NCBI GenBank assembly: GCA_001790855.1
Contig: MGDH01000038.1
Coordinates: forward strand, 1-64,000
Length of the DNA: 64,000 nucleotides
DNA from: Candidatus Schekmanbacteria bacterium RIFCSPLOWO2_02_FULL_38_14
GTDB lineage: Bacteria; Schekmanbacteria; GWA2-38-11
Direction of reading: 5' to 3'
In this document: piece after piece, positions 1-64,000 of the stretch
How the letters are laid out: every line of letters starts with the position of its first letter
Numbering within the stretch: position 1 is the stretch's first letter
Position numbers and translations under genes: made by a program
The notes under the pieces: generated by a model
Database searches by the model: none
Told to the model about the DNA's origin: nothing
The model's input: the letters and a program-made list of their open reading frames with translations, nothing else

Positions 1-189
1 CTTTTCCTGTCTTGTTTTTGTTTATGAAAGGATACACCACCTCTATTTACTTTTTACACTCTTTTTGAGTATAGCTCTGAATTCATTTGGCGCATGGTAG
101 AATAAATGCTAAGTATTACGCTTTAAGGTGATTGGATATTGCAAATGTTATTTGGTTTTTAACATTTCTGTGTTAGTATTTAATCAAAT

Positions 190-600
190 ATGAAAAACGC
201 TAAACAAAAGAACTCTAAAATCATAAATAAGATAAAGCATGTTTTCCTGTCTCATCCTGAAATAAAGCTGGTATATCTTTTTGGCTCGCAGGTGAATGGA
301 AAAACAGGGCCAATAAGCGATATTGACTTTGCTTTTTATGCAGATGAGGAGGACAAGAAAAAATTATACGAGCTGAAATTTGTTTTGATGGATAAAATAA
401 GCCGTGCATTAAAAACTGATAATATCGATATAGTTATCCTTAATTTAACTGAAAGCCCAGAGCTTAAATACAATATCATTAAGGATGGAGATTTAATTTA
501 TGAGAAGGAGCCTTTCAAGGTTATAGCAGAGCCGAAGATTCTTAACGAGTACTTTGATTTTTATGATATCCTGGCAAGATACAATTTAACCAAATCTTAA
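190..600 (+). CDS. mntA: MNT-domain nucleotidyltransferase, MntA-type antitoxin
   Basis: A 136-residue minimal nucleotidyltransferase. The sequence shows the family signature: Gly32-Ser33 followed by the metal-binding pair Asp44/Asp46 (SDIDF) and a third Asp near residue 80 in NIDIVIL. In characterised MNT-HEPN pairs the antitoxin adenylylates a tyrosine next to the HEPN active site and so silences the toxin. The gene ends 9 bases before a HEPN gene, which is the usual order for this type VII toxin-antitoxin system. No strong ribosome binding site precedes the ATG; the upstream 189 bases are AT-rich and I see no other gene there. Function is inferred from motif and pairing. Confidence 0.85.
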   Translation: MKNAKQKNSKIINKIKHVFLSHPEIKLVYLFGSQVNGKTGPISDIDFAFYADEEDKKKLYELKFVLMDKISRALKTDNIDIVILNLTESPELKYNIIKDGDLIYEKEPFKVIAEPKILNEYFDFYDILARYNLTKS

Positions 601-609
601 TAACAAAAA

Positions 610-1020
610 ATGACCAATTTAACAGTAATAGAAAATAAAATAAGTGCAATCAGGAAGTATTTAAAAATTCTTGGAAGATATAAAAAATATACCCAGAAAG
701 AAATTGAAAACAATCTTGACCTTAAAGGCGCAGTTGAAAGGTATCTTTATCTTGCAGTACAGGCAACAATTGATTTAGCAGAAGCAGTTATAGCCTATAA
801 GAAACTCCGAAAACCATCAACTCTGAGCGAGTCTTTCTATATTTTAAAAGAAGAAAATATTATCTCCGATAAACTCTCAGAAAAATTGGTGAAGATGACC
901 GGTTTCCGGAATGTAATAGCACACGATTATGACAGATTGGATTACAGCATTGTTTTTGATGTTTTGAAAAACAAACTGAAAGATGTTGAGGATTTTTTAA
1001 AGAAAATTTCCAAACTGTAA
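610..1020 (+). CDS. hepT: HEPN-domain RNase toxin, HepT-like
   Basis: A 136-residue, all-helical-looking protein with the HEPN active-site motif R-x4-H-x-Y: Arg100, His105 and Tyr107 within RNVIAHDY. HEPN toxins of this group are metal-independent ribonucleases; Tyr107 is the expected AMPylation target of the partner nucleotidyltransferase. The start lies 9 bases after the antitoxin stop with no clear Shine-Dalgarno sequence, so translational coupling is likely. The motif is complete, so the toxin should be active rather than decayed. Role as a toxin is from the family; it is not shown by the sequence alone. Confidence 0.85.
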   Translation: MTNLTVIENKISAIRKYLKILGRYKKYTQKEIENNLDLKGAVERYLYLAVQATIDLAEAVIAYKKLRKPSTLSESFYILKEENIISDKLSEKLVKMTGFRNVIAHDYDRLDYSIVFDVLKNKLKDVEDFLKKISKL

Positions 1021-1140
1021 TTTTTCTTATCTTTTTCCTTCCAACATTTATCAAGCAAAACCCGACTGCGGTTTAAAATCTTACAATTTAAAGTTAGATG
1101 ACTGAACTCTTCATGGAGTTGACATCTTGCTCAATAGTTA

Positions 1141-1707
1141 TCAGCTTGTCTTTTCCCAAATATGCTTTTCCCTGCCGGTTTCAGGGTGGATGTAGAGGTA
1201 AATAATTTTTTCTGGCTCAATTTTTAGCAGGCAGAAAGCCTTTAAATATTTCTGAGTCGCTTCTTCCTCAGTTCCTTTCTGGATTATCCCCTGCTTAATC
1301 CTGTCTTTAACCATATTGGAAAGGGTGTCATACATTCCCCATTTTTTCATCTTGCTCACATACTCATCAGGGTTGTTTGCCATGCTTACTATGGAAGCCT
1401 TTCCAAAATATTGTATGCTTTTATTAACCACACTATGGTCAACCGGCCTGAAGATGCCAACTGAGACATTGGGATTTTCCTTTATATTAACAATCTTTCC
1501 TCCAGGTTCTGCCCCAATCCAGATAGTGATTCCTTCATTGAAGAAATCCACAGGAGTGGCTCTTGGAATATTGTTTCGGCTTGTTGCAAGGACACTGGCA
1601 ATGCCATGCTTTAAAGCGCATTTTGCATTCATATCTCCCTTTTTAGTGCTTCCTTCATCAAGAAACTGAATTATTTCCTTTTCAAGCTCTTCCCTGCTTT
1701 TACCCAT
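1141..1707 (-). CDS. pyridoxamine 5'-phosphate oxidase-family (FMN split-barrel) protein
   Basis: 188 residues. The segment around residues 34-110 has the split-barrel pattern of PNPOx-like flavoproteins: a first strand ending in PRATPVDF, then a glycine turn GGKIVNIKENP and a strand VSVGIF. The length and the lack of the canonical PdxH substrate residues argue for a general FMN- or F420-type oxidoreductase or ligand-binding member, not true PdxH. An AGGAG ribosome binding site lies just upstream of the ATG. It is a single gene, convergent with the HepT gene and followed upstream by a repeat-rich spacer. Substrate unknown. Confidence 0.7.
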   Translation of the reverse strand: MGKSREELEKEIIQFLDEGSTKKGDMNAKCALKHGIASVLATSRNNIPRATPVDFFNEGITIWIGAEPGGKIVNIKENPNVSVGIFRPVDHSVVNKSIQYFGKASIVSMANNPDEYVSKMKKWGMYDTLSNMVKDRIKQGIIQKGTEEEATQKYLKAFCLLKIEPEKIIYLYIHPETGREKHIWEKTS

Positions 1708-2277
1708 AATTGATTTCTCCTTTTCTGCTTTCAGCCTTCTAATTTTAACTTGTAATTTCCTGTGGTCTTGCTACAGGGTTAATGCTTTGTCGTCATTCCC
1801 GCCGCCTGTCGGCAGACAGGCGAAAGCGGGAATCCATGGTTCGGCAGGCTCACCATGCTGCATCCTGAGCTTGTCGAAGGACTGGATTCCACATCAAGTG
1901 CCTGCCTACCGCAGGCAGGCGGAATGACAAAAATCGGTATATAAATTATATTAGATACCCTGCAGTCTTGCTGCAGGGAAATTCATTCAACCCATTAAAT
2001 AAAATTACTCAGGATGATGAGCAATTGTCAAGCAGCAAAACTTCTAAACGCCTCATCACTTCTTTTCTACTTTGTTCTTGACCGCAACCCGCCATTTTGT
2101 TATTAAAAAAACAGAAAGCCGGGTTCTTTGCTTACAGAGTATTTTTTTCTTATAAGCAGGAGACACGCAGGAAAAATAAATTCTTCAATGGCAGGGATTG
2201 CTAATCTGACAGTGGTTCTCTTTGCCCTGATATTCTGGAAAAGAATAATGGCAGAAGAGGCTATGACAAATTGCTAT
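1708..2277. other. 570-base spacer, repeat-bearing, no convincing gene
   Basis: Holds a composite palindromic repeat (1792-1928, listed separately) and otherwise AT-rich sequence. An open frame on the plus strand from 2128 runs into the antisense of the next gene and has no ribosome binding site, so I do not call it. Confidence 0.6.
1792..1928. repeat. composite intergenic palindrome, R1 type
   Basis: Outer arms GTCATTCCCGCC and GGCGGAATGAC face each other. Inside are two nested palindromes, GCCTGTCGGCAGACAGGC and GCCTGCCTACCGCAGGCAGG, plus the motif CCTGAGCTTGTCGAAGGAC and an inverted GGAATCCA/TGGATTCC pair. Related R1 cores recur at 12331-12350 and 57170-57218. Likely a nested or chimeric small mobile repeat. 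Confidence 0.75.
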
Positions 2278-2997
2278 TCACTTAATACCTTTCAAGTTTT
2301 CCACTCTGTAATATATGTCTGCTTCAAGGGCTTTTGCAATCTTTGCGCCAAGGCAGGGTTTTACATATTTGGCTTTGAATTCTTTTCCAACGATATTAAA
2401 AAGTTCAATACAGCAGCTGCTCGTATGGTTTGTGTCTGCTATTGTATAGGGGATAGTGTTTGTGCCTTCTTTGACTGAAAACCGCCCTTCAAGGAAATTG
2501 GAGTGAACCGCTGACCAGACTTCAAAAATCTCTTCTAATGGCTCATCAACCCCAACAACATTTTTAAACCCTTGAGCAAGTTTTTCTGCTGTTTCCTTTG
2601 GAAACTCAACCCAGCCTTCAGGTTTTTTTCTGTTAAAGATTTCAGAATTTGCAAGAGCTTTTATTTCTTCTTTTGAAGGATATCCCTGAGGCTGGAAGTC
2701 TGATTTTGTAATAGTTGTCTCAAGGTATTTTTCAAATTCAGGAGAAAGTGGTTTTGAAGAGAGGACAAGGAATTTTCCGTTTTTGTCTGATGTATTATAC
2801 CAAGGCGCAGCGTCGTGTTTGCAGGTAACCTTCCAGACTTCAGGTGCAGAATATCCGATTTCTACCCTGAACAATTCACAGGGTACTCTTTGCGCGCAGT
2901 AGATTTCTGTTCCCTCTTTTTTAAACATACTTTTAAGGGCTTCAAGCGCTTCTTTATCCATCCAGTAACAGTATTTCTTGAAAACAGGGTTTTCCAT
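2278..2997 (-). CDS. conserved-looking hypothetical protein, 239 aa
   Basis: I do not recognise the family. The protein has no signal peptide or membrane segment, is rich in Lys and Glu, and carries seven scattered cysteines including an adjacent pair in HTSSCCIELF and a C-terminal CLGAKIAKALEADIYY. A good AAGGAG ribosome binding site sits 7 bases before the ATG, which supports a real, expressed gene. It lies 45 bases downstream of the TPR glycosyltransferase on the same strand and may be co-transcribed. The cysteines could bind metal, but no spacing pattern I know is present. Confidence 0.6.
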   Translation of the reverse strand: MENPVFKKYCYWMDKEALEALKSMFKKEGTEIYCAQRVPCELFRVEIGYSAPEVWKVTCKHDAAPWYNTSDKNGKFLVLSSKPLSPEFEKYLETTITKSDFQPQGYPSKEEIKALANSEIFNRKKPEGWVEFPKETAEKLAQGFKNVVGVDEPLEEIFEVWSAVHSNFLEGRFSVKEGTNTIPYTIADTNHTSSCCIELFNIVGKEFKAKYVKPCLGAKIAKALEADIYYRVENLKGIK

Positions 2998-3042
2998 ATG
3001 CTTCTCCTTTCCTGACTATTACCTGTCAGCATGAGTGTTGAT

Positions 3043-5118
3043 TTATTTAAATCCAAATATTCTCTGATTTTTTACTTCAGGACTGCTTCTGTCAACTGCC
3101 AAAGCCTTATTATAATATTTTAATGATTCCTGAAAATTTCCTTTTGCAAGATAAATATCTCTCAATATTATAAGGGCTTTTATATTCTTAGCGTCAAGGT
3201 TAATTGCTTTATCAAGTTCTTCTATTGCCAAATCAGCCTTTCCTGTATTGTTGTATATGATTCCAAGAATAAAATATGGACTGCTTAAATAGGGGTTAAT
3301 TTTAATTGCCTTATTCAACTCAATAACAGCTTTATCATATGCCTTGAGGTTTAGATAGGCATTTCCAAGATTGACGTGAGGGCTTGCATATTCCGGGTTC
3401 AGTTCAGATGCTGTTTCAAATTCTTTTATTGCTCCTTTTGAATTTCCGGTTTTTGCATATGCAACTCCAAGGTTGTTATGCACACTGGATTCTGTGGGAT
3501 TAATTCCAATTGCCTTCTTATAATTTTCTATGGCAGGAATCATATTCCCCGAATCAAAAAAAAGATTCCCAAGGTTTACATAGGAACTCTGTGTTTTTGG
3601 GTTAATTTTTTGCGCAAATAAGAATTCATTTCTTGCAAGTTCGGGCTTTCCTGAGGCTTTGTATGCAAGTCCGAGGTTGTTATGGGCTATGTAAGATAGA
3701 GGAGACTTCAAAACCTGGTCTTCAAAAAGAGTTATCTCATCCTTCCATACATAATTTCTCTTTGCAGCCTGAACACTGAAGAAAATTATTATAAGAACTA
3801 TTAGCGACACAGGAATTATTTTTATTCTGCCAATCTTGTCTGAGAAAAAATTATTTGTACCTGATAGAACAATCCCTGCCACAATCGAGAAACCTATTGA
3901 TGGCAGGTACAGGAAATGCTCTGTTTTTATTATTGATGAAAAGGGAATTATATTTGAAACCGGAAGCAGAGATATAAAAAACCACGAAGTGCCAAAGAAG
4001 AATTTTTTGGAAATGTTCTTTGATTTTATAAGTAAAACAAAAATTGCAGTTAAAGTTAAGATTGAAAGCATGGTTTTGAAATCAGCAGGATTAGAAACAG
4101 TTTTAACCACATACAAGGAATTGAGAGTTACAGGGAAAAACAGGAGTTTGATGTAATCAGAAATAACAGTTAGGATTGTAAGAATTCTTTCCGGTAGTGA
4201 GGCTTTGGTTAATAAGGGATAAAAATTATTTTTCAAGGCAACTGTTCTCAGAGTCAGGTAAAGGATTACTGGAAGCATGAAGAGAAAGTTTTTTCTGATA
4301 AAAATTTTTATAGCGGAGATAACAGGGATATTTTCTGATAAAAAAAATATTTCATAGAACAGGATTATCAAAGGAAGAACAATTGCTGTTTCTTTTGAGA
4401 AAATGCTGAGAGTGAAGTAAAAAACAGAGAGGAGGGAATTGAAAGAATGAGCTTTTCCTGCGCTTTTCAGACAATTCAAATAGGCATTGAAAGAGAGGAG
4501 AAGCAGGAGAGTGCAAAGCACATCGGTTCTGCCGGATATCCATGTAACTGATTCTGTATGCACTGGGTGGACTGCAAAGATGAGGCTTGAGAGAAGAGAA
4601 AAATTAAAATCAGAAAAAATTTTAAGAAGTATTAAGAAAATCAAAACTGATGAAAGAGTATGTAAAATTATGTTAGATAAATGATAACCAGCGGGATTTG
4701 TGTTCCATAGCTTATAGTCAACCATATATGAAAAGAATATAAGAGGGCGGTAAAAAAGAGGGTTTTCCTTGAACTGTACCGGATTGCCAAATGGTGATAG
4801 AAAGAGTTCAGGGAGTTTTTTGAAACTTTTTATATCCGGGTTATTTCTCACTAAATCCGTATCATCCCAAACAAAATCATTGTTTAATGAGTTCAGATAG
4901 GGAGTAAATGATAAAGCCGCTATTAAGAAAATTGAATATAGTTTTTTCAAGATGAAGTTTAAATTTTTAAAAATTATAATGCCAGCCAAGCAAAAGTTAT
5001 TATATAATGTTTTAAAAAACAAGAAAAGAAGGGTAATTTTAATTTCCTCTTGCTTTTTTATTTTGCAAGAGGTAATTTTTCCAAAATTTTGAAAATGCAC
5101 GTCAAGCGAAATTCCCAC
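3043..5118 (-). CDS. TMTC-like membrane glycosyltransferase with C-terminal TPRs
   Basis: 691 residues if the outermost GTG is used. The N-terminal half has about ten hydrophobic segments and two hallmarks of the PMT/TMTC class: an acidic loop NNDFVWDDTD after the first membrane span and HPVHTESVTWISGRTD. Residues of about 480-680 contain six tetratricopeptide repeats (NNLGLAYKASG, VNLGNLFFDSG, NNLGVAYAKTG, VNLGNAYLNL and so on). TMTC/PMT enzymes transfer sugars from polyprenol donors on the non-cytoplasmic side. The first about 55 residues look non-coding (Lys-rich, a hairpin at 5046-5072, no ribosome binding site), so the true start may be the TTG at 4950 just before KKLYSIF. It is divergent from carB with only 46 bases between them. 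Confidence 0.75.
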   Translation of the reverse strand: MGISLDVHFQNFGKITSCKIKKQEEIKITLLFLFFKTLYNNFCLAGIIIFKNLNFILKKLYSIFLIAALSFTPYLNSLNNDFVWDDTDLVRNNPDIKSFKKLPELFLSPFGNPVQFKENPLFYRPLIFFSYMVDYKLWNTNPAGYHLSNIILHTLSSVLIFLILLKIFSDFNFSLLSSLIFAVHPVHTESVTWISGRTDVLCTLLLLLSFNAYLNCLKSAGKAHSFNSLLSVFYFTLSIFSKETAIVLPLIILFYEIFFLSENIPVISAIKIFIRKNFLFMLPVILYLTLRTVALKNNFYPLLTKASLPERILTILTVISDYIKLLFFPVTLNSLYVVKTVSNPADFKTMLSILTLTAIFVLLIKSKNISKKFFFGTSWFFISLLPVSNIIPFSSIIKTEHFLYLPSIGFSIVAGIVLSGTNNFFSDKIGRIKIIPVSLIVLIIIFFSVQAAKRNYVWKDEITLFEDQVLKSPLSYIAHNNLGLAYKASGKPELARNEFLFAQKINPKTQSSYVNLGNLFFDSGNMIPAIENYKKAIGINPTESSVHNNLGVAYAKTGNSKGAIKEFETASELNPEYASPHVNLGNAYLNLKAYDKAVIELNKAIKINPYLSSPYFILGIIYNNTGKADLAIEELDKAINLDAKNIKALIILRDIYLAKGNFQESLKYYNKALAVDRSSPEVKNQRIFGFK
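5046..5072. other. 8-bp perfect hairpin in the divergent TPR-glycosyltransferase/carB region
   Basis: CCTCTTGC and GCAAGAGG are perfect arms separated by an 11-base AT-only loop, followed on the plus strand by TAATTTTT. It lies inside the doubtful 5' end of the leftward gene, which argues for a shorter protein. It could act as a leader hairpin or an operator. Confidence 0.45.
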
Positions 5119-5164
5119 ATTTAGGATGATTGCATGTATGAATGAGAAGCGAGGAGAATAAATT

Positions 5165-8100
5165 TTGCCAAAACGAACTGATATAAAGAGAATACTTTTA
5201 ATAGGTTCAGGCCCAATAGTAATAGGGCAGGCGTGCGAGTTTGACTACTCAGGAACTCAAGCATGCAAGGCATTATTAGAGGAAGGTTTTGAAATAGTGC
5301 TTGTCAACAGCAATCCTGCCACAATTATGACAGACCCCGATATGGCTCAGAGAACATATGTTGAGCCATTAACACTGGAGGTTCTTGAAAAGATTATAGC
5401 CAGAGAAAAACCAGATGCGCTTCTCCCAACAATCGGAGGCCAAACAGGCTTAAACTTAGCAGTGAAACTTGCGGAAAAAGGGGTGCTTGATAAATATAAT
5501 GTTGAGCTTATAGGGGCAAAGATTGAAGCAATAAAAAAGGCTGAAGACAGGGAGCTTTTTAAAATTGCAATACAGAATATAGGCCTTAGGATTCCAAAAA
5601 GCGGTTGTGTGCAAACAGAAGAAAAGGCTTTTGAGATTGCAAAAGAAATAGGGTTTCCTGTAATAATAAGGCCTTCTTTTACCCTTGGAGGCACAGGTGG
5701 AAACATTGCATACAACATGGAAGAATTTCAGGAACATATAAGGTGGGGTCTTGATGCCAGCCCGTATCACCAGATACTCATTGAAGAGTCATTGATTGGA
5801 TGGAAAGAATACGAGCTTGAGGTGATGAGAGACTCAAAGGACAATGTTGTTATTATCTGCTCCATTGAAAACTTTGACCCTATGGGAGTTCATACAGGTG
5901 ACAGCATTACAGTTGCGCCTGCCCAGACCCTTACAGATAAGGAATACCAGATTATGAGGGATGGGGCAATCAAGATAATAAGGGAGATAGGGGTTGATAC
6001 AGGAGGTTCAAATATTCAGTTTGCAGTGAATCCAAGAAACGGGGAAATGATGGTGATTGAAATGAATCCCAGAGTGTCCCGTTCATCAGCCCTTGCATCA
6101 AAAGCCACAGGATTTCCAATTGCAAAAATTGCAGCAAAGCTGGCTGTTGGATTTACCCTTGATGAGATTCCGAACGACATAACAAAAGTCACTCCTTCAT
6201 CCTTTGAACCAACAATAGATTACTGTGTTGTAAAATTCCCAAGGTTTACATTTGAGAAGTTTCCAACAGCAGATGCAACGCTTACAACTCAGATGAAATC
6301 AGTTGGTGAAGCAATGGCTATAGGAAGGAATTTTAAGGAGGCATTGCAAAAGGCAATCCGTTCTTTGGAAATAAATATGTGGAGCGTAAGCCTGAAGGAA
6401 GATGCGTCTGTGAGCGCATCAGATGAAACGGTAAGGGATAAATTAAAAACACCGAACTGGGAGAGGGTTTGGTACATAGGGGAAGCTCTGAGGAGGGGGT
6501 TTAAGACTGAGGAGATATACGAGCTTTCAAAAATAGACCCATGGTTTATTAACAATATAAAAGAGATAGTGGAATTTGATAAAGAGATTAAAAGTAAAAG
6601 CGAGAATTTTTTCAGTAAAAAGAATAAGGAATTATCTTCTTTTCTGCGAAAGGCAAAGGAGAATGGATTTTCAGATAAATACATATCTCAGATAATGCAT
6701 GTTGATGAGGCTACATTCAGGAGTTTGAGAAAAAGTTTAAATATTAATCCAGTTTTTAAAAGGGTTGATACCTGCGGTGCAGAATTTGAAGCCCATACGC
6801 CATATCTTTACTCAACCTATGAAAACGAGTGCGAATCACTCCCTACAAAAAAGAAAAAAATTGCAATTCTTGGAGGAGGACCAAACCGCGTAGGACAGGG
6901 TATTGAATTTGATTACTGCTGTGTCCATGGTGCTTTTGCCCTTAAGGAAGACGGCTTTGAAACCATAATGATAAACTGCAATCCTGAAACAGTAAGCACT
7001 GACTATGATACCTCTGACCGCCTCTATTTTGAGCCACTCACGCTTGAAGAGGTGATGAACATCATTGATATTGAGAATCCCGACGGAGTTATTGTTCAGT
7101 TTGGAGGACAGACACCTTTAAAGCTGGCTGTTCCTCTTGAAAAAATGGGGGTTAAAATAATTGGAACCTCCCCTAGAGACATTGACATTGCTGAAGACAG
7201 GGAAAAATTTAAGGTGCTCCTTGAAAAACTGAAACTTAGTCAGCCATCTAACGGGACAGTAACTGATTTGGATGGGGCGCTCCGGGTAGCCAAGAGAATA
7301 AGTTATCCTGTGGTTGTAAGACCTTCCTATGTGCTTGGAGGCAGGGCAATGGAGATTGTCTATGATGATGACAGCCTTAAAAACTATATGCGCAATGCAA
7401 TCAAGGAATCTCCTGACCACCCTATTCTGATTGACAAGTTTCTTGATGATGCAATTGAAATTGATGTGGATGCTATTTCAGATGGTGAAATATGTGTCAT
7501 AGGCGGGGTTATGGAACACATTGAGGAGGCAGGGGTGCATTCAGGAGACAGCGCCTGTTCAATACCTCCGTATTCATTAAAAAAAGAGATAATTGAAGAA
7601 GTCAAGCGCCAGACAAAGGCTATTGCCTTTGAACTGAAGGTAATAGGTCTGATAAACATTCAGTTTGCTGTTAAGAAAGATGAAATTTATATACTTGAAG
7701 TAAATCCAAGGGCTTCAAGAACAATTCCGTTTGTAAGCAAGGCAATAGGGATACCTCTGGCAAAGCTTGCAGCAAGGGTTATGTCTGGGAAAAAACTTAA
7801 AGAATTAGGCTTTACAAAAGAAAAGGATATTACACACATAGCAGTCAAGGAAGCGGTTTTTCCATTTATAAAATTTCCCGGTGTGGATACAATTTTAGGA
7901 CCTGAAATGAAGTCAACAGGTGAAGTGATGGGTATTGATTATTCCTTTGGCAAGGCATATGCCAAAGCACAGATTGCTGCTGGTTCAACTCTTCCAGTCT
8001 CAGGTACAGCCTTTATAAGCGTAAAAGACAAAGATAAACCTGCGGTAATGCCAATTGCAAAGAAACTGGCTGAAATGGGTTTTAATCTGGTTGCAACTGA

Positions 8101-8398
8101 AGGGACAAAGAATGCTCTGGAGAAAAGTGGTATTCCGGTCAGATATGTAAAAAAAGTAAAGGAAGGAAGGCCTCATATTGTTGACCTTTTAAAAAATGGT
8201 GAAATTGATTTAGTCATAAACACAACACTTGGAAAGCAATCAGCCGAGGATTCCTATTCTTTAAGAAGGACCACTCTTGTCAATAATATTCCCTACTGCA
8301 CAACAGTTTCAGGTGCATTTGCAGCAGTAACAGGAATTGAGGAATTAAGGCGGGGTTCGCTTGATGTAATGCCTCTTCAGGAATATTACAAAAAGTGA
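5165..8398 (+). CDS. carB: carbamoyl-phosphate synthase large subunit
   Basis: 1077 residues, full length for CarB, which makes carbamoyl phosphate from bicarbonate, ammonia and two ATP for arginine and pyrimidine synthesis. Two homologous halves are visible: each has a pre-ATP-grasp GSGP/GGGP nucleotide loop ([11 protein letters not shown] near residue 13, [11 protein letters not shown] near 570) and an ATP-grasp domain with IRPSFTLGG or VRPSYVLGG and [10 protein letters not shown] or EVNPRASRT. The last about 140 residues form the MGS-like allosteric domain. Translation starts at TTG, supported by a GAGGAG element 8 bases upstream. The small subunit carA is not in the window. Confidence 0.97.
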
Positions 8399-8554
8399 CA
8401 AAATTCGTCAATTCATTGCCCAAAACCGTCATTTTTATTGATTGAATTTTTGTTTCTCAAATCAATCTATTTATTCTTTTTCTTTTCGACAAGCTAACAA
8501 ATTGAAAATTAATGATAAATAAGCATAAGCAATTTTTTCCATTTTTTTAATCAT

Positions 8555-8570
8555 TGGCATACCTTTTGCT
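8555..8570 (+). promoter_or_regulatory. sigma-54 (RpoN) type promoter for the pilin locus
   Basis: TGGCAT-N5-TTGCT matches the -24/-12 consensus TGGCAC-N5-TTGCA with exact spacing between GG and GC. It precedes the deleted pilin copy and then the intact pilin gene; pilin genes are classically driven by RpoN with the PilS/PilR pair. No second such site lies between the remnant and the intact gene, so this is the likely pilin promoter, with a leader of about 150 bases that includes the remnant. Confidence 0.7.
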
Positions 8571-8615
8571 ACTGCATAAAATAGAAATTCTACAAAGGCT
8601 TTATTAGGAGAAAAA

Positions 8616-8675
8616 AAAGGATTTACTCTGATAGAGCTTATGGTCGTTCATAAGCAACGACGTGTCACAAGGTTA
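8616..8675 (+). pseudogene. deleted type IV pilin gene copy
   Basis: Positions 8616-8642 repeat, base for base, 27 bases of the intact pilin gene coding for the KGFTLIELM start of the mature pilin (8753-8779). Positions 8655-8675 repeat 21 bases of its 3' end (NDVSQG plus stop). Only 12 unrelated bases join them, so nearly the whole pilin body is missing. The join is out of frame and there is no start codon, so it is not translated as a pilin. This is best read as a tandem duplicate that lost its middle. Confidence 0.85.
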
Positions 8676-8728
8676 GTAGAACAATTAGTTCTGGCGAACA
8701 ATATTTAGTGAAAGGAGGTGGAAAAAAT

Positions 8729-9184
8729 ATGTTTAGAAAAATGATGGAGAAGAAAGGATTTACTCTGATAGAGCTTATGATTGTTGTTGCTATTATTGGT
8801 ATTCTTGCAGCTATTGCAATACCAAACTTCCTGAAATTTCAGGCAAAGGCAAAACAGTCAGAAGCAAAGAATAACCTTTCTGCTATATTTACTTCTGAGA
8901 CAGCCTATTTTGGTGAAAACAACACTTTTGGCAACACATTTGATCTCATTAACTGGGCACCATCAGGAACAACAAAGTATTGGTACTATTTATCTGCTAC
9001 TGCAACCACTGGTAGCAGTGCCGTGACTGGAACGAGTATGCCTACAGGTGTTGCTGTTACTGCCACTGGTTTTACAGCAGGAGCAATGGGAAACATAGAT
9101 ACTGAGACAGCAGTGTTAGACACATGGACAATCGATGATGCAAAAAACCTTTCAAACACAAACAACGACGTGTCACAAGGTTAA
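8729..9184 (+). CDS. pilA: type IV major pilin (prepilin), PilA-like
   Basis: 151 residues. A short charged leader ending EKKG is followed by the class III prepilin cleavage motif G^FTLIELM and a continuous hydrophobic helix VVAIIGILAAIAIPNF; Glu5 of the mature protein is present. The next segment, KFQAKAKQSEAKNNL, closely resembles deltaproteobacterial/myxobacterial pilins. The C-terminal part is Thr/Ser/Ala-rich with no disulfide cysteines. The ATG at 8729 is chosen over the upstream GTG at 8708 because AAAGGAGGTG lies 8 bases before it. A strong terminator follows. Context suggests assembly and possibly glycosylation by the genes downstream. Confidence 0.9.
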   Translation: MFRKMMEKKGFTLIELMIVVAIIGILAAIAIPNFLKFQAKAKQSEAKNNLSAIFTSETAYFGENNTFGNTFDLINWAPSGTTKYWYYLSATATTGSSAVTGTSMPTGVAVTATGFTAGAMGNIDTETAVLDTWTIDDAKNLSNTNNDVSQG

Positions 9185-9206
9185 TAGTTTCTGCTAGATT
9201 TAAAGA

Positions 9207-9245
9207 AAAGAGGATGCCTTGTAATCAAGGTATCCTCTTTTTATT
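9207..9245 (+). terminator. Rho-independent terminator after pilin gene
   Basis: AAGAGGATGCCTTG and CAAGGTATCCTCTT form a long stem with a 4-base TAAT loop and one mismatch, followed by a run of T (TTTTTATTTTT). It would separate pilin transcription from the following genes. Confidence 0.85.
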
Positions 9246-9319
9246 TTTGGCTCTTTTGAAAAAATGTGTTATAATTGAATATCAATTGGACCCTATCGAA
9301 TGATAAACCCTGATAGAAA

Positions 9320-11281
9320 ATGTCTGAAAGTAAAAAAGTAAATAAAATTAACATTTTCCTTTTATCTTTTTTGATTCTATTTTCTCCTCTGATTGAAGGC
9401 GGGACCACATATTTCCCTGTTACTGTTATTAGAATTCTCTCTCTTATTCTTCTTTCATCTTTTTTTTACAGCTCATTTAAAGAAGGTTCTTTAAGATTAA
9501 AGAGAACAGGTTTTGATATTTGTATAGTTTTATTTTTTTTGATTTCAGTCATATCTGTATTTGTTTCTTCGTATAAAAACATAAGTATTCAGTGGATTGT
9601 AAGCATTTCTACCTATCTGCTGATATTTTACCTTACCATTAATATTGTAAAAAGTGGAAATGATGAAAAAATTGTTCTTGGTGTGCTGATTGCGGTTCTT
9701 GCTTTTCAGTCTGTCTACGGCATTTCCCAGCGTCTTATTCTTGGGGTTGAGAGAGTGAATGGGACATTTTTTAATCCTAATTTTTACGGGTCATATCTTG
9801 GTGCAGGAATTTTATCTTTAACAGGTTTTCTGTTTCATCAAAAAGAAAATGCGAGTAAATTTTCAAAAAAGACTGAAATGTTTTTTTTCTCAAAAGTCTT
9901 TCTTTCATCAGTTTTAATACTGGCTTTTTTAGCCATATTCCTTTCACAGTCCCGTGGAGCTTTTCTCTCCTTTTTAGCAGGATTATCCTTCATGTTTTTT
10001 TATCTTTTTAAATTTAATAAAAAAACAACCCTTGCCTTGCTTTTGGTAGTTTTACTAATTTTGCTCTTGCCGAATCCTCTAAAGACAAGAATCACAAATC
10101 TTCAGAAAACAGATATCTATGCGTTTTCCCGCGTAAATATATGGGAAAGTTCCCTGCCAGTTATTCTTGATAATCCATTTGGTATAGGACCGGGGATGTA
10201 TAAATACTATTTTCCGAGATATAATTTTCCTGTCAGAGAGGCTCTGGCTTTTTACGGAAAGAGGGCTTATACTTCTCACTGTGAGTATATTCAGATTTGC
10301 ACAGAACTTGGAATTGCAGGGCTTTTGATTTTTCTTTCCGGAATATTCTTTTTCTACAGAAGAGGATTGAAAATAATAAATGGAACTGAATCTTCATATG
10401 AGAAAAGTCTGAATGTCTGCTTAATGGCAGGAGTAACTGTGTTCTTATTCCATGCCCTGTTTGATTCAGTTTTTCACGAACCTGCAGTGGTGATTTCAAT
10501 GGCAGTATTTTCAGGAATGGTTATGAGAAAATCAGGTTTTTTTTCAAGAGAGATTAAGTTTAATCCTAACAAAAAAATAACTTTCCTGATTTTTACGGTT
10601 TTGCTGACATTTTCAGCAATGATTTTTGTAACCAGGCTTTATTTGGGATACTATTTTTCTGTTAGCGGAAAAAGTTTGTTAAAAAATAGTAGCTATGTAG
10701 AATCAGATAAGGAATTTAAAAAAGCCGTATACTTTAATCCTGCAGATTCATCTTTTTATGACGCAAGAGCCAGCCTTTTTTACAGTGAGTATTTGGATTC
10801 AAAAGACCCGGAATTTTTAGAAAAAGCTTCTGATGAGCTTTATTCTGCAATATCCCTTAATCCAAAAAACGCTGCACTTTTTGACCATCTTGGATTTATT
10901 TTATCTACCCTTTCAGAAAAAGAAAAAGACAGAGACAAATATTTAAAAAACTCTCTGAAATGCTATCTTGAAGCCATAAAACTTGACCCGTTTAATGCCT
11001 ATTACAGGGAGAGCGCAGGCAGGACATATTTAAACCTGAATCAAACTGATACAGCAATTAGAGAATTTAAATTTCTGCTTTCTTTAGAGCCTAATTTTTT
11101 ACCAGCAAGGGTAAATCTGTTAGGGATTTATGAAAAGATTAAAAGGGATGATCTTGCAAAGGAGGAAGCAGAAAGGATTTTAAAAATATATGAAAAATAT
11201 AAAAGCTTTCCTTTTTCAGGGGATTATGAGAAAGGATTTTTAAAAATTGATATAGATGAGATAAAGGCAAAGGCGAAATGA
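9320..11281 (+). CDS. O-antigen ligase/Wzy_C-family membrane protein with C-terminal TPRs
   Basis: 653 residues. About 11-12 hydrophobic segments fill residues 10-450. The Wzy_C landmarks are FFNPNFYGSYL near 155, SQSRGAFLSFLAGL near 210 and the large periplasmic loop RVNIWESSLPVILDNPFGIGPG followed by SHCEYIQICTELG near 330. Residues of about 460-640 carry TPR-like helices (FKKAVYFNPADSSFYDARASL, CYLEAIKLDPFNAYY). Family members join polyprenol-linked glycans to lipid A (WaaL), to other glycans (Wzy) or to pilin (PilO/PglL). Its position right after pilin favours a pilin oligosaccharyltransferase, but that is inference. The ribosome binding site is weak. Confidence 0.75.
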   Translation: MSESKKVNKINIFLLSFLILFSPLIEGGTTYFPVTVIRILSLILLSSFFYSSFKEGSLRLKRTGFDICIVLFFLISVISVFVSSYKNISIQWIVSISTYLLIFYLTINIVKSGNDEKIVLGVLIAVLAFQSVYGISQRLILGVERVNGTFFNPNFYGSYLGAGILSLTGFLFHQKENASKFSKKTEMFFFSKVFLSSVLILAFLAIFLSQSRGAFLSFLAGLSFMFFYLFKFNKKTTLALLLVVLLILLLPNPLKTRITNLQKTDIYAFSRVNIWESSLPVILDNPFGIGPGMYKYYFPRYNFPVREALAFYGKRAYTSHCEYIQICTELGIAGLLIFLSGIFFFYRRGLKIINGTESSYEKSLNVCLMAGVTVFLFHALFDSVFHEPAVVISMAVFSGMVMRKSGFFSREIKFNPNKKITFLIFTVLLTFSAMIFVTRLYLGYYFSVSGKSLLKNSSYVESDKEFKKAVYFNPADSSFYDARASLFYSEYLDSKDPEFLEKASDELYSAISLNPKNAALFDHLGFILSTLSEKEKDRDKYLKNSLKCYLEAIKLDPFNAYYRESAGRTYLNLNQTDTAIREFKFLLSLEPNFLPARVNLLGIYEKIKRDDLAKEEAERILKIYEKYKSFPFSGDYEKGFLKIDIDEIKAKAK

Positions 11282-11312
11282 ATTAGACTTAATGGAAAGA
11301 ATTTTTAATAAT

Positions 11313-11394
11313 GATAGGCTGGGGTTTCTGACCCCGCCTTAGCTAAAGGATTTACCTATACAAAAGCAGCAGGACAAGAATGTCCTGCCTATCG
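11313..11394. repeat. R2 palindromic element, complete copy
   Basis: Ends GATAGGC and GCCTATCG are inverted. Inside are two hairpins, GGGGTTTCTGACCCC and AGGACAAGAATGTCCT. The element stops 5 bases before the ATG of the next gene, leaving no room for a normal ribosome binding site. Confidence 0.75.
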
Positions 11395-11399
11395 AAACT

Positions 11400-12287
11400 A
11401 TGCTTTTAAATGTGTTAAAAAAAAGAATTATTTTTATAGTTTTGTTTTTACTCATAATTTTTTCATTAGTATTTACACAGCTGAGATTGGACCATATGAA
11501 GGGAAATTTTAGAAAAGCTGAACAACTTGAACTGCTTCCAAAGCCTGAAGTTGTGAAGCTTATGGTTCTTGGGTATGAACAGATTGTTGCGGATATTTTA
11601 TGGTTGCGGGTTATTCAATACATTGGAGAGAGAGTTCAGACTGAAAAGGGATGGCAGTGGTTTATTCATTCACTTGACATAATAACATATCTTGATCCGC
11701 AGTTTGTATATGCATATCAGTTTGGAGGGCTGATTCTGTCAGTAATTGCATCGAAACCAGCTGAAAGCAACCATTTCCTTCTCAGGGGAATGGAAATTGA
11801 CCGTGAGCGATGGGTATTTCCTTTTCTGATTGGTTATAACTATTTTGATTATTTCAAAGATTACAGGAAGGCGGCAATGTATATTAGCATTGCATCAAAG
11901 CTGGAAGGTTCCCCATTTTTTCTAACTCAATTTGCCGCAAGACTTTATGCCACAGCAGGTACTCCTGAGGATGGAATAGTATTTCTTGAGCAGATGATTA
12001 AATCAACAGACAATGAGACTGCAAAAGAGAAACTTGAGAACCGCCTGAAAGAATTGATTATTGAACGAGATATAAATATCCTGGAAAGGTGTGTTAAGAA
12101 TTTTAAGGATACCTATGGATATGCTCCTGAAGGCCTAAAAAGCCTTGTACAAAAAAAGGTAATAAGATATTTACCAAAAGACCCTTTTGGCGGTTACTAT
12201 TATTTAGATAAGGATAAGCAGGTGGTTAAAAGCAGTTCAAGACAGGAAAGGTTCAAGGTTTATGAAAGGAAAACAACTGATGAATAA
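11400..12287 (+). CDS. membrane-anchored TPR-like protein, PilG-like
   Basis: 295 residues. One N-terminal membrane span (about 8-25) is followed by a conserved block VKLMVLGYEQIVADILWLRVIQYIG and TPR-like helices. The last about 50 residues (TYGYAPEGLKSLV, RYLPKDPFGGYYYL) resemble the C-terminal region of GspG-type pseudopilins. It sits between a pilin/ligase pair and an ABC ATPase/permease pair, the place held by pilG in the Myxococcus pilGHI set, whose products are needed for pilus formation. I infer an accessory subunit of that transporter. The start codon abuts an R2 repeat, so initiation may be leaderless-like or coupled. Confidence 0.55.
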   Translation: MLLNVLKKRIIFIVLFLLIIFSLVFTQLRLDHMKGNFRKAEQLELLPKPEVVKLMVLGYEQIVADILWLRVIQYIGERVQTEKGWQWFIHSLDIITYLDPQFVYAYQFGGLILSVIASKPAESNHFLLRGMEIDRERWVFPFLIGYNYFDYFKDYRKAAMYISIASKLEGSPFFLTQFAARLYATAGTPEDGIVFLEQMIKSTDNETAKEKLENRLKELIIERDINILERCVKNFKDTYGYAPEGLKSLVQKKVIRYLPKDPFGGYYYLDKDKQVVKSSSRQERFKVYERKTTDE

Positions 12288-12310
12288 AATCTGCTTTTCT
12301 TATTGCTTAT

Positions 12311-12350
12311 CAGCCCCGGAAGGGGCTTTCCCTGCCTGCGGCAGGCAGGC
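12311..12350. repeat. R1 palindrome fused to a GC hairpin
   Basis: GCCCCGGAAGGGGC is a GC-rich hairpin, directly followed by GCCTGCGGCAGGCAGGC, the R1 core. Lies in the 256-base spacer before the ABC ATPase gene; may terminate transcription from the upstream gene. Confidence 0.65.
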
Positions 12351-12431
12351 ACAGTTGGGAGAAAGCCTTTCAATGCTTGATTTATATAGCGTTCTAAACT
12401 ATTTTGAATTTTAGTCATTATGGATTTGTTT

Positions 12432-12464
12432 ACCCCGCTTAGAAATTTTAATTTCTAACGGGGT
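12432..12464. repeat. R2-related perfect-arm palindrome
   Basis: ACCCCGCTTAGAAATT and AATTTCTAACGGGGT face each other across TT, giving arms of about 15 bases with one unpaired base. It shares the TTAGAA/CCCCG words of the R2 family. Confidence 0.6.
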
Positions 12465-12543
12465 TTAGAATTTAGATATTAGAGTTTAGGATTTAATTTA
12501 TAACCCAAATTGAAATATAAAAATATAGAAGTTAGATTACATT

Positions 12544-13455
12544 ATGGCTGCCATAAAGACTGAAGGGCTGACTAAAGATTACCGCATAGGTTTTGCACTA
12601 AAGAAAATAAGGGCTCTTGAGAACCTGAATCTTGAGATTGAAGAAAAAGAAATCTTCGGGTTTCTTGGCCCAAACGGAGCAGGCAAGACAACTACGCTGA
12701 AAATCCTGACAGGGCTGATTTATCCATCCTCTGGAAAGGCTTGGCTGTTTGACAGAGAGATAAGCGACATTTCAGTAAAAAAAGATATAGGGTTTTTGCC
12801 TGAGGGACCCTATTTTTATGATTATCTAACAGGAAAAGAGTTCTTAAATTTTTATGGTGAACTTTTTGGGATTGAGAAAAAAAGAATTAAGGCAAGGGCG
12901 GATGAACTTCTTGAGACAGTGGGATTAAAAGATGCTTCAAAACTCCAGTTAAGGAGATATTCCAAGGGAATGCTTCAGAGAATAGGGATTGCACAGAGCC
13001 TGATAAATGACCCAAAACTTGTAATCCTTGATGAGCCAATGTCAGGGTTAGACCCGATTGGAAGAAAGGAGGTCAGGGACCTTATCTTAAGACTTAGGGA
13101 TATGGGAAAAACAGTGTTTTTTTCCACACATATCCTTTCAGATGTGGAAATGATATGCGACAGGGTTGGAGTGCTTGTTGGAGGGAAACTTGTTGCTTCA
13201 GGGTATATTGATGATTTACTGAAAGAGGAGACAAGCTCTGTTGAGATATGCGCTTCCGGATTAACTCAAAAGGCTTTGGAGAGAATTCGCTGTGCTGAAA
13301 GAAGGATAATGACCAGAGGAGATAAAAATTATATTTCTGTTAGAAATGAAAGCGAAAGAGATGAGGTCTTAAAAGTGATTTTTGAGGAAAGAGGGAAAGT
13401 TATTTCAATAATACCGCAGAAAAAATCGCTTGAAGCATTATTTTTTAAAAGGTGA
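12544..13455 (+). CDS. pilH: ABC transporter ATP-binding protein, PilH-like
   Basis: 303 residues. Walker A GPNGAGKTT (about 43-51), Q-loop region with GFLPEGPYFYDYLTG, signature YSKGMLQRIG, Walker B LVILDEPMSGLDP and switch-region His in FSTHILSD are all present, so the ATPase should be active. It pairs with the ABC-2-type permease 76 bases downstream. ABC-2 ATPases of this type are common, but the order pilin - TPR protein - ATPase - permease matches Myxococcus pilA-pilG-pilH-pilI, so the gene name is given on context. Start ATG has no strong ribosome binding site. Confidence 0.65.
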   Translation: MAAIKTEGLTKDYRIGFALKKIRALENLNLEIEEKEIFGFLGPNGAGKTTTLKILTGLIYPSSGKAWLFDREISDISVKKDIGFLPEGPYFYDYLTGKEFLNFYGELFGIEKKRIKARADELLETVGLKDASKLQLRRYSKGMLQRIGIAQSLINDPKLVILDEPMSGLDPIGRKEVRDLILRLRDMGKTVFFSTHILSDVEMICDRVGVLVGGKLVASGYIDDLLKEETSSVEICASGLTQKALERIRCAERRIMTRGDKNYISVRNESERDEVLKVIFEERGKVISIIPQKKSLEALFFKR

Positions 13456-13475
13456 AAAATTTAGCGGTAGAAGAA

Positions 13476-13512
13476 GTCCTGCTTATCGACAGGCGGGGTT
13501 TTCTAACCCGGC
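13476..13512. repeat. partial R2 element
   Basis: GTCCTGCTTATCGACAGGC followed by GGGGTTTTCTAACCC; half of the R2 unit, located between the ABC ATPase and permease genes. Confidence 0.6.
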
Positions 13513-13531
13513 ATTTTAAAATTAATAACCT

Positions 13532-14293
13532 ATGAAATTCCTTATAATAGCTAAAAATACTTTTAAGGAAGTTATCAGGGATAAAATCCTCTACAATATC
13601 CTTTTCTTTGCAATTCTTATTATTGGATTTTCTGTTCTTCTCGGGAAGCTCTCTCTTGGAGAGCAGCTTAAGATGATAAAAGATATGGGGCTTTCCTGCA
13701 TATCTCTTTTTGGAACCATCATTGCCATATTTGTTGGAATAAGCCTTGTCTTTAAGGAGATTGACAAGAAAACAATCTATACAATTATAGCCAAGCCTGT
13801 TAGCCGCAAGCAGTTTCTTCTTGGAAAATTTCTGGGATTAATTTTGGTGCTGCTGATAAATGTTCTGATAATGTCAGCAGGTGTTTTGCTGGTCATTCTC
13901 GGAATCTCAGGGACTTTTGAATGGAACCTTTTGAATGCAATCTTCCTCATTTTCATTGAACTGATGGTAATAACTTCCATTGCCGTTCTTTTTTCAACCT
14001 TTTCTACTCCATTCCTTAGCGGCATATTTACTCTTGCTTTTTTCATAATAGGCCATCTAAGCGAGGATATAAAAAAGCTTGGCGAGAAATCAAACGGGCT
14101 TGTAAAGTTTCTGACTTCGGCAGTGTACTATATTCTTCCAAACCTTGATAATTTTAATATCAAGGGGAAGGTGGTCTATGACCAGCCAGTAGGAATAGAG
14201 TTTTATGCCTTTAGCATTGCTTACGGACTTCTCTACATAATACTCATAATGACGATTGCGGTGCTGATATTTGATAGAAGGGATTTTAAATAA
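13532..14293 (+). CDS. pilI: ABC-2 type permease, PilI-like
   Basis: 253 residues with six predicted membrane segments (about 20-40, 58-80, 103-130, 138-160, 165-180 and 228-248). The first helix is preceded by KNTFKEVIRDKILYNI and the first loop carries FKEIDKKTIYTIIAKPVSRKQFLLGKFLG, the typical ABC-2 permease pattern. It is the membrane partner of the ATPase just upstream; a repeat separates them, but they remain one probable operon. In Myxococcus the equivalent transporter is needed for pili; its cargo is unclear. Name assigned by synteny. Confidence 0.65.
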   Translation: MKFLIIAKNTFKEVIRDKILYNILFFAILIIGFSVLLGKLSLGEQLKMIKDMGLSCISLFGTIIAIFVGISLVFKEIDKKTIYTIIAKPVSRKQFLLGKFLGLILVLLINVLIMSAGVLLVILGISGTFEWNLLNAIFLIFIELMVITSIAVLFSTFSTPFLSGIFTLAFFIIGHLSEDIKKLGEKSNGLVKFLTSAVYYILPNLDNFNIKGKVVYDQPVGIEFYAFSIAYGLLYIILIMTIAVLIFDRRDFK

Positions 14294-14330
14294 AATATGA
14301 ATGCCGAAGGTTCGCTTTCTTTAAGATTTT

Positions 14331-15407
14331 TTATCCCTGAGGCCAAAATGTGCTGATTTTATTTAAGCTGTTAAAATGGCAGTAAGTATTTACAAGCTCA
14401 TCAGCCCATTTTTCAAGTGAGTACTTTTCTTCAACTGTCTTTCTTGCTTTTTCCCCCATTTTCTCTCTCAGGTTTTTATCTTCAATAAGAAGTGTAAGTT
14501 TTTTTATCCATTCCTCATTGTTTTCTGCCAGAAATCCGTTTTCGCCATCCTTTATAATCTCAGAATTGACTCCAACAGGGCTGCTGACAGTTGGAAGCCC
14601 GCATGCCATATATTGAAGAAGTTTTGCTCCGCATTTTCCCTTAGTCCATTCATTGTTCGGCAGAGGCATTATCCCGATATCTGCGCTTCTCAGATCCTTA
14701 ACCTCATCTTCATAGCTCCATTTTTTAAAAATTATATCAACTCCTTCAATTATTAAATTTTTTGATGAGATTATTTTAAGGCTGATGTTAAATTTCTCAG
14801 AGAGGATATTAAAAACTTCTTTTAATGAAAAAAGATAGGACAGGTTATAGGAAAGACCAACCCATGAGATTGTTATCCTTTCAGCCTTGTAACTTTCTTT
14901 GCCCTTATACCTGTCTGTATCAATTACAGTAGGAATAACCTTAACTTCATTGTTAAATTTTCTGGCAAATTCTGCTAAGTATTTATTCCCGACAATTGCT
15001 CCTGTAACATTTCTTAAGTTTTTCTCCATTTTCTTCCTGTGTAAAAAAGTTAGATAAATTGCATCGTCGAATTCTATTACCATATTCTTGTTCAATCTTT
15101 TTACAAGATATTCAGGAAAAGCAGGCAGATACGGAAAGATTTGATGTTCGATAATTACAAGGTTAAATTTTTTTACATCAAAAATATGACTGAGCCTTAT
15201 AAAAAATCTGTAAGCAGAATAAAAAGTTTTTAAAATTGTCCTGATAATGGGATTATCAATTTCAATTATTCTGAAATATGTTTCTGTGAAAAGCGGTCTA
15301 ACTTCACAGTGAATCCCGTGTTTGTTTAAATAAGGGATGTACTGGTAAATTCTGTACCTGCTGCTTGGACCAATCTCTGAGGTTTTAGAAAGATATAAGA
15401 CCTTCAT
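14331..15407 (-). CDS. glycosyltransferase, GT4-like (GT-B fold)
   Basis: 358 residues. The N-terminus MKVLYLSKTSEIGPSSRYRIYQYI is typical of GT4 enzymes that bind an acceptor glycan. The C-terminal Rossmann half contains ERITISWVGL, an acidic strand ADIGIMPLPNNEW, and the donor-binding stretch GKCGAKLLQYMACGLPTVSSPVG with the glutamate-like position replaced by a Cys/Gly-rich loop. It is the last gene of the polysaccharide operon, 7 bases after the GT2 gene. It likely adds one sugar to the lipid-linked glycan on the cytoplasmic face. Sugar specificity cannot be read. Confidence 0.8.
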   Translation of the reverse strand: MKVLYLSKTSEIGPSSRYRIYQYIPYLNKHGIHCEVRPLFTETYFRIIEIDNPIIRTILKTFYSAYRFFIRLSHIFDVKKFNLVIIEHQIFPYLPAFPEYLVKRLNKNMVIEFDDAIYLTFLHRKKMEKNLRNVTGAIVGNKYLAEFARKFNNEVKVIPTVIDTDRYKGKESYKAERITISWVGLSYNLSYLFSLKEVFNILSEKFNISLKIISSKNLIIEGVDIIFKKWSYEDEVKDLRSADIGIMPLPNNEWTKGKCGAKLLQYMACGLPTVSSPVGVNSEIIKDGENGFLAENNEEWIKKLTLLIEDKNLREKMGEKARKTVEEKYSLEKWADELVNTYCHFNSLNKISTFWPQG

Positions 15408-15413
15408 AATATA

Positions 15414-16409
15414 TTATTTAAACTTTTCCTGAACGGCTTTAATGAGAAGCTTGGAATACATATTTTTTTTGTACACAAACCACTGGTGAATATCTAAATC
15501 ATGGACACTTTTTTTCTCACTGATAAAAGACCTCTTCTCTAAAATTTCAGGAAGGAGTTTAAAGCATGTGAGGAGATTCTTGAAAACATACGGGCTAAAG
15601 AAAAGATTTTGTAAAAAATCGAAGAACTCGTATATCAGGATATGATGAATATCTTTCAGAAGATTTTTGATGGAATCATTCTTCATGAGGGTTAAAATGC
15701 GGTTTTTAAAAATCAGGGTTTTTTCTGCTTTCTTATCTCTTGAATGCCCCCTCGCATGATAGGCAACTGCCTTAGAATTATAATAGGATTTCCATCCCAT
15801 AAGCTGGCTTCTCCAGCACAAATCCACATCTTCCCAGTAGGAAAAGAAGTCTTCATCAAAATATTCTCCTTTTATCTTAACTCCTTCAAGCATTTCTTTA
15901 CGATAAAGAGAAGCTGCAGCACATACACTAAAAACATATCCTGACATATCATACTGTCCCTTATCTTCTTCATTTTCCCCGCGGTCCTTGAAATATCTGC
16001 ACTTATAGGCAATATGGCCTGTGCTGTCTATTATGGCTGCTGTTTGAGGAAAAGGTTTTTTCAACAACTTCCCTGTTACAGCTCCAATTTTTTTGTCTTC
16101 ATCAGCCTTACCCAAAAGCTCTTCAATATAATTTCCTTCCATTGCCACATCCGGATTGAGGAGGAGGAGATAATCCCCCTTAGCCATTGCTATTGCCTGG
16201 TTATTTGCCCTTGCAAATCCAAGATTTTCTCTGTTTTTTATCAAAGTGATTGGAAGGGGGAAAGAATTTAAGAGTTCAATAGTGTTGTCTGCAGAGGCAT
16301 TATCAACAACTATTACTTCATAATCCCTGGTAGCTTGAGAAACAATCGAATTTAAACATTCCTTTATACAGTCTGAACTATTCAGCGTTATAATTATTAT
16401 TGATACCAT
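15414..16409 (-). CDS. family 2 glycosyltransferase (GT2, rhamnosyltransferase-like)
   Basis: 331 residues. GT-A core at the N-terminus: VSIIIITLNSSDCIKECL, VIVVDNASADNT, NREN-LGFARANN and the metal-binding motif LLLNPDVAME at about 80-90. EDVDLCWRSQLMGWK near 190 is the acceptor/catalytic segment typical of WcaA/rhamnosyl-type GT2 enzymes. The last about 90 residues are hydrophobic-amphipathic and probably peripheral to the membrane. It is a paralogue of the GT2 gene two positions upstream in the operon; both have ED(V)DL(A/C)WRSQL-like motifs. Confidence 0.85.
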   Translation of the reverse strand: MVSIIIITLNSSDCIKECLNSIVSQATRDYEVIVVDNASADNTIELLNSFPLPITLIKNRENLGFARANNQAIAMAKGDYLLLLNPDVAMEGNYIEELLGKADEDKKIGAVTGKLLKKPFPQTAAIIDSTGHIAYKCRYFKDRGENEEDKGQYDMSGYVFSVCAAASLYRKEMLEGVKIKGEYFDEDFFSYWEDVDLCWRSQLMGWKSYYNSKAVAYHARGHSRDKKAEKTLIFKNRILTLMKNDSIKNLLKDIHHILIYEFFDFLQNLFFSPYVFKNLLTCFKLLPEILEKRSFISEKKSVHDLDIHQWFVYKKNMYSKLLIKAVQEKFK

Positions 16410-16421
16410 TTAAAATTGCCG

Positions 16422-17792
16422 TCAGAAAGCCTCCAAGATTTTTTTTAAAATTTTTTTAACCATTGGATGGTTATTGAAGAAAGGTCTTACTTTGGATTTT
16501 AAACTGCTAATTGTACTCCCCTTTATTAATGGAAGCTGTGTTCCCATAGATTCATTAACTGCCCAGTATAAAAATTCATAGTCCACTCCCTTTATCTTGC
16601 TCTCAGTAGCATTTCTTCTGAAACTGTCATGACTTTTAATCAGGGAGAGTTTATTTTCTTCACAGTAAGCAAAGAGGTCACTCCCGTGATGAGGGGTAAA
16701 AAATGCAGGACTATAGTGATCAGGCTTAATCGCCTTCATCATATTAACTGTATCCATCACCTCTTCTTTGGTTTCTGTAGGAACTCCAAACATATAATTT
16801 GCCCATATCTTTATTCCGTATTTCCTGCAGATATCAGCAGCTCTGTAATTATGCTCTACTTTTGTCCCCTTGCGGAGGAAATTTAATATTCTCTGGTTTC
16901 CGCTCTCAAATCCTATAAAATAAAGGCTCAGTCCCGAATCTGCCATAAGTTTTACCATATCTTCATTGTTGCAGACAATGTCAGCCCTTGTCTGGCAGGC
17001 AAAAGGCTGAGTGAACCTGTTTTCTCTGTATTTCTCACAAAACTCTTTAACCCAGTCCCTGTCCTCTGTGAGACAATCATCGTGGATCATCATACTTTTG
17101 AAATTATACTTTTTTCTCAACTCATTAAGTTCTAAGATTACATTGTCCACATTTCTTCTTCTCACTTTCTTCCCGAATAAAATTCTTTCAGCAGGTTGGC
17201 AGAAGCTACAATTATAGATGCATCCACGGCCTGCAATTATTGTAACAAAAGGCGGGTTGAATCCTTCAACAGGCAGAGGGAATTCCAAATCTCCAAAAAG
17301 CTCTCTGTCTGCAAAGGGGAGGCTGTCAAGGTCAGGTTTTTCGCCTTCAATAATTCTCTGCGAAGAGCCACCGCTTCCAATCTCTTCAAGCAATTTAGTA
17401 AAGCTAATCTCTCCCTCTCCGGTTATTATGTAATCTATTTTTCTATCAGTTTTTACTTCATCAACCATTATGCTTGGATGAGGTCCGCCAACTATCACTT
17501 TTGTATCAGGGCTAATCTCTTTAATAATCTTAATACACTTCATTGCAGGGTTATAATCTACACTCATCATTGTTATTCCCACAGCATCAGGAGACCTTCT
17601 CTTTATCTCCTCAGCAAAGTGCTCCCAGCCCTTAAGTCTCCTTAAATCTATAAGCCCGGGATTGAATCCATGCTTTTTTGCATAGGCACTTATCAAACAG
17701 AGGCCATGGCTTATCCATGACTCTTCCATCCCTTTACCGAAGCTGTCAAATCCTACAGCAGATATAGAAGGAAAGATTAAATCTACCTGCAT
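16422..17792 (-). CDS. B12-binding domain radical SAM protein
   Basis: 456 residues. Residues 1-150 form a cobalamin-binding-like Rossmann domain (DAVGITMMSVDY, VIVGGPHPSIMVDE). The radical SAM core begins with GRGCIYNCSFC near 190, giving the CxxxCxxC iron-sulfur motif, followed by MMIHDDCLTEDRDW. BchE/MraY-neighbour families of this type perform methylations or rearrangements at unactivated carbons. Its start overlaps the end of the upstream GT2 gene by 10 bases, so it is an integral part of the glycan operon. I infer modification of a sugar, lipid carrier or aglycone; the substrate is unknown. Confidence 0.8.
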   Translation of the reverse strand: MQVDLIFPSISAVGFDSFGKGMEESWISHGLCLISAYAKKHGFNPGLIDLRRLKGWEHFAEEIKRRSPDAVGITMMSVDYNPAMKCIKIIKEISPDTKVIVGGPHPSIMVDEVKTDRKIDYIITGEGEISFTKLLEEIGSGGSSQRIIEGEKPDLDSLPFADRELFGDLEFPLPVEGFNPPFVTIIAGRGCIYNCSFCQPAERILFGKKVRRRNVDNVILELNELRKKYNFKSMMIHDDCLTEDRDWVKEFCEKYRENRFTQPFACQTRADIVCNNEDMVKLMADSGLSLYFIGFESGNQRILNFLRKGTKVEHNYRAADICRKYGIKIWANYMFGVPTETKEEVMDTVNMMKAIKPDHYSPAFFTPHHGSDLFAYCEENKLSLIKSHDSFRRNATESKIKGVDYEFLYWAVNESMGTQLPLIKGSTISSLKSKVRPFFNNHPMVKKILKKILEAF

Positions 17793-18823
17793 TTTTTCTG
17801 TTTCTTTTTAAAAAAACTTGGGCTAAAAAAAAATTTTTCCATATAAGCTTTAGAAACCTTTCTTTTATTCTGAACTTCCCTTCTCTTTTTTACCATTATG
17901 GGCAACAATTTTAAAGATAAAAATGGGACCTTTAGCACATAAAAATTCTTTTGATAAAGATGGGACAGATAAAACCATGTTTCTCTGATAAGAATTTTTG
18001 GAAGATGTTTTAATATATTGGAGATCAGGCTATTTTTGAATATTGCAAGATACCTGTTTCTATAACCAATAGTATAGTAACCTTTTCTTATCCTTTCATC
18101 ATCCCTTCTTGTAGCACCCCGCTCGTGATATGCAATTGCCTCTGGCGTATAGATACACCTCCAGCCATAAAGCTGTGCCCTCCAGGCAAGGTCTACATCC
18201 TCTACATATATAAAGAAGTCCTCATCAAAATATTCATCACCTACTTTTACATCTTCAAGCATCTTTCTCTTATATAATGGCGCTGCACCTGAGGCGCCAA
18301 AAACAAACTCATGTTTTGCAAACTGACCACTATCCAGGGTATTCTCACCCCTGTCAGAGGGATACATATTGTTCATGGTTATTCCGGTGGTGTCCAATAT
18401 ATCAGAAATATTATATTCAAATTTTTTGTATAGTTTCCCTGAAACCATTCCAATATCATTAAACAAATTGGCTGCTTTAAGCATCTCCTCCACAAAGTTA
18501 GAAGAAAAAATAATATCGAAATTTAAAATAAGGATATATTCTCCTTTATAAATTTTTATAGCCTGATTATGGGCTTTGCTAAACCCCATATTATCTTTGT
18601 TCTCTATAAGTTTTATGCTATGGGAATCAGACTTTAAAAACTCTAGAGAGCCATCAGTAGAATGATTATCAACCACAATTACCTCAATATTTTTATAACT
18701 CTGACGTCTCAGGGATTCCAGACATTTTTTTATATCCTCTCCACCATTCCAGTTGACAATGGATATTGAAACCAGCTCTTTGCCGCTAAGCTCAATATTT
18801 TCTTGTTCTCTTATGATATGCAT
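17783..18823 (-). CDS. family 2 glycosyltransferase (GT2)
   Basis: 346 residues with a short N-terminal extension before the GT-A fold. Motifs: VSISIVNWNGGEDIKKCLESL, VIVVDNHSTDGS, DNMGFSKAHN, the DxD-like LILNFDIIFS and YVEDVDLAWRAQLYGWRC near 200. Strongly similar in layout to the second GT2 gene of the operon, so the pair may have arisen by duplication and add successive sugars. A basic C-terminus (KKRREVQNKRK, FFKKKQKK) may hold it at the membrane. Overlaps the radical SAM gene by 10 bases. Confidence 0.85.
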   Translation of the reverse strand: MHIIREQENIELSGKELVSISIVNWNGGEDIKKCLESLRRQSYKNIEVIVVDNHSTDGSLEFLKSDSHSIKLIENKDNMGFSKAHNQAIKIYKGEYILILNFDIIFSSNFVEEMLKAANLFNDIGMVSGKLYKKFEYNISDILDTTGITMNNMYPSDRGENTLDSGQFAKHEFVFGASGAAPLYKRKMLEDVKVGDEYFDEDFFIYVEDVDLAWRAQLYGWRCIYTPEAIAYHERGATRRDDERIRKGYYTIGYRNRYLAIFKNSLISNILKHLPKILIRETWFYLSHLYQKNFYVLKVPFLSLKLLPIMVKKRREVQNKRKVSKAYMEKFFFSPSFFKKKQKKCR

Positions 18824-18845
18824 CCCAATAAGTTAAAAGATTCAG

Positions 18846-19892
18846 TTAAAAAATTATCATTGCAAGGATTAAAACACCCCAGAATAAAGCTATAAAAGGG
18901 AAGAGAATTAAAAAAAATATTGCTTTTAAACAATACATTAAAAGAGATATTAAAGAGGAAGCAAAGGTTTTTCCTTCTTTATAAATTTTATAAAGTATGG
19001 TTTCCTTTACCTTATTAGCAAATTGCTGAAGAGCAAAAATCTCTTTATTCTTTTCTTCTACAATTTTTGAGAGCTCTTCTATCTTTCTTATCATTTCATC
19101 TTTTTCTACTAAAAACCTCTTTGATTCATCATTCAGAAAAGAGATCCCAGTCATCTTTATAGCAGAAGAAATTTCTCCCTTGCAACATACCGCAATATGA
19201 AATACAGGATTTTTTAATTCATATGAAGAAATTCTTCGGGTCTCAAATTTCTCATTTTCCTTTAAGTTTACCTGAAAAATTTCAGTGGTGTTTTCGTTAT
19301 TCCTTTCGTCTTCAGCCCATACTATTGAACCACTTACAGGATCCTGCCCGAAAAGAAAAACTTCAGAAAAATGTTCTTTAAGAAGGTTAACAAATTCCTC
19401 TCTGTATAATTCCTTTACATGAAATTTATTTAAAATACCTTCCTTTTCTGAAAAAAATCTTTTATCAGGAGAAGAGATTACCAGAATACCATCCCGCGAA
19501 AGAATGCGGAAAACTTCCTTTATCATTCCCACTTGGTCTTCAATATGTTCTATAACCTCAAAACTTACTACAACATCAAAGGAATTATTTTTAAATGGAA
19601 TATACCCGCAACTACCTACTATAAAATTTAAGTTTTCCTTCCGGTATTTAATCTTCGTATTCTGTATAGCCTCTTTTGATAAATCCAACCCTGTTGTTAA
19701 TGAGGCATTCATTGCAAGAAGGAAAGAGCCATATCCTTCCCCACATCCAAGATCTAAGATTCTCTTGCCCTCGATTAACTTCTGTGCAAAGAGATATCTG
19801 TGGAGATGTTCATAAAATATCTGGGCTCCTCCTTTGCCAGGAATAAATCTTTCACCAGTAAATTCCATTATTGTTTTTTTATCTCCTTCCAC
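18846..19892 (-). CDS. SAM-dependent methyltransferase with coiled coil and C-terminal membrane anchor
   Basis: 348 residues. A class I methyltransferase domain occupies about 1-180: RILDLGCGEGYGSFLLA (motif I), GLDLS, and VVSFEVIEHIED. A charged helical segment of about 260-300 (EKDEMIRKIEELSKIVEEKNKEIF) looks like a coiled coil, and two hydrophobic helices end the protein (about 305-345). This layout of methyltransferase, coiled coil and membrane contact recalls WbdD-type chain terminators of ABC-exported O-antigens. It overlaps the Wzt gene by 14 bases. The capping role is inference. Confidence 0.75.
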   Translation of the reverse strand: MEGDKKTIMEFTGERFIPGKGGAQIFYEHLHRYLFAQKLIEGKRILDLGCGEGYGSFLLAMNASLTTGLDLSKEAIQNTKIKYRKENLNFIVGSCGYIPFKNNSFDVVVSFEVIEHIEDQVGMIKEVFRILSRDGILVISSPDKRFFSEKEGILNKFHVKELYREEFVNLLKEHFSEVFLFGQDPVSGSIVWAEDERNNENTTEIFQVNLKENEKFETRRISSYELKNPVFHIAVCCKGEISSAIKMTGISFLNDESKRFLVEKDEMIRKIEELSKIVEEKNKEIFALQQFANKVKETILYKIYKEGKTFASSLISLLMYCLKAIFFLILFPFIALFWGVLILAMIIF

Positions 19893-20637
19893 TCAAAATC
19901 TCTCTATAAGTTGCAATAATATCTTGCGGTTTTCCATCACAAACCATCTGTCCTGCGTTTAGAAGGATAGCTCTGTCGCAAAAATTCTCTACCAGATTTG
20001 AAGCATGAGATACTAATATTATAGTTTTGCCCGCTTTTTTAAAATTCTCTATCCTCTCATAGCATTTTTTTTGAAATCCCTCATCACCTACACCAAGAAT
20101 TTCATCAATTATCAATATATCAGGATTAACGCTTGTTGCGATAGTAAATCCAAGCCTCATATACATCCCTGATGAAAAGTTTTTTACCGGAATGTCCATA
20201 AACTTTTTCAGTTCTGAAAACTCAACTATTTCATCATAAATGCCTTCAATCTGCTTTCTTGTAAGCCCTAAAATTGACCCGGCAAGATAAACATTCTCCA
20301 TCCCTGTAAGCTCCTCATGAAATCCTGCGCCGAGCTCTAAAAGAGCAGAAACCTTTCCTCTAATTGTCGCCTTTCCTTCATCTGGGATCAATATCTTGGC
20401 AAGTATTTTAAGGAGCGTACTCTTACCAGATCCATTAACCCCAATTATCCCCAACATCTCACCCTTTTTTACCTTAAAGGTAATGTTTCTCAGAGCCCAG
20501 AACTTTTCATATCTCCTTTTCCTTCTTAAAAAACTTATTATGGTCTCCTTTAATGTGATATGCTGCTGATGATAGAGCATAAAGAAAACTCCCAGATTCT
20601 CTACAGTTATATCAATTTTCTCATTATCTATACTCAT
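19879..20637 (-). CDS. wzt: polysaccharide/polyol-phosphate ABC exporter ATPase (Wzt/TagH-like)
   Basis: 252 residues. Walker A GVNGSGKSTLL near 70, the family-specific VSALLELGAGFHEELTGMENVYLAG after it, signature FSSGMYMRLGF, Walker B ILIIDEILGVGD and switch His in LVSHASN. This is the short form: it ends right after the ATPase domain and lacks the C-terminal carbohydrate-binding domain found in Wzt proteins that read a capped chain end. With the permease gene 5 bases upstream it forms the exporter that flips the lipid-linked glycan to the periplasm. Confidence 0.9.
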   Translation of the reverse strand: MSIDNEKIDITVENLGVFFMLYHQQHITLKETIISFLRRKRRYEKFWALRNITFKVKKGEMLGIIGVNGSGKSTLLKILAKILIPDEGKATIRGKVSALLELGAGFHEELTGMENVYLAGSILGLTRKQIEGIYDEIVEFSELKKFMDIPVKNFSSGMYMRLGFTIATSVNPDILIIDEILGVGDEGFQKKCYERIENFKKAGKTIILVSHASNLVENFCDRAILLNAGQMVCDGKPQDIIATYREILSGRR

Positions 20638-20642
20638 ATATC

Positions 20643-21416
20643 CTATATCCTTTTCATCATCATTCTTTCGTTTTTCAAGAAAAAGAAGTTTCCTGCAAAA
20701 AAGATAGCCAAGGAGATAAAGAAAAGGTATGCGATAAATCCATTATGTGGAATTGGATAGTCAAGAATTATACCTCTGTAAAGTTCAATGATGGTAACCA
20801 TTGGATTTAGCATATAAAAGGGTAAAAGATTCTCTGGCACCATCTGGACTGAATAAAAAACAGGTGAAGCATAAAACCATAGAGAGAGAGCAAAGCTTGT
20901 AATATATCCTATATCTTTGAAAAAAACATTGGCAGATGATAAAAACATGGCTAATCCGTATACGAGGAGGAATTGAACTAAAACCACAAAAGGTATAAAA
21001 ACAAGCTTGGGGGAGGGGCTTATATTGAAGAAAAACATTATGGGGATAAAAATTAGAAGGCTTAAGATAAAATTAATAAGATGTGAAATTATCTCAACCA
21101 GAAGAAAAACCTCTCTTGGCAGGAAAACTTTTTTTATCAGATTTGCATTGATAAGGAGTGAGTTTGCAGATCTTGTCAGTGAGTCATGAAAAAATCTCCA
21201 TGGAAGAATTCCTGTTAAAAGAAAAAGAGGATAATTTGCAACAGGGATTTTTACAATAACGGAAAAGATAACAATGAAAACTCCCATTGTCAGCATAGGA
21301 TCAATGAGGGACCAGAAATAGCCGAGAACGGAACCCTTGTATTTTACCTTGATATCCCGGAGGACAAGATTTTTTACTAACTCAGTGTAGCTGAAAAGAA
21401 GGAAAATCCTTCCCAT
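20643..21416 (-). CDS. wzm: polysaccharide ABC exporter permease (Wzm/TagG-like)
   Basis: 257 residues with six predicted membrane spans. The amphipathic N-terminus YTELVKNLVLRDIKVKYKGSVLGYFWSLIDPML is the hallmark of ABC-2 polysaccharide export permeases, and the C-terminal half has FALSLWFYASPVFYSVQMVPENLLPFYMLNPM, also typical. It starts 2 bases after the epimerase stop and is followed by the ATPase gene, giving the usual wzm-wzt order within one leftward operon. Confidence 0.92.
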   Translation of the reverse strand: MGRIFLLFSYTELVKNLVLRDIKVKYKGSVLGYFWSLIDPMLTMGVFIVIFSVIVKIPVANYPLFLLTGILPWRFFHDSLTRSANSLLINANLIKKVFLPREVFLLVEIISHLINFILSLLIFIPIMFFFNISPSPKLVFIPFVVLVQFLLVYGLAMFLSSANVFFKDIGYITSFALSLWFYASPVFYSVQMVPENLLPFYMLNPMVTIIELYRGIILDYPIPHNGFIAYLFFISLAIFFAGNFFFLKNERMMMKRI

Positions 21417-21418
21417 CT

Positions 21419-22537
21419 TTATACCAATCCCTTTTCTTTTAACTCGCGGGCAGCTTCTTCAAACTTGTCCTCAAAATAAGCTTCCTCAGCCCATACCATC
21501 AGTTCCTTCATACCTTTTTCAAATGATACCTTTGGTTTAAATCCGAGTGTTTTTTCTACGAAGCCGCAGTCGCTGTAGCAGTGCCTTACATCGCCCTTTC
21601 TGAATTTGTTCACTATGTTTGGCTTTATATCCTTTCCGTAATACCTCGCAAGCTCCTCGGCAACTTCTTTTATTGTTATTGGTTGCCCTGTGCCGACATT
21701 GAAGCTCTTGTAATTTGCCTCATCTTTTTCAATAGCCATGATATTTGCCCGGGCTATGTCATAGACTGATATGAAATCTCTTGTCTGCAATCCGTCTTCA
21801 TAAACAACAGGCTGCTGGTCATTTTTCAACCTGCTCATAAAGATTGCAGTAACTCCTGTATAGGGATTTGACAGGGATTGCCTTGGTCCGTAGACATTGA
21901 AATAGCGAAGGGCTACACAGGATATGTTGTATGTTTTCCCAATGTTTAAAACCATATCCTCCTGCATCTTTTTTGTTAGCGCATAGATTGAATTACACTG
22001 CTGGAATTTTCCCTCATCTGTTGGAACCGGCTTTAAAAGCCCTTTACACTTTGAACAGAAAAGCTCCCATTCCCCGCTTGAAACCTGCTCTTCTGCGCGA
22101 AGTGGCGGATTGACTGTGCCGCACTTTTTGCAACTGTAATTTCCCTCACCATAGCTGCTCATTGATGCGGCAACAGTCATTTTCTCGATGCTGTTTTTAG
22201 TATTTACTATGATGTCAAGAAGGTTTGATGTTCCCATCACGTTTGTTTCTACATAGTAATTGATTTTATACTGCGACTGCCCAACCCCAACGACTGCTGC
22301 GTGGTGGGAAACAATATTTATTCCCTTTAAAGCCTTTTTGAGCTCATCATAGTTTCTCACATCCCCTTTTATGAATTCAGCATCCTTGTTTAAATGCTCA
22401 GGGATTTTTCCATCCGGGTGGACCTGAGGGTCAAGACAGTCAAAGATGCGCACATCATATCCCCTTCTTACAAGTTCGTCCACTATGAACGAGCCTATGA
22501 ATCCCGCTCCACCCGTAACAAGGACTTTTTTTGCCAT
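21419..22537 (-). CDS. NAD-dependent sugar epimerase/dehydratase (extended SDR) with zinc-ribbon insert
   Basis: 372 residues. NAD-binding VTGGAGFIGSFIVDEL at the N-terminus, catalytic Tyr185-x3-Lys189 in NSIYALTKK, and RYFNVYGPRQ typical of UDP-sugar epimerases. Between the SS-containing strand (ASMSSYGEG) and the Tyr there is an insert with Cys136-x2-Cys139 and Cys161-x2-Cys164, a probable zinc ribbon not found in GalE. First gene of the surface-polysaccharide operon, likely supplying a nucleotide sugar. Role of the ribbon is unknown; it lies next to the active-site loop. Confidence 0.85.
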   Translation of the reverse strand: MAKKVLVTGGAGFIGSFIVDELVRRGYDVRIFDCLDPQVHPDGKIPEHLNKDAEFIKGDVRNYDELKKALKGINIVSHHAAVVGVGQSQYKINYYVETNVMGTSNLLDIIVNTKNSIEKMTVAASMSSYGEGNYSCKKCGTVNPPLRAEEQVSSGEWELFCSKCKGLLKPVPTDEGKFQQCNSIYALTKKMQEDMVLNIGKTYNISCVALRYFNVYGPRQSLSNPYTGVTAIFMSRLKNDQQPVVYEDGLQTRDFISVYDIARANIMAIEKDEANYKSFNVGTGQPITIKEVAEELARYYGKDIKPNIVNKFRKGDVRHCYSDCGFVEKTLGFKPKVSFEKGMKELMVWAEEAYFEDKFEEAARELKEKGLV

Positions 22538-22552
22538 TTCTGATTCCTCTCA

Positions 22553-22594
22553 AATCCCCCCATTCCCCCTTTACAAAAGGGGGGTAAGAGGGGA
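22553..22594. repeat. R8 palindrome (CCCCCTTTACAAAAGGGGG)
   Basis: A CCCCCTTTACAAAAGGGGG core is flanked by further CCCCC/GGGG arms. It lies 16 bases upstream of the epimerase start and downstream of the MFS gene on the same strand; this type of palindrome is dispersed in many genomes. Confidence 0.7.
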
Positions 22595-22670
22595 CTTATC
22601 ATTATTTTCAAAAATTAACATCTCTTTTAGCTCTGTGTCAAGAGAAAGGAAGGGAGGGATATAAAGGTGG

Positions 22671-24206
22671 CTACATTTTGTTTTTCAATGTTCTGTTTAG
22701 AAGGAATGTCAGAGGAGCGATTGCGAGGTTCAAAAGGCAGAGGAGGAAGAAGACGTCTGAGAAGGCAAGCATCATTGCCTGGCGCTGCATGAAATTGTAG
22801 GTCATCTGCAAGCCTGTTTCTATCTGGTACATTCCAGCATAGAAGCTGTGTTTTATCATCTCATTAATATTTGAAAGACCTGAAAGAAAGGCAGGGTCAT
22901 AAGGGGTGAGCTTTTCAACAAGCCTTGACTGATGAAACTGGGTGCGCTGTGAGAGCACAGCCACTACAAAGGCAGTGCCAAAGCTTCCCCCGAGATTTCT
23001 GACGAGATTAAAAATCCCTGTAGCGTTTCCCATTTCCTGTTTTGGTATTGTGCTCATTGTTGCTGTCAGAAGCGGCACAAAGAAAAAGGCAACCCCAACT
23101 CCCTGCACAATCCTTGGGATGATGATGTTTGTAAATCCTGCTTCAAGGTTTAAGTTTGACATCATGTATATTGAATAACTGCTGACAAGGAATCCTGTAA
23201 AAAGGATTTTCCTTGCATCTATGTATTTAAGGAGTATTCCTGCGAGAGGCATAAATATAAGAATGGTTATGCCTCCGGGTCCCAATACCAGTCCTGCAAG
23301 TGTCGCAGTATATCCCATCAAGTTTTGCAGAAACATGGGATAAAGGACAATGCTTGAGAACATGCTGAAGAAGCCCAGAAACATCATGAGGTTTCCGCTT
23401 GCAAATGATATATCCTTTAAAACCCTTAAGTTGACTACAGGATTTTTAACAAAGAATAATTCTGTAATGACAAAGACTATGAGGCTGAGACTTGCGATTA
23501 TGCTGAGAGAGATGATGAAATTTGATGTAAACCAGTCCTCCCTTTCACCCTTATCAAGCACTATCTGAAGGCATCCAAGCCCTAAAGCGAGGAATCCAAG
23601 CCCGAAGTAGTCAATCTTCCCGCGTGCCTTTCTTAAGTATGGCGGGTCATAAATAAAAAACATGGTCATGATGACTGAGAAAATACATATTGGTATGTTT
23701 ATATAGAATATCCATCTCCATGTAAGATTGTCTGTTATCCATCCTCCGACAAGCGGCCCAATAATAGGGGCAATAACAACTCCAACACCGTATGCGGCCA
23801 TTGCCATACCATGTTCTGCCACAGGGAATGTTTCAAGAAGAATTGCCTGTGATAAGGGCTGAAGTGCGCCTCCACCAAGCCCCTGCATAATCCTGAAAAA
23901 TACAAGGCTTTTAAGGTTTGGAGATATTCCGCACAGAAATGATGAAAGGGCAAAGAGCGTGATACAGAATATGAGGAATCTTTTCCTTCCAAGTATGCTG
24001 CTGAGCCATCCTGTTATGGGAAGTATGATTGCGTTTGATACAAGATATGAAGTCAGCACCCATGTTGCTTCATCAAGGGTGGCACTGAAACTTCCCCTGA
24101 TATGATTGAGAGACACATTTGCAACGCTTGTGTCCATAACCTCAATGAAGGTAGGAATAATAACAGTAAATGCCACAATCCATTTGTTGACATGTTTGGT
24201 TGTCAT
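22671..24206 (-). CDS. MFS multidrug efflux transporter, DHA2 (EmrB/QacA) family
   Basis: 511 residues with 14 predicted membrane segments. DHA2 motifs: VIIPTFIEVMDTSVANVSLNHI in helix 1, LSSILGRKRFLI (motif A), RIMQGLGGGALQPL (motif B) and GVGVVIAPIIGPLVGGWI (motif C). Works with the EmrA-like fusion protein encoded upstream to push drugs or other amphiphiles across both membranes using the proton gradient. A 161-base spacer with R2, R9 and R4 repeats lies between the two genes. Probably controlled by the TetR regulator at the head of the operon. Confidence 0.9.
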   Translation of the reverse strand: MTTKHVNKWIVAFTVIIPTFIEVMDTSVANVSLNHIRGSFSATLDEATWVLTSYLVSNAIILPITGWLSSILGRKRFLIFCITLFALSSFLCGISPNLKSLVFFRIMQGLGGGALQPLSQAILLETFPVAEHGMAMAAYGVGVVIAPIIGPLVGGWITDNLTWRWIFYINIPICIFSVIMTMFFIYDPPYLRKARGKIDYFGLGFLALGLGCLQIVLDKGEREDWFTSNFIISLSIIASLSLIVFVITELFFVKNPVVNLRVLKDISFASGNLMMFLGFFSMFSSIVLYPMFLQNLMGYTATLAGLVLGPGGITILIFMPLAGILLKYIDARKILFTGFLVSSYSIYMMSNLNLEAGFTNIIIPRIVQGVGVAFFFVPLLTATMSTIPKQEMGNATGIFNLVRNLGGSFGTAFVVAVLSQRTQFHQSRLVEKLTPYDPAFLSGLSNINEMIKHSFYAGMYQIETGLQMTYNFMQRQAMMLAFSDVFFLLCLLNLAIAPLTFLLNRTLKNKM

Positions 24207-24224
24207 TGAGTCTTTTTAAAAATA

Positions 24225-24300
24225 CGGGGTTAGAAAACCCCGCCTATCGCTGCTTGCCACAGGCAGGGATTAGCAGGACATTCTTGTCCTGCTAATCCCT
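24225..24300. repeat. R2 palindromic element inside the efflux operon
   Basis: CGGGGTTAGAAAACCCCG is a hairpin followed by CCTATCG; then GGATTAGCAGGACA/TGTCCTGCTAATCC forms a second, 14-bp perfect hairpin. An R1-like CCACAGGCAGG lies between. Confidence 0.7.
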
Positions 24301-24304
24301 TGAA

Positions 24305-24359
24305 AGCAAAGCGTTGCTTTGCAGCTACTAACTAACTACTGTTCACTATTCACTATTTT
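24305..24359. repeat. R9 and R4 repeat units
   Basis: AGCAAAGCGTTGCTTTGCAG is an R9 hairpin followed by CTAC; a close copy is at 48271-48293. Next comes CTACTGTTCACTATTCACTA, an R4 unit found also at 29501, 30381 and 53768. Confidence 0.6.
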
Positions 24360-24367
24360 AAGATACC

Positions 24368-25432
24368 TTATTCAAGCGGTATACTAACCACACAGGACAT
24401 TCCAACCCTGAAAATATTGTTTGGGTGCTGCCCTTTATCGAAAACAATTTTTACAGGAATTCTTTGAACAACCTTTACCCAGTTGCCTGTTGCATTTTCA
24501 GGAGGAAGAATTGAAAATGCTCCTCCGGTACCTGCCATTATTGATTCCACATAGCCTGAAAATTTTTTACCAGAAAAGGTGTCAACTTCGATTTTTGCCT
24601 TCATCCCCGGCTTTATCTTTTGTATCTGCGTTTCCTTAAAGTTTGCTTCTATCCAGATGTCATCAAGAGGAACAATAGCAAAGAGGGGTTGCCCTTCTGA
24701 AACACGGTTTCCAACTTCAACATTTTTTTTTGTTATAAATCCGTCAGCAGGTGAGTATATTGATGTGTATTCAAGATTTAATTCTTCCTGGCTTAGCTGT
24801 GCAGCTTTTTCCCTTATGAGCGCTTCATCATTTTCAGGAGATACAACTGCCTGCTTTTCCTTTAAATCCTCTTCATCTGCCTTTAACTTGGCTGAGGCAA
24901 CACGATAGTTTGTAAGAGCTTCATCGTATTTTTCTTTTGGGGCAACCCCTTTTTCAAAGAGTAATTTTGCCCTTTCAAGAGTAATCTTTGAAAGCTCAAG
25001 ATTTGCCCTTGAAAGTTCAACGTTAGCCTTTGCAGCTTCAACAGCAGCATATCTTCTTTTTACCTCCTGTTTTGCAAGTTCAAGGGATGCCTTTGCTTTT
25101 TCAACTGCAGCCTCAAAATCTGAAGGGTCTATTTTAACAAGCAAATCTCCGATTTTAACCTTCATATTTTCTTTTATATAAACCTCTTTCACCGTGCCGT
25201 CTATTCTCGAACTTACCATATGCATATGCCCCTTTACATATGCGTTGTCAGTAATTATGTTGCTTGAAAGATATTTCCAGTAAAAATAGGCGGCGGTTCC
25301 TCCAATTATGCAAATGATTATAAGTACGATTATTCCCGCCATCCGGTTTCTGGTATTATTATTTTTTTGCACAGGAGATTTTTGTCCGTATGCTGCAAAA
25401 TCTTCAGTCATGTTGCTGCCTCCATTCACCAT
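24368..25432 (-). CDS. HlyD/EmrA-type membrane fusion protein
   Basis: 354 residues. One N-terminal span (GIIVLIIICIIGGTAAYFYW), a biotinyl-lipoyl-like half ITDNAYVKGHMHMVSSRIDG and VYIKENMKVKIGDLLVKID, a long alpha-hairpin rich in Ala/Lys/Glu (about 105-205), then the second lipoyl half YSPADGFITKKNVEVGNRV and a beta-barrel. It links the DHA2 pump to an outer-membrane channel. The start overlaps the TetR gene by 29 bases; the Met at residue 8 (GGSNMTEDF) is an alternative start closer to its ribosome binding site. Confidence 0.9.
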   Translation of the reverse strand: MVNGGSNMTEDFAAYGQKSPVQKNNNTRNRMAGIIVLIIICIIGGTAAYFYWKYLSSNIITDNAYVKGHMHMVSSRIDGTVKEVYIKENMKVKIGDLLVKIDPSDFEAAVEKAKASLELAKQEVKRRYAAVEAAKANVELSRANLELSKITLERAKLLFEKGVAPKEKYDEALTNYRVASAKLKADEEDLKEKQAVVSPENDEALIREKAAQLSQEELNLEYTSIYSPADGFITKKNVEVGNRVSEGQPLFAIVPLDDIWIEANFKETQIQKIKPGMKAKIEVDTFSGKKFSGYVESIMAGTGGAFSILPPENATGNWVKVVQRIPVKIVFDKGQHPNNIFRVGMSCVVSIPLE

Positions 25433-26033
25433 CTTTTACAGTTCCTTTTAAAAAAAGTTCTACGAATTCATGAATCACGTGTTTGTGGTTGAATTTTTTT
25501 ATTTCCCTTTCAAGAAAAAATTCCTGAGTAATAAAATAGAAATAAATCATTCCAAAAAAAGCTCTTGTGACGACCTGATGGTCCAATATTCTTATTCTTT
25601 TTAGTTTTGAAATATGTGCAAGGTAGTCCTCAAAATGCCTGAACACTTTTTGTATAAGATTTTTGTGAATCATGCGCGCATATGTCGGATGCGTGTATGC
25701 CTCCATTGCCATTATCCTGACAAGATTTTTATTCCTGTAGAGAGAATCAAGAAAGCTTTCTGCGAGAGCGATAAGGGCATTTTTGTAATCTAAATGTTCA
25801 AGAGAAGGCTCAAGTTCCTCTATTCTTGCAAGAAAGGAATGATGCTCAATCACCTTTTTAAAAAGGTTTTCTTTATTTCCGAAATAGCGGAAAAGCGTAA
25901 GTTCATTGATTCCTGCAGACATGGCAAGCAGTTTGGTAGTACTTCCCCTATAGCCGAACCTTGAGAATACCTTAAAGGCTTTTTTTATAATCTGTTCTTC
26001 CCTTAATTTGAAGGATATTTTTCTTTTCTTCAT
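25404..26033 (-). CDS. TetR/AcrR-family transcriptional regulator
   Basis: 209 residues. The N-terminal helix-turn-helix domain is IIKKAFKVFSRFGYRGSTTKLLAMSAGINELTLFRYFGNKENLF, typical of TetR. The C-terminal ligand domain is all-helical. It heads the operon with the EmrA- and EmrB-like genes. A perfect 11-bp-arm palindrome 15 bases upstream of the ATG is its likely operator, so the protein should repress its own operon until a ligand binds. Confidence 0.9.
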   Translation of the reverse strand: MKKRKISFKLREEQIIKKAFKVFSRFGYRGSTTKLLAMSAGINELTLFRYFGNKENLFKKVIEHHSFLARIEELEPSLEHLDYKNALIALAESFLDSLYRNKNLVRIMAMEAYTHPTYARMIHKNLIQKVFRHFEDYLAHISKLKRIRILDHQVVTRAFFGMIYFYFITQEFFLEREIKKFNHKHVIHEFVELFLKGTVKDGEWRQQHD

Positions 26034-26047
26034 AATTTGACTTTAAG

Positions 26048-26073
26048 TATATGTAAGTAAGCACTTACATATA
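26048..26073. promoter_or_regulatory. palindromic operator for the TetR-efflux operon
   Basis: TATATGTAAGT-AAGC-ACTTACATATA: 11-bp perfect arms with a 4-base spacer. A TTGACA hexamer lies just upstream on the minus strand (26085-26090); no good -10 can be fixed because the palindrome covers that region. Size and symmetry fit a TetR dimer site. Confidence 0.75.
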
Positions 26074-26237
26074 TTAATCTCTAATGTCAAGAAGAATTAT
26101 CGTCCTTCAGAAATTAGGGGTAAAGATGAATTTTTAAAGAAATTTCATGTTGAAAAAGGTATAGCGGCAGAAGTTAATATTTGGATGTGCGGGTTTATTT
26201 CTTGAGGGCAATCAATAATACCGTTTAGATCTTCTGT

Positions 26238-27467
26238 CTATTCATACCGCAGAGCGTCAATCGGGTTAAGCTGCGATGCCTTGTATGCAGGGTAAAATCC
26301 GAAGGATATTCCGACAAGCCCTGAAAAGCCGAATGCAAGCATTATTGAAAATGGAGATACAATTGTGGGCCAACCAGCAAAGGTTGATACAATCTTTGAA
26401 ATTGTTATGCCAAGTATTATTCCGACAATGCCTCCGATTAATGAAAGGGTTACTGCCTCAATAATAAATTGAGTTCTGATATCCCATGTTTTTGCGCCAA
26501 TTGCCATTCTTATTCCTATCTCCCTTGTCCTTTCTGTAACTGAAACAAGCATGATGTTCATAATACCGATGCCGCCGACAAGGAGTGAAACCGAAGCGAT
26601 GGAACCAAGCAGTAGCGCCATTATCCTGGTTGCTTGTTTTGCAAACTCCATCATTTCCGTAAGATTCCTTACACTGAAATCATCATCCTGTTTTGAAGAT
26701 ATACTATGTCTCTGTCTAAGAAGTTCGGTTATCTGTTTTTCAGCCGTCTCAAGACTCTCAACATTTTTTGCCTTAACAACGATTGTTCTTATCATGCCGG
26801 GGAATGTTGTTCCAAAAAGCCTTTTCTGCGCTGTTGTTACAGGGACAAATATGGTATCATCTTGATCCTGCCCCATCAAGTTCTGACCTTTTTTCTGCAA
26901 AATTCCAATTACTTTGAACGAAACCCTTTTTATCCTTATAATTTTGCCAATCGGGCTTGTATTTCCAAAAAGATTATCAATAACTGTTTGACCCAATATG
27001 CAGACTTTCGTGGCATTTTTGATATCCTGTTCAGTAAATTCTCTTCCAGAAGCAAGCGACCAGTCCCTGACTTTCAAAACATCTGTTGTAGTCCCTGACA
27101 CAAGAGTTGACCAGTTCTGGTTACTGTAAACAATTTGTGCGGTTCCATTAAGCGACGGGGCAACATTTAATACAGCAGAACATTCCTTCTCTATTGCTTC
27201 TGCGTCTCCCATGGTAAGGGTTGGCTGGTTCCCCATGCCTGTTCTTACACCTCCGGTAGTAGTTGTGCCGGGGACAACCATAAGAAGATTGCTCCCGAGA
27301 CTTGCGACCTGCTCGGCAATTTTCTGGTTTGCTCCTGCGCCTACTGCAAGCATTGCAATAACAGCGCTTACCCCTATAATGATTCCAAGCATTGTGAGGG
27401 CAGAGCGCATTTTGTTAACCCTCAGCGCTCTCAGGGCAATTTTTATAGTTGAAGGGATGTTAATCAT
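26238..27467 (-). CDS. MacB-type ABC permease (FtsX-fold)
   Basis: 409 residues from the ATG at 27467; the upstream extension is encoded by an R3 repeat and is not expected to be protein. N-terminal span SALTMLGIIIGVSAVIAML, a periplasmic MacB domain (about 45-280), then three C-terminal spans with GIMNIMLVSVTERTREIGIRMAIGAK, the conserved FtsX/MacB motif. The ATPase is encoded separately, 161 bases upstream. With MacA-like protein it forms a tripartite efflux or lipoprotein-type export system. Confidence 0.88.
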   Translation of the reverse strand: MINIPSTIKIALRALRVNKMRSALTMLGIIIGVSAVIAMLAVGAGANQKIAEQVASLGSNLLMVVPGTTTTGGVRTGMGNQPTLTMGDAEAIEKECSAVLNVAPSLNGTAQIVYSNQNWSTLVSGTTTDVLKVRDWSLASGREFTEQDIKNATKVCILGQTVIDNLFGNTSPIGKIIRIKRVSFKVIGILQKKGQNLMGQDQDDTIFVPVTTAQKRLFGTTFPGMIRTIVVKAKNVESLETAEKQITELLRQRHSISSKQDDDFSVRNLTEMMEFAKQATRIMALLLGSIASVSLLVGGIGIMNIMLVSVTERTREIGIRMAIGAKTWDIRTQFIIEAVTLSLIGGIVGIILGITISKIVSTFAGWPTIVSPFSIMLAFGFSGLVGISFGFYPAYKASQLNPIDALRYE

Positions 27468-27473
27468 AAAAAA

Positions 27474-27626
27474 CCCAAATATCAAAATCCAAATTTCAAA
27501 TAAATGACAAATATCAAAATCCAAATAAGAAATAAGTCCAAATCATAAAATTTAAAGCTAAAAATTCTGTCATTTGTTATTTGTGCTTTTAGTTTGATTT
27601 GAACTTTGAGCTTTGTCATTTGAAAT
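27474..27626. repeat. R3 repeat (CAAAT/ATTTG long inverted repeat)
   Basis: Runs of CAAATATCAAAATCCAAAT and AAATGACAAAT are matched by inverted ATTTGTTATTTG and CTTTGTCATTTGAAAT. Lies inside the MacB operon, between ATPase and permease genes. Relatives at 33277, 34455 and 63079. Confidence 0.7.
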
Positions 27627-27628
27627 TA

Positions 27629-28318
27629 TTATTTTTTTACTGCCTCATTACTTATAATCTTCCCGTCAAGAAACTTTACAATTCTTCTACTGTATGCGGC
27701 TATGTCAGACTCGTGGGTTACAATTATTATTGTTATTTTTGATTCTTTGTTCAGTTTGACAAAGAGATTCATTATTTCAGCGCTTGTTTTTGTGTCAAGG
27801 TTTCCTGTTGGTTCATCTGCAAGAATAATTGGGGCATTGTTTACAATTGCTCTTGCTATGGCAACTCTCTGCTGTTCCCCTCCTGAAAGCTGGTTTGGGT
27901 TATGTCTTTCTCTGCCTTTGAGACCCACAGCTTCAAGTGAGGCCATTGCCTTTGCCCTTCTTTCTTTTGCTGAAATTCCATTATAGAGCATTGGAAGCTC
28001 GACATTTTCAATTGCCGTTGTTCTGGGGAGAAGGTTAAAGCTCTGGAAAACAAATCCTAACTTTTTATTTCTTATTCCTGCAAGCTCATTCTTGTTGAAC
28101 CTGCTAACATCAATTTCATCAAGAAAATATTTACCGCCTGTTGATTTATCAAGGCATCCGAGGATGTTCATGAATGTTGATTTCCCTGAGCCGGAGGGAC
28201 CCATTACTGAGACAAAGTCCCCTTTTTCTATTGAAAGGGATACTCCGCGCAGGGCATTTACTTCAACATCTCCGATTTTGTAAATCCTGCTGATTTCTTT
28301 TGCTTCAATGAGTGGCAT
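27629..28318 (-). CDS. MacB/LolD-type ABC ATPase
   Basis: 229 residues. Walker A GPSGSGKSTFMN, Q-loop FVFQSFNLLP, signature LSGGEQQRVAIARA, Walker B IILADEPTGNLD and switch His in IIIVTHE. All are intact. It ends the ATPase domain without a fused membrane domain, as in LolD and many MacB pairs outside the enterobacteria. Starts 2 bases after the MacA-like gene and powers the MacB-type permease downstream. Confidence 0.92.
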   Translation of the reverse strand: MPLIEAKEISRIYKIGDVEVNALRGVSLSIEKGDFVSVMGPSGSGKSTFMNILGCLDKSTGGKYFLDEIDVSRFNKNELAGIRNKKLGFVFQSFNLLPRTTAIENVELPMLYNGISAKERRAKAMASLEAVGLKGRERHNPNQLSGGEQQRVAIARAIVNNAPIILADEPTGNLDTKTSAEIMNLFVKLNKESKITIIIVTHESDIAAYSRRIVKFLDGKIISNEAVKK

Positions 28319-28320
28319 GG

Positions 28321-29484
28321 TTAAAACATTCTCGGCATGCGCGATGAAGAATTATTTTTTCCATTTGATATGGATTCAGTTATTACTTCCTGTCCTTCTT
28401 TTATATTTCCCGAAACAAGCTCTGTATAACTTCCATCGCTTATTCCTGTAACGACTTCTATCCTTTTTGGCTTTCCATTTTCAACTGTCCAGACAGTACT
28501 GCCCTTTCTTTCTGATGGTTTATTCTCATTTTCAGAAGGCTTAAACCTCAGCGATATGTTTGGTATCTTTAAGACATCTTTTTTTCTGGCGGTGATTATT
28601 GAGACATTGGCAGTCATTCCGGGTTTTAGCCGGAGGTCAGAATTATCCACTTTAACCACGACATCATAGGTAATAACATTCTGAATATTTATAGGGGCGT
28701 TTCTTACCTGGAAAACAGTTCCTTTAAATGTAAGTTCCGGGTAAGCATCAACAGTAAACTCAACATCCTGCCCGACTATTATTACCCCAATGTCTGACTC
28801 ATCAACATTTGTGTCTATCTGCATTTCACTGAGGTCGCGGGCAATAGTGAAAAGCGTTGGAGTCTGAAAGCTTGCGGCAACTGTCTGTCCAATATCCACA
28901 TTCCTTGACACTACAATTCCGTCTACAGGAGACAATATCTTTGTGTATTTGAGGTTTGTTTCAGCATATGATAAGGAAGCCTCTGCCTGAGCGACCTGAG
29001 CCTTTGCTGCGCTTAGCTGCGACTTGCCTGCCTCATAATTTGTCTCTGATGTATCAAGAATGCTTTTTGAGATGATGAGGTTTTTCACAAACAGCTCTGT
29101 GTTTCTTTCAAGAATTCTTTTTGCATCAAGAAGGGAGGCTTCTGCTTTTTCAACGTTTGCTTTTGCAGACATAAGATTTGCTCTTGCCTGCTCAACCTGC
29201 GCTTCAAAGAGAACAGGGTCAATGAGTGCTATCAACTGGGATTTTTTTACAAAAGAGTTAAAATCTGCATATATTTCTTTTATTTTTCCAGAGACCTGTG
29301 TGCCAACAAGGATTGTGCTTACAGGGTTTACAGTTCCTGTGGCATTAACAGTTGCCACTATATCTCCTCTGAGAACTTTATCGAGTTTGTATTTTGCTTG
29401 ATTTTCTTTTTTCCTGAATCCAAAAAAAAGAGCTACTACCAAGATTATTCCTATAACAACTCCAATGAGTATTTTTTTCATCAA
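28321..29484 (-). CDS. MacA-like periplasmic adaptor (RND/MFP family)
   Basis: 387 residues. Signal anchor KILIGVVIGIILVVALFFGF, lipoyl half ATGTVNPVSTILVGTQVSGKIKEIY, a long coiled-coil hairpin (about 85-170, ESLLDAKRILER-type repeats), second lipoyl half LSPVDGIVVSRNVDIGQTV, beta-barrel and a membrane-proximal domain. It bridges the MacB permease to an outer-membrane TolC-like channel; no tolC gene is in the window. First gene of the operon. Confidence 0.9.
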   Translation of the reverse strand: MMKKILIGVVIGIILVVALFFGFRKKENQAKYKLDKVLRGDIVATVNATGTVNPVSTILVGTQVSGKIKEIYADFNSFVKKSQLIALIDPVLFEAQVEQARANLMSAKANVEKAEASLLDAKRILERNTELFVKNLIISKSILDTSETNYEAGKSQLSAAKAQVAQAEASLSYAETNLKYTKILSPVDGIVVSRNVDIGQTVAASFQTPTLFTIARDLSEMQIDTNVDESDIGVIIVGQDVEFTVDAYPELTFKGTVFQVRNAPINIQNVITYDVVVKVDNSDLRLKPGMTANVSIITARKKDVLKIPNISLRFKPSENENKPSERKGSTVWTVENGKPKRIEVVTGISDGSYTELVSGNIKEGQEVITESISNGKNNSSSRMPRMF

Positions 29485-29843
29485 GTCTCCTTTAACTTTT
29501 TACTGTTCACTGAAAACTATTCACTTCTTCTTCAGCACTTTAAACCGCTTACCAATGCCTGTTCCGTATGATGTCTTTGCTTTGACTAAAATATGTTGTT
29601 GAAGAGGAGATTAACAAGGATAAAACTGCGGCGATGAACACATAAAAAAACTTTATGCGGTATGACATAGTTTTCCCTTTTACTAATTTATTTCTATTTA
29701 GAGTTTAATTTTTACCATATATTAAATTTTAGTTATAAAATCAAAAATATCAACCTTAATTTTGTTGACAAATATTATTTTATTTTAAAAACTCAAAAAA
29801 ATTTCAGAAAACACGTTTGTTATCCTGTAAGGAGGAAAATGAA
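29485..29843. other. 359-base divergent spacer before macA-like and rubrerythrin genes
   Basis: Contains an R4 unit at 29501-29526. On the minus strand, 29549-29668 could code for a 39-residue peptide with a basic start and a hydrophobic stretch (VFIAAVLSLLIS), but its ribosome binding site is weak. In another frame 29521-29610 reads ILVKAKTSYGTGIGKRFKVL then Lys3 and a stop, like the tail of a lost gene. The rest is AT-rich with a TTGACA at 29766. Confidence 0.4.
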
Positions 29844-30377
29844 ATGGAACTAAAGGGGAGTAAAACCGAAACAAACCTGAAGGCAGCCTTTGCAGGTGAA
29901 TCACAGGCAAGGAATAAATATACATTTTTTGCAAGTGTGGCAAAAAAAGAGGGGTTTGAGCAGTTATCAGAAATATTTTTTGAAACTGCTGATAATGAAA
30001 AGGAGCACGCAAAAAGGATGTTCAAATTTCTAAAGGGAATAGGGAATTCAAAAGAAAATTTAAAGGCAGCAGCAGAAGGCGAGAACTGCGAGTGGACCAG
30101 CATGTATCCCGGATTTTCAAAAACAGCAAAGGATGAGGGTTTTACAGAGATTGCAGAGTTTTTCAGCAAACTCTCTGAAGTTGAAAAGGAACACGAGAAA
30201 AGATACAATGCACTTCTTGAAAATATAAACAAGGATAAGGTTTTCAAGAGAGAAAATACAGTCAGGTGGAAATGCCGCAACTGCGGATATATTCATGAAG
30301 GAAAAGAGGCATTGCAGATTTGTCCTGTGTGTAATCACCCAAAAAGCTATTTTGAGATAGTGGCTGAAAACTATTAA
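29844..30377 (+). CDS. rbr: rubrerythrin
   Basis: 177 residues. The N-terminal ferritin-like diiron domain carries [23 protein letters not shown] and the second [12 protein letters not shown], i.e. the paired ExxH ligands. The C-terminus is a rubredoxin domain: [12 protein letters not shown] and CPVCNHP give the CxxC pairs for one iron. Rubrerythrin reduces hydrogen peroxide in anaerobes. ATG 29844 is chosen over the upstream TTG because AAGGAGG lies 8 bases before it. It stands alone, divergent from the efflux operon. Confidence 0.95.
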
Positions 30378-30488
30378 AAGTGAATAGTTGTTAGTGAATA
30401 GTGAACAGTATTTAAAATAATGAGAAATGAACAATTAATAATTGATAATTGTTAATTAAAACTATTCACTGACTACTATTTTCTTATT
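30378..30488. repeat. R4 inverted repeat between convergent genes
   Basis: AGTGAATAGTTGTTAGTGAA and ATAGTGAACAGT at the left face AACTATTCACTGACTACTAT at the right. The segment fills the gap between rubrerythrin and uvrA and may serve as a bidirectional terminator. Confidence 0.55.
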
Positions 30489-33278
30489 CTATTGACCCTT
30501 CAAATACCTTCCGGTGTAGGAGTATTTGCAGGCAATAATGTCTTCAAGAGTTCCCTGTGCAACAATGTAGCCGCCGTCCTGTCCGCCTTCAGGTCCAAGG
30601 TCGATTATGTAATCAGCCGCTTTTATGAAATCAAGGTTATGCTCAATTATAAGGATTGAATGCCCAAAATCAACAAGCCTCTGCAAAACCTTTATGAGGG
30701 TTTCAACATCAGAGATATGAAGCCCAGTTGTTGGCTCATCAAAAACAAAGAGATATTTTCTTGCGCCCTTGCTCTGTGCAAGAAAACCTGCAAGCTTAAG
30801 CCTCTGGGCTTCTCCCCCGCTCAATGTTGATGTTCCCTGTCCAAGCTTCAGGTAGCCAAGCCCTATATCCCGGAGAATTTTCAGCTTTTTAATGATTTCA
30901 GGTTTATCAATAAAAAATTTTATTGCCTCTCCAACTGTCAGGTCAAGGATTTCATCTATGTTTTTTCTGTTGTAGCGCACATCAAGGACAGCGCTTCTGA
31001 ACCTTTTGCCACTGCATTTGTCGCACTTCACCTCTATGTCAGCCATAAAATACATCTCAAGAACAACAGTTCCTGTACCCTTGCACACATCACACCTTCC
31101 TCCGTCTACATTGAAAGAAAAATCCCTTGCCTTCAGTCCTTTTGTTTTTGCATCCCTTGCTGAAGCAATAAGTTTTCTGATGTCATCATAGGCCTTTATG
31201 TAGGTTACAGGATTTGACCTTACTGACCTTCCGATTGGCGACTGGTCCATCAGTATGATGTCATCTACAAGCTCTGTCCCTTCAATAAAATCAAACCCTC
31301 CGGCATCCTGTTCCTGCGAGTGGAGAGGCAGCGGAGTTTTTTTTGCTTTTTTGCTTAGTGTTTTGAATCCTGCATAGAGAACATCATCCAGAAGTGTTGA
31401 TTTTCCTGAGCCTGAAACCCCGGTTATGCAGGTGAGAACGCCAAGGGGAATACTGACGTTGAGATTTTTTAAATTATTTTTGCGCGCATTGCGAATCTGC
31501 AAGAACCCCTTTGGATTTCTCCTGATGGATTTAAAGTCCGTCAGATTCCCATGCTTTAAGAATCTGGCGGTCAGCGACTCTTTTGAGTTCAGGAGGTTGT
31601 CAAGGTTTCCTTCAAATACAACTTCTCCTCCAAGCTGCCCTGCTCCGGGTCCCAAATCAATGATTTTATCAGCTCCTTTGATTATGGTCCTGTCGTGCTC
31701 AACAACAACAACTGTATTGCCGCTCTCCTGCAGGCTTTTTAAAATATTGAGCAGCCTTGTGCTGTCTCTTGCGTGGAGTCCAACAGTGGGTTCATCAAGG
31801 ACATAGAGTGTATCTGTCAGGGATGAGCCAAGGGCTGAGGCAAGGCTAATCCTCTGCATCTCTCCGCCGCTTAATGTCCTTGTCTGCCTGTCAAGAGTGA
31901 GGTATCCAAGCCCGACATCCTTTAAGTATTTAAGGCGTGATTTTATTTCTTTTATTACAGTTTTTCCTGTTTCATATTCGTGGTTGCTTATTGTAAGATA
32001 GTTAAAAAATATTCCAAGGTCACTTATGCTCATCTGGCTTAGTTCAGAAATGTCTTTTCCTACGAATTTTATATTCAAGGCTTCTTTTCTAAGCCTTTTA
32101 CCATTGCACGCTTCACACAAAGTATAGCTTCTGTACTTTGCAAGCATAACCCTGACATGGATTTTGTATTTCTTGCTTTCAAACCAGTCAAAAAAACCTT
32201 TTACTCCAACAAAATCGCCTGCGCCATTTATGATTAAATCTTTTTCTTTTTCTGTTAAGTCCCTGAATGGCTTATCAAGGGGAATTCTGTGTCTTTTTGC
32301 AGCTTTCTCAAGGTCATGATACATTTTCTGATATGATGGAGTATTCCAGACTGCTATTGCGCCTTCTTTTATGGAAAGGTTTTTATCAGGAATGACTTTG
32401 TCAATATCTATCCCTGTTACCCTTCCAAAACCGTGGCAGACCTGACAGGCTCCGAGAGGGCTGTTAAAAGAAAAAAGAAGCGGCTCAGGTTTCATGAAGC
32501 TTTTGTTGCATACAGTACAATTAAATGATGAGTCAAAGTTTATTCTTTCATTTTCGTGTACAATTACAGAGGCTTTTCCCAGTCCAATTTTAAATGCGGT
32601 TTCAAGCGATTCATTCAGTCTCGTAAAGGAATTTTCATTAACTTCAATCCTGTCTATGAGGATATCTGTTTTTCCCTTTTTTTCAGAAACGCTGTATTCA
32701 TCCTCCTCAAGGTTAATGAATCTGCCTTCTTCATATACACGGTAAAATCCCTGTTTTATCAGTTCATCTTTTATTGTTTCAAAAAGCCTTTCATCTTCTG
32801 TTCTTAACGTGGAAACAATCAGAATCCTTGTTCCGTGGCAGGTATCAAAAAGATATTTTGCAGCGCTTTCGGGGTTATCTTTTTTAACTTCAATGCTGCA
32901 CTCAGGGCAGAAGGTCCTGCCTGTTTTTGCATAGAGAAGCCTTAGATAATCATTCAGTTCAGTTGCAGTTCCAACAGTTGACCTTGCATTCTTCACGCTG
33001 TTTTTCTGCTCAAGCGCAATTGCAGGCTGGATATGGTTTATGTAATCAACGTCAGGCCTCTCCATCCTTTCAAGAAACAGCCTTGCATATGTTGACATTG
33101 ACTCAACGTACCTCCTCTGTCCTTCTGCATATAGGGTATCAAAAGCAAGGCTTGATTTTCCTGAGCCTGAAACCCCGGTTATGACTGTTAGCTTTCCTGT
33201 TGGTATGGTGCAATTTAGGCTTTTGAGATTGTTTGTCCTTGCACCGGTTATTTCTATTTGTTTATCCATTTTTATCAA
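30489..33278 (-). CDS. uvrA: excinuclease ABC subunit A
   Basis: 929 residues, normal length. Two ABC modules: Walker A GVSGSGKSS near 35 and again near 625, signatures LSGGEMQRISLAS and LSGGEAQRLKLAG, Walker B VLDEPTVGLHARD and VFDEPTTGLHISD. Zinc modules are visible: CTVC with a later CQVC in the first half, and CDVC with CDKC in the second. It damage-scans DNA and loads UvrB in nucleotide excision repair. uvrB and uvrC are not in the window. It starts after a short R3 unit. Confidence 0.97.
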   Translation of the reverse strand: MIKMDKQIEITGARTNNLKSLNCTIPTGKLTVITGVSGSGKSSLAFDTLYAEGQRRYVESMSTYARLFLERMERPDVDYINHIQPAIALEQKNSVKNARSTVGTATELNDYLRLLYAKTGRTFCPECSIEVKKDNPESAAKYLFDTCHGTRILIVSTLRTEDERLFETIKDELIKQGFYRVYEEGRFINLEEDEYSVSEKKGKTDILIDRIEVNENSFTRLNESLETAFKIGLGKASVIVHENERINFDSSFNCTVCNKSFMKPEPLLFSFNSPLGACQVCHGFGRVTGIDIDKVIPDKNLSIKEGAIAVWNTPSYQKMYHDLEKAAKRHRIPLDKPFRDLTEKEKDLIINGAGDFVGVKGFFDWFESKKYKIHVRVMLAKYRSYTLCEACNGKRLRKEALNIKFVGKDISELSQMSISDLGIFFNYLTISNHEYETGKTVIKEIKSRLKYLKDVGLGYLTLDRQTRTLSGGEMQRISLASALGSSLTDTLYVLDEPTVGLHARDSTRLLNILKSLQESGNTVVVVEHDRTIIKGADKIIDLGPGAGQLGGEVVFEGNLDNLLNSKESLTARFLKHGNLTDFKSIRRNPKGFLQIRNARKNNLKNLNVSIPLGVLTCITGVSGSGKSTLLDDVLYAGFKTLSKKAKKTPLPLHSQEQDAGGFDFIEGTELVDDIILMDQSPIGRSVRSNPVTYIKAYDDIRKLIASARDAKTKGLKARDFSFNVDGGRCDVCKGTGTVVLEMYFMADIEVKCDKCSGKRFRSAVLDVRYNRKNIDEILDLTVGEAIKFFIDKPEIIKKLKILRDIGLGYLKLGQGTSTLSGGEAQRLKLAGFLAQSKGARKYLFVFDEPTTGLHISDVETLIKVLQRLVDFGHSILIIEHNLDFIKAADYIIDLGPEGGQDGGYIVAQGTLEDIIACKYSYTGRYLKGQ

Positions 33279-33320
33279 ATCTCAAATTCCAAACTCCAAA
33301 CAAATTCAAGATGCAAATAA
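33277..33320. repeat. R3-like repeat, short copy
   Basis: CAAATCTCAAATTCCAAACT and related CAAAC/CAAAT words lie directly upstream of uvrA; one arm only of the R3 structure. Confidence 0.45.
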
Positions 33321-33373
33321 GCAAAACAGCCATAAGTAATAAGCAGAAAAGTATTGAAGTATCATTCTTATAT

Positions 33374-34018
33374 TTACGGTATTGTTTCAACAATTTTCAT
33401 GCAAAGTTCGTTGGCATTTCTGGCAAACTCAGCTTCATTCAGATAATAATTCCACAGGGATGTCACAGGGCCTGTTGCAAGGCTTAAAACAGTAGTAATC
33501 ATATTAGAATATGTTATTCCGGGGAATGTCCCTCCGTAGGTTGTAATTTTATGTTCAGCAGCCCAGAGGGTTTTTCCTGTCCTGGTGTCTTTCATTTCAA
33601 CAAAAAGCCCTACAGTTTTAGAGGCATAAAAAAACATCCATTTTTTTTTGTAATAAGTTACCTTTCCGTAAATTAATGCATCTGCCTCCAGCATCTTTCC
33701 AATTTCTTCTGGATGAGGGCTTCTAAGGGGAGAAGGGTTTTTTATGCGGTTTTTTTTTAACTCAGAATCCACCTTGAAAATTTCGACATCAATGAATTTC
33801 TTTGGACTGAACTGGGCATAAAAGATTTTTCTTAAAACATCAGAGGCTTCAGGATTATCTGAAAAATTTTCAAAAGGAAGGATTGCTACTATTTTCGGAG
33901 AGGCTTTTTTAAAGTAGGCTGATACATCGTATGTGACATCAAAAAGATTGGTGAAAACAGAGCACGATGCAAGGGATACTGCCAAAAAAATTATTAAAAA
34001 AACTTTTTTCAGGTTCAT
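33374..34018 (-). CDS. putative lipoprotein, DUF799/GNA1162-like
   Basis: 214 residues from the ATG at 34018. The start MNLKKVFLIIFLAVSLASC is a signal peptide ending in a lipobox (LASC), so the mature protein is lipidated. The body VAILPFENFSDNPEASDVLRKIFYAQF and ADALIYGKVTYYKKKWMFFYASKTVGL matches the DUF799 type of lipoprotein that resembles CsgG-like outer-membrane proteins. The frame is open upstream, but the lipobox fixes the start. Role unknown, probably at the outer membrane. Confidence 0.75.
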   Translation of the reverse strand: MNLKKVFLIIFLAVSLASCSVFTNLFDVTYDVSAYFKKASPKIVAILPFENFSDNPEASDVLRKIFYAQFSPKKFIDVEIFKVDSELKKNRIKNPSPLRSPHPEEIGKMLEADALIYGKVTYYKKKWMFFYASKTVGLFVEMKDTRTGKTLWAAEHKITTYGGTFPGITYSNMITTVLSLATGPVTSLWNYYLNEAEFARNANELCMKIVETIP

Positions 34019-34124
34019 ATTTTTTAAAACTATAATTGGCAAAGAATATAATGTCAAATTTAGCTTGATTTAATAATAATGTTTTTCTAATATTTGAAAA
34101 CTATTTATTCAGGAGGGTTGAAAG

Positions 34125-34445
34125 ATGAATTATGACGGTATCCTCTTTTTGCTCAGGAACGACAAAAAGTTCTGTCCAAACTGCGAAGAACTTCGTTCTA
34201 TCTGGCTTCAGAATAACCTTTCAAAAAAAATAGAGATAAAGCATATTGACTGGGAAGACAGGTCTGAGGTAATCAAAGCTCTTGGAGAAAAAGGGTGTCC
34301 TCAGTTTCAGATTCTGACAGATGATAAGATTCCTGGCATAGAGGTAAAAGAATACAACAGGAACCGTTATCTTACCAGTGTATACGATATCTCCCTGTGG
34401 TGGAATAAAAAGTACGGAGCTCCTGTAAGGGCGAGCAAGGAATAG
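34125..34445 (+). CDS. thioredoxin/glutaredoxin-like protein with CPNC motif
   Basis: 106 residues. FCPNCEELR at about 17-25 has the C-x2-C redox motif after a first strand GILFLLRND, and KGCPQFQIL holds the cis-proline (Pro near 65) of the thioredoxin fold. No signal peptide, so it is cytoplasmic. AGGAGGG lies 10 bases upstream of the ATG. It may reduce a protein or a small thiol. It is followed by an R3 repeat and the chaperone gene; a functional link is not evident. Confidence 0.7.
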   Translation: MNYDGILFLLRNDKKFCPNCEELRSIWLQNNLSKKIEIKHIDWEDRSEVIKALGEKGCPQFQILTDDKIPGIEVKEYNRNRYLTSVYDISLWWNKKYGAPVRASKE

Positions 34446-34454
34446 GCTGTCTAA

Positions 34455-34570
34455 TGCCAAATGTCAAAACTCAAAGCTCAAATGGAATCCAAAGCCTGAC
34501 TGACCAAAATTTTCAGCATTTGGTTTTTGACATTTGGATTTTATTGCATTGAGATTTGGCATTTGAAATT
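34455..34570. repeat. R3 long inverted repeat
   Basis: GCCAAATGTCAAAACTCAAA at the left is mirrored by GAGATTTGGCATTTGAAATT at the right, with further CAAATGG/CCATTTG words inside. Located just before the PPIase gene. Confidence 0.7.
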
Positions 34571-34592
34571 TTTTAAACAAAAAGGAGAAATA

Positions 34593-35582
34593 ATGTATTC
34601 AAAAAAAATAGCCGGATGTTTTTTAATTCTACTGTCGTTCATAATAATATTACCGCTTATTGCAGGCGCGGAAGAGAGGAAAAGTCCTGATAAGGTAATT
34701 CTGGCAGAAGTGGGCGATAAGAAAATAACCCTTCAGGACCTTAACAGTAAAATCTCTGAGCTGCCTCTTCAGTATAGAGGCTTTTTCTCTGACCCCGGGA
34801 AAAAGGAAACTTTTCTGAACTCACTTGTCCAGCAGATTGTTCTTGCTAAAAAAGCAAGGGAGCTAAAGATGGATCAGAAGCCGGAGATTTCTGAGAAGAT
34901 AAATGATATTACCAATCAGATACTAAGCCAGGAACTGGTAAAAGAAGAAATTCTTAAAAAAAATAATATATCAGATGAAGAGATTAAGAAATATTATGGG
35001 AATAATGTTGATAAATACAGAGAGCCTGAAAGTGTAAAAGCAAGCCATATACTCATAAAGGTTGACGAGGATGCAGGCGAGGAGGCGAGAAGCAAATCTG
35101 AAGCAAAGGCAAAGGAGATTCTTGAGAAGGCAAAAAAGGGTGAGGATTTTGCTGCTCTTGCAAAGGAATTTTCTGAAGACACTGCAACAGGCAAAAGGGG
35201 TGGAGACCTTGGATTTTTCAACAAAGGAAGAATGGTTAAAGAGTTTAATGATGTTGCCTTCAAATTAAAACCAGGCGAGATAAGCGATATTGTTAAAACA
35301 AGATTTGGATACCATATAATAAAAGTTGAAGGGAAAAAAAAAGAACACCAGAAGGCTTTAACAGAAGTAAAGTCTCAGATTAAAGAAACTTTATCAAGAG
35401 AAGCCCTGAGAAAGAAACTGGATGAATATACAAAAAAGCTTTATGAGGAATCAAAGGTTGTTATGCATCCGGAGCTTTTAAAGGCAGCGGAAAGTGAAGA
35501 AAAAGATATTGATGAGATAGAAGAAACGGATGAGGAAAGCGTTGATGAGGATGGTTCAGAGATGGAGTTTGAAGAGGATTAG
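34593..35582 (+). CDS. periplasmic parvulin peptidyl-prolyl isomerase, SurA/PrsA-like
   Basis: 329 residues from ATG 34593, which AAAGGAG precedes; the longer frame runs through the R3 repeat. Signal peptide IAGCFLILLSFIIILPLIAGAEE. A SurA-N-like chaperone helix bundle (about 30-140), then a parvulin domain with VKASHILIKVDEDAGEE, FAALAKEFSEDTATGKRGGDLGFFNKGRMV and FGYHIIKVEG. The last about 35 residues are almost entirely Asp, Glu and Ser (EEKDIDEIEETDEESVDEDG), an odd acidic tail that could bind calcium or basic clients. It helps fold exported proteins. Confidence 0.85.
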   Translation: MYSKKIAGCFLILLSFIIILPLIAGAEERKSPDKVILAEVGDKKITLQDLNSKISELPLQYRGFFSDPGKKETFLNSLVQQIVLAKKARELKMDQKPEISEKINDITNQILSQELVKEEILKKNNISDEEIKKYYGNNVDKYREPESVKASHILIKVDEDAGEEARSKSEAKAKEILEKAKKGEDFAALAKEFSEDTATGKRGGDLGFFNKGRMVKEFNDVAFKLKPGEISDIVKTRFGYHIIKVEGKKKEHQKALTEVKSQIKETLSREALRKKLDEYTKKLYEESKVVMHPELLKAAESEEKDIDEIEETDEESVDEDGSEMEFEED

Positions 35583-35600
35583 AGGGAGAAGAGTCCTGGA

Positions 35601-35981
35601 ATGAAATACGGGCAAAAGGCAATAAAGAGCGCAAAGCTTGAAATCTGGGATAACCCCAACCCTGAGAAGAGCTATGAGATTGAAATAGACTTTCCTGAGT
35701 TTACCTGTTTGTGCCCAAGGTCAGGTTATCCGGATTTTGCAACAATTAAGGTTAAATATATTCCTGACAAATATGTGGTTGAGTTAAAATCACTGAAACT
35801 GTATTTTAACAAATTCAGAAACCATTACATTTCCCACGAAGCTGTTGTAAATAAAATCTATGACCATCTCAGAAGAGCAATTAAGCCGAGATACATTGAA
35901 GTTGCGGGAGATTTTAATCCACGGGGAAATGTCAGAACAGTAATCCGCATATCTTCACAGGCTGATCGGGAATGTCATTGA
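35601..35981 (+). CDS. queF: NADPH-dependent 7-cyano-7-deazaguanine reductase
   Basis: 126 residues, the short unimodular QueF type. [16 protein letters not shown] contains the catalytic Cys38 and Asp45; [16 protein letters not shown] is the QueF motif; YISHEA holds the substrate Glu80. It reduces preQ0 to preQ1 in queuosine synthesis. AGGGAG precedes the ATG by about 10 bases, and only 18 bases separate it from the PPIase gene. No other queuosine gene is visible nearby. Confidence 0.93.
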
Positions 35982-36164
35982 TGTGATGAGCAAAACGGTT
36001 GCGAGGCTTAACCGAAGCAAACTCAGAGCAGATTCCTCGCTTTGCCCGGAACAGACTCCGCAATCTAATAAAAAATGTTGCAAATAAAGGGCTTGCCATA
36101 TTAAGAAAATAAAATAAAGTTCAGAGTAAAGAACTATTATATTACCTATAATGAAGGGTTTTAT

Positions 36165-36821
36165 ATGAAAATAAAATGGTATGGTCATTCTTCGTTTTTG
36201 ATTACATCAAAAGATGGCACAAAAATCATAATAGACCCTTATGAGCCCAAGGGTTATGATGGCGCCATAGGTTACGCTCCCATAAACGATATTGCTGATA
36301 TTGCCCTTGCTTCACACGACCACGCTGACCATGGGTATGTTCAGGGACTCAAAGGGACTCCGCAGGTAATCAATAAAGATGGAGAAACAAAGGCAAAGAA
36401 TATAACCTTTAAAGGGGTACAGGCTTTTCATGATACAGAAAAAGGAACTCAGAGAGGCGCTATATTAATTTTCAGATTTGAAGTTGACGGCATATCTGTT
36501 TGCCATCTTGGGGACCTTGGCGAGCCTCTTTCTGATAAACAGGTTGGAGAATTAAAACCAGTTGATATTCTTCTTATTCCTGTTGGCGGGTTCTTTACAA
36601 TAGACTCAGAGGTTGTAACCCAGACTATTGAGAAATTAAAACCTGCAATTACAATACCGATGCACTATAAAACCAGCAAATGCGGATTCCCTCTTGCCTA
36701 TGTTGACGAGTTTTTAAAGGACAAGAAAAAGGTCAGGAAGGCAGGAACTTCTGAAATTGAGCTCTCAAAAGCATCTCTTCCCTCAAGCCCTGAAATAGTC
36801 ATTCTTGAGCATGCGCTTTAA
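36165..36821 (+). CDS. MBL-fold metal-dependent hydrolase, UPF0173 family
   Basis: 218 residues. IKWYGHSSFLI and ASHDHADHG give the metallo-beta-lactamase metal site (HxHxDH), later AFHDTEKG, HLGDLGEPL and AITIPMHYKT supply the remaining His/Asp ligands. UPF0173 proteins are conserved with unknown substrate. The frame continues open for 24 codons beyond the TAA stop (36822-36890), ending in DVPYAIRLEALRRELQ, which may be a lost neighbour or a relic. GAAGGG precedes the start. Confidence 0.85.
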   Translation: MKIKWYGHSSFLITSKDGTKIIIDPYEPKGYDGAIGYAPINDIADIALASHDHADHGYVQGLKGTPQVINKDGETKAKNITFKGVQAFHDTEKGTQRGAILIFRFEVDGISVCHLGDLGEPLSDKQVGELKPVDILLIPVGGFFTIDSEVVTQTIEKLKPAITIPMHYKTSKCGFPLAYVDEFLKDKKKVRKAGTSEIELSKASLPSSPEIVILEHAL

Positions 36822-36904
36822 AAAAACAAAAAAGAGAATCGTAGGGATGTTCCTTATGCAATAAGGCTTGAGGCATTGAGGAGAGAATTACAATAAAAAA
36901 CCAT

Positions 36905-36931
36905 TTGACATAAATTATAATAAATCATAAT
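36905..36931 (+). promoter_or_regulatory. candidate sigma-70 promoter before the PCP_red fusion gene
   Basis: TTGACA at 36905-36910 and CATAAT at 36926-36931, spacing 15; TATAAT also occurs at 36916. About 40 bases upstream of the start codon at 36968. Only a weak call because the spacer is short and the whole region is AT-rich. Confidence 0.35.
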
Positions 36932-36967
36932 AGATTAATAATTAATTTTAAGAAACGGAGATTATTT

Positions 36968-37873
36968 ATGGAGTGGGATTCCAAAGCTGTTGAGGCTTTT
37001 ATACAGATGCCTTTGTCAGGACTTGCAAAATCAATGGCAAAGGTCTTTGCTGAAAAAAAGGCAAGGAAGAACAAGAGCAGCAAGGTTACAATGAAAGAAA
37101 TTGAGGAAACAAAAAAGGTTTATTATGAGTCAGTTCCAGAAGTTGTCCGCCGTAAAGAGTGGGAGAAAAGAATTAAGGAAGGCGAAGCTGACCTGATGGA
37201 AAAAGTGGAAAAAGAGTCGAGAGAAATTCTTGCAACTGATGTTGACCTTTTTGATGTGGACCTCTGCCATGCCCAGTATTTCCGCTGTGGCTCCCAGATA
37301 GTTGAGGTGAGGGAGCTTAAGAAGGAAATTGAGGAAAAACTGAGGAAGCTTAATGTAACTGAAATGGTAGCTGATATGCTTCACGATAACGAAAGGATTC
37401 TTCCCCACCACAGGGTAACCTTCTCAGTATCTGCCTGCAGCAATGGCTGTACAGGACCAGAGACAAAGGAATTCGGGATTCACGGAGTCGCAAAACCAGT
37501 GGTAACTGACGCCGAGTGCACTGAGTGCTATGCCTGTGTCCTGAGATGCCCTGATAATGCGGTCATTGTCATGAATGGAAAACCAAAGATTGATTATGGT
37601 AAGTGCAAGATATGCGAAGCCTGCGTAAGAGCCTGCCCGCAGGGAGTTTTGAAAACAGATAAAAAAGGTTACAGGATTATGGTTGGCGGAAGCTTCGGAA
37701 GGCATCACAAAGTCGCCCATGAGCTTTTCAAGATTGCAGATAAGGAGACTCTTTTTAAGGTGATTGATGCGGGGATAAAGGTTATCAGAGAGCAGGCAAT
37801 TGGCGAGGAAAGCATAACAAGCATAGTTGATAGAGTTGGAGTAGCTCCGATTTTTGAAAAGATGTATAAATAG
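36968..37873 (+). CDS. PCP_red domain fused to sulfite/nitrite-reductase-like 4Fe-4S protein
   Basis: 301 residues. The first about 45 residues (WDSKAVEAFIQMPLSGLAKSM and the following Lys-rich helix) match the PCP_red domain otherwise known from light-independent protochlorophyllide reductase. Residues 90-180 resemble AsrC-type siroheme sulfite reductase with Cys157-x3-Cys161 (SACSNGCTGP) and FGIHGVAKP; the first Cys pair is C100/C107. Two ferredoxin clusters follow: Cys184-187-190-194 and Cys213-216-219-223, then YRIMVGGSFGRHHK. It may reduce sulfite, nitrite or another oxyanion, or transfer electrons. No chlorophyll genes are nearby. Stop is followed by a half R7 repeat. Confidence 0.75.
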   Translation: MEWDSKAVEAFIQMPLSGLAKSMAKVFAEKKARKNKSSKVTMKEIEETKKVYYESVPEVVRRKEWEKRIKEGEADLMEKVEKESREILATDVDLFDVDLCHAQYFRCGSQIVEVRELKKEIEEKLRKLNVTEMVADMLHDNERILPHHRVTFSVSACSNGCTGPETKEFGIHGVAKPVVTDAECTECYACVLRCPDNAVIVMNGKPKIDYGKCKICEACVRACPQGVLKTDKKGYRIMVGGSFGRHHKVAHELFKIADKETLFKVIDAGIKVIREQAIGEESITSIVDRVGVAPIFEKMYK

Positions 37874-37887
37874 AAAAAGAGAACCGT
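37873..37887. repeat. R7 half-unit (RAYT end) at a convergent junction
   Basis: GAAAAAGAGAACCGT is identical to the end of the RAYT element at 41487 (read in reverse). It starts at the last base of the TAG stop of the PCP_red fusion gene and fills the 15-base gap to the kinase gene. Confidence 0.6.
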
Positions 37888-37888
37888 T

Positions 37889-40800
37889 TTAATCAAGAAC
37901 CTCCCGCACTTTTCTGAGGAGGGCGGTTGGCGAAATGGGTTTTGTGACAAAGCTCAAGCCGTCTTTCAAGATACCTTTTTCCCTGATAATATCTGCCGCA
38001 TATCCGCTGATGAAAAGCACCTTCATTGACGGGCATATTTTTATTATCTCATCATATGCCTCTTTTCCGTTCTTCTTGGGCATTATAATATCAAAGAGCA
38101 GGAGCTGTATGCTGTCCCTGTGCTCAATAAATTTATCCACCGCTTCCTGACCGTCCTGCGCAAGGATTACGGTATACCCGGACTCACTGAGCACCTCGCT
38201 CGTCAGCTTCTGAAGCATCTTGTCATCTTCAGCTACAAGCACTGTTTCAGTGCCATTGGGAATTAGCTTATTTTCCATGCTTTTTTCATCTGCGGTTTCT
38301 TTTTTTACAAGCGCAAGCGGGAGGTATATCCTGAATGTCGTTCCCTCTCCCGGCTCGCTGTAGACATTGATGTAGCCATCGTGCTGTTTTATTATGCCGT
38401 AAGCCATTGAAAGACCAAGCCCTGTCCCCTTGCCAACTTTTTTGGTAGTGAAAAACGGCTCGAATATCTTTTTCTTTGTCTCTTCATCCATTCCAATCCC
38501 TGTATCAGTTGCCGACATTATGGCGTATTTTCCCGGTTTTCCGTAGCTATGAGCTATTATGAATTCACTGTCAATCTCTGTCAGTGCAGTCTCAATGGTC
38601 AGCATGCCCCCTTTTGGCATTGCATCCCGCGCATTGGTCGCAAGGTTCATTATCACCTGCTCAATCTGGGATGAATCAGCAAGGATGTTGACATCGCTTT
38701 CATTCAGTACAATCCTAATCTTTATATCCTCGCCTATAACCCTTACTAAAAACTTCTGCACCTTTCTGATGATTTCATTCAGGTCCACAGGCTTTATATC
38801 AGTAATCTGCTTGCGGCTGAAGGTAAGGAGGCTTTGGGTTAGCTGAGATGCCTGTTCTGCGGCTTCAAGCACGTGTTTGATATTCAGGCGATTGGGACTA
38901 TCCTGCTCCATATTATTCATTGCTATAGAGGCATAACCTATGATTGCCGTAAGCATATTGTTGAAGTCGTGAGCAATCCCGCCTGCAAGCGTGCCCACTG
39001 CCTCCATCTTCTGAGACTGGCGGAACTGGTTCTCAATCTGTCTTCGCTTGGTAACGTCAATATCTACACCTCTATATCCCAGAAGGGTTCCTTTGCTATC
39101 AAGAACAGGCACGCCGGCTGTTTCTATTATTACTATGTTGCCCTGCTTATGAACACTCTGATTGGAAAATCCTTTAAAGGTTTGTTTGCGGGCAAAATAC
39201 TCAAAAGCTGCTGTTTTAATCTTCTCTTTTACATCAGGAGCAAAGAAATTATAAAAGTATTTTTTCCCAATAATTTCTTCAGGCTTGTAGCCGAGAATTT
39301 TCTCAACAACCGGGCTTATATACGTATATAAACCAACAGCGTTGACTTCCCAAATACATTCTTCTTTGCTTTCGGTTATCTGTCTGAACCGTTCTTCGCT
39401 TTTTCTCAGCGTTTTCTCTATCTGGCTGCGCAAGAGCGTAATTCCTACGCTTGCTCCAAGCCACTCAAAGAAATGGATTGTCTCAAGGGTGAAGCGGTTG
39501 CGCCGCCGGTCGTTTAATTGCAGAAGCCCGATAATCTCTTTGTCTGAACGCAGGGGTATGAGCGCAACAGATTCGTAGCCCTCGTTGTTGCAGCGGTTTT
39601 GCATACGGGCAAGACAATTTATATCAGTAGTTGTTTTCAGGAGGTCTGTGGTGCTGTTTGTCCAGAAACTTCCCCCTTTGGTGAAGAATGGCAGCTTTGC
39701 ATCGGTCCTGCCGTACAGGATGTTTCCGCACATACATTCAAGGAACGGTTTCCCGTCTTTGTCGCATACAATATTCCCTAACTCATCTCTTGAGTAGAGG
39801 GAATTCTCGGCTTGCAGAAAACTCCCGGTAAAGCCATTTGCCTTGTAGTACGGAAAGTCGCTTCCCTCTCGCAGGCGGATTGCAACGGCTTCTATGCCTG
39901 TTGTATTTTTGACCAGAAAAAGAATGTCGTTGATTGCGTCCGAAGTTGTCTCGTGACGGTTCAGAATGTCAAGCACATTGTGGGAGAGCCGCTCCCGTTT
40001 TTCAGCTTCCTTGCGCTCGGTGATGTCCTGCACAACGGCAATGTGATAGTCGGGGGTATTACCCGATTCCCACATCGGGGACACAGCGAGGCTTACCCAC
40101 GCAAGCGAGCCATCCTTGCAAATATACCTCTTTTCCATTGTGAACTCGCGAATCCTGCCAGTCTTGAACATTTCCATGTTTTCCATATCTGCCTGCAGGT
40201 CATCGGGATGAGTGATGGTCGGAAAATCAAGTTGTTTCATCTCATCGCTGGTATAGCCGACAATTTCACAATACTTTCGGTTGATACGGACAAATCGTCC
40301 TGTTGCGGTTTCTATCTCTGCCACGCCGACTGATGCCTGTTCAAAAAGCACGCGGTACCGCTCTTCGCTCTTTCTCAATACCTTAGCCGCTTCATACATT
40401 TTTCTGTAAAAACTCATACTTTGTTGCCGCCAGATGAACCATGTTGCCATACCCACACTGATCAGCAGGGTGACAACGAGAATGACTGTGACCCATAGTT
40501 GCTCCTGCAATGGAGCGTACACTTCTTCAGAATCCATCCGGGAAACCAGAAACCACGGAGAATCCGGAATGGCACCCACTGCTGCCAGCACCGGTGAGCC
40601 TCTATAGTCAATGCCTTCCACCACGCCTTTCTGACCTGAAACTGCCATTACTTCAGGCTGTTTCTTTCTGTTCAAGGAAGCACGAAGAGTGAGGGCGGTA
40701 TTTTTTTGAAACCTCAATTCATTAAGAAAGACGGCTTCGTTTCCTTCCCTGCGGATTATCAGGGTTTCTGCTGTTTTGCTGGGTGTTGGCCAGCGCTGGA

Positions 40801-41419
40801 TAAAAGGGTAGAGATAGGAATAAGGATTAATCCGCAGGAAGAGGACACCTATCGGTACTCCGCCGGGGCGCGTATCGATAATCGGGACGAGAAGTCCGAG
40901 GCGTATATCACGGCTGATATTGTGCCGGTAAAAATCCATGAACCTCATTTGCCCTGAACGCAGGGTTTCAGCAACATGTTGTTTTACAGCAGATGAGAGG
41001 GGTTCTGTTGTGGCGGGAACCGATAACCGCACATCTCCATTGGCGTCGAGCAGACGGACCCGGTCATAGTTATAGTTTGCCCGTATTTGACTGATCCATA
41101 TATGGAGCTCTTTTTGCAGATTCATATTCCCGGGATTTTTGAAATAGCGCTGTACTATTGCTGCGAAGGAGGCATTTTTGTAAAAGATTTCGCCATTATC
41201 AAAACGTTCTTTTCTCCACAGCTTAATCTCGCTTATTTTAAGCTCCGCAATGGCGGAAAGCTGGTTTTCCATCTCGATACGGCGGTGTTTTTCGTAATTC
41301 CGGCAATAGAGATAACCTGTTGTGATTATGCCTGCGGATAGGATGATAAAAACAAGAATAAGAAAATACGGAGTGCGTTTCTCTTTTATATCTTGAGTTT
41401 CCATTGATAAGGTCATCAA
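37889..41419 (-). CDS. hybrid sensor histidine kinase (PAS-GAF-PAS-HK-receiver)
   Basis: 1176 residues. First span [21 protein letters not shown], a periplasmic dCache-like sensor (about 40-315), second span [24 protein letters not shown] (about 350-470), GAF (about 490-660), PAS (about 670-790), HisKA with [15 protein letters not shown] (His), HATPase with [11 protein letters not shown] and [11 protein letters not shown], and a C-terminal receiver [13 protein letters not shown] with phospho-acceptor Asp in [13 protein letters not shown]. Base composition is visibly richer in G+C than the neighbouring genes, mainly in the sensor half. Divergent from the RAYT element and HD-GYP gene. Confidence 0.9.
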
Positions 41420-41486
41420 GCTTTCTTATTAAAACCAAAATACACTAGACAGCTATCAGGTATTACTGCCATTGTCAAGAAGGAAT

Positions 41487-42240
41487 AAAAGGGGACGGTT
41501 CTCTTTTTCAGTTGACACGGCAATGATATGATGATAATAAGAAACTCATGCCAAGGATTGCGAGGATTATCAAGGAAAGCGGAGTCTTTCATGTTATCTC
41601 CAGAGGAAACAACAAACAGAATATCTTCCATGACGAGCAGGACTTTGAAAAGTTTTTAGAAATTTTAGACCTTCACAAGAAAGCAAAGCCTTTCTACCTT
41701 TATCATTATGCGCTCCTTAATAACCATTTTCATCTGTTGTTAGAGCCAAAAGCCGGTCAGACAATATCAAAGATTTTGCAGGGAATTAAACTTAGCTATG
41801 TTTATCACTACCGGAAGAAATACAGCTATTATGGCCACTTATTTCAGGATCGTTTTAAGAGTATCCTTATACAAAAAGAGGATTATCTTCTTTCCTGCGG
41901 CGCATATATAGAACTTAACCCTGTGAGAGCCGGAATAGCAAATAAGCCCGAGGGATATCCTTATAGCAGTTATTATTTTTACGCCCATGGTCAGAAGAAT
42001 CCATTAATAGAGCCAAATCCTTTCTATCCGGGACTTGCTAAAAGCAGTGAAGTGCGGCAGAAACGGTATAAAGAATTTATAGAAAGTCAGCTTAAGAAAA
42101 AAGAGAGCTATAGCGCAGGAAATTATATTGGCACAAAGAGGTTTGAGAAGAAGATGAAAGATTTATATGGAATTGAAAAAAACTCACCCAAAAGAGGAAG
42201 ACCGAAAAAAGATGTCTGAAAAAGAAAACCGTCCCCTTTT
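41487..42240 (+). mobile_element. RAYT element (Y1 transposase gene with R7 terminal inverted repeats)
   Basis: Left end 41487-41510 and right end 42217-42240 are inverted copies of a 24-base unit (core GGGGACGGTTCTC) differing at one base. Each end can itself fold using G-T pairs. The transposase stop codon is the first triplet of the right repeat. The element lies between two divergent signalling genes and its right end runs into the HD-GYP gene. Confidence 0.85.
41548..42219 (+). CDS. REP-associated tyrosine transposase (RAYT, Y1_Tnp)
   Basis: 223 residues. His60-x-His62 in NNHFHLLLEP is the metal-binding HUH motif, and Tyr120 in AYIELNPVRAG is the catalytic tyrosine. The N-terminal MPRIARIIKESGVFHVISRGNN and GHLFQDRFKSIL are typical. 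Such enzymes mobilise REP-like palindromes as single-stranded DNA. All active-site residues are present, so it may be active. A basic tail KKNSPKRGRPKKDV ends at a TGA that lies in the right-hand repeat. Confidence 0.93.
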   Translation: MPRIARIIKESGVFHVISRGNNKQNIFHDEQDFEKFLEILDLHKKAKPFYLYHYALLNNHFHLLLEPKAGQTISKILQGIKLSYVYHYRKKYSYYGHLFQDRFKSILIQKEDYLLSCGAYIELNPVRAGIANKPEGYPYSSYYFYAHGQKNPLIEPNPFYPGLAKSSEVRQKRYKEFIESQLKKKESYSAGNYIGTKRFEKKMKDLYGIEKNSPKRGRPKKDV

Positions 42241-43552
42241 TCATGAAGAATTAACTCCTGAAAATATTACCTACAGAAGCCGTCTGGTCTTCTGCGTAAT
42301 TTCCATTATACCGCTGGTAACAATGACCTATCTGTCCTATAAGTATGTTTTCCCTTTTCTTGATTCAAGAGGAGATGACACGTTAAAAATATCAGCAATA
42401 AGCATTATTATACTGTCTGTATTCTTATCTGTTTTTGGCTACCTCTTTTCCCAGAGAGACGGGAACCGTACAATAAAGGCAATGGGGAGAACAAACAGGC
42501 AGCTTGCAACGCTCTTCAAGGTTGCAAATTCCTTAAGCAGCACAGTTCACATAGATATAATCCTTAAAGAAATTTTAGAATCAGGCACAAAACTTATTGA
42601 AGGGGAATCAGGAACAATTTTTCTCAGGGAGAACGGGAATTTAATCTGCAGGGAAGTTGCTGGTTCTGCAAAAAACAGGAATAAAGGGAAAGAGTTGCCG
42701 GTTAATGGAAGCCCTTATGAAAATGTAATCCTGAAAAAAGATATCCTGATTTTTAACAAAACAAGTGATTCAGGAGAAATAAATTCTTTTCCTGCTGGAA
42801 AGTTTTCTGACAAGAACGATTGGTTTGATGACTCAGTGAATTCGCTGATATGCTTACCTTTAATTTATAATGATGAAGCTATTGGCATTCTTGAGGTGTT
42901 TAACAAGAAGGGAAAAAAGGGGTTTGATGAAACTGATAAAAAACTGCTTGAGAATCTTGCAGTACAGGCATCAATTTCAATCAAAAATGCTGAATTCTAT
43001 GATAACCAGAATAATTTCTCAATCCATATGCTTGAGCTTCTGGTGAGCGCTATGGAAGATAATGTGGCGTGGGAAGGACACCTGCACAACGTGGCAAGGT
43101 ATTGCAATTTTATAAGCAGGAAACTGAATCTTCCGGAGAGTGAAAGAAAGAACCTTCATTTTGCAGCCCTCCTTCACGATATAGGAATGCTCAAAATCGA
43201 ACCTATATCAAGGACAGTTCCTGAAGAATTCCAAAAACATCCTGCGATAGGCAGTGAGATGATAAAACCAATAACAATATGGAAGAAAATCCACCCTATT
43301 ATTCTGCACCACCACGAAAATTTTGATGGCTCAGGTTATCCGGAAAAACTTAAAGGGGAAGAAATTCCGATTGGCGCAAGAATTATACATGTAGTTGAAG
43401 CTTATGATACATTGACAAACGAGGAGACTTACTCAGGAGTATTGAGCCGTGATGAAGCTATGAAAGAGCTTGAAAGATGTGCCGGAACAAAATATGACCC
43501 AAAAATTATAAATGTGTTTCTTGCGGTTTTGAAAGAGCAGGAAGCTCAATAG
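42212..43552 (+). CDS. membrane GAF and HD-GYP protein (c-di-GMP phosphodiesterase)
   Basis: 446 residues from ATG 42212. Two spans (LVFCVISIIPLVTMTYL, ISIIILSVFLSVFGYLF), a GAF domain (about 85-260) and an HD-GYP domain with AALLHDIGMLK (HD), HHHENFDGSGYPEKLKGEEIP and DTLTNEETY. HD-GYP enzymes hydrolyse cyclic di-GMP; the consensus GYP is intact. The start region SEKENRPLF is encoded by the right repeat of the RAYT element, so the original N-terminus was probably replaced. The 3' end overlaps the convergent kinase gene by 47 bases. Confidence 0.88.
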   Translation: MSEKENRPLFHEELTPENITYRSRLVFCVISIIPLVTMTYLSYKYVFPFLDSRGDDTLKISAISIIILSVFLSVFGYLFSQRDGNRTIKAMGRTNRQLATLFKVANSLSSTVHIDIILKEILESGTKLIEGESGTIFLRENGNLICREVAGSAKNRNKGKELPVNGSPYENVILKKDILIFNKTSDSGEINSFPAGKFSDKNDWFDDSVNSLICLPLIYNDEAIGILEVFNKKGKKGFDETDKKLLENLAVQASISIKNAEFYDNQNNFSIHMLELLVSAMEDNVAWEGHLHNVARYCNFISRKLNLPESERKNLHFAALLHDIGMLKIEPISRTVPEEFQKHPAIGSEMIKPITIWKKIHPIILHHHENFDGSGYPEKLKGEEIPIGARIIHVVEAYDTLTNEETYSGVLSRDEAMKELERCAGTKYDPKIINVFLAVLKEQEAQ

Positions 43553-46100
43553 TAAATGTTGTTCCCTCACCAATCCTGCTTTTAACTGATATGTTCCCTC
43601 CGTGGTCTCTTACTATTCCGTGGCAAATACTTAAGCCAAGTCCTGTCCCTTTGCCGACATCTTTAGTGGTAAAAAAGGGGTCAAAAATCTTTTTAATATT
43701 TTCTTCTGAAATTCCAGTTCCTGTATCAGAGACTTCTATTATTATTTTATCATCAACCTGCTCTGTTTTTATTTTCAAGCTCCTTTCCCCATCCTGTTTT
43801 TCCAAAAGGGAATGATGGGCATTCTGGGTAAGGTTTAATATGACTGACTGAAGCTGGTTTAAATCCCCAGCGATTTTAGATATGCCTCTTTTCAACTCTT
43901 TTATAACCTTTATACCGCCTGATTCCATTTCATACTGGTTTAAAGCCAATGTGTTGTCTATGACTTCGTTTATGCTGACAGATGTTTTCGTTGTTTCATG
44001 TTTTCTTGAAAATTTTAAAAGGTTAGAGATGATATTCTTGCATCTGTTTGACTGCTCATAAATTATTTTTAACCTTTCCGCAGTCTTTGCTCCATGGCTG
44101 CTGTCCTTTAGGAGAAGCTCTGAATACCCAATAATTCCTGTGAGAGGGTTGTTGAGTTCGTGGGCAACTCCGGATATGAGTCTTCCTGTTGCAGAGAGCT
44201 TTTCTGCCTGGAAGAGCTGTTCCTGAAGCAGTCTCATTTCCCTCATGTCCCTGAAAACAGCCATTACTGCAAAGAAATTGCCGTTTTTATCTTTAAGCAA
44301 AGTTCTTCGCGAGCTTGCAGGTATCAGCTCTCCGTTTTTTGCAAACAGGTCTACTTCCCATATTGTATTATCAGATTGTTCTTCTTTGAATTTTGCAAAA
44401 GATTTCTTGATATTATTTTTGTTGGTTTTAGGATAATATTTTGTTCCGTATTTTCCAATAAGTTCTTCGCCCTTATATCCCAGCAGTTTGCAGAAGTATT
44501 GATTGACCCGGAGGATTTTGCCATTCAAATCAGTCACAACCATTCCATCAGACATAGATGAAAAAACAATGCTTAAAAATTCTTCTGATTTCATTAAAGC
44601 GTCCTCTGCATGCTTGCGCTCTTCTTCCACTCCAATTGCTGAGGCGAGAATTCCAATGAGCTTTTTGTCTTCTTCGCTTGGAACGAAGTCCTGTTGAAAA
44701 ACGACGCAGAGTGAACCAACATAGGCTCCACTAAATTTTACTGCCTTCCCAATGTAGCTCTGCAATTTGTAGCGAGTAACGTAGGGATCTGTTTTTGCGT
44801 ATGGGCTCTCCAAGAGATTCCGTAAAACGAAAACTTCATCACTGTGCTTATTGATTATGTCATAACAAATGTGTCCCTCAGGGTTATCTGCAGGATTATA
44901 GTCAGAAGGCACATTCCATTGTCCCCAAGAGCAGAGGGTTCCTTTATCAAGGCGGTTGTAGAGTGCAGCAGTTGCTCCAAATGATTCTCCACAAAGCGCA
45001 GTAAGATGATTGATGTTTTCAAGTGCATTCTTTCCAAAGTTTAAAAAGCACTCATTAACCTTTGCCAGTCGTTCTTCCATTCGTTTCCGGTCAGTAATAT
45101 CCCGACACAGACTTAATATTTTTTTACCTTCTGGAGTTTCAATTACAGTAGCGTTAATTTCAATCGGTGTTATATTGCCATTTTTGTCCACATAATCAAT
45201 CTCAAGATTTCTAACAAATCCCTTTAGACCACATTTCTTTACCTCTTCTGCATTTCGCTCCAGGTCATACTCTGCTGTCCATTCGATTACGCTTCGCCCT
45301 AATATTTCATCCAGAGAGTGATGCCCTGATAATTTTACATATTCTGAATTTGCATCAACGACTCTGCCCTGTAAATCTACAATCAGATACCCCGTATTTG
45401 TAGTTTCAATCAGGGTTCTATACTTTTCTTCACTTTTACCCAGTGTCTTTTCAAACTCGGCGCGCTCCTTTTCCCATTTGCGTATTGCCCATATTGAAAG
45501 TATCCACGATATAAAAACAACAATCCCGCCCAGCAGGCTTGTAGCAAAGAAAAACAGACGGGTCTTTTTCGCTTCTCTCAGAGAATCTTTCAACTCTGTT
45601 TTCAAATATTCAACTGCCTTATCTATGCCTTGAGAATAAATCCTCTTTTGCTCATTGTATTCTGTTCCGTTAAAGATTTCCAATGCCTCTGATGACCTTC
45701 CATTGCGAACCAAAGCAAATGCTTTCCTCTCCATTTCAACAAGTTTCCTGTTTGCATTCTCTGTTTCCTTTATGCAGTCAGCAACCTCAGAGGCTTCCTG
45801 GAAGATAGCAATGGTCTTTTTAATCAGCTCGTCTAACTCCTTTTCTGCTTTATTATATCTTTTTTCATATTTAATGTCTCCGGTTGCTGCTGCCATTTTT
45901 GCAGACATGGTCAGCATCTCGTCATAAAAGAGAATTTTTTCAGTATTGCCTACAAAGATAAAATTTCTTTTCTGGATTTTCTCATCAGTTTTCTGGAAAG
46001 AAAAGAACTCCCATCCAATAACTGCGATAAGGAGAATGGTTACAGCTAATGCTGCTGTGAGGGAGATGAATACTAATCTTTGGAAACCTTTATTGTCCAT
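43506..46100 (-). CDS. membrane sensor histidine kinase (PAS-GAF-PAS-HK)
   Basis: 864 residues from ATG 46100 (MDNKGFQRLVFISLTAALAV); the open frame upstream lacks a signal and is not used. Two spans flank a helical sensor (about 10-30 and 190-210). Then PAS (YRTLIETTNTGYLIVDLQGRV), GAF with FLNFGKNALENINHLTALCGESFG, PAS (SEEFLSIVFSSMSDGMVVTD), HisKA GRLISGVAHELNNPL (His), and HATPase GTGLGLSICHG. No receiver domain is attached. The C-terminus is KPQETHL. The divergent 171-base gap to the LOG gene holds its promoter. Confidence 0.9.
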   Translation of the reverse strand: MDNKGFQRLVFISLTAALAVTILLIAVIGWEFFSFQKTDEKIQKRNFIFVGNTEKILFYDEMLTMSAKMAAATGDIKYEKRYNKAEKELDELIKKTIAIFQEASEVADCIKETENANRKLVEMERKAFALVRNGRSSEALEIFNGTEYNEQKRIYSQGIDKAVEYLKTELKDSLREAKKTRLFFFATSLLGGIVVFISWILSIWAIRKWEKERAEFEKTLGKSEEKYRTLIETTNTGYLIVDLQGRVVDANSEYVKLSGHHSLDEILGRSVIEWTAEYDLERNAEEVKKCGLKGFVRNLEIDYVDKNGNITPIEINATVIETPEGKKILSLCRDITDRKRMEERLAKVNECFLNFGKNALENINHLTALCGESFGATAALYNRLDKGTLCSWGQWNVPSDYNPADNPEGHICYDIINKHSDEVFVLRNLLESPYAKTDPYVTRYKLQSYIGKAVKFSGAYVGSLCVVFQQDFVPSEEDKKLIGILASAIGVEEERKHAEDALMKSEEFLSIVFSSMSDGMVVTDLNGKILRVNQYFCKLLGYKGEELIGKYGTKYYPKTNKNNIKKSFAKFKEEQSDNTIWEVDLFAKNGELIPASSRRTLLKDKNGNFFAVMAVFRDMREMRLLQEQLFQAEKLSATGRLISGVAHELNNPLTGIIGYSELLLKDSSHGAKTAERLKIIYEQSNRCKNIISNLLKFSRKHETTKTSVSINEVIDNTLALNQYEMESGGIKVIKELKRGISKIAGDLNQLQSVILNLTQNAHHSLLEKQDGERSLKIKTEQVDDKIIIEVSDTGTGISEENIKKIFDPFFTTKDVGKGTGLGLSICHGIVRDHGGNISVKSRIGEGTTFTIELPALSKPQETHL

Positions 46101-46271
46101 AATGCTTAGCAGTAAATATTTTTTTGCAGAAGAAAATCCACATTGATTTATTAGATTAAAACAAAATATAGTTGAAGTCAATGAATTTGATATGGCACTA
46201 TATAAGGCTGATAGATTGAAAAGAAAGACAGGGCTAATATATAATATTTTTTCATTAAGGAGATAATATTT

Positions 46272-46946
46272 ATGAATGAGTTCAAGACAAGTGATATCTG
46301 GATGATATTTAAAATAATGGGAGAGTTTGTTGAGGGTTTTGAGCACTTTAAGGATATAGGTCCTGCTGTATCGATATTTGGAAGCGCGAGGCTAAAAAAG
46401 AATAATAAATATTACAGGCTTGCCCAGAAGGTTTCTGAGGCTCTTTCAAAAGAAGGTTTTTCAGTCATTACAGGAGGAGGACCGGGAATAATGGAGGCTT
46501 CAAACTTGGGGGCAAGAAAGGGGAAAGGAAAATCCATTGGATTAAATATAGTGCTCCCTCAGGAACAGGTTCCAAACAAGTATGCAAATGTGTCAATGAC
46601 TTTTGATTATTTTTTTGCAAGAAAAGTAATGTTTGTTAAATATGCCTGCGGATATGTGATTTTCCCCGGAGGATTCGGGACAATGGATGAAGTCTTTGAA
46701 GCCCTGACTCTCATCCAGACCGGAAAAATATCAAACTTTCCTGTAATTCTTGTAGGGAAAAAATACTGGTCAGGCTTAATAAAATGGATTAAAACAGTGA
46801 TGTTAAAAGGAGGGACTATTTCAGCTGAAGATTTAAATCTTTTATACCTCACTAATGATCCTCAGGAAGTAATAAAACTTATATCCAATTTCTATAAAGA
46901 AAATGGGATTAAAGAAGAATACAAAAGATTCAGGGTTATGATGTGA
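46272..46946 (+). CDS. LOG-family Rossmann protein (TIGR00730-type)
   Basis: 224 residues. VSIFGSARLKKNNKYY, VITGGGPGIMEASNLGA and FPGGFGTMDEVFEALTLIQTGK are the lonely-guy family motifs; PGGxGTxxE is the nucleoside-phosphate site. Members cleave nucleoside 5'-monophosphates to base and ribose phosphate. A clear AGGAG element 8-10 bases before the ATG supports the start. The 3' end overlaps that of the convergent amidotransferase gene by 11 bases. Confidence 0.88.
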   Translation: MNEFKTSDIWMIFKIMGEFVEGFEHFKDIGPAVSIFGSARLKKNNKYYRLAQKVSEALSKEGFSVITGGGPGIMEASNLGARKGKGKSIGLNIVLPQEQVPNKYANVSMTFDYFFARKVMFVKYACGYVIFPGGFGTMDEVFEALTLIQTGKISNFPVILVGKKYWSGLIKWIKTVMLKGGTISAEDLNLLYLTNDPQEVIKLISNFYKENGIKEEYKRFRVMM

Positions 46947-47748
46947 GTTTTCTGAAAGCCTCAAAGATTACATCTCCGTCCTCGGACCTTTCAGGGTGGA
47001 ATTGTGTTGCAATCATTGGGTAATCTTTTAACTCTATCATTTCTATTGCTTTGTCTTCAGCCTCAGCGATTGAAATCAGGTTTTCCCCGAGCTTTCCTAC
47101 TGCCTGATGATGGGATGTTCCGACTTTTAAAAACTCAGCATTGCTCAGTTTTTTAAAGAGGGAATCATTTTTGATTTTAAGCAGATGGGCATTGGGTCTG
47201 TTGTCTCTTTTATGGCTTTTAAATCCGGATTTCAGGGTTCCTTGATGAGCAATGTTTATAATCTGTAATCCTCTGCAAATGGCAAGGACAGGAAGATTTT
47301 TTTCAACAGATTTTTTGTACAGGAATATTTCAAAATTATCTCTCCGCAAATCAGGCTTGTATGCAGATTTTTTATCTCCTCCGTATAAATCAGGAGTAAT
47401 ATCATTTCCTCCGCTCAGCACAACCCCTCCCAAAAACTCTTTATCAATGAGAGCTTCAGTTTCTTCGTTTGTTAAAAAAGCTGATATGATTATATTGAGT
47501 TTCAAGTTTGCAAGTGCAGTTGCTAAATCTTTCCATATTCCATAATAACCTTTTTTATAACTTGGTGTTACGAGGATAAAGGGATAATTGTTTTTAAAAG
47601 GAATATCTTTTAAACTCCAGAGAACTTTTTTTTCTTCTGTCTCTTTAAAGGCATACTCCATTTTTGCCCTGTTTGGAATTTTTATTAAGTGAGCCTGTTC
47701 TATCCTGTATCCATTTAAGTTTTCCATATCCTGTTCTCGACTATTCAA
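46936..47748 (-). CDS. class I glutamine amidotransferase-like hydrolase (peptidase C26 type)
   Basis: 270 residues. The nucleophile elbow is LAICRGLQIINI (Cys), with GGVVLSGGNDITP upstream and the His-Glu pair in TQFHPERSEDG. It resembles PuuD-type gamma-glutamyl hydrolases. The frame starts at a TTG at 47748 with AGGA 5 bases upstream; the ATG at 47727 is an alternative. Substrate unknown. It has no amination-domain partner nearby. Confidence 0.8.
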   Translation of the reverse strand: MNSREQDMENLNGYRIEQAHLIKIPNRAKMEYAFKETEEKKVLWSLKDIPFKNNYPFILVTPSYKKGYYGIWKDLATALANLKLNIIISAFLTNEETEALIDKEFLGGVVLSGGNDITPDLYGGDKKSAYKPDLRRDNFEIFLYKKSVEKNLPVLAICRGLQIINIAHQGTLKSGFKSHKRDNRPNAHLLKIKNDSLFKKLSNAEFLKVGTSHHQAVGKLGENLISIAEAEDKAIEMIELKDYPMIATQFHPERSEDGDVIFEAFRKLTS

Positions 47749-47830
47749 AAAGTCCTTCCTGTCATTGCGAGACTTGATTTCTTCTCTACTCTGCCTATAC
47801 TATGATTATGATATAGAGTTCATTACCACA

Positions 47831-47884
47831 ATAGGTGGGACATTCTTGTTCCGCAAGGACTGGGTTAGAAAACCCCGTCTATCG
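47831..47884. repeat. R2 element abutting a ribosome binding site
   Basis: ATAGGTGGGACATTCTTGTT and GGGTTAGAAAACCCCGTCTA with terminal TATCG form most of an R2 unit. The last G leads directly into GAGGTGA, the ribosome binding site of the next gene. Confidence 0.65.
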
Positions 47885-47893
47885 AGGTGATGA

Positions 47894-48265
47894 ATGTTCA
47901 ATATAGACAATAGACTCATGAGACTAACAAAATTAATAATTTTTATTACCTTAATCTTTTTTTTATTTTCCTTTTCATGTGACTATACTAATGAGAATTC
48001 AAACCAGAAGAGTCAAGAAAAAAGCAAGGAAGAAAAAATCAAAGAGAAGGATTATTTTAAGGGAAAACCCCCGGCTCCTTATAAGAAACCAAAGGATTTA
48101 GAAGATAAAATAAAAGACCTTTTTACCCCTGATGAGGTTTTTCCAATAAGGGGTTTTGCGAGGAAGGTTAAAAACCTCCTTGAGGAGTTAATCCGGTGGA
48201 ATTTTGATGTTGAATCTTTCAAAAAAGGGGATGAATCTGAAAAAAAGAAAGAAAAAAAGCAGTAG
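47894..48265 (+). CDS. small putative lipoprotein, Lys/Glu-rich
   Basis: 123 residues. A hydrophobic signal LIIFITLIFFLFSFSC ends in a cysteine near residue 29 with a loose lipobox. The rest is highly charged (KSQEKSKEEKIKEKDY, KKKEKKQ at the end) with one conserved-looking stretch FPIRGFARKVKNLLEELIRWNFDVE. GAGG lies 6 bases before the ATG. I do not recognise the family. The gene follows directly after an R2 repeat. Confidence 0.55.
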   Translation: MFNIDNRLMRLTKLIIFITLIFFLFSFSCDYTNENSNQKSQEKSKEEKIKEKDYFKGKPPAPYKKPKDLEDKIKDLFTPDEVFPIRGFARKVKNLLEELIRWNFDVESFKKGDESEKKKEKKQ

Positions 48266-48270
48266 TGTTA

Positions 48271-48293
48271 GCAAAGCAAGACTTTGCGGCTAC
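48271..48293. repeat. R9 hairpin unit
   Basis: GCAAAGCAAGACTTTGCGGC followed by TAC; a near copy of 24305-24328. Lies 6 bases after the lipoprotein stop and may act as a terminator. Confidence 0.5.
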
Positions 48294-48324
48294 ATTTTAC
48301 AATCTACAATCCAAAATCACTTTT

Positions 48325-49194
48325 CTACGCTTTATGGACGCAGGTTTCATCCTTGCATTCATCAACACACGCATTTGGCTTGACTCTGACGCTTTTTGCC
48401 GGAATTCCGACATTGATGTGGAAGTTTCTTACATCCCTTGTTGCAAGCCCTAATGCTCCAACCATTGCTTCCTGACCAACTTTAACACCTTCCAGAATTG
48501 TTGAGTGATATGTAAGCCTTGACCCATTGCCAATTACAGTTTTTCCTATTGTTACATCTCCCTGGTCAAAGATGGAGTGAGAGTGGGAGTAGATGTTGAC
48601 ATAATCAGAGATTGAGGCATTGTCTTCGATGATTAATTCCCCCCTGTCATCAAGAAGGACATTTCTGTGAATTACGACATTGTTGCCTACAGAGATATTG
48701 TACCCGTAAGAAAATTCAACATCATGGAATATTTTTAAATTTTCTCCGCATTTTTTAAATATCTTTTTTGCAAGAATTCTTCTGAACGGGAATCCGAGGT
48801 AGCAGTTCCTGCCAACAGGAGAGCGGTCAAACATAGTCCAGAGCCAGATAAGAGGTTTTACCCTGTAGAACTTTTCTGCGTCTATTTCCTGATAATACTC
48901 AGGCTCAAGGGTTATGTTTCTTGGGTCAAATGATGCTATCAGGCTTTTTCTTGCAAGAGATGCTTCAGGGTCTGCGGTTAGTCTTTCATAGCTTGAGCCC
49001 TTTCCTATATAAAGCTCCATCAAAGTATCCCTGCATATGATATTTCTGTCTTCTTTATTGCTGTCAAGCCTTGCTTCAAGATTTGAAAGGAAATTTTCAA
49101 ATATCTTATTTGCTCTTCTGTCCTGACATATAACCTCTTTTAAAGCTCTTTTTTTGAGTTCATTCTTTTCTAATGCCAATTTTTTTAGTTTCAT
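48325..49194 (-). CDS. hexapeptide-repeat acyltransferase (LbH, maltose/galactoside O-acetyltransferase-like)
   Basis: 289 residues. The middle shows a left-handed beta-helix: GYNISVGNNVVIHRNVLLDDRGELIIEDNASISDYVNIYSHSH and later IGKTVIGNGSRLTYHSTILEGVKVGQEAMVGA. The SHSH pair marks the active-site His. The N-terminal 130 residues are helical and unusual for this class. The C-terminus has a Cys-rich tail, CVDECKDETCVHKA, with three cysteines in ten residues. It probably acetylates a sugar or glycan. An AGGTG element precedes the ATG. Confidence 0.8.
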   Translation of the reverse strand: MKLKKLALEKNELKKRALKEVICQDRRANKIFENFLSNLEARLDSNKEDRNIICRDTLMELYIGKGSSYERLTADPEASLARKSLIASFDPRNITLEPEYYQEIDAEKFYRVKPLIWLWTMFDRSPVGRNCYLGFPFRRILAKKIFKKCGENLKIFHDVEFSYGYNISVGNNVVIHRNVLLDDRGELIIEDNASISDYVNIYSHSHSIFDQGDVTIGKTVIGNGSRLTYHSTILEGVKVGQEAMVGALGLATRDVRNFHINVGIPAKSVRVKPNACVDECKDETCVHKA

Positions 49195-49272
49195 GGATGC
49201 ACCTTTTTGAAAAGTCAGTTAATTGTTAGATAGGGTTTAAGGAGTATAGGATTTTAGAACCCTTCAAAAAAT

Positions 49273-50205
49273 CTATTCTTCTGTTCTGTAAAGAATTGTA
49301 GATAAATATCTTTCTCCAAAATCAGGAAGAATTGCTACAATCATTTTGCCTTTGCTTTCTTTCCTTTGAGCATAGTTGATTGCAGCGCTTGCAATTGCCC
49401 CTGAAGATATTCCAACAAAGATTCCTTCCTCCTTTGCAAGGTGTCTTGATGTTTCAATGGCTTCTTCAAGGCTTGCTGAATATACATCATTAAAAATTTT
49501 TATATCAAGAACTGCCGGGATAAATCCTGCGCCTATGCCCTGAATTTTATGTGGTCCGGGTTTTCCCCCTGAAAGTACGGGAGAGTCTTTTGGTTCAACT
49601 GCTATTATCTTTATGTCAGGGTTCTTTTCGCGCAAAAACTTTCCTGCTCCTGTAATGGTTCCACCGGTTCCGACTCCTGCAACCAGTATGTCTATTTTCC
49701 CGTCGGTGTCTTTCCATATCTCAGGTCCTGTTGTTTTGTAATGAATTTCAGGGTTGGCAGGGTTATCAAATTGTCTTGGTATAAAAGCCTTTTTATATTT
49801 TTTTGCGACCTCTTCAGCTTCTGCAACGGCCCTTCTCATTCCCTCTGGCCCCGGAGTTAAAATTATTTCTGCGCCAAGGGCTTTAAGAAGCATTCTTCTT
49901 TCAATGGACATGGAGTCAGGCATTGTAAGAATTAGTTTGTATCCTTTTGCAGCGCAAACAAAGGCTAATCCTATTCCGGTGTTTCCGCTGGTTCCTTCAA
50001 CTATTACAGTATCTTTGTCAATAAAGCCTTCTTTTTCTCCAGCAGAAATCATTGCTGCGCCGATTCGGTCTTTTACGCTCAGGAATGGATTATACGATTC
50101 AAGCTTTACAATTACATCAGCATCAATTCCTTTGGTAATTTTTTGAAGCCTAACAAGAGGCGTGTTGCCAATTAGCTCTGCCATATTATTTTTTATATTT
50201 GCCAT
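49273..50205 (-). CDS. cysK: cysteine synthase A (O-acetylserine sulfhydrylase)
   Basis: 310 residues. PLP Lys45 in [11 protein letters not shown], substrate loop [12 protein letters not shown] near 75, glycine loop [12 protein letters not shown] near 180 and the C-terminal GISSGA. All are normal for CysK. It uses O-acetylserine and sulfide to make cysteine. The ribosome binding site TAAGGAG lies 7 bases before the start. The 217-base upstream region is AT-rich with nothing else seen. Confidence 0.95.
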
Positions 50206-50422
50206 TACAATTACTCCTTAGGAAACTTTACTTTAAAACTAATTAATATATTTAATCATGTCAAGGGAATAAAAATTATTAAACAAATCAAAGAGATTAT
50301 ATATTATAAATTTACACAGGTATATTAGCTTATTTCCCCTTTTATATAACTTATGGTTTTTGGATTCTTAGTTTAGGGATTTTGAAAAGAAGATTTAAGA
50401 GATAAGTTAAAAAGATTTTTTA

Positions 50423-51226
50423 TTATTCCCTGAAGACTGCAACAACAATTACTATAACCGCAAAGACAAAGCGGTAATATACAAAAATGTCATAGCTATT
50501 TTTTGAAATATATTTGAGAAGGTATTTTATGCTTAAAAATCCAAAAATGGCTGAAGCTAAGAGCCCTGAGATTATTGCAATGTCAATTCCGTTATTGAAA
50601 AGCTTGGGGACTTTTAGGAGGGATGCTCCAGCTATAATCGGGGTTGAAAGCAGGAATGAAAATCTTGCAGATGTTTCCCTGTCAAGTTTTCTTGCAAGTG
50701 CTGTTGTGATGGTAATTCCTGACCTTGAGACTCCGGGTATTATTGCGATTGCCTGTGAAAGACCAATCAGGAAGCTGTCAAGAAAAGAGATGTTCTTGAT
50801 TTTTTTATTTCCTTTAGAGGTTCTGTCTACCCAAAATAAAATTCCTCCCATAAGAATCATCATTCCTGCAATGAGCAGAGGATTTCTGAAAGTTGTTTCA
50901 GCCATATCTTCAAGTAAATAACCAATAGCAGCTCCGGGTAAAGAGGCTATCATAATAAACCATACAAGCCTGCGGTCAATATCATCTCCAATTTTTCTCT
51001 CTGCTAAACTCATAAAAAATGCTTGAATAAGTCTTGTCCAGTCTTTCCAGAAGTAAAAAAGCACTGCAAAAAGAGTTCCCAGATGGAGGGCAACGTCAAA
51101 GGAGAGCCCGGGGTCTTTCCAGTTAAAAAGCCATGGAGTGATAACAAGATGTGCTGAACTCGAGATTGGCAGAAACTCACCAAGTCCCTGAACAATACCT
51201 AAAACGATTGATTGAATGATAGTCAT
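50423..51226 (-). CDS. uppP: undecaprenyl-diphosphatase
   Basis: 267 residues, about eight membrane spans. GLGEFLPISSSAHL near 15-28 and PGVSRSGITI near 165-175 are the two BacA/UppP active-site motifs. It recycles undecaprenyl pyrophosphate to the phosphate for peptidoglycan and surface glycans. Fits the glycan-heavy window. The next gene upstream on this strand is the GIY-YIG gene, with an R5 repeat in between. Confidence 0.95.
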   Translation of the reverse strand: MTIIQSIVLGIVQGLGEFLPISSSAHLVITPWLFNWKDPGLSFDVALHLGTLFAVLFYFWKDWTRLIQAFFMSLAERKIGDDIDRRLVWFIMIASLPGAAIGYLLEDMAETTFRNPLLIAGMMILMGGILFWVDRTSKGNKKIKNISFLDSFLIGLSQAIAIIPGVSRSGITITTALARKLDRETSARFSFLLSTPIIAGASLLKVPKLFNNGIDIAIISGLLASAIFGFLSIKYLLKYISKNSYDIFVYYRFVFAVIVIVVAVFRE

Positions 51227-51287
51227 AGTTATCTATTTTTCATGTTTAAGTTGAGATAAAGGTTTAGTTTTCCTTATCGATTGTGCT

Positions 51288-51323
51288 GTCATTGCGAGGA
51301 ACGATAGTTCCGAAGCAATCTCA
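51288..51323. repeat. R5 repeat, left copy, containing GIY-YIG stop codon
   Basis: GTCATTGCGAG and GAAGCAATCTC flank a 14-base middle. The copy includes the stop codon of the GIY-YIG gene (minus strand TGAGATTGC). Confidence 0.8.
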
Positions 51324-51608
51324 TAATTTATCGTATAAATCGTCCCAGTTTGGGTTCATACTATTAATCAATTCGATTTTCTTACTCCTTGAACCTGCCT
51401 TAATCCGCTTTTCCCTTAAAATAGCATTTTCTATATCATCATATATTTGATAGTAAACCAATTTATTAATATTATATATTTTTGTAAATCCTTGAAGAAG
51501 TCCGGTTCTATGCTCGTAAACTCTTCTTATTAAATTATTAGTAACTCCTGTATAAATAACTTTATTCCATTTATTGGTCATTATATAAACGAAATGTTGT
51601 TTTCCCAC
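51321..51608 (-). CDS. GIY-YIG endonuclease-like protein (COG2827 type)
   Basis: 95 residues. FVYIMTNKWNKVIYTGVTNNLIRRVYEH gives the GIY-YIG core: strand VYIM, YTGVT (the YIG equivalent), the catalytic Arg near 28 and His33. A Glu near residue 76 in NAILREKRI follows. These stand-alone proteins are of uncertain role; many are called UPF0213-like endonucleases. Its stop is the first triplet of the left R5 repeat, and a second R5 copy lies 29 bases upstream of the start. Confidence 0.88.
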   Translation of the reverse strand: MGKQHFVYIMTNKWNKVIYTGVTNNLIRRVYEHRTGLLQGFTKIYNINKLVYYQIYDDIENAILREKRIKAGSRSKKIELINSMNPNWDDLYDKL

Positions 51609-51636
51609 TCATTTGCAGAATTTATTAAAAGACTTT

Positions 51637-51681
51637 TGAGATTGCTTCGTCGGCTATGCCTTCTCGCAATGACATTGCGAC
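51637..51681. repeat. R5 repeat, right copy
   Basis: TGAGATTGCTTCG at one end and CTCGCAATGAC at the other, inverted relative to the left copy; only the 14-base middle differs. Together with 51288-51323 it brackets the GIY-YIG gene. Confidence 0.8.
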
Positions 51682-51713
51682 ACAGCCTTTAATGACACCT
51701 TTAAATCTTTTTT

Positions 51714-52997
51714 TTATCCCCTAAAAAACAGAAACCATACAACTGCAAAAATCGGAATCAGGATTGGCAGAGAATATTTTATGATATAGCCAAAAAAACT
51801 CGGGCACTTTGCCCCAGCCTGCTCTGATATTGATTTAACCATAAAATTGGGTCCATTCCCAATATAGGTAATTGCACCAAAGAAAACAGCGCTAATTGAA
51901 ATTGCCTGAAGATACTTCCAGTGCTCTTCAATAAAAATCTTCATGTGAACAGGGTTATCAAGCTGAAGGCTATGCAGTCCAAAGGATGCGCTCAAAAAGT
52001 TAAGATATGTTGGTGCATTATCAAGAACGCCTGATAAAATCCCGGTACTCCAATAGAATTGCCCGGGAGTTCTAATACCGAGCGTTCCTGCATTAAGTTC
52101 AAGCCAGTCAAGGCAGGGTACCATTGTTGCAAAGATGCCTGCAAAGAGTATTGCCACTTCATTAATAGGTGCGAAATGGAAATCATTCCTTTCGTGGACT
52201 TCTTTTTTTGTTGTAAAATATGAACCTGCGGCTGCTGCTATCATGATTATTTCTCTGAGAAATTTAGGTTCGTTTATAAAAACCGCCAAAAGGATGATGA
52301 TAAGGAAGATAATGTTATGAAGCCCTGAAGCTCTTGCTTCTTCTCCTTTTGCTTCAACTTCTTCACGGAGTTTTTCTTTAACTTTTCTGTAATAATGAAG
52401 GTCAATAAAATAAAAGATTGCCAGAACAAGACCAATGGTAAAAGCCCAGATATGCCATGCTTTTCCAATTAACCAGAAAAACGGGACACCTTTTAAATAT
52501 CCAAGAAAAAGGGGTGGGTCTCCTATGGGAGTCAGGGCGCCACCAATGTTGCTTACAATGAATATAAAGAAAACGACGTGATAGCCGCTAATACGATATT
52601 TATTTGCTTTAAGATAGGGTCTTATAAGGAGCATTGAGGCGCCTGTTGTTCCAAGAAGATTTGAGATAATTGCGCCAACAGCCAGCAGAATTACATTTGC
52701 GTGAGGTGTTGACCTTCCCATGATGGTTATATGTATACCGCCTGCAACAACAAAAAGAGAGCCAATAAGAGTGATAAAACTAATATATTCAAATCCGGTA
52801 TGCGCCATTCTGGAAGCATTTTTTAGAAAAAAGGTATAATAAATGATTGGAATAATTCCTAACCCAAGTGAAGGAATAGTGTAATTATTATCCCACCATT
52901 CCTTATTAATTAATGGAACTACTGCTATTGAAAGCAACAGCAGGGCAAAGGGGATAATCATTAATGGGTTAACAGGGAGTATTGTTATGTTTTCCAT
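51714..52997 (-). CDS. NhaD/ArsB-type sodium:proton antiporter
   Basis: 427 residues and 11-13 predicted membrane spans. GAIISNLLGTTGASMLLIRP, NIGGALTPIGDPPLFLGYLKGVPFFW and LDNAPTYLNFLSASFG are the ion-transporter superfamily motifs seen in NhaD-like proteins (GGxLTPIGDPP and DNAP). It likely exchanges sodium for protons. A weak ribosome binding site precedes the ATG. It is a single gene downstream of the R5 repeat. Confidence 0.88.
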   Translation of the reverse strand: MENITILPVNPLMIIPFALLLLSIAVVPLINKEWWDNNYTIPSLGLGIIPIIYYTFFLKNASRMAHTGFEYISFITLIGSLFVVAGGIHITIMGRSTPHANVILLAVGAIISNLLGTTGASMLLIRPYLKANKYRISGYHVVFFIFIVSNIGGALTPIGDPPLFLGYLKGVPFFWLIGKAWHIWAFTIGLVLAIFYFIDLHYYRKVKEKLREEVEAKGEEARASGLHNIIFLIIILLAVFINEPKFLREIIMIAAAAGSYFTTKKEVHERNDFHFAPINEVAILFAGIFATMVPCLDWLELNAGTLGIRTPGQFYWSTGILSGVLDNAPTYLNFLSASFGLHSLQLDNPVHMKIFIEEHWKYLQAISISAVFFGAITYIGNGPNFMVKSISEQAGAKCPSFFGYIIKYSLPILIPIFAVVWFLFFRG

Positions 52998-53048
52998 TGG
53001 ATTTACTGAACTTTAAAAGCCATAAGCTATAAGTGATATATGACAAAA

Positions 53049-53073
53049 TAGGGAGGCTAAATCCTCCCCTGCC
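53049..53073. repeat. R6 palindrome
   Basis: TAGGGAGGCTAAATCCTCCC and the following CTGCCCT form an imperfect hairpin matching the perfect unit at 58699-58728. It lies in the divergent spacer before the NTPase gene. Confidence 0.55.
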
Positions 53074-53215
53074 CTCATAGAGGTTGTGACTGCCTTCCCA
53101 TACAATCTAATTTTATCCAAAAAATTCAGATAACTTAATAAAAATCTTTTAATGAAGTCAAGGAATATGGTATTAGAAAGTATAAAGTGTAAATTTAAAA
53201 GTGCAAAATTGAAAG

Positions 53216-53746
53216 ATGAAAAATATTTTACTTGCTGGCCAGCCCGGCGTTGGCAAAACCACAACAATCAAAAAGATACTTGAGTATGTAAAAATTTTTG
53301 CAGGCGGTTTCTACACTCAAGAAATCAGGCTTGGAGGCGGAAGAATCGGGTTTGAGATTGTCACTCTTAAAGGAGAAAAAGCTCCGCTTGCCAACAGGAA
53401 TGTGAGAAGCAAGCATGTGGTTGGAGATTATGGAGTTATACTTGAAAACATTGAGAAGGTTGCAGTGAAGAGCCTGATAGATGCTTTAAAAGAAAACAAA
53501 CTCATAGTCATAGATGAAATTGGGAAGATGGAGCTTTTTTCAGAGGAATTTAAGAAAGCAGTTCTTTCATGCCTTGATTCTGAGAAAATAGTCTTAGCCA
53601 CAGTAACAGAGGCAAAGATTCCATTTGTGAATGAAATTTTAAAAAGAGATGATGTGGATATATTCCAGATTACCACTAAAAACAGAAACCAGATGTCAGG
53701 GGATTTGAGGGATATGGTATGGGAGATGGTGAAGGAGGGTTTGTGA
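53216..53746 (+). CDS. THEP1-like nucleotide triphosphatase (NTPase_1 family)
   Basis: 176 residues. Walker A GQPGVGKTTTI near residue 8-17, EIRLGGGRIGFEIVTL, Walker B LIVIDEIGKMELFSEEF near 95 and a C-terminal basic ITTKNRNQM. This is the THEP1/DUF265 P-loop family, known as NTPases with adenylate-kinase-like fold but no settled role. No strong ribosome binding site; the ATG follows AAAG. Confidence 0.88.
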   Translation: MKNILLAGQPGVGKTTTIKKILEYVKIFAGGFYTQEIRLGGGRIGFEIVTLKGEKAPLANRNVRSKHVVGDYGVILENIEKVAVKSLIDALKENKLIVIDEIGKMELFSEEFKKAVLSCLDSEKIVLATVTEAKIPFVNEILKRDDVDIFQITTKNRNQMSGDLRDMVWEMVKEGL

Positions 53747-53767
53747 TCCTTGGAAAAGTTGAAAGAA

Positions 53768-53799
53768 GTGAATAGTCGTAAGTGAATAGTGAACAGTGA
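53768..53799. repeat. R4 unit
   Basis: GTGAATAGTCGTAAGTGAAT and AGTGAACAGTGAA repeat the GTGAATAG word in tandem. Between the NTPase and serA genes. Confidence 0.55.
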
Positions 53800-53909
53800 A
53801 GAGTAAAACAACGTTTCAATAATAAATGTTTTCTTGACTAATTCTTCCCATAGGTCTAAAGCGCTGGAAAAACCTATATGACTCTAAAAATAAGGGCAAG
53901 GAGGCAGTT

Positions 53910-55112
53910 ATGAAAATTCTTATAGCTGATAAATTTCCTGAGAAACACCTTAGCGAAATTAAAAAGATGAAAACAGAACTCGAATATGCACCTAAATTAA
54001 AAGCCGAGGAACTTCCTGAAGCAGCCAAAGAAGCAGATATACTAATTGTCCGTTCAACAGAAGTATATGCTGACTGTATTGAAAAAAGCCATAAATTAAG
54101 TCTCATAATCCGTGCCGGAGCCGGGGTAAATAACATAGATATGAAAGCTGCGAGTGAACGGGGAATTTATGTGGCTAATTGCCCCGGGAAAAACAGTATT
54201 GCAGTAGCAGAGTTAGCCATGGGGCTAATCCTTTCTCTTGATCGCCGCATTCCTGATAACGTCATTGATATGAGGGCTGGAAAATGGAATAAAGGGAAAT
54301 ACTCCAAAGCAGATGGTATCTTTGGCAAGACGCTGGGAGTAATCGGTGTTGGGCAGATTGGAAAAGAGGTAATCAGAAGGGCAATACCTTTTGGTCTCAA
54401 AATAATTGCCTGGTCAAGGTCTCTAACACCGGAAATAGCAGCAGAGCTTGGAGCAAATTTCAGTTCCACAATAAAAGAGCTCATTCCCAAATGTGATATC
54501 ATATCAGTACATTTAGCTTTAAAACCTGAAACCAAAGGGCTAATAAACAAAGAACTCATTGCAACCATGAAACCAGGGACAATATTTATCAATACTGCAA
54601 GGGCAGAGATTGTAGATGAAAACGCACTTGTTGAGGCTGTTAGGGCAGGCAGGATTTGTGTTGGTCTTGATGTCATGAAAGATGAGCCTGAGGCAAAAGA
54701 AGGGCAATTTACAGGAGCGATTGCAAAACTGCCTGACATTTATGCAACCCATCATATTGGCGCTTCAACAGAACAGGCGCAGGATGCTGTCGCATCAGAA
54801 ACGGTTAGGATTCTTAAAGAGTATGTTAGCCAGGGAACTGTGCAGAACTGGGTCAACAGATGCAAAAAGACAAAGGCATTGTGGCAGCTTGTCGTCCGCC
54901 ATTATGATAAGCCCGGAGTGCTTGCCAATGTTTTAAATGAATTAAAGTCTGACGGGATTAATGTTCAGGAAGTAGAGAATGTTATTTTTGATGGAGAGAA
55001 AACAGCCTGCTGCACAATACGGCTTGATTCAAAACCGTCTGATGGAGCAATTGCAAAAATTGGGAACAGGCAAAGCGAAGTCATAAATACAACACTTATT
55101 GAACTTAATTAA
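53910..55112 (+). CDS. serA: D-3-phosphoglycerate dehydrogenase
   Basis: 400 residues. Substrate domain and NAD-binding domain with GVIGVGQIGKEV (GxGxxG) near 150, the catalytic Arg in INTARAEIVDENAL, Glu in DVMKDEPEA and His in THHIGASTEQ. The C-terminus (about 325-400) looks like an ACT regulatory domain: KPGVLANVLNELKSDGINVQEVENVIF. It oxidises 3-phosphoglycerate in the first step of serine synthesis. AAGGAGG lies 5 bases upstream of the ATG. Together with cysK it supports cysteine synthesis. Confidence 0.92.
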   Translation: MKILIADKFPEKHLSEIKKMKTELEYAPKLKAEELPEAAKEADILIVRSTEVYADCIEKSHKLSLIIRAGAGVNNIDMKAASERGIYVANCPGKNSIAVAELAMGLILSLDRRIPDNVIDMRAGKWNKGKYSKADGIFGKTLGVIGVGQIGKEVIRRAIPFGLKIIAWSRSLTPEIAAELGANFSSTIKELIPKCDIISVHLALKPETKGLINKELIATMKPGTIFINTARAEIVDENALVEAVRAGRICVGLDVMKDEPEAKEGQFTGAIAKLPDIYATHHIGASTEQAQDAVASETVRILKEYVSQGTVQNWVNRCKKTKALWQLVVRHYDKPGVLANVLNELKSDGINVQEVENVIFDGEKTACCTIRLDSKPSDGAIAKIGNRQSEVINTTLIELN

Positions 55113-55130
55113 AGTTGACATTTGTCCCCT

Positions 55131-57101
55131 TCAATTCAGAATCTTCAATGCACTGTCAAGCTGGGCGTGGCTGCCAAGAATGACAAGAATGTCGCCTGAT
55201 GAAACATTAAAATCAGCATGGGGATTTGTTATTGCCCTGCCGTTTCTGATAACTGCAATAACTGAGGCTTCGGTTTTTTTCCTGAGGTCAAGCTCGCCTA
55301 AGGTTTTTCCGTTTGCAGGTGAATCATCTGTTACAAGAAAGCTGTAAGTAATGGTTGCAACAAGGATTTTTGAGAGGTCTGCCAGTCTTTCTCCTGCCTC
55401 TGCTGGTTTTCTGAGCATTGCGTATCCTTTGTTTCTTATAATATTGACCTGATTCAGAATGAGATTTGTGGGAACATAGTGTTCTTTTAATACCCTTGAA
55501 AAAATCTCAATGGAGGTTTCAAATTCTTCGGGAATTACTTCGTTTGCTCCAAGTTTATAAAGCTCTTCAACCTCGCTTATGTAGCGGGTTCTGACAATAA
55601 CAACTATTCCGGGGTTTAATTCCTTAGCAACCTTTACAACAGCCCTTGTTGCCAGAGGGTCAGAGATTGCTATGACAATGGTGTGTGCCTCAGAGATATT
55701 AAGATTTTTTAAAACTTCATATTGAGCTGCGTCTCCGTAAAGAACCTGGTGATTCTCCTTTTTTGCAGCATCAACCTTTTCTGAGTTGATTTCAAGAATA
55801 AGGTAAGGAATTCCTGTTTCCTTGAGCACACGGGCTAAGTTTTCTCCATTAAGCCCGTACCCAACTATTATTACATGTTTTTTAATTTTATTTATTCTTA
55901 GCTCTGCTTCTGAAGTTGATTTTTCAGAATAACGAATCTTTTTTGTTATAAAAATGGAAATGGCAGATGCCTGTTTGATAAGAATGGGAGTTAAAAGCAT
56001 TGTAAAAAATGCGGCAGAGAGAAGAATTTGATATGCTTCAAAAGTAAGAAGCCCTAATTCCCTGCCTTCATTGAGTAAGATAAAGGAGAATTCTCCTATC
56101 TGAAAAAGCCCTAAGGCAACCATCAAAGCAATCCTCAGGGGAGACCCGAGAAGCAGGATTATAAATGTGAGAACTGAAACCTTTAAAATAAAAACAACAA
56201 AGGAAAGACCCACAATGGAAAGGAAATTTTTCAAAAAGAAATCCAGATTGAAAAGCATACCAACTGAAATAAAAAATATGCTGTTAAACACATTTTTAAA
56301 AGGGAGAATTTCAGCAATTATCTGATGGGAGTATTCTGATTCTGAGATTACAAGCCCTGCCACAAAAGCTCCGAGGGCCAGAGACAAGCCAAAGCTTGAT
56401 GTGAGCCATGCTGTTCCAAGGCATAACAGGAAAATAGTGAGTGTAAATACCTCTCTGTTATTTAATCTGACAACCTGCTTCAGGATTTTTGGTGCTAGAA
56501 TATATGAAATAAGAAAGATTGCAGTTGCAGAGAGCAGTGCTGTAATAAGAGTTTTAATCACAAGGAAAAGAGAGGATGAAGAACTCTTTGAGAGTAACTG
56601 GATAGAAAGTAACATTGGTATAACGGCTAAATCCTGAAACAAAAGAATTCCCGTACTGAGATTTCCCTGTGGTGAATCAGTAATCCCATAGTCAGAGTAA
56701 AGCTTAAGGATGATTGCTGTGCTGCTTAAGGTTATAAGAAATCCAATGAGCAATGAATTGGGCAGTGGATGGTTTTGGAAAAATAATGGAATGGAAACAA
56801 GCCCTGTGGTTAAAAAAACCTGAAGCCCGCCACCCAAAAGCCAGGACTTTTTTGATTTCATCATTCTTGTGATTGAGGATTCAATTCCTATTGAAAATAA
56901 TAACAGAACTACACCTATTTGTGCTAACAGTTCAACTGTTTGAACTTCATGGATAAGCTTTCCGCCATATGGTCCAATAATGACACCACTGATTAGAAAA
57001 CCTATAACAGGAGGAAGTTTAAGGTAATGGAAGATTATGCTGACTGGAACAGAGACAGCGAGAAGGATTATTAAGTCAATCAGCAAAGGAATTTGTTCCA
57101 T
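55131..57101 (-). CDS. CPA2 monovalent cation:proton antiporter, KefB-like
   Basis: 656 residues. 12-13 membrane spans (about 5-380) with the CPA2 patterns FLISGVIIGPYGG, LSSTAIILKLYSD and LALGAFVAGLVISESEYSHQI. Then a TrkA-N (RCK) domain HVIIVGYGLNGENLARVL at about 410, and a TrkA-C domain near 570-656. It ejects K+ or Na+ in exchange for protons and is gated by nucleotides. Convergent with serA, 18 bases apart. Confidence 0.92.
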   Translation of the reverse strand: MEQIPLLIDLIILLAVSVPVSIIFHYLKLPPVIGFLISGVIIGPYGGKLIHEVQTVELLAQIGVVLLLFSIGIESSITRMMKSKKSWLLGGGLQVFLTTGLVSIPLFFQNHPLPNSLLIGFLITLSSTAIILKLYSDYGITDSPQGNLSTGILLFQDLAVIPMLLSIQLLSKSSSSSLFLVIKTLITALLSATAIFLISYILAPKILKQVVRLNNREVFTLTIFLLCLGTAWLTSSFGLSLALGAFVAGLVISESEYSHQIIAEILPFKNVFNSIFFISVGMLFNLDFFLKNFLSIVGLSFVVFILKVSVLTFIILLLGSPLRIALMVALGLFQIGEFSFILLNEGRELGLLTFEAYQILLSAAFFTMLLTPILIKQASAISIFITKKIRYSEKSTSEAELRINKIKKHVIIVGYGLNGENLARVLKETGIPYLILEINSEKVDAAKKENHQVLYGDAAQYEVLKNLNISEAHTIVIAISDPLATRAVVKVAKELNPGIVVIVRTRYISEVEELYKLGANEVIPEEFETSIEIFSRVLKEHYVPTNLILNQVNIIRNKGYAMLRKPAEAGERLADLSKILVATITYSFLVTDDSPANGKTLGELDLRKKTEASVIAVIRNGRAITNPHADFNVSSGDILVILGSHAQLDSALKILN

Positions 57102-57161
57102 AAGTATTAACTATATTCTTCCAAACAGAAAGATTCCAAGATAACATCGGGCTACACATTA

Positions 57162-57262
57162 TGTCATTGCCTGCCTACCGCAGGCAGGCTTTAGGGCTAC
57201 CTGTCTGCCGACAGGCAGGAAGCCCTTCGCAATGACGAGCGAGGGACCTGCTCGCAATGACA
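57162..57262. repeat. R1/R5 composite palindrome
   Basis: GTCATTGCCTGCCTACCGCA and GCAGGCTTTAGGGC, then CTGTCTGCCGACAGGCAG and GCCCTTCGCAATGAC form nested hairpins; a CGAGGGACCTGCTCGCAATGAC arm follows. Part of a 289-base divergent spacer upstream of htpX. Confidence 0.65.
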
Positions 57263-57390
57263 ACCAGAAGATAGCAGTTCTCCATTGGAAAGTTCAAGGA
57301 GTTTTTGCAATGAAGGATTTATCTTGAAATTTAAAGCTAAATAGCCTAATTAAATAGATAATAAAAATCTGCAAGAAAGGAGATAATATA

Positions 57391-58362
57391 ATGGTGAATA
57401 TGAAATTCAGAATGTATCTTTTATTAGCCGTTCTATTTGCAATAGTCTACGCTATTATTACAGTAGGAGGTACTTTTTTAGGGATTGGAAACTTTTATTT
57501 CTACTTAACAATATCCATTGGGATGATGCTTGTTCAATATATGATAGGTCCAAAGATTGTTGAATGGTCAATGGGAGTAAAGTACATCAATAAAGGAGAA
57601 TATCCAAAATTGGACAGGATGATTGATGAGCTTGCAGTGAGTGCAAAAATTCCAAAACCCAGAATCGGCATCTGTGAAACACCAATGCCGAATGCCTTTG
57701 CTTTTGGCAGGGGAGTAAATGACGGAAGGGTTTGTGTAACAAGAGGGATTCTTAATATCCTTGAACAAAATGAGCTGAAAGCAGTTTTAGCCCATGAAAT
57801 GAGCCATCTTAAAAACAGGGATGTGCTTTTTATAACAATTCTTTCAGTTATTCCAATGATTCTTTACCGCATTGCGTGGAACTTCATGTTTTTTGGCGGA
57901 GGAAGAGACAGGGAAGGCAGCGGCGGTAATGCTGCGCTTGTCGGAATGGCTGCTTTTCTTTTTTATTTCATTACAAACCTTCTGGTTCTCTATGCGTCAA
58001 GGATAAGGGAATATTTTGCTGACAGGGGGTCAATGCAATTGGGAAGTCAACCTGCTGACCTTGCATCAGCGCTTTATAAGCTTGTCTATGGTTCAGCTAA
58101 AATGCCAAAAGAGGCATTGAAACAGGTTGAAGGGATGAAGGCATTTTTTATCAATGACCCTTCAAGGGCATTGCGTGAAATCCGCGAGTTGCAGCAGCTG
58201 GATTTGGACAGAAGCGGTACAATTGATGCCGGTGAATTAGAGGCTTTACGCATAAAAACCATTAAATTAAGCTTTAGTGACAGGCTTATGGAAACTCTGA
58301 GCACTCACCCTAATATGCTCAAGAGGATTAATGAGCTTTCAAAAGCTAACAGAAGATTCTGA
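57391..58362 (+). CDS. htpX: M48 membrane metalloprotease HtpX with EF-hand-like loop
   Basis: 323 residues. Two N-terminal spans, the zinc motif HEMSHLKN (HExxH), two further spans (about 148-166 and 183-202), and the second zinc ligand Glu in REYFADRGS. Residues 271-282 (DLDRSGTIDAGE) match a canonical EF-hand calcium loop, DxDxSGxIxxxE, an unusual insert in HtpX. HtpX degrades misfolded membrane proteins. AAAGGAGATAATATA precedes the ATG (Shine-Dalgarno AAAGGAG, spacing 8). Confidence 0.9.
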   Translation: MVNMKFRMYLLLAVLFAIVYAIITVGGTFLGIGNFYFYLTISIGMMLVQYMIGPKIVEWSMGVKYINKGEYPKLDRMIDELAVSAKIPKPRIGICETPMPNAFAFGRGVNDGRVCVTRGILNILEQNELKAVLAHEMSHLKNRDVLFITILSVIPMILYRIAWNFMFFGGGRDREGSGGNAALVGMAAFLFYFITNLLVLYASRIREYFADRGSMQLGSQPADLASALYKLVYGSAKMPKEALKQVEGMKAFFINDPSRALREIRELQQLDLDRSGTIDAGELEALRIKTIKLSFSDRLMETLSTHPNMLKRINELSKANRRF

Positions 58363-58435
58363 AATCGCGAACCGTGATTCGTGGCTTGTCAAACGTTGTT
58401 CGGTAAATTACGAAAGACGAGGCACGGACTCAGTG

Positions 58436-58640
58436 TCACAATCCACTGCTAAACTCTCTCTTCACTTCATCAAGCTTTTCTGGATTCAAGAATAAATCAA
58501 GAGCGGTTAATGCAAGGGCTTTTGCTCCAATAATTAAACCATCATCTCCGCTTGAAGAAATTGCAGCCTGCGCGCTCTGTCCGTAGAACTTAAACCTCAT
58601 CTGAACATTTGCAAGAAATTTTAAGTATAATTGATTTTGA
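58436..58640 (-). pseudogene. M20-family amidohydrolase remnant
   Basis: A short minus-strand frame ends ALALTALDLFLNPEKLDEVKREF, like the C-terminal end of M20/AbgB-type amidohydrolases, and a little upstream reads FKFYGQSAQAA, similar to the central dimerisation-domain motif FxGxxAHAA but with His replaced by Gln. Most of the protein is absent, and the first residues of the frame (58699-58735) come from an R6 repeat. Best read as a gene that lost its body. Confidence 0.55.
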
Positions 58641-58698
58641 GCGGTTCGACAAAAGTGAAGGTTAATCATTTGACAGCAACAACTTACAGTCACAAAAA

Positions 58699-58728
58699 GG
58701 GTAGGGGAGGCTAAAGCCTCCCCTACCC
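58699..58728. repeat. R6 perfect palindrome
   Basis: The unit contains GGGGAGGCTAAAGCCTCCCC with further GGTA/TACC extensions, giving 14-bp perfect arms. Sits between the M20 remnant and the lipoprotein gene, downstream of the latter's stop. Confidence 0.75.
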
Positions 58729-58753
58729 AAAACATCTAACCGACTTGTACAAC

Positions 58754-59485
58754 TTACTGAACCTGCGGTGCTTCACCCCCGACTAATTTCTCAGCCTCTG
58801 ACTTGGCGTTGTTGCACGGAGTGTCAAGAGAAACTTTGATTTCTTCAAGCTGTTTAATTGCATCATCAAGTTTTTCTTTCTTTTCTAAGATATTTTCATC
58901 CCCGGAAAGTCCGGAAGCCTGCTGAATCGTGGCATCTGCCTTTGTCAGATTATCTTTTGCGTCTGTGAGATTTTTGTCAAAATCTGATTTAATCTGTTTT
59001 TTTAACTCATTAATCTTAGTCTTTGCTTCTTTTTTCTTGCCCTTATCCTTTATCTTGGGCAACACACTCTTTAATGCTTCGTCAATACATGATGAGGATG
59101 CAGACTCAATAAGCTGGCTTACTGTGCCTTTGGTTTCAGCAGCCTTTTGTGAAAGCGGTTCAATCTCACTCTTTATTTTTTCAAGTTTTTCAGAAGCAGC
59201 ATCCTTTGCAGCTGTGAATTTATCTTTTGCAGCAACAAAAGAGGTTTTTGCTTTTTCATAATTCTTTCCTGTCATTTCAATTTCAGCCGCCTGCTTTTCA
59301 GTCACTGCAGCCTGGTATTCTTCAGGCGCGAGCTTTTCAGCGTTAGCAGCAACCGCATCCTTTTCTGCTGCCTCAGTATCTGCCTTCTCTTTTGTCGGAG
59401 GCCTTTGGCATCCAACAACTGCAAGTGAAACTGCAACAAACAAAACACAGAAAATCAGTATTGGACTCCTCTTGAACTTGTTCAT
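58754..59485 (-). CDS. lipoprotein with coiled-coil repeats
   Basis: 243 residues from ATG 59485; AAAGGAG precedes it by 5 bases. Signal peptide PILIFCVLFVAVSLAVVGC ends in lipobox VVGC. The mature chain is Ala/Lys/Glu-rich, predicted coiled coil (AATEKQAAEIEMTGKN-like, KAKTSFVAAKDKFTAAKDAA) and resembles DUF4398-type repeats (EEYQAAVTEKQAAE). Two Cys pairs (SSSCIDEALK, TPCNNAK) may form disulfides. Likely periplasmic or outer-membrane structural protein; function unknown. Confidence 0.7.
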   Translation of the reverse strand: MNKFKRSPILIFCVLFVAVSLAVVGCQRPPTKEKADTEAAEKDAVAANAEKLAPEEYQAAVTEKQAAEIEMTGKNYEKAKTSFVAAKDKFTAAKDAASEKLEKIKSEIEPLSQKAAETKGTVSQLIESASSSCIDEALKSVLPKIKDKGKKKEAKTKINELKKQIKSDFDKNLTDAKDNLTKADATIQQASGLSGDENILEKKEKLDDAIKQLEEIKVSLDTPCNNAKSEAEKLVGGEAPQVQ

Positions 59486-59491
59486 ATGCAC

Positions 59492-60012
59492 TCCTTTAAA
59501 AATGTTTGGTTAAATTAAAAGTTAATAAATATTAATAAAAATGTTTTTAAAAATATTTAATCAAAATCCTCTTTTCAACACCACCTCCTGTACCATATAA
59601 GTTATTTAGAAATGGATTCGCTCTTTTTTCTCTCTCTTTTCCTTCTTCTTCTCCTTTAAACTTTTTACCGGCTTTCTCTTTTGCTCCTTTTTGACTTTAT
59701 CCATTCCTTTCATTTTTTAGCCTCCAAAAAATTATTGGTTTTTAATTAATTGGTAAGTTCCTTATTCATTTTTTTAATTCAGACTGGAGAGTTAGTATCA
59801 AATTTTTTAAAAAAAATCAATATAATTTTTTATTAAAAATATTTTTTATTATTTCAAGCAAAATAGTGGTTATTTAATTTATGCAATGTTTACTTTAATA
59901 AGGATTATTGGGTCGGATAGTTTTTATAGGATTGAAAAGCCTGCAAATCAAAGAGGGAGACTTGTTTTATGCCTCCCTCTTCTTTAATTCTTACTGATGA
60001 TTTTTACTTTAT
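59492..60012. other. 521-base AT-rich spacer with one tiny gene
   Basis: Holds the 35-codon minus-strand gene at 59606-59713, listed separately. The remainder (59714-60012) is AT-rich with poly-T and poly-A runs and a partial TAAATT motif; no repeat, tRNA or other frame is convincing. Confidence 0.5.
59606..59713 (-). CDS. small Lys-rich basic protein, 35 aa
   Basis: MKGMDKVKKEQKRKPVKSLK and a matching EKKKEKREKKE tail make a 35-residue, highly basic protein, too short for default gene callers. GGAGG sits 7 bases upstream of the ATG, which is a strong initiation signal. Its layout, KGMDKKK followed by KPVKSLKEK, resembles a small basic proteobacterial family I have seen described as conserved hypotheticals (recalled, not verified). 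It may bind nucleic acid or the ribosome. Confidence 0.6.
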   Translation of the reverse strand: MKGMDKVKKEQKRKPVKSLKEKKKEKREKKERIHF

Positions 60013-60468
60013 TTATTCAGACTTTTCTGATTTGCCTTCTTCTTTTTCCTCTGGTGCAGGTGCTGCGGCTGTTTCTTTTTTTGGCTCAGAGGCTGCTCCT
60101 ATACCAAGGGCTTCTCTTGTTTTTGAGCCTGGAATTCCATCAGCCTTTAAGCCTTTTTTCTCCTGAAATTTCTTGATTGCCTCAGTTGTGGCATCATCTA
60201 AATTGCCGTTTGCTTCACCGCTGTAGCTTCCATCAGCCTTTAAGGCTTCCTGAACGGCTTTTATTGTTGATGCCTTGTACTTTGGCATTTCAGGTGCTGC
60301 TTTTTCTTCTGCTGCAGGAGTGGCTTCTGGCGTTGCAGGCTGTGCTGCTTCAACAGGGGCTGCTTCCATTTTGGCAGCTTCTCCGGTCCCTTCCTCTGAA
60401 AAGACTGGTAAAGCTAAAAAACAGATAAATCCAACTAATAATAAAGAAAGAAAAGTTTTCTTAATCAA
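60013..60468 (-). CDS. peptidoglycan-binding (PG_binding_1) exported protein
   Basis: 151 residues. The start is set at TTG 60468 because GGAGG lies 8 bases upstream; an earlier GTG overlaps that site. Signal peptide FLSLLLVGFICFLALPVFS with cleavage before EEG, an Ala/Pro/Glu-rich linker (EAAQPATPEATPAAEE), a PG-binding fold of about 80-130 (AIKKFQEKKGLKADGIPGSKTREALG), then an acidic tail. It probably binds peptidoglycan in the periplasm; no catalytic domain is attached. Confidence 0.8.
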   Translation of the reverse strand: MIKKTFLSLLLVGFICFLALPVFSEEGTGEAAKMEAAPVEAAQPATPEATPAAEEKAAPEMPKYKASTIKAVQEALKADGSYSGEANGNLDDATTEAIKKFQEKKGLKADGIPGSKTREALGIGAASEPKKETAAAPAPEEKEEGKSEKSE

Positions 60469-60661
60469 TATAATCACCTCCTTTTATTTGTAAAATAAAA
60501 TTTGAAATTAATTAGATTTTTTACATAGTTGTTTCAATTATTGCAAGCATTTTCTATACTATTTGAACTTTTGCTTGACAATAAAAAATCTATATTACTT
60601 ATTAATAGTCCAGCTTAAACTAATTTGTAAACTTTTCTAACAGAATAATAAGGAGTTTTAA

Positions 60662-61081
60662 ATGGCAACAGAGAGATCTCTTGTAATGGTTAAGCCTGAT
60701 GGAGTCGCAAAAGGAGCAGCTGGAGATATTATTTCAAGGTTTGAGAAAGCCGGCTTAAGGCTTATTGGTCTCAAGATGATTCATATGGAAAAAAGAAAAG
60801 CTGAAGGCTTTTATATTGTCCACAGGGAAAGACCTTTCTATAATGACCTCACAAACTTTATGTCCTCAGGTCCAACTGTTGTAATAGCGCTTGAAGGAGA
60901 AGGTGCAATTGCAAAAATACGTGATATGATGGGACCAACAGATTCAAAGAAAGCGCTTAAAGGAACTATCAGGGGTGAGTGGGGAACTGATGTTGAAAAA
61001 AATGCTGTTCATGGTTCTGACTCAAAGGAATCTGCAAGCTTTGAAATACCTTATTTTTTTAACAGACTTGAACTTTTTTGA
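60662..61081 (+). CDS. ndk: nucleoside diphosphate kinase
   Basis: 139 residues, full length. LVMVKPDGV near 7-15, catalytic His117 in NAVHGSDS and the R/T-rich GTIRGEWGTD. It transfers the gamma phosphate between nucleotides. AAGGAG lies 6 bases before the ATG. TTGACA at 60575 could be a -35 element but no consensus -10 follows. Confidence 0.96.
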   Translation: MATERSLVMVKPDGVAKGAAGDIISRFEKAGLRLIGLKMIHMEKRKAEGFYIVHRERPFYNDLTNFMSSGPTVVIALEGEGAIAKIRDMMGPTDSKKALKGTIRGEWGTDVEKNAVHGSDSKESASFEIPYFFNRLELF

Positions 61082-61329
61082 TTGTCAAATATGGAAAGAA
61101 CAGTTAACCTATTGACTATCATTTTGTACTGATTCGTTAAGATTTCAAATTATAATTTCTAATATTTCCAAGTCAGTACTGCGGGTCAGGGAAAAACACT
61201 CCTCTATCTTTTGCAAGATTAAAAACTGAACAGAGTCTATTTATTTTTGTAAAGAACCAAAAAGTATTATTTTAAAATATTTATCAGCTTACTTTGCCTT
61301 AACATTTTAAATTGCAAGGAGAATTTTTT

Positions 61330-61674
61330 ATGGAAGAAAAAAGGATAAAGGATAGAAGATTAGGTTCTGACAGGAGGCTTTTTATTTCCGTTGTAGATAA
61401 CAGGTACTATGAAAAACGGAGAATTTTAAAAGTGAAAATAATAATGAGTACAAAACAGGCATATGTTGGGGAGTTTCATCTTTCTGAAGCAAAAAGAGGA
61501 TTATCAGATGCAATGAATTATGAAAAGTCCTTTATAAACCTCACAGATGTAAGAATAGATGATTTTTCAGAAGTTATTCCCTCTATTTCATTAAACAAGG
61601 AACGGATTGTTTCTGTTGAAGAAATTTCATCAAGAAAAGCTCTTAGCTTGGAAGAAGGCAAAGCTGTAGCATAA
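61330..61674 (+). CDS. conserved hypothetical, DUF6812-like
   Basis: 114 residues from ATG 61330; AAGGAG lies 8 bases upstream, so the earlier in-frame Met is not used. The stretch AYVGEFHLSEAKRGLSDAMNYEKSFINLTDVRI and ERIVSVEEIS fits a family of small proteins with a PilZ-like or LPxG-free beta fold (DUF6812 type, recalled). RLGSDRRLFIS near the start is basic. No catalytic residues are evident. It may be a regulator; function unknown. Confidence 0.5.
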   Translation: MEEKRIKDRRLGSDRRLFISVVDNRYYEKRRILKVKIIMSTKQAYVGEFHLSEAKRGLSDAMNYEKSFINLTDVRIDDFSEVIPSISLNKERIVSVEEISSRKALSLEEGKAVA

Positions 61675-61748
61675 ACATAATTGCAAACTTTTGCCTTTAC
61701 ATCTTCAGCTTTATCTGCTACAAAAATCACTGTTTTAAAGTTTCAATC

Positions 61749-61808
61749 TCGATAGGCAGAGGGTTTTCTAACCTTGTCTTTGCAGAACAAGAATGCCCTG
61801 CCTATCGA
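61749..61808. repeat. R2 element before the thiolase gene
   Basis: TCGATAGGCAG and CTGCCTATCGA are inverted ends; GGGTTTTCTAACC lies inside. Ends 55 bases before the thiolase ATG. Confidence 0.65.
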
Positions 61809-61863
61809 TAATCGTTTTTCAAAATCTGGATAATCAAGCATAATATATACTTAGGAGGCTGGT

Positions 61864-63051
61864 ATGCAAAAAGTTGTTATTGTAAGCGCTGTAAGGACGC
61901 CATTTGGAAATTTTGGCGGGGTTCTCAGGGATTTCACATCTGCTGAGCTTGGCGGAATGGTACTTACAGAGGTAATGAAAAGAATAAATCTTGACCCAAA
62001 GCTTGTTGAGGAGGTTTGTTTTGGAATAAACCTGCCTGGTTCAGACCGCTCTATTGCGCGTCAGGCAGCCTTAAAGGCAGGAATTTCTGATGATATTCCA
62101 GCTATCTCTCTTGACAGGGCATGCTGTTCAAGCATGACTGCCATGGGTATTGAATCCCAGAACATACAGCTTGGACAGGTTAATATTGCAGCTGCAGGAG
62201 GAGCTGAGAATATGAGCCAGGTCCCCTATTTTATCCACGCAGCAAGGTGGGGACAGCGCATTGGAGATATAGTTTTATCAGACCAGCTTGTAATTAAATG
62301 CCCTTATTCAGGCGTTCCAAGAGCCATTCAGGCAGGAAAAGAGGCTCTTGAATTTGGCATTACAAGAGAGGACCAGGACAAATGGGCTTTGAGAAGCCAG
62401 CAGTTTTGCGGAAAGGCGCAGGCAGAGGGAAAGTTCGAGGACGAGATAATGACAATTAAAATCCCTCAGAAAAAAGGGGAGCCTTTAATAGTTGACAAAG
62501 ATGAGGCACCAAGACCTGACATAACCCTTGAAAAATTAGCAAAGCTTCCAACAGTTAACCAGAGCCCTACAGTTACAGCAGGAAATGCTCCGGGGCTGAA
62601 TACAGGAGCCTCTGCAGTTATTCTGATGTCTGAGGAAAAGGCAAAGGAGATGAAGCTTCCTGTCATTGCAACTCTTATCTCCCATGCCCGCTATGCAGGG
62701 CATCCTCAGAGGATAGCTTCAATTCCAGCACATACAGCAAAGATAGCTTTAAAGAGGGCTAACCTGACAATTGATGATATAAAGCTTATAGAGATTAATG
62801 AAGCCTTTGCAGCAATGCCTCTTGTTTCAAGCAAAATCCTTGGAGACTCTGACCCTGAAAGGGTTGAGAAAATCAGAGAAAAGCTGAATGTCAACGGGGG
62901 TGCTGTTGCAATCGGGCATCCAACAGGCGCAACAGGTGCAAGGCTTGTTATGACCCTTGCCTATGAACTAAAAAGGCGCGGCGGTGGATATGGCTTGGCT
63001 TCAATATGCGGAGGAATCGGAGAAGGAGAAGCATGTGTGATTAAGGTATAG
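61864..63051 (+). CDS. acetyl-CoA acetyltransferase (thiolase)
   Basis: 395 residues. Thiolase motifs: active Cys87 in DRACCSSMTA, the NEAFAAMP loop with Asn-Glu, GHPTGATGARL with His and the second Cys in SICGGIGEGEA. Residues 88-90 (CSS) differ from the usual CGSG, which may reduce activity or change chain specificity. It condenses or cleaves acetoacetyl-CoA-type substrates. TTAGGAGG lies 5 bases upstream of the ATG. Followed by an acyl-CoA mutase gene, so possibly part of a butyrate- or branched-chain-type CoA pathway. Confidence 0.9.
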   Translation: MQKVVIVSAVRTPFGNFGGVLRDFTSAELGGMVLTEVMKRINLDPKLVEEVCFGINLPGSDRSIARQAALKAGISDDIPAISLDRACCSSMTAMGIESQNIQLGQVNIAAAGGAENMSQVPYFIHAARWGQRIGDIVLSDQLVIKCPYSGVPRAIQAGKEALEFGITREDQDKWALRSQQFCGKAQAEGKFEDEIMTIKIPQKKGEPLIVDKDEAPRPDITLEKLAKLPTVNQSPTVTAGNAPGLNTGASAVILMSEEKAKEMKLPVIATLISHARYAGHPQRIASIPAHTAKIALKRANLTIDDIKLIEINEAFAAMPLVSSKILGDSDPERVEKIREKLNVNGGAVAIGHPTGATGARLVMTLAYELKRRGGGYGLASICGGIGEGEACVIKV

Positions 63052-63078
63052 GGAGGAAAATATAAGGGAAAAGGTAAA

Positions 63079-63188
63079 GTTCAAATGTCAAAGCTCAAAG
63101 TCCAAAGTAAATTCCAAATTCAAATGAAAGAAATGAAAAAAAATCTTTTGGCATTTTGTCATTAGACATTCATTTGACATTTGAACTT
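63079..63188. repeat. R3 long inverted repeat between thiolase and mutase genes
   Basis: TTCAAATGTCAAAGCTCAAA on the left and CATTTGACATTTGAACTT on the right are inverted arms, separated by about 65 bases. A probable regulatory or terminator-like element in the operon. Confidence 0.7.
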
Positions 63189-63210
63189 AATATTTTAAGG
63201 AGCTGTTAAG

Positions 63211-64000
63211 GTGTTTGACAGGGAAAAATTAAGAGAGATTGAAAAGAAAAAGAAGGAATGGGAAGAGAGAATATTAAAAGAATATCTAAAGAAAAATCCT
63301 GAGAGAAAAGAAAAGTTTGTTACAAATTCAGAGCAGGAGATAAGAAGGCTTTATACCCCGCTTGACCTTGAGGAAATAGGGTTTGATTATCTCAAAGACT
63401 CAGGTTTTCCCGGTGATTATCCATATACCCGCGGTATTGACCCAAATATGTACAGAAGCCAGTTCTGGACAATGAGCCAGTATGCCGGCTATGGGTCAGC
63501 AGAGGATACAAACAAGTGGTACAAGTATCTTTTAAAGCAGGGACAAAAGGGGAACAGCGTTGCCTTTGACCTTCCTACACAGCTTGGCTATGATTCAGAC
63601 CACCCAATGTCTTTTGGAGAGGTTGGCAAGGTTGGTGTTGCGGTTGATACCCTTGCGGATATGGAAATTCTTTTTGACGGAATCTCAATTGGCGAGATAC
63701 GCCAGTCAATGACAATTAATGCGTCAGCCTCAATCATTCTTGCTATGTACATAGCAATTGCAGAAAAACAGGGAATAGATAAAAAGGACATAGAGGTTTT
63801 TCTGCAGAATGATATTCTGAAGGAATACATAGGAAGAGGGGCGTATGTTTTCCCTGTAAAGCCCTCATTAAGGCTCGTCACTGATATCATAGAATACTGC
63901 GCAAAAAATATGCCCAAATCAAGCCCACAGCGTGTTTGCGGCTACCATATGAGGGAGTCAGGAGCAACTGCAACCCAGGAAGTTGGCTTTACCCTCTCAA
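63211..64000 (+). CDS. B12-dependent acyl-CoA mutase large subunit, N-terminal part (runs off window)
   Basis: GTG start at 63211; AAGGAG lies 9 bases upstream. About 263 codons are visible before the window ends. The N-terminal half of the mutase (TIM-barrel) is clear: WTMSQYAGYGSAEDTNKWYKYLL, GNSVAFDLPTQLGYDSDHPMS, FDGISIGEIRQSMTINASAS and CGYHMRESGATATQEVG. In the methylmalonyl-CoA mutase numbering I recall, positions 82 and 87 are Arg; here Gln and Ser occupy them (SQFWTMSQY). This suggests a relative with another substrate, e.g. isobutyryl- or hydroxyisobutyryl-CoA. Confidence 0.88.
   Translation, partial: MFDREKLREIEKKKKEWEERILKEYLKKNPERKEKFVTNSEQEIRRLYTPLDLEEIGFDYLKDSGFPGDYPYTRGIDPNMYRSQFWTMSQYAGYGSAEDTNKWYKYLLKQGQKGNSVAFDLPTQLGYDSDHPMSFGEVGKVGVAVDTLADMEILFDGISIGEIRQSMTINASASIILAMYIAIAEKQGIDKKDIEVFLQNDILKEYIGRGAYVFPVKPSLRLVTDIIEYCAKNMPKSSPQRVCGYHMRESGATATQEVGFTLS

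Follow-up and report, generated by a model that had tools for sequence, protein, structure and literature searches.

A canonical EF-hand-like loop inserted ahead of the active-site plug in HtpX-like membrane proteases of archaea and bacteria

In a 64,000-nucleotide stretch of Candidatus Schekmanbacteria bacterium RIFCSPLOWO2_02_FULL_38_14 (contig MGDH01000038.1, positions 1 to 64,000, hereafter the window) we identified an HtpX-like membrane metalloprotease in which a canonical 12-residue EF-hand loop, DLDRSGTIDAGE, sits in an insertion next to the active-site plug. Judged from its sequence signature, this form of the protease, which we refer to as EF-HtpX, is present in many archaea and in some little-studied bacteria, and calcium may well stabilise it or switch its proteolytic activity on or off.

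The htpX-like gene lies at 57391..58362 on the forward strand, as do all features of the protein described below, and encodes a 323 aa M48 membrane metalloprotease, identified from the ORF translation, Pfam and NCBIfam. The protein matched Peptidase_M48 (PF01435) with an E-value of 7e-37 and 127.5 bits against a gathering score of 20.3, and its nearest curated family is HtpX, yet it falls under every NCBIfam HtpX equivalog cut-off (the highest score, 229.9 bits, was to NF002669, whose cut-off is 341) and we therefore call it HtpX-like. It is the sole match to its own sequence in the genome at E <= 0.001. Three motifs of the family are all present: the zinc-binding/catalytic motif HEMSH (residues 135-139, 57793..57807), the third zinc ligand E207 in EYFAD (58009..58023) and the sequence HPNMLKR (residues 306-312, 58306..58326), which is the HPx4R active-site plug described for BepA (PMC7950410, PMC8423444). 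H135, E136, H139 and E207 are invariant in alignment A1, as are the H, P and R of the plug (H306 to R312), and all three motifs are intact together in 82 of the 83 non-redundant relatives which form our conservation set. Hydrophobic segments at approximately residues 1-37, 29-57, 140-168 and 179-205 are accompanied by a charge distribution compatible with four membrane segments, and the active site and EF-hand of the window protein are predicted to be on the cytosolic side. A cytosolic catalytic domain has been stated for HtpX, not for the EF-HtpX clade (PMC9263693).

The loop covers residues 271-282 (58201..58236), codon 271 beginning at the first of these positions and codon 282 finishing at the last, and is followed by L; its putative Ca2+ ligands are D271, D273, S275, T277 (through the backbone), D279 and E282. 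A preliminary description had reported an EF-hand loop in HtpX at this position, which is borne out by the translation, by a PROSITE-type pattern and by conservation. The Pfam family EF-hand_5 (PF13202) matched residues 264-285 with an E-value of 1.9e-4 and 21.2 bits, under its curated cut-off of 25.9, and individual scans of proteins gave no score as high as the curated cut-off of any Pfam EF-hand family; because the gathering score is not reached we use the label "EF-hand-like, canonical loop" instead of formal Pfam membership. The same PF13202 model matched 31 of the 36 members of alignment A1, and when it was searched against the whole 2.68 Mb genome the HtpX-like loop alone matched (E 8e-5). 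The EF-hand pattern (PROSITE-type, PS00018) had a single match among the 65 window ORFs (19,874 aa), in the HtpX-like protein, the chance expectation from shuffled sequence being ~6.5e-4 per 323 aa. With a stricter version of the pattern, 4 million shuffled residues yielded 0 matches. A profile of the EF-hand region matched whole chains of calmodulins and CDPKs in the PDB at E-values of ~3e-8 to 2e-7, which sum four loops per calmodulin, the best single loop scoring ~14 bits.

Alignment with L091, an ordinary HtpX paralogue from a Methanoperedens genome, showed that the window protein has 36 additional residues between ..KAFFI and ..STHP, which defines a 36-aa insertion at residues 255-290 (58153..58260) carrying the EF-hand. 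Both L091 and a further paralogue, L092, lack the segment and the EF-hand pattern is absent from 27 ordinary HtpX, which rules out the loop as a heritage of all HtpX. The loop had been described as lying within a region that otherwise belongs to the membrane protease; this part of the description did not stand, as the loop belongs to a ~36-residue, lineage-specific C-terminal insertion and not to the common scaffold. The insertion stops just short of the plug. In the window protein the loop end and the plug are 24 residues apart, and across sampled EF-HtpX the distance from the glutamate at loop position 12 to the plug histidine is 22-24 residues in 46 of 46 rows, although the length of the entering side differs among them. 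Two archaeal HtpX-like proteins (L144 and L146) carry a different, basic, Gly-rich insert without an EF-hand near the same pre-plug place, and the insertion site seems to tolerate varied inserts.

An AlphaFold2 model of the window protein (36 sequences, mean pLDDT 79.8, pTM 0.80) places an entering (E) helix at residues 257-268 (58159..58194) and an exiting (F) helix at residues 280-287 (58228..58251) on either side of the loop, which agrees with the flanking helices anticipated for an EF-hand. These are followed by a short helix at residues 295-302 (58273..58296), which joins the EF-hand to the plug and contains E301, invariant in alignment A1, then by H306 of the plug and a helix at residues 309-319. 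The EF-hand region is modelled with moderate confidence (pLDDT ~59-81), and the helix-loop-helix also appeared in a separate, low-confidence model of the fragment. Foldseek matched the full model to Ste24p, ZMPSTE24 and the HtpX domain 3cqb, and weakly to BepA; when the C-terminal fragment was searched by itself, no fold match was significant, and at least four of the six weak matches (E 3.5-9.6) were EF-hand proteins.

Conservation of the loop follows the ligand positions. Across the 83 relatives, position 1 is D and position 8 is I/L in every protein, as are S/D/N at position 5 and D/S/T/E at position 9, whilst D/N at position 3, G at position 6 and E at position 12 are each kept in 82 of 83 (the exceptions being G, S and A, respectively); positions 2, 4, 10 and 11 are unconstrained, with entropies of ~1.9-3.0 bits. 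Constraint on the ligand positions combined with freedom elsewhere is as expected under selection for ion binding. Random residues in the loops of homologues, which would have spoken against an EF-hand, were not seen: the literal pattern is matched by the window protein and 77 of the 83 relatives, and the oxygen ligands at positions 1, 3, 5, 9 and 12 are kept in all relatives except one. In divergent, deeper archaeal clades the loop residues differ but the ligand chemistry is unchanged, for example DLNLDGHLDEYE, DLDGDGVIDERE-type loops and DLNGDGVIDERE. Each protein among the 83 relatives has one EF-hand loop only, with no pairing; most sensor EF-hands act in pairs, and single EF-hands are known in prokaryotes. 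An Omnitrophota EF-HtpX (L063:3001-3954) has a degraded loop, DPGHSGVITMEA, with HExxH, the third ligand and the plug intact, and the loop is therefore not indispensable for having the protease. A Methanoperedenaceae gene (L068:3001-3777) lacks approximately residues 232-283 in frame, the EF-hand included, either through a genuine deletion or through an assembly join.

A single scan across species genomes recovered ~40 close relatives with 48-77% identity, from Schekmanbacteria, Omnitrophota, Methanoperedens, Thermoplasmata, Scalindua/Brocadiaceae, Spirochaetota and a Dehalococcoidia bin. We surveyed the module with a profile of the C-terminal 79 residues. Of 386 genomes sampled throughout bacteria, 7 carried the module, and one further, weak match covers the plug region only. 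It was present in 2 of 4 genomes of the window's own phylum, in 74 of 193 Omnitrophota genomes (phylum inferred from the loci; one match partial), in 41 of 197 genomes of the phylum of Methanoperedens and in 33 of 145 genomes of the phylum of a Thermoplasmata genome, some of the weak matches in one of these surveys being ordinary HtpX or other inserts. The distribution is patchy, and two genomes from the window's own order have an ordinary HtpX without the module. In a careful maximum-likelihood tree, from which the insert and neighbouring columns were left out, all 46 sampled EF-HtpX rows formed one clade (support 100/99), in which archaeal EF-HtpX are basal and the bacterial sequences (Omnitrophota, Schekmanbacteria, Scalindua and others) nested, with archaeal ordinary HtpX adjoining the clade. 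The simplest reading would be a single gain in archaea followed by transfer to bacteria, the direction being our inference because the root was placed at the midpoint. Repeated independent gains are superfluous, as the proteins form a single clade even without the insert columns.

No gene neighbourhood is common to the lineages and none is conserved that points to calcium. Immediately upstream of EF-HtpX, Methanoperedens has genes for a BlaI/MarR-like repressor (Penicillinase_R) and for a short M48-type peptidase weakly similar to M56 (L044:2177-3279; also L041, L045-L047 and L067), an arrangement which is possibly a BlaR/BlaI-like regulatory operon. In the window, a Na+/H+ exchanger-type transporter with TrkA domains (55131-57101) is divergent from htpX, and short palindromic cctgcctaccgcaggcaggc / cctgtctgccgacaggcagg elements occur upstream of the gene (57160-57230), one of them again at 1902, perhaps as a small dispersed repeat. 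A perfect hairpin, gggtaggggaggctaaagcctcccctaccc, lies downstream of htpX (58699-58728), ahead of a convergent lipoprotein-like gene.

The place of the insertion suggests what calcium might do. The HPx4R motif builds the active-site plug of BepA, where H246, as the fourth ligand of the zinc, turns activity on or off; conservation of the motif extends across PF01435, HtpX included (PMC7950410, PMC8423444). H306 of the window protein corresponds to BepA H246 and, by analogy, may be a repressing fourth zinc ligand. Binding of Ca2+ by the loop is likely, given that the ligands are conserved, that the loop lies in an insertion confined to a single clade and that AlphaFold predicts a helix-loop-helix. 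One Ca2+ would be held by D271, D273, S275, the T277 carbonyl, D279 and E282; it would order the insert and shift helix 295-302, which leads into the plug, and with this shift H306 would be either bound at the catalytic zinc (protease off) or displaced from it (protease on). Influx through a damaged membrane, for instance, could raise cytosolic Ca2+ and thus tune HtpX when membrane-protein clearance is needed. We propose gating of the plug by Ca2+ on the basis of the plug motif in BepA and the near-constant spacing between loop and plug. The position of the loop immediately ahead of the plug makes a calcium switch plausible; it is the best single mechanism, on which our confidence is evenly balanced.

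The main rival is a structural site, in which a permanently bound Ca2+ stabilises the C-terminal subdomain as a cofactor and not as a signal. Single EF-hands or calcium sites are structural in some hydrolases, such as Slt35 and thermolysin, and the single, unpaired EF-hand, its strict conservation over great distances and the lack of a conserved signalling partner are all consistent with such a role, but the insertion is at a regulatory plug and not in the core scaffold, and the Omnitrophota protein without the loop retains its catalytic motifs. Free cytosolic Ca2+ is also normally sub-micromolar, so that high affinity would be required to keep a single site filled at all times, and we consider a purely structural role a real possibility, clearly short of an even chance. 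It is unlikely that the loop instead binds Mg2+ or Mn2+, or is a protein- or lipid-contact element which resembles an EF-hand: a bidentate glutamate at position 12, where E is kept in all but one relative, favours Ca2+ over Mg2+, and the constraint acts on exactly the ligand positions with none on the exposed ones, although a bacterial membrane protease, YqgP, does bind Mn2+/Zn2+ in its cytosolic domain (PMC7231995). A chance likeness without function could draw on the single-protein Pfam scores, which lie under the curated cut-offs, but it is refuted by the conservation pattern, which holds in 82 of 83 relatives and in two domains of life, and the uniqueness of the match in the genome and the shuffling odds likewise rule it out, leaving it a negligible probability.

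EF-HtpX resembles HtpX (MEROPS M48, PF01435; E. coli HtpX, partial structure 3cqb) in its predicted membrane helices, HExxH, ExxAD third ligand and HPx4R plug, but differs in the ~36-aa EF-hand insertion before the plug and in forming a separate clade. With E. coli BepA it shares the HPx4R plug, which in EF-HtpX comes right after the insertion site, and the histidine presumed to act as a fourth ligand of the zinc (PMC7950410, PMC8423444); BepA, however, is periplasmic, has a TPR domain and no EF-hand, and its presumed trigger is contact with a substrate or with BAM and not calcium. The 12-residue loop matches those of calmodulin, centrin and CDPK in its ligand positions, G at 6, a hydrophobic residue at 8, E at 12 and flanking helices, but it is single and embedded in a catalytic subdomain, and the individual proteins score under the Pfam gathering scores. 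Rhomboid-4, with EF-hands, and Bacillus YqgP, with Mn2+/Zn2+, likewise combine a membrane protease with a soluble module for divalent ions (PMC12615303, PMC7231995), but they belong to unrelated protease families, in which the module forms a soluble domain of its own and is not inserted at a zinc plug. We found no description of an EF-hand HtpX in the open-access literature, where the one paper that mentions both terms is unrelated. Automated databases may list M48 and EF-hand domains together; as members individually fall under the Pfam cut-offs, the module is probably unannotated in many genomes.

We put forward tentatively, and with confidence a little short of even, that an ancient archaeal HtpX clade gained an EF-hand at its zinc plug and became the first calcium-gated M48 protease, with calcium-controlled membrane-protein quality control then passed to Omnitrophota, Schekmanbacteria, anammox Planctomycetota and other bacteria. 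BepA has revealed how the plug works, and an EF-hand beside the plug names a specific candidate signal, Ca2+, for the activation of an M48 protease. Single-residue mutants of the loop are possible, and nature supplies pairs with and without it, in the EF-HtpX and ordinary HtpX of the same Methanoperedens genome and in the loop-less L063. If true, EF-HtpX would stand as one of the few clear examples, in archaea and bacteria, of a protease under the direct action of intracellular calcium.
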